Below, piece by piece: positions 1-23,985 of a stretch of 23,985 nucleotides of DNA. Within the stretch, counting starts at the first letter, position 1. Each line of letters opens with the position of its first letter. The translations under genes and the position numbers were made by a program. Below the pieces are notes generated by a model, which saw nothing but the letters and a program-made list of their open reading frames with translations, was not told the origin of the DNA and searched no databases. The stretch lies in IMG/VR virus record IMGVR_UViG_3300030012_001523, positions 1-23,985 of that record; one strand, 5' to 3'. Source of the DNA: a virus.

Positions 1-1488
1 TGTTTGGCGTCACCTGTATTATCAAACACCGGAACTGATCGCGGTTTACCTATTAGTTGCTTTGGCATTGATGTTGCTGATTCTATAATAGATATAGGAC
101 AAAAAAATCTAGAGATGATGCTACTCGCTAAACACGGCGGTGGAGTTGGTATTGGTATAAATCAAATAAGACCCGCCGGTGCTAAAATAACAGGTAATGG
201 AACAAGCGACGGAGTTGTACCTTTTTGTAAAATATACGATTCAACAATACTTGCCACTAATCAAGGATCTGTCAGACGAGGAGCTGCATCAGTTAATATT
301 AACATTGATCACTCCGACTTTGAAGAGTGGCTCGAAATACGAGAACCTAAAGGAGACGTTAACAGACAATCACTTAATTTACATCAATGCGCGGTTGTCG
401 GCGATAAGTTTATGCGACGACTTGTTAGTGGAGATGGAGAAGCTAGAAAACGTTGGGGAAAATTACTTCAAAAGCGTAAAGCTACTGGAGAACCTTACAT
501 ACTTTTTAAGGGAAATACAAATAAGCAAAACCCTTCAGCATATAAAGACAACGCGCTGAAGGTACATATGACAAATATCTGTAGTGAAATAGTTTTACAT
601 ACAGATGAAAACCATTCATTCGTTTGTTGTCTGTCTAGCTTGAACCTAGCTAAGTACGACGAGTGGAAAAATACAAATATCATTTATGACTCAATATGGT
701 TTTTAGACGGTGTACTTGAAGAGTTTATACAAAGAGCTAAATACAGAAAAGGTTTTGAAAACTCTGTACGTTTTGCTGAAAAAGGCAGAGCATTAGGTCT
801 AGGTGTATTAGGCTGGCACACTTATCTACAAGAAAAAGGTTTACCATTTGAGGGTTTATTATCACAATATGAAACTAGAAGAATCTTTAGCCAAATCAAA
901 ATCGAATCTGAGCGAGCTTCTATGGCTCTTGCAGATGTTTATGGAGAACCTCTTTGGTGTATTGGTACTGGCTTTCGTAATACCCATTTACGCGCTATTG
1001 CTCCCACTGTTAGTAATTCTAAACTTTCTGGAAATATTAGTCCCGGCATTGAACCCTGGGCAGCTAATGTTTTCACAGAGCAAAGCGCAAAAGGTACATT
1101 TATACGGAAGAATCCTACGCTTGTTAAGGTTTTGGAAAAGATAGGAATTAATAATAAAAAAACATGGGACAAAATATTAGCAGATGGAGGTTCGGTGCAG
1201 GACATCGAAGGTTTAGACGAAGATACCAAAGAAGTATTTAAAACATTTAAAGAAATAAATCAATTAGAATTAGTTAGACAAGCAGGAATACGTCAACAAT
1301 ATATAGATCAAGCAGTTAGTTTAAATTTAGCTTTTCCAGCTGAAGCTACACCTAAATGGATTAACCAAGTTCATTTAGATGCTTGGAAAAAAGGTATTAA
1401 AACCTTATATTATATGCGGACTGAATCAGTACTACGCGGTGATATAGCAGCTAAAGCTATGGAAGACTGCGTTGCTTGTGACGGATAA
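1..1488 (+). CDS. nrdA: Ribonucleoside-diphosphate reductase large (alpha) subunit, class Ia, 5'-truncated by the window edge
   Basis: Reduces ribonucleoside diphosphates to deoxyribonucleotides, together with a radical-bearing NrdB subunit that is not in this window. The reading frame is open from base 1, so the TTG at base 4 is not the true start; by comparison with the 761-aa E. coli enzyme about 200 N-terminal residues, including any ATP cone, lie upstream. Counting the codon at base 4 as residue 1, the key residues are present: first redox Cys in PISCFG (C19), TNICSEI with N191, the thiyl-radical C193 and E195, the partner Cys in FVCCLSSLNL (C208), the PGIEP loop, the radical-transfer pair in KTLYYM (Y469, Y470), and a C-terminal CVAC pair (C489, C492) that would re-reduce the active site. 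The TVSNSKLSGNISPGIEP region resembles marine phage NrdA. It stops 8 bases before the convergent terminator. In phages this enzyme supplies dNTPs for replication. Confidence 0.96.
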   Translation, partial: CLASPVLSNTGTDRGLPISCFGIDVADSIIDIGQKNLEMMLLAKHGGGVGIGINQIRPAGAKITGNGTSDGVVPFCKIYDSTILATNQGSVRRGAASVNINIDHSDFEEWLEIREPKGDVNRQSLNLHQCAVVGDKFMRRLVSGDGEARKRWGKLLQKRKATGEPYILFKGNTNKQNPSAYKDNALKVHMTNICSEIVLHTDENHSFVCCLSSLNLAKYDEWKNTNIIYDSIWFLDGVLEEFIQRAKYRKGFENSVRFAEKGRALGLGVLGWHTYLQEKGLPFEGLLSQYETRRIFSQIKIESERASMALADVYGEPLWCIGTGFRNTHLRAIAPTVSNSKLSGNISPGIEPWAANVFTEQSAKGTFIRKNPTLVKVLEKIGINNKKTWDKILADGGSVQDIEGLDEDTKEVFKTFKEINQLELVRQAGIRQQYIDQAVSLNLAFPAEATPKWINQVHLDAWKKGIKTLYYMRTESVLRGDIAAKAMEDCVACDG

Positions 1489-1520
1489 TAAAAAAAAGGG
1501 GAGCTCAATGAGTTCCCCTT
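1489..1520. terminator. Bidirectional intrinsic terminator between nrdA and the late operon
   Basis: An 11-bp stem (AAGGGGAGCTC at 1496-1506 with GAGTTCCCCTT at 1510-1520, one G-U pair) closes a 3-nt loop AAT. A run of eight A on the + strand (1490-1497) becomes a U8 tract on the minus-strand transcript, so it is a canonical rho-independent terminator for the leftward late operon. On the + strand it follows the nrdA stop, with only a weak T-rich tail (CTTCTTGTT). It sits at the convergence of the two transcription units. Confidence 0.93.
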
Positions 1521-1566
1521 CTTGTTACAGGATCTTTGGGTATGGTACGCCCATTATATTTTGATC

Positions 1567-2019
1567 CTATTCGTCTTTTGGTTGTTGATCAGAAAACATT
1601 TCTGGATTAAACAACTGATAAGATTTTAATTTAGATTTAAAATTTTCATCTTGCATTTCAGCGTCATCAGTAGGTACTAATCTTAATTTACCTCTTTGTA
1701 AATCAAAATATTTTTCACCTAACTCTCTCATCGCTTCATCATAATTTTGTTTAGGCGTAATTTTTCCTAATCTTTCATCATTTCCTCTAAACTCTCTTCC
1801 CATGTAATTTCCAAATTCATCTTTAAAAGCCTGTATTGATCTTATACTATCTGTTTCTGTACCTGCGCTGCTTACAGTTTGCTTTATAGGTATTGGAACT
1901 TGTAACTTTTGCTGCGGTATGTTACTTTCTATAGGTTTTCTTTTTTCCTTAACCATTTTTTTAAAAGTAATCGGAGCCATATGAGGCAATTTATAATTGC
2001 TAAACTTAAATTTGTTCAT
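1567..2019 (-). CDS. Hypothetical protein, last gene of the late operon
   Basis: A 150-aa charged, soluble protein that I do not recognise. It has no signal peptide, membrane segment or cysteine. The N-terminus is basic (KMVKEKRKP at about 21-29) followed by a Pro/Gln-rich linker (residues 33-48); the C-terminal half is acidic and predicted helical (EAMRELGEKYFDLQRGKLRL, near 95-115). The start is chosen because its ATG overlaps the TGA of the endolysin gene by 4 bases (ATGA), suggesting translational coupling; a second in-frame ATG lies at codon 14. The gene ends about 46 bases before the operon terminator. Its position beside the endolysin allows a late or virion role, but nothing in the sequence proves one. 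Confidence 0.75.
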   Translation of the reverse strand: MNKFKFSNYKLPHMAPITFKKMVKEKRKPIESNIPQQKLQVPIPIKQTVSSAGTETDSIRSIQAFKDEFGNYMGREFRGNDERLGKITPKQNYDEAMRELGEKYFDLQRGKLRLVPTDDAEMQDENFKSKLKSYQLFNPEMFSDQQPKDE

Positions 2020-2477
2020 ATTGTTTTATATTTAGTTCTATTATACTCGTCTTTATATGCTTTTAAACATTTGTTTCTATTATCTTCTTCTGATACATAT
2101 GATACATGTATCCAGTTTGGCTGTGTGTCTGTGCCAAATTCCCATATCATTTGATCAAACGACAAGTTTTCTTTTATCCAATGATACATTTCTGCATTAG
2201 TTTTATAACCATAGACATCATCAATATCAATTGCTTGACCTTTACAATGCTGTGAAGTTTTTGAACCTCCTATGGCTTCGTTTAATTCAGCAGATCTAAA
2301 AAACGAATTAACTTTTATTGGTCCACCAACCCACTCTCTTAGTGGTTGAAACACTTTTTCAGCTAATAATTTCATAGCTTCTATTTGTGTTGGATTTGGC
2401 GTATTATCTATTCCTTTACGCTTTGCAGTTTCAGAGTGTATTGCTTCAGCATAAGTTATGTTATGACTTATCTTCAT
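2016..2477 (-). CDS. M15-family peptidoglycan peptidase (endolysin)
   Basis: A 153-aa zinc peptidase of the M15A type (D-Ala-D-Ala carboxypeptidase/endopeptidase fold), expected to cut peptide cross-links in peptidoglycan at the end of infection. The family signature is complete: SQHCKGQAIDID supplies zinc ligands H77 and D84, WEFG supplies the probable catalytic E113, and WIHVSY supplies the third ligand H124. The opening MKISHNITYAEAIHSETA matches the usual N-terminus of this family, which fixes the start even though it overlaps the previous gene by 17 bases. There is no signal peptide, so release to the periplasm should need a holin; a one-TM candidate lies at 4784-5068. Length is normal for a single-domain phage endolysin. 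The assignment to the family is secure; the exact bond cleaved is not shown. Confidence 0.93.
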   Translation of the reverse strand: MKISHNITYAEAIHSETAKRKGIDNTPNPTQIEAMKLLAEKVFQPLREWVGGPIKVNSFFRSAELNEAIGGSKTSQHCKGQAIDIDDVYGYKTNAEMYHWIKENLSFDQMIWEFGTDTQPNWIHVSYVSEEDNRNKCLKAYKDEYNRTKYKTI

Positions 2478-2727
2478 CTTTACCTAATCTTTTTCTTACA
2501 ATGTTCATAGTTGTTTTCATTTTCTTAGCATAGCTAGGTCTTTTCTTTCTGTTGAATACAACTTGTTGGTTTAAGCTACCAATAATCCTTTTTAAATTAC
2601 CTTTTCTAGTTTTAATTAACCAACTAGCTAAAGCACTTGCTGATAGATCATTGAATTTACCTTTTGCATCTGGCGCGTCTGAGTGTTTAAACTCACCCAT
2701 GCGTTTAAAAAATGGTGAATTATACAT
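2461..2727 (-). CDS. Small basic hypothetical protein (88 aa)
   Basis: A Lys/Arg-rich 88-aa protein beginning MYNSPFFKRMGEF and containing LSASALASWLIKTRKGN and a basic stretch NRKKRPSYAKKM. I do not recognise the family. The ATG at 2727 is preferred over an upstream in-frame ATG at 2781 because it follows the stop of the preceding gene by one base and avoids a 50-base overlap. It has no cysteine, signal peptide or membrane segment. The N-terminal S-P-F-x-K motif recurs in neighbouring small proteins. The high positive charge is compatible with nucleic-acid binding or with a minor virion component; this is inference only. Confidence 0.8.
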   Translation of the reverse strand: MYNSPFFKRMGEFKHSDAPDAKGKFNDLSASALASWLIKTRKGNLKRIIGSLNQQVVFNRKKRPSYAKKMKTTMNIVRKRLGKDEDKS

Positions 2728-2728
2728 A

Positions 2729-3253
2729 TTATTTTTCTTTATTTTTATTACAGAAGTTTCTAGCAGCTTCTCTACTACCAAAACCCCACTTTTTTAATGC
2801 CATAGCATATCTAGTAGGTTCTCCTTTTTTATCTTTCATAGAGCCTTTCATACCAGCAAATCTACAAGCAAATGAAACTCTACGCTTACCAGTACCTTTA
2901 GTCTGTCTTTCGCCTAGCGTCTTACCAGTATCACGCTTATGCTCAGCTCTCATTTTTCGATTTTGCTTTTCATAAGCTTGCTCTTTAATATTTAAAGGTC
3001 CGTCAACAAAAGTTCCTTTACTATGATCTCTCATGTGTATATCATAAGCTTTTTTGTTAGCTTCTTTTAATTCGCTATGATCCATGTCTTGAATCTTATT
3101 TTTAAAAGGCGCTTTACGCTTAGCTTCAGCGTGTGCTAAACCTACTTTATTTCCTGAGCCTCTACTTGCTACACCTGCTTGTCTAGATCTCATATCGTTC
3201 CATACTTTAGTGTGCATAACACTAGCAGCACAATGTTTAATTGGTGTTTTCAT
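2729..3253 (-). CDS. Basic protein with conserved Cys-containing C-terminal domain (174 aa)
   Basis: The N-terminus (MKTPIKHCAAS) is followed by a Lys-rich helical middle (about residues 40-110) and a compact C-terminal domain, with RRVSFACRFAGMKGSMKD around residues 124-141, then GEPTRYAMALKKWGFGS and a final EAARNFCNKNKEK. From memory, similar tails occur at the ends of several marine phage and algal-virus proteins; I cannot name a family with certainty. The chosen start overlaps the previous stop as TAATG at 3253, better than the ATG four codons upstream. No signal peptide or transmembrane segment. Two cysteines lie in the terminal domain (SFACRF and RNFCNK) and one near the N-terminus. 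Function unknown; the charge suggests contact with DNA or RNA. Confidence 0.82.
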   Translation of the reverse strand: MKTPIKHCAASVMHTKVWNDMRSRQAGVASRGSGNKVGLAHAEAKRKAPFKNKIQDMDHSELKEANKKAYDIHMRDHSKGTFVDGPLNIKEQAYEKQNRKMRAEHKRDTGKTLGERQTKGTGKRRVSFACRFAGMKGSMKDKKGEPTRYAMALKKWGFGSREAARNFCNKNKEK

Positions 3254-3639
3254 TATTCTCCACATTTTTTAGATGGATCATCAACTCTTCTCCAGTCTTC
3301 TTTTTCAAACCAGTCACGTAGTGTAGCGCCTTTTTTACGAGCGCCTTTTACGTTTGTTTTAGATGATCGTTTATATTTACCTTTAGCTCCTGCAGCTTTT
3401 TTAGAATTTACTAATTTTTGTCTTTGCTCTTTGCTCATGCTTCTTATTTTTGCAGCAGGCAAACAAGTTTTAGTTGTACCACCGCCTTTTTGTTTTTTCA
3501 TTGGTGATCCTTCTTTCATTTCTTCAATGTGATCTTGCACTACTTCAGCTTGAGCTAAATGCATTTTAGAAGCCTTTTTTAATTGTGATACTACACTTGA
3601 AAGAGTTTTGTCTTTATGAAATGGTGATATGTATGTCAT
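3253..3639 (-). CDS. Basic protein with C-terminal LRDWF...W.R.D...CG motif (128 aa)
   Basis: The sequence begins MTYISPFHKDKTLSSVV, has a Gly/Lys-rich linker (MKKQKGGGTTK, about 47-57), a Lys-rich helical region, and a terminal motif ATLRDWFEKEDWRRVD followed by KKCGE. From memory, the L-R-D-W-F...W-x-R-x-D...C-G pattern recurs in small phage and algal-virus proteins, often next to domains like the one in the gene immediately upstream. The ATG overlaps the upstream stop by 4 bases (ATGA, 3636-3639) and its own stop overlaps the next start (TAATG). It contains two S-P-hydrophobic-x-K motifs (ISPFHK, GSPMKK). Strongly basic, no signal peptide. Function unknown. Confidence 0.82.
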   Translation of the reverse strand: MTYISPFHKDKTLSSVVSQLKKASKMHLAQAEVVQDHIEEMKEGSPMKKQKGGGTTKTCLPAAKIRSMSKEQRQKLVNSKKAAGAKGKYKRSSKTNVKGARKKGATLRDWFEKEDWRRVDDPSKKCGE

Positions 3640-4082
3640 TTTTTACAATCTTGCATATTAATAAACCAGTTAGCTAATTGCACATCACGCTTTGTTGCGT
3701 TTCTACGTGCTTTTAATTTACCAACTTTATCACAAGTAACATCTCCACCATATAACTTATTAACACGAGCTTTTAAAACACCTCTGTATTGTTTAGTCAA
3801 TGGAGATTTACCATGTTTTTTTCTTACTTTGTTTTTACAAGCTTTAGCAATAGCTTGTTGCTTAGGTTTGCCGCCAAACTTAGACCTTTGCTCCATAACA
3901 GTTAGTATCTGTATTTTTCTAGCAAAAGGTTTACTAAGATTTAAAACCTTACTACATGTTGATCTTGCGTCTGCTTCACTAGCAAACTTAATACCTACTG
4001 TATCTTTTGGGTTTTCATCTGTATAAAGTCTACGACCTGAACCTTTAGGTTTTTTACCTGTACCTTTTTTAGGATCAGCCAT
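3636..4082 (-). CDS. DUF5872-like basic protein (148 aa)
   Basis: The first third carries KKPKGSGRRLYTDENPKDTV (about 11-30) followed by GIKFASEADARSTCSKV. I recognise this as the signature of DUF5872-type domains found in algal giant viruses and some marine phages; the name is from memory and should be verified. After it comes KPFARKIQILTVMEQR, probably a helix, then a very basic region with CKNKVRKKHGKSPLTKQYRG, and a terminal ANWFINMQDCKK. Four cysteines are spread through the chain. Start ATG overlaps the stop of the 50-aa gene upstream (TAATG at 4082). The domain has no established biochemical role; the charge and Cys content invite a nucleic-acid or virion role, unproven. Confidence 0.85.
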   Translation of the reverse strand: MADPKKGTGKKPKGSGRRLYTDENPKDTVGIKFASEADARSTCSKVLNLSKPFARKIQILTVMEQRSKFGGKPKQQAIAKACKNKVRKKHGKSPLTKQYRGVLKARVNKLYGGDVTCDKVGKLKARRNATKRDVQLANWFINMQDCKK

Positions 4083-4234
4083 TACTTTTTACCTCCGCCA
4101 AATTTACTTGGACCTCCAGCTCTTGTACATCTTACGCCCCAACCTGAAGCATAAGCACTTGGCCAAACTTTAAACTTTCTTTTTGCAGCTGCTTTACAAG
4201 CTGAACTAATTTTTCCGTATAATGGTGAACTCAT
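4082..4234 (-). CDS. 50-aa basic protein with KVWPSAYASGW motif
   Basis: A short gene read directly from the minus strand: MSSPLYGKISSACKAAAKRK, then FKVWPSAYASGWGVRC, then TRAGGPSKFGGGKK and TAA. The F-K-V-W-P-S-A-Y-A-S-G-W core followed by a Cys is, from memory, a recurring small domain in marine phage and large algal-virus proteins. The stop overlaps the start of the DUF5872-like gene as TAATG, and the gap to the previous gene is 5 bases, so it fits the operon exactly and is very likely real despite its length. It carries the SPLYGK variant of the S-P-hydrophobic motif seen in its neighbours. Function unknown. Confidence 0.85.
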   Translation of the reverse strand: MSSPLYGKISSACKAAAKRKFKVWPSAYASGWGVRCTRAGGPSKFGGGKK

Positions 4235-4239
4235 AATTA

Positions 4240-4386
4240 TTATATTTCGCTAAATACCGCGTAGACTTTAATATTACGTTTTCTGCCTTTGCGTATTGTA
4301 GCTATTAATTCTTTTCTCTCTTTTACTTCTTCTTCTTTAATTGAATAATATTTAGGATTTGTACTATTTAATTTTCTTTTTTTCAT
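4240..4386 (-). CDS. 48-aa basic hypothetical protein
   Basis: Read from the minus strand: MKKRKLNSTNPKYYSIKEEE, then VKERKELIATIRKGRKRNIK, then VYAVFSEI and TAA. It is highly charged with a basic start, an acidic patch (KEEEVKE) and a basic segment (RKGRKR); the ending is hydrophobic. The ATG overlaps the stop of the thioredoxin-like gene (TAATG at 4386) and the next gene begins 5 bases after its stop, so spacing supports a real gene. I recognise no family. The composition is lysine-rich like the adjacent small proteins, but it lacks their S-P motif and cysteines. Confidence 0.72.
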   Translation of the reverse strand: MKKRKLNSTNPKYYSIKEEEVKERKELIATIRKGRKRNIKVYAVFSEI

Positions 4387-4784
4387 TAGAATTGACTTGC
4401 AGTATTTACCTCATCAACTGCTTCTTGTATTTCATTTAAATTTGCCGGTAACTCTAAGTCTAGTCCTGCCTTAAAAACCGTTTCTTTTATTCCTTCTTTA
4501 AATATGATTAATGTAGGCGCCATACGAACTTTGTATTTCTTTTTAGCTACAGGACAATCAGCTATATCTGCTCTGTAGTATATTACATTTTCTAATTTAT
4601 CCCACTCATCAAATTTATTTGCATCGTTAAACTTAGCGTAAAACTCTACAACAACAAGCTTTGATTTATCATCACCAAAAGCTTGTTTTTCATTTATCTT
4701 ACTATCAAAGTTATCGTCAGTAATCCACTCTTGAGCTGACATACTAAACGATAGTAATAGTAAAATTATAGTTAAATATTTCAT
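4386..4784 (-). CDS. Secreted thioredoxin-fold protein lacking the CxxC motif
   Basis: A 132-aa protein with a clear signal peptide (MKYLTIILLLLSFSMSA, cleavage before QEW, a typical Bacteroidota SAQ site), so it should act in the periplasm. The mature part reads as a thioredoxin fold: a strand LVVVEFYA (43-50), then KFNDAN where an active thioredoxin would have W-C-x-x-C, then VIYYRADIAD, and KVRMAPTLIIFKEG with the cis-proline P90. The only cysteine is C77 (ADCPVA), after the third strand. It therefore cannot be a conventional disulfide reductase; a chaperone-like, scaffold or host-protein-binding role is more plausible. Both ends overlap neighbouring genes by one base (TAATG), next to the one-TM protein and the beta-barrel protein, so it is part of an envelope cassette. 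Confidence 0.85.
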   Translation of the reverse strand: MKYLTIILLLLSFSMSAQEWITDDNFDSKINEKQAFGDDKSKLVVVEFYAKFNDANKFDEWDKLENVIYYRADIADCPVAKKKYKVRMAPTLIIFKEGIKETVFKAGLDLELPANLNEIQEAVDEVNTASQF

Positions 4785-5068
4785 TATCTTTGTTTTTGTA
4801 TCTCGTACAGTCTTTCGTCTATCTTTTCAATAGTTTCTTTTATTTCCTCTACATCTTCTTGAGTATCCATAATTGTTTGACGTATTAATTCATCTTTTAA
4901 ATCATATTCTACTCTATCAATAACTGGTACAGGTAATTCTTTAGCTTGAGCTATATCTGCTTGCAATGTAAACCACATACCTGCTAACATTAATACAAAA
5001 CCAATAATCATGCCTATTGTTTTAAGATCAAGCGTTACTTGTGTTTCTTCACCTATTTTCTTTGCCAT
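4784..5068 (-). CDS. One-TM protein with C-terminal coiled coil; holin or spanin candidate
   Basis: A 94-aa protein with a short polar N-terminus (MAKKIGEETQVTLDLK), one hydrophobic segment (TIGMIIGFVLMLAGMWFTL, about 17-35), a short linker with PVPVID, and a long charged helix with coiled-coil heptads (about 60-92, EDVEEIKETIEKIDERLYEI). The single TM with an external or periplasmic coil is typical of pinholin/holin-type or inner-membrane spanin proteins in phage lysis regions. An endolysin without a signal peptide lies about 2.3 kb downstream in the same operon and a lipoprotein 1.2 kb upstream, so a lysis role is sensible but not proven. It starts one base after the stop of the beta-barrel gene and overlaps the thioredoxin-like start (TAATG). 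Confidence 0.78.
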   Translation of the reverse strand: MAKKIGEETQVTLDLKTIGMIIGFVLMLAGMWFTLQADIAQAKELPVPVIDRVEYDLKDELIRQTIMDTQEDVEEIKETIEKIDERLYEIQKQR

Positions 5069-5069
5069 T

Positions 5070-6242
5070 TTATCTTAGTGTTATGTTCAGGCCAACTGAA
5101 CCATTATAAATTTTACTATCCCAAAACTTAGTATATTCGCCTTCAAAAAATACACCAATTGATTTGTTTAACTTCCAACCAAATACTACGCCAGCTTGAT
5201 AATCCTCCCATTGTTCAAGATCTGAATCTTGACGAAGTCCACCAAGACCCCAATTATTTCTATTTAAATAACTAAAGTCTTCATCGCCTTTTACATACTT
5301 GTGATATGGTAATAAATAAGAACCGTAAGCATGAAGCCAAAAATTATTTTTATAGTGATAAAAGTCAAAACCGATCACAGGTGATACAACACCAAATGGA
5401 TCTAATAAATCCCATTGCTCATTATTATAACGATTAATTAATGATTCAAATATAGTGTCACGGAACTGTAAATCAGTATAAGCAACAACTTCACCTTCTG
5501 GATTGTACCAGTAGTAATCATATACTTCTTCACCATCAATATCTATAGTAACCCATTGATCAGTATAACCGTAATTATAACCTAATTGATACCAATAATT
5601 AACCGGCCAACCATTACTATCTGTTTCATTTAACCATATTTCTACAGGATTATAACCGTAAGGTCTTTCGTGTGTACGATATATAGCCCCAGCATTTAAA
5701 GAAAACTTTTTACCAATAGGTAATTTACCTCTAACTTCAGCTGATTTGTAATTAAAATTTACTTTACCTTGTTTTCTACTTTCAACTTTAACTACATGGT
5801 ATTTTCCACTATGTTTTAGAAAATAACGGTGATTTTTAAACTCTTCATCTCTGGATCTTTCTTTTTCAATATGTACTACGTATTCTAAACCTTTAATCGG
5901 TGAGTTAGAAGCTGCTAAACCTACGTTAGATTCAGTTCCATCATAATATTGTTTACCTTTTATTTCATAATCAAACCTTGCTATTTTTCTAATACCAAAA
6001 CCATAGCGATAATCAAAATCATAATAGTCAGTACCATCAACTACAACAGGAGGTTCATATATGTTGCCGCTAGGATTTGTTCTTACAAAATAATCTTTTG
6101 GTTCTTCTTTAGGATTTTGCACATCACCAGCTACATATATAGTTCCATATTTTAAAAAATCTTTATATATTTTTTTAAAAATATTTTGCGAACTTATATT
6201 TAAACTTATTAAAAACAATATTAGTGTAAATATATTTTTCAT
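5070..6242 (-). CDS. Secreted beta-rich protein, probable outer-membrane barrel
   Basis: A 390-aa protein with a signal peptide (MKNIFTLILFLISLNISS, cleavage before QN) and no further membrane helices. The mature chain is rich in Tyr/Trp/Phe/Gly with alternating polar and hydrophobic residues over strand-length pieces, such as KFSLNAGAIYRTHERP, GVVFGWKLNKSIGVFFEGEY and the C-terminal SVGLNITLR, as seen in outer-membrane beta-barrels of Bacteroidota. There is no plug or TonB box that I can see. Residues 200-290 are Tyr/Trp/Asp-rich and may form extracellular loops. A phage-encoded outer-membrane protein might mask or replace the phage receptor (superinfection exclusion), change permeability, or help lysis; a virion role is less likely because of the signal peptide. 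No family recognised. Confidence 0.82.
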   Translation of the reverse strand: MKNIFTLILFLISLNISSQNIFKKIYKDFLKYGTIYVAGDVQNPKEEPKDYFVRTNPSGNIYEPPVVVDGTDYYDFDYRYGFGIRKIARFDYEIKGKQYYDGTESNVGLAASNSPIKGLEYVVHIEKERSRDEEFKNHRYFLKHSGKYHVVKVESRKQGKVNFNYKSAEVRGKLPIGKKFSLNAGAIYRTHERPYGYNPVEIWLNETDSNGWPVNYWYQLGYNYGYTDQWVTIDIDGEEVYDYYWYNPEGEVVAYTDLQFRDTIFESLINRYNNEQWDLLDPFGVVSPVIGFDFYHYKNNFWLHAYGSYLLPYHKYVKGDEDFSYLNRNNWGLGGLRQDSDLEQWEDYQAGVVFGWKLNKSIGVFFEGEYTKFWDSKIYNGSVGLNITLR

Positions 6243-6268
6243 TATTTATAGTTTTTAAACATTAATTT

Positions 6269-6298
6269 ATACAACAGCTTATTCCAACACTGTTGTAT
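6269..6298 (-). terminator. Weak hairpin overlapping the lipoprotein stop codon
   Basis: A perfect 9-bp inverted repeat (ATACAACAG at 6269-6277 and CTGTTGTAT at 6290-6298) with a 12-nt loop that contains the TAA of the lipoprotein gene. It is AT-rich and lacks a good U-tract on the minus strand (AATTAATGTTTAAAAAC follows), so it is at most a weak terminator, attenuator or RNA-processing site between the giant-protein/lipoprotein part and the lysis part of the operon. Confidence 0.35.
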
Positions 6299-6602
6299 TT
6301 TGTCTATTAATTTTTTTAATTTTTTCTTCATTTATTTTTTTTATTATATAATTTACAACGACGCCTCCAAGCCAAGTTGCTAATAAATCTTTACCATCAA
6401 ATCTACCATAATCTGCATAGTCATATAATTCTTTGGCAAAACCTATAGCAAAAGCAGCGCTTGTAGGTGTTAAATCTAACTGATGCCCTACTACTTCTGT
6501 AGCTGCTCCAGCTGCAAAATGATAATATTTATCAGGCCCTATTGATTGTGTGCTAGCACAGCCCACAGTAACCATTGCAAAAAGGACAAGTATTTTTTTC
6601 AC
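6279..6602 (-). CDS. Small lipoprotein resembling YfiM
   Basis: A 107-aa protein with a lipoprotein-type signal (MKKILVLFAMVTVGC, lipidated C15; the -3 Thr makes the lipobox slightly non-canonical, which is tolerated in Bacteroidota). The mature part has DKYYHFAAGAATEV, then FAIGFAKELYDYADYGRFDGKD and LLATWLGGVVVNYII. This order D-K-x-x-H-F ... A-K-E-x-x-D ... D-x-K-D-x-x-A-T-x-x-G matches the E. coli lipoprotein YfiM (DUF2279-like), from memory. The start is GTG at 6602: an in-frame TGA lies directly upstream and the nearby ATG is out of frame. It begins 7 bases after the giant-protein stop. Its role may be envelope modification or an outer-membrane spanin-like function; neither is shown. 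Confidence 0.83.
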   Translation of the reverse strand: MKKILVLFAMVTVGCASTQSIGPDKYYHFAAGAATEVVGHQLDLTPTSAAFAIGFAKELYDYADYGRFDGKDLLATWLGGVVVNYIIKKINEEKIKKINRQNTTVLE

Positions 6603-6609
6603 TCATAAT

Positions 6610-9600
6610 TTATTTTTTAGGTTTAACATAATATTGTATTTTACCGTCATATCTTTGTATAGCTACATAATCAACTCCAAGTTTACCTTTTGGTTTTTCG
6701 CCTTCTGGCAAAGCGTTCTTACCAGTAAAAGGTATTCTTTTGGTAAAACCTTGTTCTTTATATTTACGGACATCATTTTTATATTTTTCCATAAATTTTT
6801 CTTTTTCTTCAGCTTCTTGTTTAATAGTACTTTCTAATCCCCAATATGGTAAACCTAAATTCCAACCTGACCAACCCATTAATAAAGCAATTGTTTGCCA
6901 AGCTTTAGTTTCATCATCAAACGCTTGAGCAATGTTCATCATTTTTCTTAAAACTCTATCTACAGGAATATTAGTAAAAGCTGATACTATTTGAGATACT
7001 GCTAAATAAGCTGGGTTTTCTAGATCCCATCCTTTTCTTTTAATATCTTTCATGTTCCATTCAAAAGTTTTAGCAGCTGATTTTAATTTTCTAACTTTAG
7101 AATCTACTACAGGTGAAACATCAAATACAGTGTCTACAGCATCAATATATTTAGGACTTTGTTTTTCGCTTTCGCTAAGTACTCTCATGCCTATGTTTTT
7201 AACTGTAGATATAATTGCTCCACCAAAACCTAATCCATTTAATAATGAATCTAACATACCATTAGCTATTCTAGCTGTTTTGCTTTGTTCTTTTTTATAT
7301 TCATCATCATCATCAAATAATGTAGCAAATAAAGCTTGTTGTAGCCCATTAAATATTAAGTTTTGCACACCTACATAATATAAAATTCCTGATATATTAC
7401 TTAAATCACTTTCACGCTGAGTCATACCTGGTCTTCTACGTCTGTTGTAAAGATCTTGTATCATTTTTTTAGTCTTTCTATTGTACTGCATAGTAACATT
7501 TTGGAAAGACAGTAACAACCTACCACCATAACTAGCTTGCTGAGATGATATTTTACTAGGATTACTTGACTGTTGAGTTTCTTCTGCTATTGCATAAAAA
7601 TCATCAAACGCTTTAGCTTCGGCTTCAGCTGGTGTATATAATTTACCAGTTTTTTCATTTACCCTGTTTAATAAAGATTTTTTTCTATTAATAAAAAATG
7701 TAGCCCCACCAGTAGCAATAGCTAAACTATCCATGATTCTAGTTATAATAAAACCTTTGTCAAGTAAATAACTAATCATACCTTGTATTCCACCTTTGTT
7801 AGCAGCTTCTGTTAATTCAGCTTCGTTAACATTTATTTTCAAACCATCTCGTCTATTAACAAGATAATCAGAGTTCATTAACTTCATAACAGTTGGTACA
7901 TATTCTGAACTAGCAAAAGCTTTAGAAGCGTTATATATATTATTATCACCCCAATTTATAAAATTTACATTAGATATAAGCTGTAATAAACCAGATCGCA
8001 TATTTAAGAACATTACCGCGCCTACAGAAGCGTTAAGCCAGTCAAGCATATCATTAACTTGACGAGATCCACTTCCTTCAAATATAGGTCTATTGCTACC
8101 ACGTTTCATTCTACTTAGAGAATCACGTAAAGCTTCAACCCATTTGCTACCATAAATAGACTCTAACTTATTCATGTTCTCATTAGAAAATAATATTTCT
8201 ACATTTTGATTCCACTCTGTTAATAGTTCGCTTCTATATGTAGTGTCTAAACCATTCATTATGTCTGAAGCTATATCTCCACCAATCCAATATGAATTTT
8301 TAGGCGGCGGATAACCTTCGCCTTTTTGAACTAGCAATATGTTTTCTGCAAACGGTAATAATTCTAAATCATTTTCAACAGCTTCAACTAAAGCATCTAT
8401 GTCTTTTTGATCAATACCAGGTATTTCTGTACCTTGTTTATTCCATAAATAAACTCTTACAGCATGAGACTTAGTATAAGGACCAACTCCTATTTCATCG
8501 CGTAGTGGATTTCTTGATACACCTATTCTATTTTTTCTAGATCTTAAAGTTGGAAAAGCCTCTTTAATAGCAGCAAAATCTGCAGCTACTGTAACCTTCG
8601 CAGATAATAATTCTTGTTCAGCTTTGTTATAAGGTCTAATTAAATGATCATCAATAAATTTTAAATGTCTATCACCTTGTCTTCCTGTACCAGTTATATC
8701 ATATAATAAACCTAAAAAGTCTGCAGCTGATGCAGTTATTGTAAACTGTCTACCTATTCGTTTAAGCAAACCACCGTCTTTCTTTCTACCTTCTAGTCTA
8801 GCTCTTACATCACTTACTGTTTGACCTGCTTTTACACCTGTTACTTCTTCTATTTGTTTGTTGAACTCTTCACTTAATACTTGCTCTTTAGCAGCAATAG
8901 CTTGTTGTACTTCAGACTTAACATCTATTTGATCTAATACGTTTTTAACCTGTTGAACATTTAATAATGAATCATCAGAGAAATAAAAATCATTATAACC
9001 TTCAGCTGCTTTATTTAAAAACCAATCAGCTTTAGCCTGTGGATCACCGTTGCCTAATCCTGTAATATTCTTTTTAGGTATATTTAAACCAATACCTTTT
9101 AAAAATTTATGTATAGCGTCTACAGATGCGTCAGGTCTAGCAGTGACTACAAATATATCTTTTGGCCCAAACTTTTTTTGCTTCTTTCTAGCTTCATCTA
9201 CCATTGGACCTTCTAATGTAGATAAATCTACATTTTCAAAATTACTAAAATCAAAAGTAGCACCTTCTGCAGTTAATTGCTCTGCTTGTACAGCAAACTC
9301 ACTAGCTGTTAGTTCACCTGTTTTACCATCTGGCATTGTATATAATACTTTTTCTTTTGTTAATGCTAGTGTATCATCAAAGTCAAAAGCACTTAAACCT
9401 TTAGTTTCTTTTTTTACTTCTTGAGCTTTGTTTCTAGCATCTTGTGAGTTGACTAATGTTTGTTTAACTTCTCTTGGACTTTGTTTAGTTGTAATAATAT
9501 CACTAGCTGTATTTGCAATATTATCTCTTGCTATATTTTCATTTTTTAACAACTCTTGAACAGCTGGTGTTTCCATTAATTTACCAAATGAAGCAGGATT

Positions 9601-12600
9601 ACCTAAGTCATATTTAGATTTTACATTAGATTTTAAATTAGCAGGAACAAAAGCTAATGTAGGTGTTATGTTTCCATTATCATCTGTTTTAGATCTTTTA
9701 AATCTAAAAACCATATCAACACTTCCTTGTAAAGCTGGTATGTCTAAACCTAAAGGATTTTGACCCATGTAAAACAATCCTTGTCCTTTTATGTTTATAT
9801 AATAAACAGGTGGTTGTTTTTTATTATAAAGTTCTACAACTACCTCAGCATCCATTGTTTGCTTAACAGTTGTTGGTATTTGTAAACCTGCTTCTTGATT
9901 ATTATTCCAAGCGGTAAGAGGTATTTTTTTAGAACTTGTAGTTAAGTCAACACCTTGATCTGTAATGCCTTTAGCCCAAGCTTTTAAATTAGGTTCATTT
10001 TTCTTAACTAATTTATCTAGTTCTGCTTGAAGCTCTTGACTATAGTAATCTTTTGTAAATTTAAACTTATTAGTTTTAAAATCATAAGTACCATTAACAC
10101 TACTATATTGAGCATTTTCAAGTTTAGATTCACCTAAAAACTCTATACCATTTAATTCAAAAGCAAAATCAAAATTTCTATATCTACCTTTTTCACTAGG
10201 TTTTTTTAATATAACTTTTAATCCTGGATATTTTTTACTTAATTCTATAGCATTATTTATAACTAACTGCTCATAGGCTTTATCTCTTTTAAAACCAGTA
10301 AGAGCTGATATTTCATCTATTAAATATTGTACATCAACAGCATCCCCTTCAACGTTTTCTTCAGTAAGACCTGCTTCTTTCATTACTGGTTCAACCTCTG
10401 TTGATTTTAAACCAGTAATTTTTACAATATAATCTTTTGCAGCTTTAAAAGCTTTAGCAAATGATTTAGTTTTTTGATAAACAGTTTTAAATGTTTTTAA
10501 AGCAGTTTTAATAATTTTTGCAACAGGAGTTATAGGATTAACGCCAAGTGTTCCTTCCATGCTTTTTATATATGAATCAACTTCTTGTATCATATTGTCT
10601 AACACATCTTCAACTACATCTAACGAAGTATCTTCTTTAACTCTTTGATCAGCATCTTTTTGAAACTGATCCATAAATTGCTCAGCATTTAAATCAGAAC
10701 CTTTTAGTTCTAACACATCGTTAAGCTTGTTCATAAAATCAGTATCACCTTTCATTGCTTGTACTTCTTCTACTATAGCTCCTTCTGCTAATATACTAAA
10801 TAAAGACTGTGATCTTTTTTCGTTTGCTTTAAAATAATCTTTTATTTTTTGTATAGTTTCTGGTGTTGTTTTAGGTATTCTAAATACTTGCTTTTTAAAA
10901 TCAGTACGTTTACCATCTCTAACGTTTTTAGTAGGTGTTTTACCTATTTCTTCTATACCAAACAATTTACCAAATCTACCTTTAATAGTAGACAAAGGCA
11001 GTGAATTTATAAAATCTTGATTAACAACATCATCAACAAATTGATTATATTCTGGTGAGCCAAATCTACCTATCGCACCTTTAATAACATTTCTAATTTC
11101 TTTTTCTTTAGTTTTGCTTATAATATCTTTTGCTACTACATCTGGACTAACCCCTTTGTCGTTAATAGATCTTATTATTTCATCTTTAACTTTAGTATTT
11201 TGTGTTTCTCTTACTTCAGGTGTAAGTTTTTCTGCAACAACTTCTAACTGAGATGGATAAACTTTAGGTCTTTGTGGAACTTCTTGTCTAGTGTCAGTTT
11301 CAACTTGAGTATCAGCTACTTGTCTAGCGCCCTCAACGTCTAAGCTAACACCTCTTTGACCTATACTAGCTTCAGCATATATTTCTTGCATTTTAGGCTT
11401 TAAAGAATTTGTTACATATGTGCTCCAGGTAACGCCCTTTGTAGGATCAAAATTATTTATAATTGGACCAAGTCTAGAATTAATAGCTTCTAATACTTTG
11501 CTTCTTGGTATTGTACCTGCTTCTGTACTAAATCTAACAGCTTCTAAATACAAGTTTTGATTACTGTCTATTAAAGCTTGTTGAGCTTGATTTTGATCAG
11601 CTTTGCTAGCGTTAGGATCTTTTATTGTTGTAAGCAATGTTTCATTTATACCATCAGCTGAATCGTCTATCTCTATATCTGTTTCTTCTACAGTTTCACC
11701 AGTTCTTCTAGTTGGTAAAACACTCATACCTGCTGTTTGTGATTTTTCTTGTTCAAAAGCAGCTTTTTCTTCTACAACTATTTCACCTAATCTACTATTT
11801 ATTTCATTTACTCTATTTGTATCTTCTTGAGTTAAAGAAGAATCATCAACTTGTTTTATTTTTTGCTGTAATTTATTTTTTTCTATTAACAAACTAGTTG
11901 CTTCAACATTTTCATTTAATCCTAGTGGTTTTAATTGTTGAGATGCTTGAGTTATATTTCTAAAATTTTCTTGTATATTATCAGCTTGTTCTTGATTTAT
12001 TTTACCTAATTCTAAATCTTTTGTAATTTGTTGATCTAATATTGTTTTAGCTTTTGGTGTTTGTGCTATTTTTAATTCTTCTAATCCACTAACAGGTTTA
12101 GATAAATCTACAGGTGTAGAATAAATTTCAGTTATATTGTTAACATTAAAATTAGGATTAACTTTAGCAAGACTTTTGTTTATTTTATTAATAGCTACCG
12201 CTTCTTGAATACCGTTTTTAACTTGCATTACATTTATAGGACCAGCATATGTGGCACCACCACCAACACCTTGTATAAAAGCATCGTTAACTCCTTCAAA
12301 CGGATCTTTACCGTTTATCATGTTTTGAGTTATTTGTGTAGCAACTTCCTCTATACCTTCACCTAATGCACCTACCGGAGCTCCTGCTTTTTTAAGAGCT
12401 TGTTCATACATTTCAATTAACCCGTTTCTAAATACTTTTTGTCCTTGCTGTCTACCTTCTTTCAGTAATATATCTTTATATACTTTACCTAAAGTTCCAC
12501 TACCAATAGCAGAAAAAACTGTTTCAGCACCTGCCAAACCTATTGCTTTAGCTGTTAAATCAAACTCACTAGCCCCTGGATTTTCTTCTCTTAATCTTTC

Positions 12601-13545
12601 AAGCTCAGGTCCTAAAAACATAGGAGTTGAACCAGCGGCTAATTTAGGTATACTTGTGCTAGCACCACCAGCCATCATACCTATACTTACCGGCGCGCTT
12701 TCAGCTAAACCACTACCTAGTTGTTTAAAACCATCTGACCAATTACCTTTTTTAAAATTTTCATAAATACCTTCAGTATCATAATTTTCATTATTCCAAA
12801 TAGCTTGTTCTTTACCTAACTTTTCGCTTTCTTTTTGATAAAACTCTAATAAAGGATTTGTTATGCCAAAATCTTCTTTAAATTTTTTAGAACTAGCTTC
12901 AAATTCTTTAGGTAAAACACCAGCTTTTACTAAAGCGTTTTGAGGTATAGAAAATATATCATAAAAACTCTCACCTAAACTAAACATCATTTCACCTAAT
13001 GTTGTACTGCCTTTAGCTAAATCTACAGTTACTAGTTTTTCTAAATAAGATTTTTTAGCTATTTTATCTTTTTCTATTTGCTCTTTATCTTGTCCGCTTC
13101 TTAAAGCTGTATTATGATCTTCAATAGCTTTATTTAACTTAACTAAAGTATCGTTATACATTTTAATTCTATTAGGAGCATCCATTGCATCCATTTCCAT
13201 GTCACCTCCAGATATTTGAATTAAATCAGCTTCAAGTTTATTTATATTGTTTTGAGAACTTTTAAAATTAAATTCCTCTACATCTATTTCAGGTTCTATA
13301 GGTTCTGTAGCTGAAGCAATAGTTAAAGGTATAGGTTCGTCTTCTTTTTGTTTTTCTTTTTGTTCTATTGGCTCAGTAGCAGATTCAATAGTTAATTTTA
13401 TAGGCTTTTGTTCTACAACTTCTTCAACTTCCTCTTCAACTTGTGGTTGAGGGTTTTTTTTCTTCCATTCCTCTACTTTAGCATATATCTCTTCTTGAGA
13501 TAAATTCTGATCCTGTAAAGAAATAACGTATTCTTGTAGAGTCAT
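6610..13545 (-). CDS. Giant multidomain internal virion/ejection protein (2311 aa) with HAD, PD-(D/E)XK-like and sigma-region-2-like segments
   Basis: The N-terminus is acidic and Pro-rich with a tandem LTIxSATEPIE repeat (51-61, 74-84). A hydrophobic Gly/Ala-rich stretch lies at about 280-320. Residues 658-725 read like sigma-70 region 2 (LIDSNQNLYLEAVRF ... FDPTKGVTWSTY). Residues 1110-1150 contain a PD-(D/E)XK-like core (D1126, E1139-S-K1141). Residues 1385-1530 are a HAD hydrolase (FDFDDTLA, nucleophile D1388 and D1390; VVTARP with T1468; SDDS with D1524/D1525). The last 700 residues are helical with hydrophobic segments near 2044-2078 and 2090-2115. Its size, position behind the tail genes and domain mix fit the large polyvalent proteins that phages inject with their DNA; membrane-interacting parts suggest it helps form the ejection channel. 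Start ATG directly follows the previous TAA. No catalytic residue is visibly lost in the HAD part. Enzymatic activity is inferred. Confidence 0.88.
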   Translation of the reverse strand: MTLQEYVISLQDQNLSQEEIYAKVEEWKKKNPQPQVEEEVEEVVEQKPIKLTIESATEPIEQKEKQKEDEPIPLTIASATEPIEPEIDVEEFNFKSSQNNINKLEADLIQISGGDMEMDAMDAPNRIKMYNDTLVKLNKAIEDHNTALRSGQDKEQIEKDKIAKKSYLEKLVTVDLAKGSTTLGEMMFSLGESFYDIFSIPQNALVKAGVLPKEFEASSKKFKEDFGITNPLLEFYQKESEKLGKEQAIWNNENYDTEGIYENFKKGNWSDGFKQLGSGLAESAPVSIGMMAGGASTSIPKLAAGSTPMFLGPELERLREENPGASEFDLTAKAIGLAGAETVFSAIGSGTLGKVYKDILLKEGRQQGQKVFRNGLIEMYEQALKKAGAPVGALGEGIEEVATQITQNMINGKDPFEGVNDAFIQGVGGGATYAGPINVMQVKNGIQEAVAINKINKSLAKVNPNFNVNNITEIYSTPVDLSKPVSGLEELKIAQTPKAKTILDQQITKDLELGKINQEQADNIQENFRNITQASQQLKPLGLNENVEATSLLIEKNKLQQKIKQVDDSSLTQEDTNRVNEINSRLGEIVVEEKAAFEQEKSQTAGMSVLPTRRTGETVEETDIEIDDSADGINETLLTTIKDPNASKADQNQAQQALIDSNQNLYLEAVRFSTEAGTIPRSKVLEAINSRLGPIINNFDPTKGVTWSTYVTNSLKPKMQEIYAEASIGQRGVSLDVEGARQVADTQVETDTRQEVPQRPKVYPSQLEVVAEKLTPEVRETQNTKVKDEIIRSINDKGVSPDVVAKDIISKTKEKEIRNVIKGAIGRFGSPEYNQFVDDVVNQDFINSLPLSTIKGRFGKLFGIEEIGKTPTKNVRDGKRTDFKKQVFRIPKTTPETIQKIKDYFKANEKRSQSLFSILAEGAIVEEVQAMKGDTDFMNKLNDVLELKGSDLNAEQFMDQFQKDADQRVKEDTSLDVVEDVLDNMIQEVDSYIKSMEGTLGVNPITPVAKIIKTALKTFKTVYQKTKSFAKAFKAAKDYIVKITGLKSTEVEPVMKEAGLTEENVEGDAVDVQYLIDEISALTGFKRDKAYEQLVINNAIELSKKYPGLKVILKKPSEKGRYRNFDFAFELNGIEFLGESKLENAQYSSVNGTYDFKTNKFKFTKDYYSQELQAELDKLVKKNEPNLKAWAKGITDQGVDLTTSSKKIPLTAWNNNQEAGLQIPTTVKQTMDAEVVVELYNKKQPPVYYINIKGQGLFYMGQNPLGLDIPALQGSVDMVFRFKRSKTDDNGNITPTLAFVPANLKSNVKSKYDLGNPASFGKLMETPAVQELLKNENIARDNIANTASDIITTKQSPREVKQTLVNSQDARNKAQEVKKETKGLSAFDFDDTLALTKEKVLYTMPDGKTGELTASEFAVQAEQLTAEGATFDFSNFENVDLSTLEGPMVDEARKKQKKFGPKDIFVVTARPDASVDAIHKFLKGIGLNIPKKNITGLGNGDPQAKADWFLNKAAEGYNDFYFSDDSLLNVQQVKNVLDQIDVKSEVQQAIAAKEQVLSEEFNKQIEEVTGVKAGQTVSDVRARLEGRKKDGGLLKRIGRQFTITASAADFLGLLYDITGTGRQGDRHLKFIDDHLIRPYNKAEQELLSAKVTVAADFAAIKEAFPTLRSRKNRIGVSRNPLRDEIGVGPYTKSHAVRVYLWNKQGTEIPGIDQKDIDALVEAVENDLELLPFAENILLVQKGEGYPPPKNSYWIGGDIASDIMNGLDTTYRSELLTEWNQNVEILFSNENMNKLESIYGSKWVEALRDSLSRMKRGSNRPIFEGSGSRQVNDMLDWLNASVGAVMFLNMRSGLLQLISNVNFINWGDNNIYNASKAFASSEYVPTVMKLMNSDYLVNRRDGLKINVNEAELTEAANKGGIQGMISYLLDKGFIITRIMDSLAIATGGATFFINRKKSLLNRVNEKTGKLYTPAEAEAKAFDDFYAIAEETQQSSNPSKISSQQASYGGRLLLSFQNVTMQYNRKTKKMIQDLYNRRRRPGMTQRESDLSNISGILYYVGVQNLIFNGLQQALFATLFDDDDEYKKEQSKTARIANGMLDSLLNGLGFGGAIISTVKNIGMRVLSESEKQSPKYIDAVDTVFDVSPVVDSKVRKLKSAAKTFEWNMKDIKRKGWDLENPAYLAVSQIVSAFTNIPVDRVLRKMMNIAQAFDDETKAWQTIALLMGWSGWNLGLPYWGLESTIKQEAEEKEKFMEKYKNDVRKYKEQGFTKRIPFTGKNALPEGEKPKGKLGVDYVAIQRYDGKIQYYVKPKK

Positions 13546-14649
13546 TTAACTTAATTTGTTATCTTGTAAAAACTTATCTGCTTTCGCTTTTTTACCTTCT
13601 TCTAAATCAAACACAGCTGCGTCAGCTTGTACTGTAGGTATTTGATTAGTAGTAAATTGTTTTAAATAGTTGTTCATGAAGTACTCTTTATACTTTGTCA
13701 TGAATAATTCTTTTTTATTTTGCTGTAGTGGTAAATCTTTTTCATAAGACCAAGCTACAAAACCAGCATTAGCATTTTGTGCCATCTGATCATCTTCAGA
13801 AACACTAGTATCAGCACCAATAAATACGTTCCACGCTGCAACTACTGATTGTTCAGAGCTTAATAAACCAGCTACTTCAGCATTTATAAATGGAGTTACT
13901 TTTCTTTCAATTTTATCTAAATCATATTTAAGTAAGTTTCTACCTTTACCCATACCTATATCTATAATTTCATAATCGTAGCTACCATCAGAGTTTTTTA
14001 ATACAAACTCGTCTGCTATTTTAGCTCCAGGCATTAATTCACCTGTTTCCGGGTTAGTTGAATTACCTGCCATTACGCCAACTTCGCTTAATAATCTTAA
14101 CATGTCTGCATTTATATCAGGAGTTTCAGCTACCATATCTGTATTAGAAGCAATTAGAGCATCTAGAGACTCACTATTTATTACAAAAGGTTGTTCTAGC
14201 ATAGGACCTTCAAAAACCATCTCTTGACTTCCGTTTGAATTTAAGTATAATGATACGTTATAACCATCGCTTTTTGCAAAAGTAGGTTTACCTGACAATA
14301 TACTATAAGCAACAGCGTATTTATAATCTTGATTAACATCATAATAATTATCTTCTGTAACACTTAGTTGTGATCCTATGTTACTAATAAAATCCATAGA
14401 TTTTTGAGGCGCATCCATTAAGTATTTTAACTGTTGGTTTTCTCTATAACAAGTAGCGTCAACACAATCATTGTTTTGTATAGCTGTTTTTAGCTTAGCA
14501 TAAACTCTACCAGTGCCTTCATAAGCATTATCTAATAATCTAAAATTATAATCAGCTTGACTAGCAATATATTGTTTATTATAACCAAGCGCGTTACTCT
14601 TGTTTAGTTGTTTTATAAACAGATTGATTTTTATATTTTTATCTTCCAT
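13546..14649 (-). CDS. Probable internal virion protein, unknown family (367 aa)
   Basis: A soluble, mixed alpha/beta, mildly acidic protein without signal peptide or membrane helix. Visible pieces include a helical start (MEDKNIKINLFIKQLNKSNA), a Cys pair (C62 and C67 in DCVDATC), and a Lys-rich helical C-terminus (EEGKKAKADKFLQDNKLS). I do not recognise the family. It lies between the 220-aa coiled-coil ejection-type protein and the giant protein, with its stop directly abutting the giant-protein start (TAA then ATG), so tight co-expression is expected. In short-tailed phages this position usually holds internal or ejected virion proteins; that is the basis for the tentative call. Confidence 0.75.
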   Translation of the reverse strand: MEDKNIKINLFIKQLNKSNALGYNKQYIASQADYNFRLLDNAYEGTGRVYAKLKTAIQNNDCVDATCYRENQQLKYLMDAPQKSMDFISNIGSQLSVTEDNYYDVNQDYKYAVAYSILSGKPTFAKSDGYNVSLYLNSNGSQEMVFEGPMLEQPFVINSESLDALIASNTDMVAETPDINADMLRLLSEVGVMAGNSTNPETGELMPGAKIADEFVLKNSDGSYDYEIIDIGMGKGRNLLKYDLDKIERKVTPFINAEVAGLLSSEQSVVAAWNVFIGADTSVSEDDQMAQNANAGFVAWSYEKDLPLQQNKKELFMTKYKEYFMNNYLKQFTTNQIPTVQADAAVFDLEEGKKAKADKFLQDNKLS

Positions 14650-14662
14650 TATAATTTATTTA

Positions 14663-15325
14663 TTAATCAAAATCAGCTGAACCTAATAAATCAGCTGCTG
14701 CACCAATACCTCCTGTAAAAGCCGATGTAGCATCTGCATTTGCTTGAGCCGCAGCGCCTCGTAAAGCACCTATTTGATTAGCTAATCTATTTAATTGTTG
14801 CATTTCTCTTTGTTCTCTTTGAGTAAATACAAATTGATCACCAGCAACTTCTGCTTGTTGTATTCTTTGAGCTTCCGCCATTTGTTGTCTTTGTAGTGAC
14901 GCTTCACCTTGAGCTCTTGCTTTTTCGTTTGCAACTTCTTGTGATTCAATACTAGCGGCAACACCTTTTTTAGCTTGTAAAGCAGCTTGTGCTAATGCAG
15001 TTGCGCTACCAGCTCCACCACCTGTTGCTCTAATAGTGTCTAATGTATTTGCTAAAGCAACATCTGTTTGCTCTATTTGCATTTCTGCTGCTTGTGTAGC
15101 AACTGATAAACTAGCAAAAGGATTAGACAACATAGAGCTTAAATCTGTTATATTTTCATAAGGATTTATTATTTCTTGCCTATTATTTTCTAGTCTATTT
15201 AATTTACTTTGTAATCTACTTGCTTCACGCTCTCTACGTCTAGCTTCACGTTTAGCTCTACTTGAGCCAAATATTCCGCCTACGACACTAATAGCACCGC
15301 CTATAATTGCACCTGTTGCTGACAT
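14663..15325 (-). CDS. Small Ala/Gln-rich coiled-coil internal virion (ejection-type) protein
   Basis: A 220-aa protein starting with a hydrophobic glycine-zipper-like segment (ATGAIIGGAISVVGGIFGSS, 3-22), followed by a highly charged coiled coil (SSRAKREARRREREASRLQS and onward to about 52), an Ala/Gln-rich helical middle (about 75-185) and a Gly/Ala-rich tail. This architecture matches the small internal virion proteins of podoviruses (T7 gp14-like, P22 gp7-like), which insert into the envelope during DNA ejection. It lies between the tail proteins and the giant protein, as expected for such a component. There is no enzymatic motif. Family membership is by architecture and position, not by a specific sequence signature. 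Confidence 0.78.
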   Translation of the reverse strand: MSATGAIIGGAISVVGGIFGSSRAKREARRREREASRLQSKLNRLENNRQEIINPYENITDLSSMLSNPFASLSVATQAAEMQIEQTDVALANTLDTIRATGGGAGSATALAQAALQAKKGVAASIESQEVANEKARAQGEASLQRQQMAEAQRIQQAEVAGDQFVFTQREQREMQQLNRLANQIGALRGAAAQANADATSAFTGGIGAAADLLGSADFD

Positions 15326-15344
15326 AGTTTATTTTTTTATTATT

Positions 15345-16835
15345 TTATTGATAACCATTGTTTGCTATATATTCACTTCCAACAGCAAATAACTCTTTTT
15401 CACCTCCAATGTCTGTTACTGAGTCTGTTGCTATTGTTACTGTTGCAAAAAATCCTTTAATACCTGACATGGACGAACCAAAAGCTATTTCACCTGAAGC
15501 AGCGCTGCTATTGTTTATTAAATTTGCAACATATTTATTTTCTTTTCTATTAAAACCAGCGTAGTTAAAAGGAAGCACAATTGCTGACGCGCCTGTATTA
15601 GCTGGAGTTGCTGAGTCATAAGTTCCTTCAACATAGCTATATATTAAAGCGCTTGTATCTTGAAAGTCAACCCAGTTATTGTTAGAGTAATTTAAGTTTT
15701 TACCTGTTAAATCTGAAACAAAACTATTTATTTGCCAACCATTACTTCCTTCATAATCAACAGTTTTAAAGTTTTTAGATCTTGATACTGCTGGGTTAAA
15801 AACAAACGTAATAGAACTAGGTTTTATCGAACCACCATCATTAGGGTAGAATTTGTTTCTAACACCTGCTAAAGAGTAATGCTCATATAAAGAACCAAAT
15901 TTTACGCTATAAAACTTATTACCTAAACTAAACATGTGATCTGGTTTATAAGTAAAAAAGCTAGTCCAACCTTTAATATTTTCGTCCCATGTTAATGTTT
16001 CATAACCTTCTTCAAATGTAAATTCATTTTTGCCTGATTCTTGAGTAGATAAAACATATTGTTTATTATAAATATCCCAACCTCCTATTATTTTACCTGG
16101 AACTCCTGCTACATTTATATCTGTTCCTAATCTATCTCTAAAATAATCTATCATATTAGCTGCTGATATTTCTTGTATTTGACCACCAACTAGTTTTAAT
16201 ATTACATTATTATTTTTATCAGAAAAATATTTTGCTGTTCCATAAAAAGCAAAACTCTGAGGATCTTTACTAATACCATATTTACCTGGAAAAGGAACTA
16301 TTTGACCTATTACTAAGTTTTGTTGTGTAACAGCTGTTCCAGATCCTTCTGCAGAATATATAGCGTCTTTATTTATTAAAGCTTTATTTATTTTTAATTC
16401 TTGAAATATAGTTAAATTAGTATTTTCTGCATGAAGTTTTTGTATTGAACCATTTGATGGATTTAATGATTTAACTATATTATCACCAACTGAAAAAACA
16501 TTTGTTTCATTAATACCTGTTCTAGAATTAAATATACCAGAGTATATCATACTATTACCTCTTACAGAACTATTTGGCTCTTCTTCTACTAAATAAGCTT
16601 TAGCTCCAAAAGATACAGTTGTGTTATTATAACCACCGTTTATTCTTGATTCTTCAATAACCCAGTTATTACCTACATCTGTATTTGTAGAACTAGGATA
16701 ACCACCTTTATTAGCTGGTATACCATTAGAACCGTTCCAAACAGGTATATCACCGTAGCTTGGACTAGTTATATTAGCATTAACTTTCTTTAGAAGGAAT
16801 GTATTAAAGTATTTAACTTCTACAATAGCAGCCAT
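15345..16835 (-). CDS. Tail protein, resembling the C-terminal part of larger tail/stalk proteins (496 aa)
   Basis: The central region carries a conserved structural-protein pattern: IFQELKINKALINKDAIYSA (144-162), GKYGISKDPQSFAFYGTAKY (184-203), YFSDKNNNVILKL and MIDYFRDRL (to about 236), then KIIGGWDIYNKQYVLST (248-264). From memory this series of motifs is found in long tail proteins of marine and crAss-like phages, C-terminal to a section like the protein encoded just upstream, so here the two appear as separate genes. Repeated short beta-strands and aromatic residues suggest a propeller or beta-rich fold that contacts the tail tube. No signal peptide. Start ATG is preceded by an AT-only leader (AATAATAATAAT) rather than a Shine-Dalgarno sequence. 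It is confidently a virion protein; the exact position in the tail is uncertain. Confidence 0.82.
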   Translation of the reverse strand: MAAIVEVKYFNTFLLKKVNANITSPSYGDIPVWNGSNGIPANKGGYPSSTNTDVGNNWVIEESRINGGYNNTTVSFGAKAYLVEEEPNSSVRGNSMIYSGIFNSRTGINETNVFSVGDNIVKSLNPSNGSIQKLHAENTNLTIFQELKINKALINKDAIYSAEGSGTAVTQQNLVIGQIVPFPGKYGISKDPQSFAFYGTAKYFSDKNNNVILKLVGGQIQEISAANMIDYFRDRLGTDINVAGVPGKIIGGWDIYNKQYVLSTQESGKNEFTFEEGYETLTWDENIKGWTSFFTYKPDHMFSLGNKFYSVKFGSLYEHYSLAGVRNKFYPNDGGSIKPSSITFVFNPAVSRSKNFKTVDYEGSNGWQINSFVSDLTGKNLNYSNNNWVDFQDTSALIYSYVEGTYDSATPANTGASAIVLPFNYAGFNRKENKYVANLINNSSAASGEIAFGSSMSGIKGFFATVTIATDSVTDIGGEKELFAVGSEYIANNGYQ

Positions 16836-16865
16836 ATTATTATTATTACTTGTTTTTTAAAGATT

Positions 16866-19800
16866 TTAAGAACCGTTACACAGTGTTTGAGTTATTGGCT
16901 GCTGTACAAAGCCAGCAGCTATAGCAGCAGCAGACATACTTCTAGCACAAATAGTATATATAGAGCCATTATTTATTATAGTTCCAGTTGAAGCTGTAGC
17001 ATCGCCTAAACAATCAGTATAAACAAAACTACCTAAATTAGCTCCATCATTAGATGAGTTATATAAAAACGTATAACAAAAAGTTCTATCTATAACTAAA
17101 TTAAAATTACAAGTAGCTATTGCTCCTCCAGCATCTTGAACTGTTGCCACGCATACATATGTTCCGTCAACCATACTAACTGGAGGATTACCTCCTTGAA
17201 AATAAAATCTTCCTCGCCAGTTTAATACATTTATTCCTTGATCTATTTGTACATCACCAGTACCACTAGGTCCATAATCAATACCGCTTTTAGTCACTGT
17301 TATTGACCACGTTAAATCTTTATAAGTGTTACTACCTAATGCGTTAGATCCATTTTGAGCGTTTAACGTGTGGAAAGTTCCACTACCACCACCACTAGTT
17401 CCTGGCACATAAGTAGCTGGATTAACACAACTTATTATTGTTGGATTAACATTTTGAAGTGCAACTGGTCCTTGACTAACTATAGTTTCAACGCCTGAAG
17501 GGTAGTTTATTTTAAAATTAAATAAATATGTTTGACTAGTAGTGTTTTGATTGCTATAATATAAAAAGTCTTGAGTTTTTACATTGTATTGACCTGTTCC
17601 AAGATTAACTAGCGCAAAGCTAGAAGTAACATCATTAGGTGGTTCATTATAATCTAAAACACTTTCTAATTCTATTTGGGGTGGAACAGTAGCTGCATAC
17701 GAAACATTGTTACCAAACTGATCAACTATTGTAAAATTACTAGTTAATATATTGTTATTATTACCTAAACTTTCTAAAAATGTTCCTGTATAATCAAAAC
17801 CACTTATACTAACTGAATCATTTATACCTCCTAAAATAGCAGTATTTAATTCACTTATTAGTCCCGTACTTGTAGTCTCCCAAAATATATCTAAATTTGA
17901 ATCCACAGCATCTGTTTCCATCACGGCTAGCTGAGGCATGTTTACAAGCCTAGGTATTGTAAGAGACGTTGAATTAGCGTTTCTAAATGGTGTAGGTGAA
18001 AAAGTTATTACATCACCATTTGATGGAGTACAAGCAACACCGCTCGGATTATTAATATTTACTATACTACCTACAACATTTACAACTGTGCAGCCTTCAG
18101 GTATTCCTTCACCAGAAATTTTTTGACCTGCAACTATAACATTTGAAGGAACAGATCCTGGAGACACAGTAGTTGTATCTACTCCAAAAGTATTTACTGT
18201 ATTATTAGCGCCATCAGCTTCTATAGTTACTAAAACTGCTTGTATACCAAATTGACCAGAAGGCGTGTTTATTCTTGCTATTAAAGGATCTGAGTCAACA
18301 TTGTAAAACTCAGTAGGAGCAGAGTAATTAACATTATTAATGCCATTAAATAAATCATCATCTGTAGCTATGGCGCTTACAATAGGTGATAATAATCCAG
18401 GATAATGTTGTTTATTATTAACATCAACAGTACTACTATTTAAATTTTCTACTCTACCGTGTAGTATTACACTGCTTCTAAATAGTTTTTGTTCAGGACC
18501 AACTTCTGTTAAATCTCTAGGCACTTTATTAATATTATCATTTATTAATACAGCGTGTGATGTTTTACCAAGTTCTTTGTTTATGTTTTCTGGATAAGCA
18601 GCCATAACGCCAGGCAGATACACATTGTAATAATCTTGCTCTGTTTGTTTTACTACAATTTTATAAGAATACCAACCAGTTGGGTTATAATCAGTACTTG
18701 TAGTATCATTATTGTATAAACCAGTAGTTGATCCACTTATAGGATCATTAAACAAAACTTTTAATGAGTTGCCTAAAAAAGTTCTAGCGTTAACATCGTT
18801 GTCAATATACGGTGTAAAAACTGTAGAACCTAAATAATTTTTATTATTAAAACTAACTGAATTATCTGTAGATGATAAAACAACAGTAGACTGTCTTCCA
18901 TATCTATCAGATAAAACTACACCTACTTGATAATTTCTATTTTGTTTTAATGAAGAATTAGGATATTCAACAGAAGACGTAGTATAACTAGTAGAATTAC
19001 TATTGCTAAAAGTTAAAACAGTATTATCAGGCAAGCTTTGAGTTAAATTATTACTTATAGTTAGTGTTGAGCCAATATAAGATACTACAACTGTACCCGC
19101 GGGAACACCTGGGTTACTAGCAGTAACAGTCATTCCATTGTTTATAACACCTGTTATTGTGTCTATAGAAAAATTATCAGCTGTTGCGCCTGTAGCTCCA
19201 TTAACTAATGCACCGCCAGTACCAATATTAAATTCTGTTTTTTCGCTAACAGCTACATTGTAGTTTATTGTAGAAGGCGGATTATGCTTGTTTTGAAAAT
19301 TAGCATAAACAACTCTATTACTTATAACTTCTTGACCTAATGCTTTTACAGGAACTACATCATAAGTTCTAGTTGTTTCGCTTGACGGTAAAGTTTTAAT
19401 TGGTTTAGTACTTTGATACTCATACTCAAAAACATTTGGATCACCAAAAGTTAAAACTGTATTATTTGCTAAAGTTTGAGCATTAGATAAAATAACTGTA
19501 GTTCCATCAAAGCTTACTACAGTAGGACTATTAACTATACCTGTACCTGTAACTAAAGCACCAACTCTTATGCCGCCTGTAACAGTGTCTACAGGAATAG
19601 AAGTAGTAGCAGCTGGTGTTCCATTAACCTGAGCGGTTCCTGTTTGATTTTGTATTGTTGATATTGAAACGCTATCAATTACGTTTATATTGTTTGTATC
19701 AGATTCTTTATATAAAATATCTATTTCTTCTACTTTTAAAATACTTTGCATTTGAGTAGAGTTATAAGGTAATGGTATTCTAAGTAAAATTTTATTTACT

Positions 19801-20981
19801 TTATTTTCCATAAACTCTACAGTTGTAGTTCTATAAGTATCTTCTTCGTCTTGTATTTCTAATATAGGTGAATTTACAGCGTTAGGAGCTGTAGTACTAC
19901 TACCACTTGTGTTGTTACTATTCACCTTATACATAAAATAACCATCTTGTTTTGGTATAAAACAATCTTGGGTAAATGGAGACATTATAGAATATTCACC
20001 ATCAACAAATTTAAACCTATAACCAAATCTTACAAATTTATCATGTAGAAAATCACTATCACCATTATAGTTTATTTCATAATATTCATTGTAATTAAAT
20101 ATAAATTGAGGATTATCAGTAGTAGTAAGCGTAGGTATAATATTAGCTAGTATAGTTACATTGAAATATGTTCCACCGCTTGTAACATTACTAACAACTG
20201 CTGTAGTTTTATAAAAAACGCCATCTAATATATATGCTATAGTTGCACCTATTATTAAATCACCTTCAAATGAGCTTTTTAATATTCTTAATGTAGTTGA
20301 TGCAGTGCTATAATTATTAGATAAATAACCAATACCACCATCTGGATAATGTTTACTAGCAACATCATATAGCGTTGTTTCATAATTAGTATTAGATACT
20401 GCTATATCAGAAGCAACTCTATATAATTCAATAGTTTTATAAGGATTATATTTAGCTACAGATATTTGATCTTCTGTAGTATAATAAGTAACTCCATTTA
20501 CTAAAGCTAATGATACATTTATTTTTCTTGGTTGATTTCTATTGTCTGTAAAAAATAATAATTCTTCTAATATATTAACACCAGTTATTGGAAACAAAGT
20601 AGAAAAATTTAAAAAATCACCTTCAACTAATATAGAACCTACTGAACTTACCGCATCGTACATTACTATAAAAGAAGATTTATCTGCTCCAGGTGAAACT
20701 TTATAATCATTGCCAGTATTATCTGTTAAAAATAAAAAAACTCTATTATTTATTTCATCAGTACAATAACCTATAGAAAATAAATTATCGTTATTACACA
20801 GTTGTCTAAAATCAAAAGATAATATATTTCCTAAAGTATTTTCTAGCGCACCTACATTTTGGCCTTCAGATTTACTTATCTGAGTATTAACTGCGTTTCT
20901 ATATTCTCCATTAGGTATTAATCGATCATCAAGATCTTTATTCATTTTACCTTTTAGAAAATTATTAATTACTTTTGCCAT
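16866..20981 (-). CDS. Large tail protein with three repeated beta modules and a Cys-rich C-terminal domain (1371 aa)
   Basis: The N-terminus NFLKGKMNKDLDDRLIPNGE (7-26) followed by YRNAVNTQISKSEG and VGALENTLGN is a strongly conserved opening of marine phage tail structural proteins, as is FFTDNRNQPRKIN (143-155). Three copies of a 60-75-residue beta-rich module (pattern DTxTG..GM.VTG.GIP.GT.VVS..G..L.ISN.....LTF) lie at residues 453-512, 595-658 and 921-994. An Ig-like section (about 1170-1298) precedes a terminal domain with four cysteines (C1302, C1324, C1345, C1368), which may bind a receptor or a partner protein. It starts 6 bases after the connector stop. In related phages, from memory, this protein and the next (496 aa) are parts of one polypeptide. 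It is probably the main side-wall or stalk component of a short tail. Confidence 0.85.
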   Translation of the reverse strand: MAKVINNFLKGKMNKDLDDRLIPNGEYRNAVNTQISKSEGQNVGALENTLGNILSFDFRQLCNNDNLFSIGYCTDEINNRVFLFLTDNTGNDYKVSPGADKSSFIVMYDAVSSVGSILVEGDFLNFSTLFPITGVNILEELLFFTDNRNQPRKINVSLALVNGVTYYTTEDQISVAKYNPYKTIELYRVASDIAVSNTNYETTLYDVASKHYPDGGIGYLSNNYSTASTTLRILKSSFEGDLIIGATIAYILDGVFYKTTAVVSNVTSGGTYFNVTILANIIPTLTTTDNPQFIFNYNEYYEINYNGDSDFLHDKFVRFGYRFKFVDGEYSIMSPFTQDCFIPKQDGYFMYKVNSNNTSGSSTTAPNAVNSPILEIQDEEDTYRTTTVEFMENKVNKILLRIPLPYNSTQMQSILKVEEIDILYKESDTNNINVIDSVSISTIQNQTGTAQVNGTPAATTSIPVDTVTGGIRVGALVTGTGIVNSPTVVSFDGTTVILSNAQTLANNTVLTFGDPNVFEYEYQSTKPIKTLPSSETTRTYDVVPVKALGQEVISNRVVYANFQNKHNPPSTINYNVAVSEKTEFNIGTGGALVNGATGATADNFSIDTITGVINNGMTVTASNPGVPAGTVVVSYIGSTLTISNNLTQSLPDNTVLTFSNSNSTSYTTSSVEYPNSSLKQNRNYQVGVVLSDRYGRQSTVVLSSTDNSVSFNNKNYLGSTVFTPYIDNDVNARTFLGNSLKVLFNDPISGSTTGLYNNDTTSTDYNPTGWYSYKIVVKQTEQDYYNVYLPGVMAAYPENINKELGKTSHAVLINDNINKVPRDLTEVGPEQKLFRSSVILHGRVENLNSSTVDVNNKQHYPGLLSPIVSAIATDDDLFNGINNVNYSAPTEFYNVDSDPLIARINTPSGQFGIQAVLVTIEADGANNTVNTFGVDTTTVSPGSVPSNVIVAGQKISGEGIPEGCTVVNVVGSIVNINNPSGVACTPSNGDVITFSPTPFRNANSTSLTIPRLVNMPQLAVMETDAVDSNLDIFWETTSTGLISELNTAILGGINDSVSISGFDYTGTFLESLGNNNNILTSNFTIVDQFGNNVSYAATVPPQIELESVLDYNEPPNDVTSSFALVNLGTGQYNVKTQDFLYYSNQNTTSQTYLFNFKINYPSGVETIVSQGPVALQNVNPTIISCVNPATYVPGTSGGGSGTFHTLNAQNGSNALGSNTYKDLTWSITVTKSGIDYGPSGTGDVQIDQGINVLNWRGRFYFQGGNPPVSMVDGTYVCVATVQDAGGAIATCNFNLVIDRTFCYTFLYNSSNDGANLGSFVYTDCLGDATASTGTIINNGSIYTICARSMSAAAIAAGFVQQPITQTLCNGS
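18000..18221 (-). repeat. Beta module copy 3 (diverged) in the 1371-aa tail protein
   Basis: Residues 921-994, from EADGANNTVNTFGVDTTTVS through AGQKISGEGIPEGCTVVNVV and NINN to GDVITF. It carries a longer last loop with two cysteines and is the most diverged of the three. Confidence 0.62.
19008..19199 (-). repeat. Beta module copy 2 in the 1371-aa tail protein
   Basis: Residues 595-658, from GATGATADNFSIDTITG through GMTVTASNPGVPAGTVVVS and STLTISNN to DNTVLTF. It is the copy closest to copy 1 and ends with the same NTVLTF. Confidence 0.75.
19446..19625 (-). repeat. Beta module copy 1 in the 1371-aa tail protein
   Basis: Residues 453-512, running from NGTPAATTSIPVDTV through VGALVTGTGI and TVVSFDGTTVILSN to NNTVLTF. 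It shares with copies 2 and 3 the order D-T-x-T/S, V-T/S-G-x-G-I, V-V-x-x-x-G, I-x-N and a closing (L/I)-T-F. Confidence 0.75.
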
Positions 20982-20987
20982 TAAATT

Positions 20988-22211
20988 TTAGTGTTTTATC
21001 CACTTAGATTTACCGCGCATAATCTGCGTAAACTCTTGTAGTTTAATATTAGATAATCTTATTTTAGCATTACGCAAAGCAGCGTATCTATCTTTTTTAT
21101 ATCTTTGTACTAAATACTCTGGTTGATTAGCTCTAGTTGAAACAATATTGTATAATATGCTTTTATACATTGCTTCTTCAGCCATTTTAGGTATTTTAGT
21201 ATCTAAATCATAAGCAAGTCCATCTGATATATATTCTAATACAACTAACTTATCTACTAAATTACTAGAAAAAGTAAACTTACCTTCTCTTTCATTAATA
21301 CCAAACCAACCGTTTACTTGTGACAAAGTTGGATCTAATCCATATAATCTACCCCAGTTCCATGGTCCATTTAAACTATATAAATCTGGATTAGTAAAAC
21401 CATAATAATCAAAATCACGATACCATTCACCAGTTAATAATTTAGTGTTAGCTTTTTTCCATCTTTCTTCTGTTATAGATGTACCTTCTAAATTTTCACC
21501 AAAATTATCTTGAGTTGGAACAGAGTCGCTATCTTGTATAAAAGTATAATAAGGATCAGTTGTTAAATTATTAGCTGGATATAAAGGTCTTTTTACACCT
21601 AAATGATCAATATAGCAAAAGCTTACATAGTTTACATAATCTTGTGGTATTATTAAAGACAATGTAGATGGTATAGTAAGCTCTGATGATTTAATACTTT
21701 TTAAAGTATCATAGCTAAATTCTTGTAAGCTTCTTTTTGCAAAGAAAACAACATCAGATTTTTTACATGTTTGTATAACCTTGCCATCACCTACGTAACC
21801 AACCATAAAGTTATCTATAATATCGTTTAATTTTACATACTCATATCCACCATAGTTATTTTCTACAGCTTCACCATAAGCATCATTGTTACCATACTTA
21901 CCACCATCTAATTTTTTTAATTGAACTACAATAAATGCATTAGCGCCTGGATTACCAGTAATAGTAATTGTATTATTAGCTACAGTATAAGCAGATACAT
22001 ATTCAATAAAACTTCCTGGAAAACCTGTAGTACTTGTAAATAATTTAAAATTATTTAAAGCATAATTTTCATTAGCAGGATCATAGTTTCCAAATACTAA
22101 GTCTGTATCAAAAGTAGTAGTAAATGATTGACCAGCTGTATTACCAGCATCACCTCTAAAGCCTTGCGCGCCTTGATAATATTGTGCGTTAGTTTCTGTT
22201 ATTTGTGACAT
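20988..22211 (-). CDS. Connector/tail-tube-like structural protein (407 aa)
   Basis: A neck or tail-tubular-type protein. The conserved parts are VKLNDIIDNFMVGYVGDGKV (about 126-145), FFAKRSLQEFSYDTLKSIKS, IIPQDYVNYVSF, KFTFSSNLVDKLVVLEYISD and the C-terminal LRNAKIRLSNIKLQEFTQ ending in GKSKWIKH. From memory this series of motifs defines a structural family common in marine and crAss-like phages, located directly after a small protein like its upstream neighbour. The N-terminus has a short collagen-like stretch with Gly at 14, 17, 20 and 23 (GAQGFRGDAGNT). Start ATG overlaps the upstream stop (TAATG at 22211). It probably lies between portal and tail; the specific role is inferred. Confidence 0.83.
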   Translation of the reverse strand: MSQITETNAQYYQGAQGFRGDAGNTAGQSFTTTFDTDLVFGNYDPANENYALNNFKLFTSTTGFPGSFIEYVSAYTVANNTITITGNPGANAFIVVQLKKLDGGKYGNNDAYGEAVENNYGGYEYVKLNDIIDNFMVGYVGDGKVIQTCKKSDVVFFAKRSLQEFSYDTLKSIKSSELTIPSTLSLIIPQDYVNYVSFCYIDHLGVKRPLYPANNLTTDPYYTFIQDSDSVPTQDNFGENLEGTSITEERWKKANTKLLTGEWYRDFDYYGFTNPDLYSLNGPWNWGRLYGLDPTLSQVNGWFGINEREGKFTFSSNLVDKLVVLEYISDGLAYDLDTKIPKMAEEAMYKSILYNIVSTRANQPEYLVQRYKKDRYAALRNAKIRLSNIKLQEFTQIMRGKSKWIKH

Positions 22212-22960
22212 TATGATTTTTCGTTTTGTTCAACTTTCATTGCTTCTTGAGTAGCTGTTTGAATTATGGTTGGATCATTTATTATTACACCAGCATATTT
22301 TAAAATACCTGTAATTATATTTGTTTGTTCTGATACATCTAATTCAAAATCTATTGATGTACCAGCATTATAAACGTATTGACCTACACTACCAAGAGTA
22401 AATTTCCACTCAGGTTCAGTGGGTTTAAACAAACAATTTATATTTAAGTTGTTAGGCTGTGGTGATACTTTTATTAATACAGATCCTCCAGTTCCTCCTG
22501 ATTTAGTAAAACATAAAGGATGCTGTTTTGTTGGCGCTGTTAATTTAGACCTAGTTATTTTTTCAAAATCACTTTTGCTTGTTAATTGAGTTATTGAATC
22601 AAACTGTGGTTGACCAGTATATGTAGATATAATTTCCCCTAACTTATAAATAGTTCCAGCGCCTGTATATTCCCAACCTAGAATACCAGCACCAGCATTA
22701 TAAGTAAAAGCAACACTCTTTTCAAAAGGATATAATTTATATGAAATATCTTTAAAGACATTGAAGAACTCAGTGTCGTTTTGTGTGTTTTTTTGATTTT
22801 GACGGTTTACTTGATTGCCATCAGGAAAATATGAATTAAATATTTCTTCTTGCACCTGTGTAGCTAAAGCATTAAACTCAGTTGGAGTTACATAACCTCT
22901 TTGTTCTTTGTTTAATATGTACAAGACTGTAGTGTATACTGTGTTTATATTTACCGCCAT
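22211..22960 (-). CDS. Neck/tail structural protein (249 aa)
   Basis: The start VNINTVYTTVLYILNKEQRG followed by YVTPTEFNALATQVQEEIF is, from memory, a conserved opening of a neck/head-completion-like family in marine and crAss-like phages. The rest contains GQPQFDSITQLTSKSDFEKI and SVLIKVSPQPNNLNINCLFK (about 170-189), a beta-rich body, and a helical end (QTATQEAMKVEQNEKS). It sits between the head-associated protein and the connector-like protein, a usual place for head-completion proteins. The ATG is preceded by an A-rich leader (ATAATAAAAAAATATA) without Shine-Dalgarno. Its stop overlaps the next start (TAATG). Confidence 0.82.
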   Translation of the reverse strand: MAVNINTVYTTVLYILNKEQRGYVTPTEFNALATQVQEEIFNSYFPDGNQVNRQNQKNTQNDTEFFNVFKDISYKLYPFEKSVAFTYNAGAGILGWEYTGAGTIYKLGEIISTYTGQPQFDSITQLTSKSDFEKITRSKLTAPTKQHPLCFTKSGGTGGSVLIKVSPQPNNLNINCLFKPTEPEWKFTLGSVGQYVYNAGTSIDFELDVSEQTNIITGILKYAGVIINDPTIIQTATQEAMKVEQNEKS

Positions 22961-22979
22961 TATATTTTTTTATTATAAC

Positions 22980-23005
22980 ATAGAGGCAGCAAGCGCTGCC
23001 CCTAT
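22980..23005 (-). terminator. Hairpin in the leader of the 249-aa gene
   Basis: GGCAGC (22985-22990) and GCTGCC (22995-23000) form a 6-bp GC-rich stem with loop AAGC, extended by ATAG/CTAT after one mismatch. It lies 15 bases downstream of the stop of the 274-aa gene and about 20 bases upstream of the next start. On the minus strand it is followed by an A-rich, not U-rich, tract, so RNA processing, 3'-end protection or attenuation is more likely than efficient termination. Confidence 0.55.
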
Positions 23006-23019
23006 ATTATTATCACTTG

Positions 23020-23844
23020 TTAATTTAGTTTTTTATCTATAGATTTATAGATTTCAACACCTTCATCAGTTTTTAAGAAAGAAGCAAATGCCGAGTATGG
23101 ATTTTCATCAAACGGTACATTCATTAACTTTCTATTATTTGAACCCCAATAAAATGTTCTTTGGTCTTGAGATAAAATAATAATACCTGCTTCTTCAGCT
23201 CTAATAGCTAAATTTCTAAGCATTACATTTTCATCTCTAGCTAATTCAATAAATAATTTTGGATTTCTTTTAGCAAATAAAAGTAAATCTCTTTTTATTT
23301 CTTTAGAACTCATTAAGCCTACTTTTGAACCTAATTCAACTCTCATTATTGCTTCTGCTTGATCAATATCAATTGTTCTAGCAGCATTTAAAGCATCGAT
23401 TTCCCATTCAATAATGTCTAGTTCATCTTCCGCGTTTTGAACTGGTTTAAACTCAGTATAAATTTTATCTTTTAAAGGGTGATATAGACTTAATAGTTTT
23501 TGTAAAGCAATGTTTTTTGCTGGTACATCAAGTCTACCATCTCTAAAAACAATATGTCCAAGAGTTGCTTCTCCTTTTTGCTCGTCTGCAAATGGTGAAG
23601 ACATATTGGTAGCATATCTTATTTCTTTTTGTTTTTGTGTTTTTGGATCAAACCATAGTAAAGCATGTTTTCTTGTATGCTTACCCGGTATTGTTAATGT
23701 TAAAGGTGTTTTATTTCCTTTTAATAGATATGTTCTATCTTTTATTTCCCATTCAGGTTTTACAACTTTAGGGATTTCTTTTTTAGGTTCTGCAACAGCC
23801 ACAGGCTCTTCTACAACCTTTTCTTCTTTTTTCTTTTTTGTCAT
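23020..23844 (-). CDS. Head-associated structural protein downstream of the capsid gene (274 aa)
   Basis: The N-terminal 35 residues are low-complexity and highly charged (MTKKKKEEKVVEEP ... EPKKEIPKVVKP). Then comes DRTYLLKGNKTPLTLTIPGK (36-55), LLWFDPKTQKQKEIRYATN (62-80), SPFADEQ and HIVFRDGRLDVPAKNIALQK (97-116), an Asp/Glu-rich section, and a helical C-terminal half (about 155-274). From memory this R-T-Y-x-L-x-G ... L-x-F-D ... R-Y ... S-P-F-x-D-E-Q ... F-x-D-G-x-L-x-V pattern is conserved in Bacteroidota and marine phages directly after the major capsid gene. It may be a capsid decoration or auxiliary protein. No enzymatic motif seen. It is separated from the capsid gene by a GC hairpin, which could lower its expression relative to the capsid. 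Confidence 0.8.
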   Translation of the reverse strand: MTKKKKEEKVVEEPVAVAEPKKEIPKVVKPEWEIKDRTYLLKGNKTPLTLTIPGKHTRKHALLWFDPKTQKQKEIRYATNMSSPFADEQKGEATLGHIVFRDGRLDVPAKNIALQKLLSLYHPLKDKIYTEFKPVQNAEDELDIIEWEIDALNAARTIDIDQAEAIMRVELGSKVGLMSSKEIKRDLLLFAKRNPKLFIELARDENVMLRNLAIRAEEAGIIILSQDQRTFYWGSNNRKLMNVPFDENPYSAFASFLKTDEGVEIYKSIDKKLN

Positions 23845-23867
23845 GATATAATAAAATTAAATAGTTA

Positions 23868-23901
23868 AAAGGTATATGGGCGCCGAAGCGCCCTTACCTT
23901 T
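23868..23901 (-). terminator. GC hairpin downstream of the capsid gene
   Basis: GGGCGC (23878-23883) and GCGCCC (23888-23893) with a CGAA tetraloop, extended by an outer stem AAAGGTA (23868-23874) and TACCTTT (23895-23901). It begins 8 bases after the capsid stop on the minus strand. The following tract is TTTT-less AACTATTTAATTTTATT, so termination should be partial. This suits a site that sets a high capsid-to-downstream ratio or protects the capsid mRNA end. Confidence 0.7.
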
Positions 23902-23909
23902 ATAAAAAA

Positions 23910-23985
23910 TTACACTCCTTTGAATAATACAAAGTTGTTAGCAGCTTGTGTTACTAAACATCTTTCTGATAGGAAGTTAATTTCC
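23910..23985 (-). CDS. C-terminus of probable major capsid protein, truncated by the window edge
   Basis: The last 24 codons are visible (frame 23984-23910), reading EINFLSERCLVTQAANNF then VLFKGV and TAA. The pattern E-I-N-x-L-x-E-R-C ... T-Q-x-A-N-N-F is, from memory, the typical end of a major capsid protein in Bacteroidota and marine phages. The following hairpin and the head-associated gene fit that position. The family call rests on a short segment only; the rest lies to the right of the window. Confidence 0.72.
   Translation of the reverse strand, partial: EINFLSERCLVTQAANNFVLFKGV

Follow-up and report, generated by a model that had tools for sequence, protein, structure and literature searches.

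Organization of the locus

The stretch of DNA analysed here (the window) comprises bases 1-23,985 of a 47,931-base viral record, G000, which has no end repeats and is possibly incomplete. A preliminary description of this DNA had placed four adjacent genes at positions 4386-6602, and four consecutive minus-strand open reading frames are found at exactly those coordinates. Together with the flanking genes that matter for the argument, they are:

6610..13545, minus strand: large protein of 2311 aa, directly upstream, 7 bases from LIP; late-operon context, outside the module
6279..6602, minus strand: LIP, 107 aa, YfiM-like putative lipoprotein, optional accessory of the trio
5070..6242, minus strand: BB, 390 aa, secreted, predicted 12-strand outer-membrane beta-barrel, core gene 1
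4784..5068, minus strand: TMC, 94 aa, one transmembrane (TM) segment and a periplasmic coiled coil, core gene 2
4386..4784, minus strand: TRX, 132 aa, secreted thioredoxin fold without redox cysteines, core gene 3
2016..2477, minus strand: M15 peptidase endolysin (Pfam Peptidase_M15_3, 6.2e-17; phrog_894 endolysin, 1.1e-31), downstream, a conserved neighbour of the trio

The gaps between LIP and BB, BB and TMC, and TMC and TRX are 36, 1 and -1 bases, and TAATG stop/start overlaps join TMC to TRX and TRX to the next gene. A scan for promoters and terminators returned signals no commoner than in shuffled sequences. The 2311-aa gene, which many relatives also have upstream of the trio, is probably a virion gene. 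The interval between the trio and the endolysin (2461-4234) encodes small, very basic proteins of 106, 178, 128, 148 and 50 aa, whose number and order differ among relatives; the 178-aa protein matches DUF6321 (1.3e-9).

Predicted properties of the four proteins

TRX has a signal peptide and matches the Pfam Thioredoxin family (PF00085) at 9.7e-7, scoring 29.2 bits where the cut-off is 23.5. Its AF2 model reaches a pLDDT of 85, its best PDB fold matches are thioredoxins, and Foldseek aligns it to Trx1 at 6.6e-8. The secreted thioredoxin fold of the preliminary description is therefore sound, with the correction that the redox CxxC is absent: positions 53-56 of the window protein read N-D-A-N instead. 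Among 78 aligned homologues, N53 is present in 60 and N56 in 73, and none has the active-site cysteine pair; the sole CxxC among 171 distinct TRX ORFs lies inside a signal peptide. TRX thus shares with the thioredoxin family its fold and cis-proline loop (APT), but differs in lacking CxxC, in being secreted and in having a conserved C-terminal phenylalanine. Since the cysteine pair is missing from every aligned homologue, TRX is read as a pseudo-enzyme, most likely serving as a binding module.

BB begins with a signal peptide of the ordinary type. With AF2 on 85 BB sequences, 12 long strands are predicted with a mean pLDDT of 79, and the closest folds in the PDB are those of outer-membrane barrels (BamA, OmpT, NanC, PorB and autotransporter domains). 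The TM-scores of these matches are low (0.2-0.3 on the query), so that the barrel class is clear and the nearer family is not. A Pfam search with the 85 members gave no family above noise, and a PDB sequence search with BB gave no match. Strand parity puts all the long loops (43-76, 192-282 and 311-346) on the same side, the arrangement that an outer-membrane barrel should have. Mean conservation is 0.775 in the predicted extracellular loops versus 0.845 in the strands, and the alignment contains invariant columns by the dozen. As modelled, BB therefore combines the signal peptide, even-stranded barrel and one-sided long loops of an outer-membrane beta-barrel, which gives substance to the earlier description of a secreted, beta-barrel-like protein.

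TMC was described at the outset as a one-TM coiled-coil protein, and this holds: a TM scan places a single segment at about residues 20-38 (KD 2.04), and residues 62-90 form uninterrupted a/d heptads that none of 5000 shuffles equalled. The alignment comprises 71 homologues. The N-terminal flank of the TM segment is less negative than the C-terminal flank in 75% of 161 homologues, weakly supporting an N-in/C-out orientation. The periplasmic part would be only 56 residues, about 8.4 nm if helical. A match to ribosomal protein S6 in the PDB sequence search (0.03) was judged to be chance helix similarity. Some phages carry a near paralogue of TMC (L143 7413-7715, L239 10090-10422 and L246 9506-9835), sometimes in tandem with it as TMC-TMC-TRX; the paralogue bears the conserved stretch WPRGEMGALPDDAKQDLR, and the L239 copy matches phrog_20984 (9.3e-13).

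LIP starts with GTG, and its signal peptide ends in TVGC, a weak lipobox; a lipobox is recognisable in just 16 of 55 homologues. The match of LIP to NCBIfam YfiM (3.3e-4, 20.9 bits) is under the curated equivalog cut-off of 117, as is the stronger match of a homologue, L030 (6.6e-10). LIP therefore resembles YfiM / DUF2279, a predicted periplasmic lipoprotein, through a weak match that improves in one homologue, and departs from it in a score far under 117 bits and in a lipobox not kept across the phage family. Its C-terminal hydrophobic segment is weak (1.21, under threshold). LIP has Vibrio phage relatives. Among the collected loci LIP is present in a minority, at a variable site: ahead of BB, between TRX and BB, or following TRX. 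The lipoprotein of the preliminary description thus exists as a gene with a weak lipobox, but is not a constant part of the cassette.

BB, TMC and TRX form a conserved trio

Related loci were collected separately with BB, TRX, LIP and TMC, and each distinct TMC sequence was counted once. BB, TMC and TRX, whose folds or topologies are established computationally, each have more than 170 distinct homologous ORFs, and these lie side by side so consistently that the adjacency is not due to chance. TRX lies behind TMC in every one of the 162 distinct TMC genes whose flanking sequence is long enough (within 120 bp in 158), and BB is near TMC in 106 of 107 with enough flank, including loci collected by TMC alone. 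The gene orders are BB-TMC-TRX (142) and TMC-TRX-BB (27). The conserved unit is thus this trio and not a quartet, and the four-gene cassette first described is really three core genes and one optional gene, LIP.

Gene fusions between trio members, sought as proof of contact, were not found. Distances among TMC sequences track those among TRX sequences closely (r=0.80, n=156, Mantel p 0.001). The distances among BB sequences follow those of TMC and TRX only loosely (r 0.19 and 0.31), so that co-variation does not support a tight contact of BB. Relative to the window type, members of the TMC-TRX-BB clade have a BB that is 76% identical and a TRX that is 25% identical, and in large phages BB is 57% and TMC 70% identical. 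These uneven identities indicate that parts of the trio have been exchanged, yet the three remain together.

Distribution and likely host

The records bearing the trio measure roughly 50-77 kb or 160-180 kb; they are linear and may be incomplete. The large terminase subunit (TerL) of the window record is 62% identical to that of MW202828 (podovirus-like, Manatee Spring) and 43% identical to those of Flavobacterium Elemovirus phages, and positions 15345-16835 match the Crassvirus muzzle protein (PF25731, 2.9e-9). From these TerL relatives and the crAss-like muzzle match, the host is probably a marine member of the Bacteroidota, and the trio carriers, a group of uncultured marine phages, probably infect this phylum. 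The combination itself, of a crAss-like tail with a terminase near those of Elemovirus-type flavophages, is recorded here as a side observation, as are GroES-like and GroEL-like genes at 41412-43200 of G000, found in Elemovirus and MW202828 too.

When 50,697 named phage records were searched by tblastn for BB, TMC and TRX, no match was obtained at E 0.01, the only threshold at which we rely on it, as the list for BB (two queries) was oddly empty even at E 10. Scanning 84,980 species genomes with two BB peptide patterns yielded 8 loci, all on MAG contigs; in 7 of them TMC and TRX adjoin BB, and in the eighth BB lies near the contig end. These 8 contigs are probably phage contigs, and a host-derived origin of BB was set aside. 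Three PBPJ01 contigs binned as a Woesearchaeota archaeon (L175, L176 and L181) contain the phage barrel gene, accompanied in two cases by the rest of the trio, and are probably mis-binned phage contigs.

The trio usually lies in a lysis neighbourhood

Eighty loci have 4.5 kb of sequence on both sides of the trio, and in 65 of these an endolysin-type gene lies within that distance: M15 in 56, PG-binding plus Amidase_2 in 4, Amidase_2 alone in 2 and DUF5675, counted on the assumption that it acts on peptidoglycan, in 3. At the other 15 loci no recognised endolysin was found within 4.5 kb. Because these counts share ancestry, our argument rests not on the proportion but on the diversity of endolysin families and phage sizes, which suggests a functional rather than merely inherited neighbourhood. 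In the relative G006, the genes are tightly packed in the order TMC-TRX-BB-small YfiM-like-M15-holin, and in the 164-kb relative G025 the order is BB-TMC-TRX-amidase-Phage_holin_4_1. Moreover, in rearranged genomes (G006, L179, L182 and L225), the trio neighbourhood tracks the endolysin and not a virion gene.

The preliminary description had also allowed for a holin within the cassette, and this part finds no support. A 153-aa holin candidate is encoded outside the window, at 37565-38026 of G000 (2066-2527 of L167, minus strand), with a match to phrog_3427 holin at 2.4e-17 and to GTA_holin_3TM at 0.0013, below the cut-off. Though far from the endolysin in G000, it closely resembles by eye the G006 holin, which is a gene of its own after the trio and endolysin. 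Thus, none of the four genes need be a holin.

A possible role in outer-membrane disruption

Based upon this context, we tentatively propose, at a little short of even confidence, that BB, TMC and TRX form a late, lysis-linked complex that spans the envelope and disrupts the outer membrane. TMC would be anchored in the inner membrane with its coiled coil reaching into the periplasm, redox-dead TRX would bind TMC as an adaptor in the periplasm, and BB would provide the anchor in the outer membrane. A holin encoded elsewhere and the M15 endolysin would first breach inner membrane and cell wall; the complex, if expressed late and localised as predicted, would then disrupt or fuse the outer membrane, with an outer-membrane protein and an adaptor replacing the spanin lipoprotein. 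The suggestion that these genes span inner membrane, periplasm and outer membrane for lysis is favoured by context (an inseparable trio, varied endolysins and the holins of relatives), apart from its holin component.

Other functions have to be weighed against this one. Phage-encoded outer-membrane proteins are a familiar route to superinfection exclusion, and BB in the outer membrane, together with TRX and TMC, could block adsorption or DNA entry; its loops are well conserved (0.775), as if binding something constant. Such proteins usually diversify fast, unlike BB, and exclusion genes are usually early, whereas this module sits between a large, probably virion gene and an endolysin and accompanies endolysins and holins of different families. 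We thus consider exclusion or receptor shielding rather unlikely. The position of the trio directly downstream of the 2311-aa gene in many relatives, and the occurrence of other kinds of phage-encoded porins among uncultured phages, could instead point to a virion or entry component, or to envelope remodelling unrelated to lysis by a phage porin whose periplasmic partner resembles a chaperone. However, BB and TRX have signal peptides, and in the four rearranged genomes the neighbourhood goes with the endolysin, which makes such a role quite improbable.

Two further possibilities would keep the trio within lysis. One-TM holins exist, TMC adjoins the endolysin region and it has a weak match, short of significance, to phrog_1296 holin (0.08); TMC could then be the holin of the cassette and the remaining genes unrelated passengers. 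The candidate at 37565-38026 is a better holin, some relatives have separate holins beside TMC, and TRX and BB hardly ever occur apart from TMC; we therefore discarded this as the main reading and regard it as very improbable indeed. Alternatively, BB and TRX could monitor the condition of the outer membrane or detect superinfection, with TMC signalling to holin or endolysin, and so time or inhibit lysis. The genomic evidence serves this idea as well as it serves outer-membrane disruption, TMC and TRX co-vary, a near paralogue of TMC occurs in some phages (TMC-TMC-TRX), and multi-protein lysis inhibition is known in T4 and N4 (PMC12642591). Yet timing would not require that a barrel always be present beside endolysins of several families, and no known antiholin resembles the trio proteins; this explanation, too, appears unlikely.

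Comparison with spanins

Measured against two-component spanins (lambda Rz/Rz1), the proposed outer-membrane disruptor shares a small inner-membrane protein with an N-terminal TM segment and a periplasmic coiled coil, an outer-membrane partner, a tight gene pair and a position in the lysis cassette. With one TM segment and heptads at 62-90, TMC has the features of an i-spanin, its orientation being weakly supported. No o-spanin is apparent: an ORF embedded within TMC was looked for and not found, the signal peptide of BB is ordinary and LIP is optional. The putative outer-membrane partner is a barrel and not a lipoprotein, a periplasmic pseudo-thioredoxin is added, and the coiled coil of TMC is far shorter than that of Rz. 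Given an estimated length of about 25.5 nm for the Rz-Rz1 complex (PMC5295617) and 8.4 nm for the periplasmic part of TMC if helical, TMC would need TRX and BB to bridge the periplasm, unless the two membranes first move closer together. Unimolecular spanins (T1 gp11 type) have in common with the trio the proposed disruption step. None of BB, TMC and TRX combines a lipobox with a C-terminal TM segment, and the LIP segment is below threshold (1.21). Lacking a conserved lipoprotein, the trio would act like a spanin but falls outside the spanin definition.

A hydropathy and lipobox scan of the window record (47.9 kb) found one lipoprotein, LIP, and one small single-TM coiled-coil protein, TMC; in the 77-kb relative G005, it found no credible lipoprotein ORF. 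By these simple pattern rules no canonical o- or u-spanin was seen in either record, both possibly incomplete, so that canonical spanins could sit in missing parts. Unimolecular spanins are the only type reported for Bacteroidetes phages (PMC12596118). In two large-phage loci, short u-spanin-like ORFs with an N-terminal lipobox and a C-terminal hydrophobic stretch lie near the trio (L239 10419-10589 and L249 9644-9829); should these be u-spanins, the trio could not be a simple substitute for spanins in those phages. Proteins with one N-terminal TM segment and a long periplasmic linker are encoded at L172 20614-21159 (Elemovirus gp32) and G025 6477-7073; gp32 has a beta-strand-like end and no Pfam or NCBIfam match, and proteins of this type may be a further link between inner and outer membranes in flavophages.

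How the outer membrane is broken by phages of Gram-negative bacteria that have no spanin is an acknowledged open question, for which Kongari et al. named an outer-membrane protein acting as o-spanin as a possible, unstudied option (PMC6139136). That no canonical spanin was seen in the window record or G005 fits such phages, and the trio, found at well over 100 different marine viral loci, is a defined candidate for this step. If so, a periplasmic thioredoxin pseudo-enzyme would gain a clear biological role. Thus, the trio may represent a hitherto undescribed means by which the outer membrane is breached as the host bursts, and it is conceivable, though on balance doubtful, that it constitutes a third class of spanin-like outer-membrane disruptor in many marine Bacteroidota phages without recognisable spanins, beside the two-component and unimolecular types.
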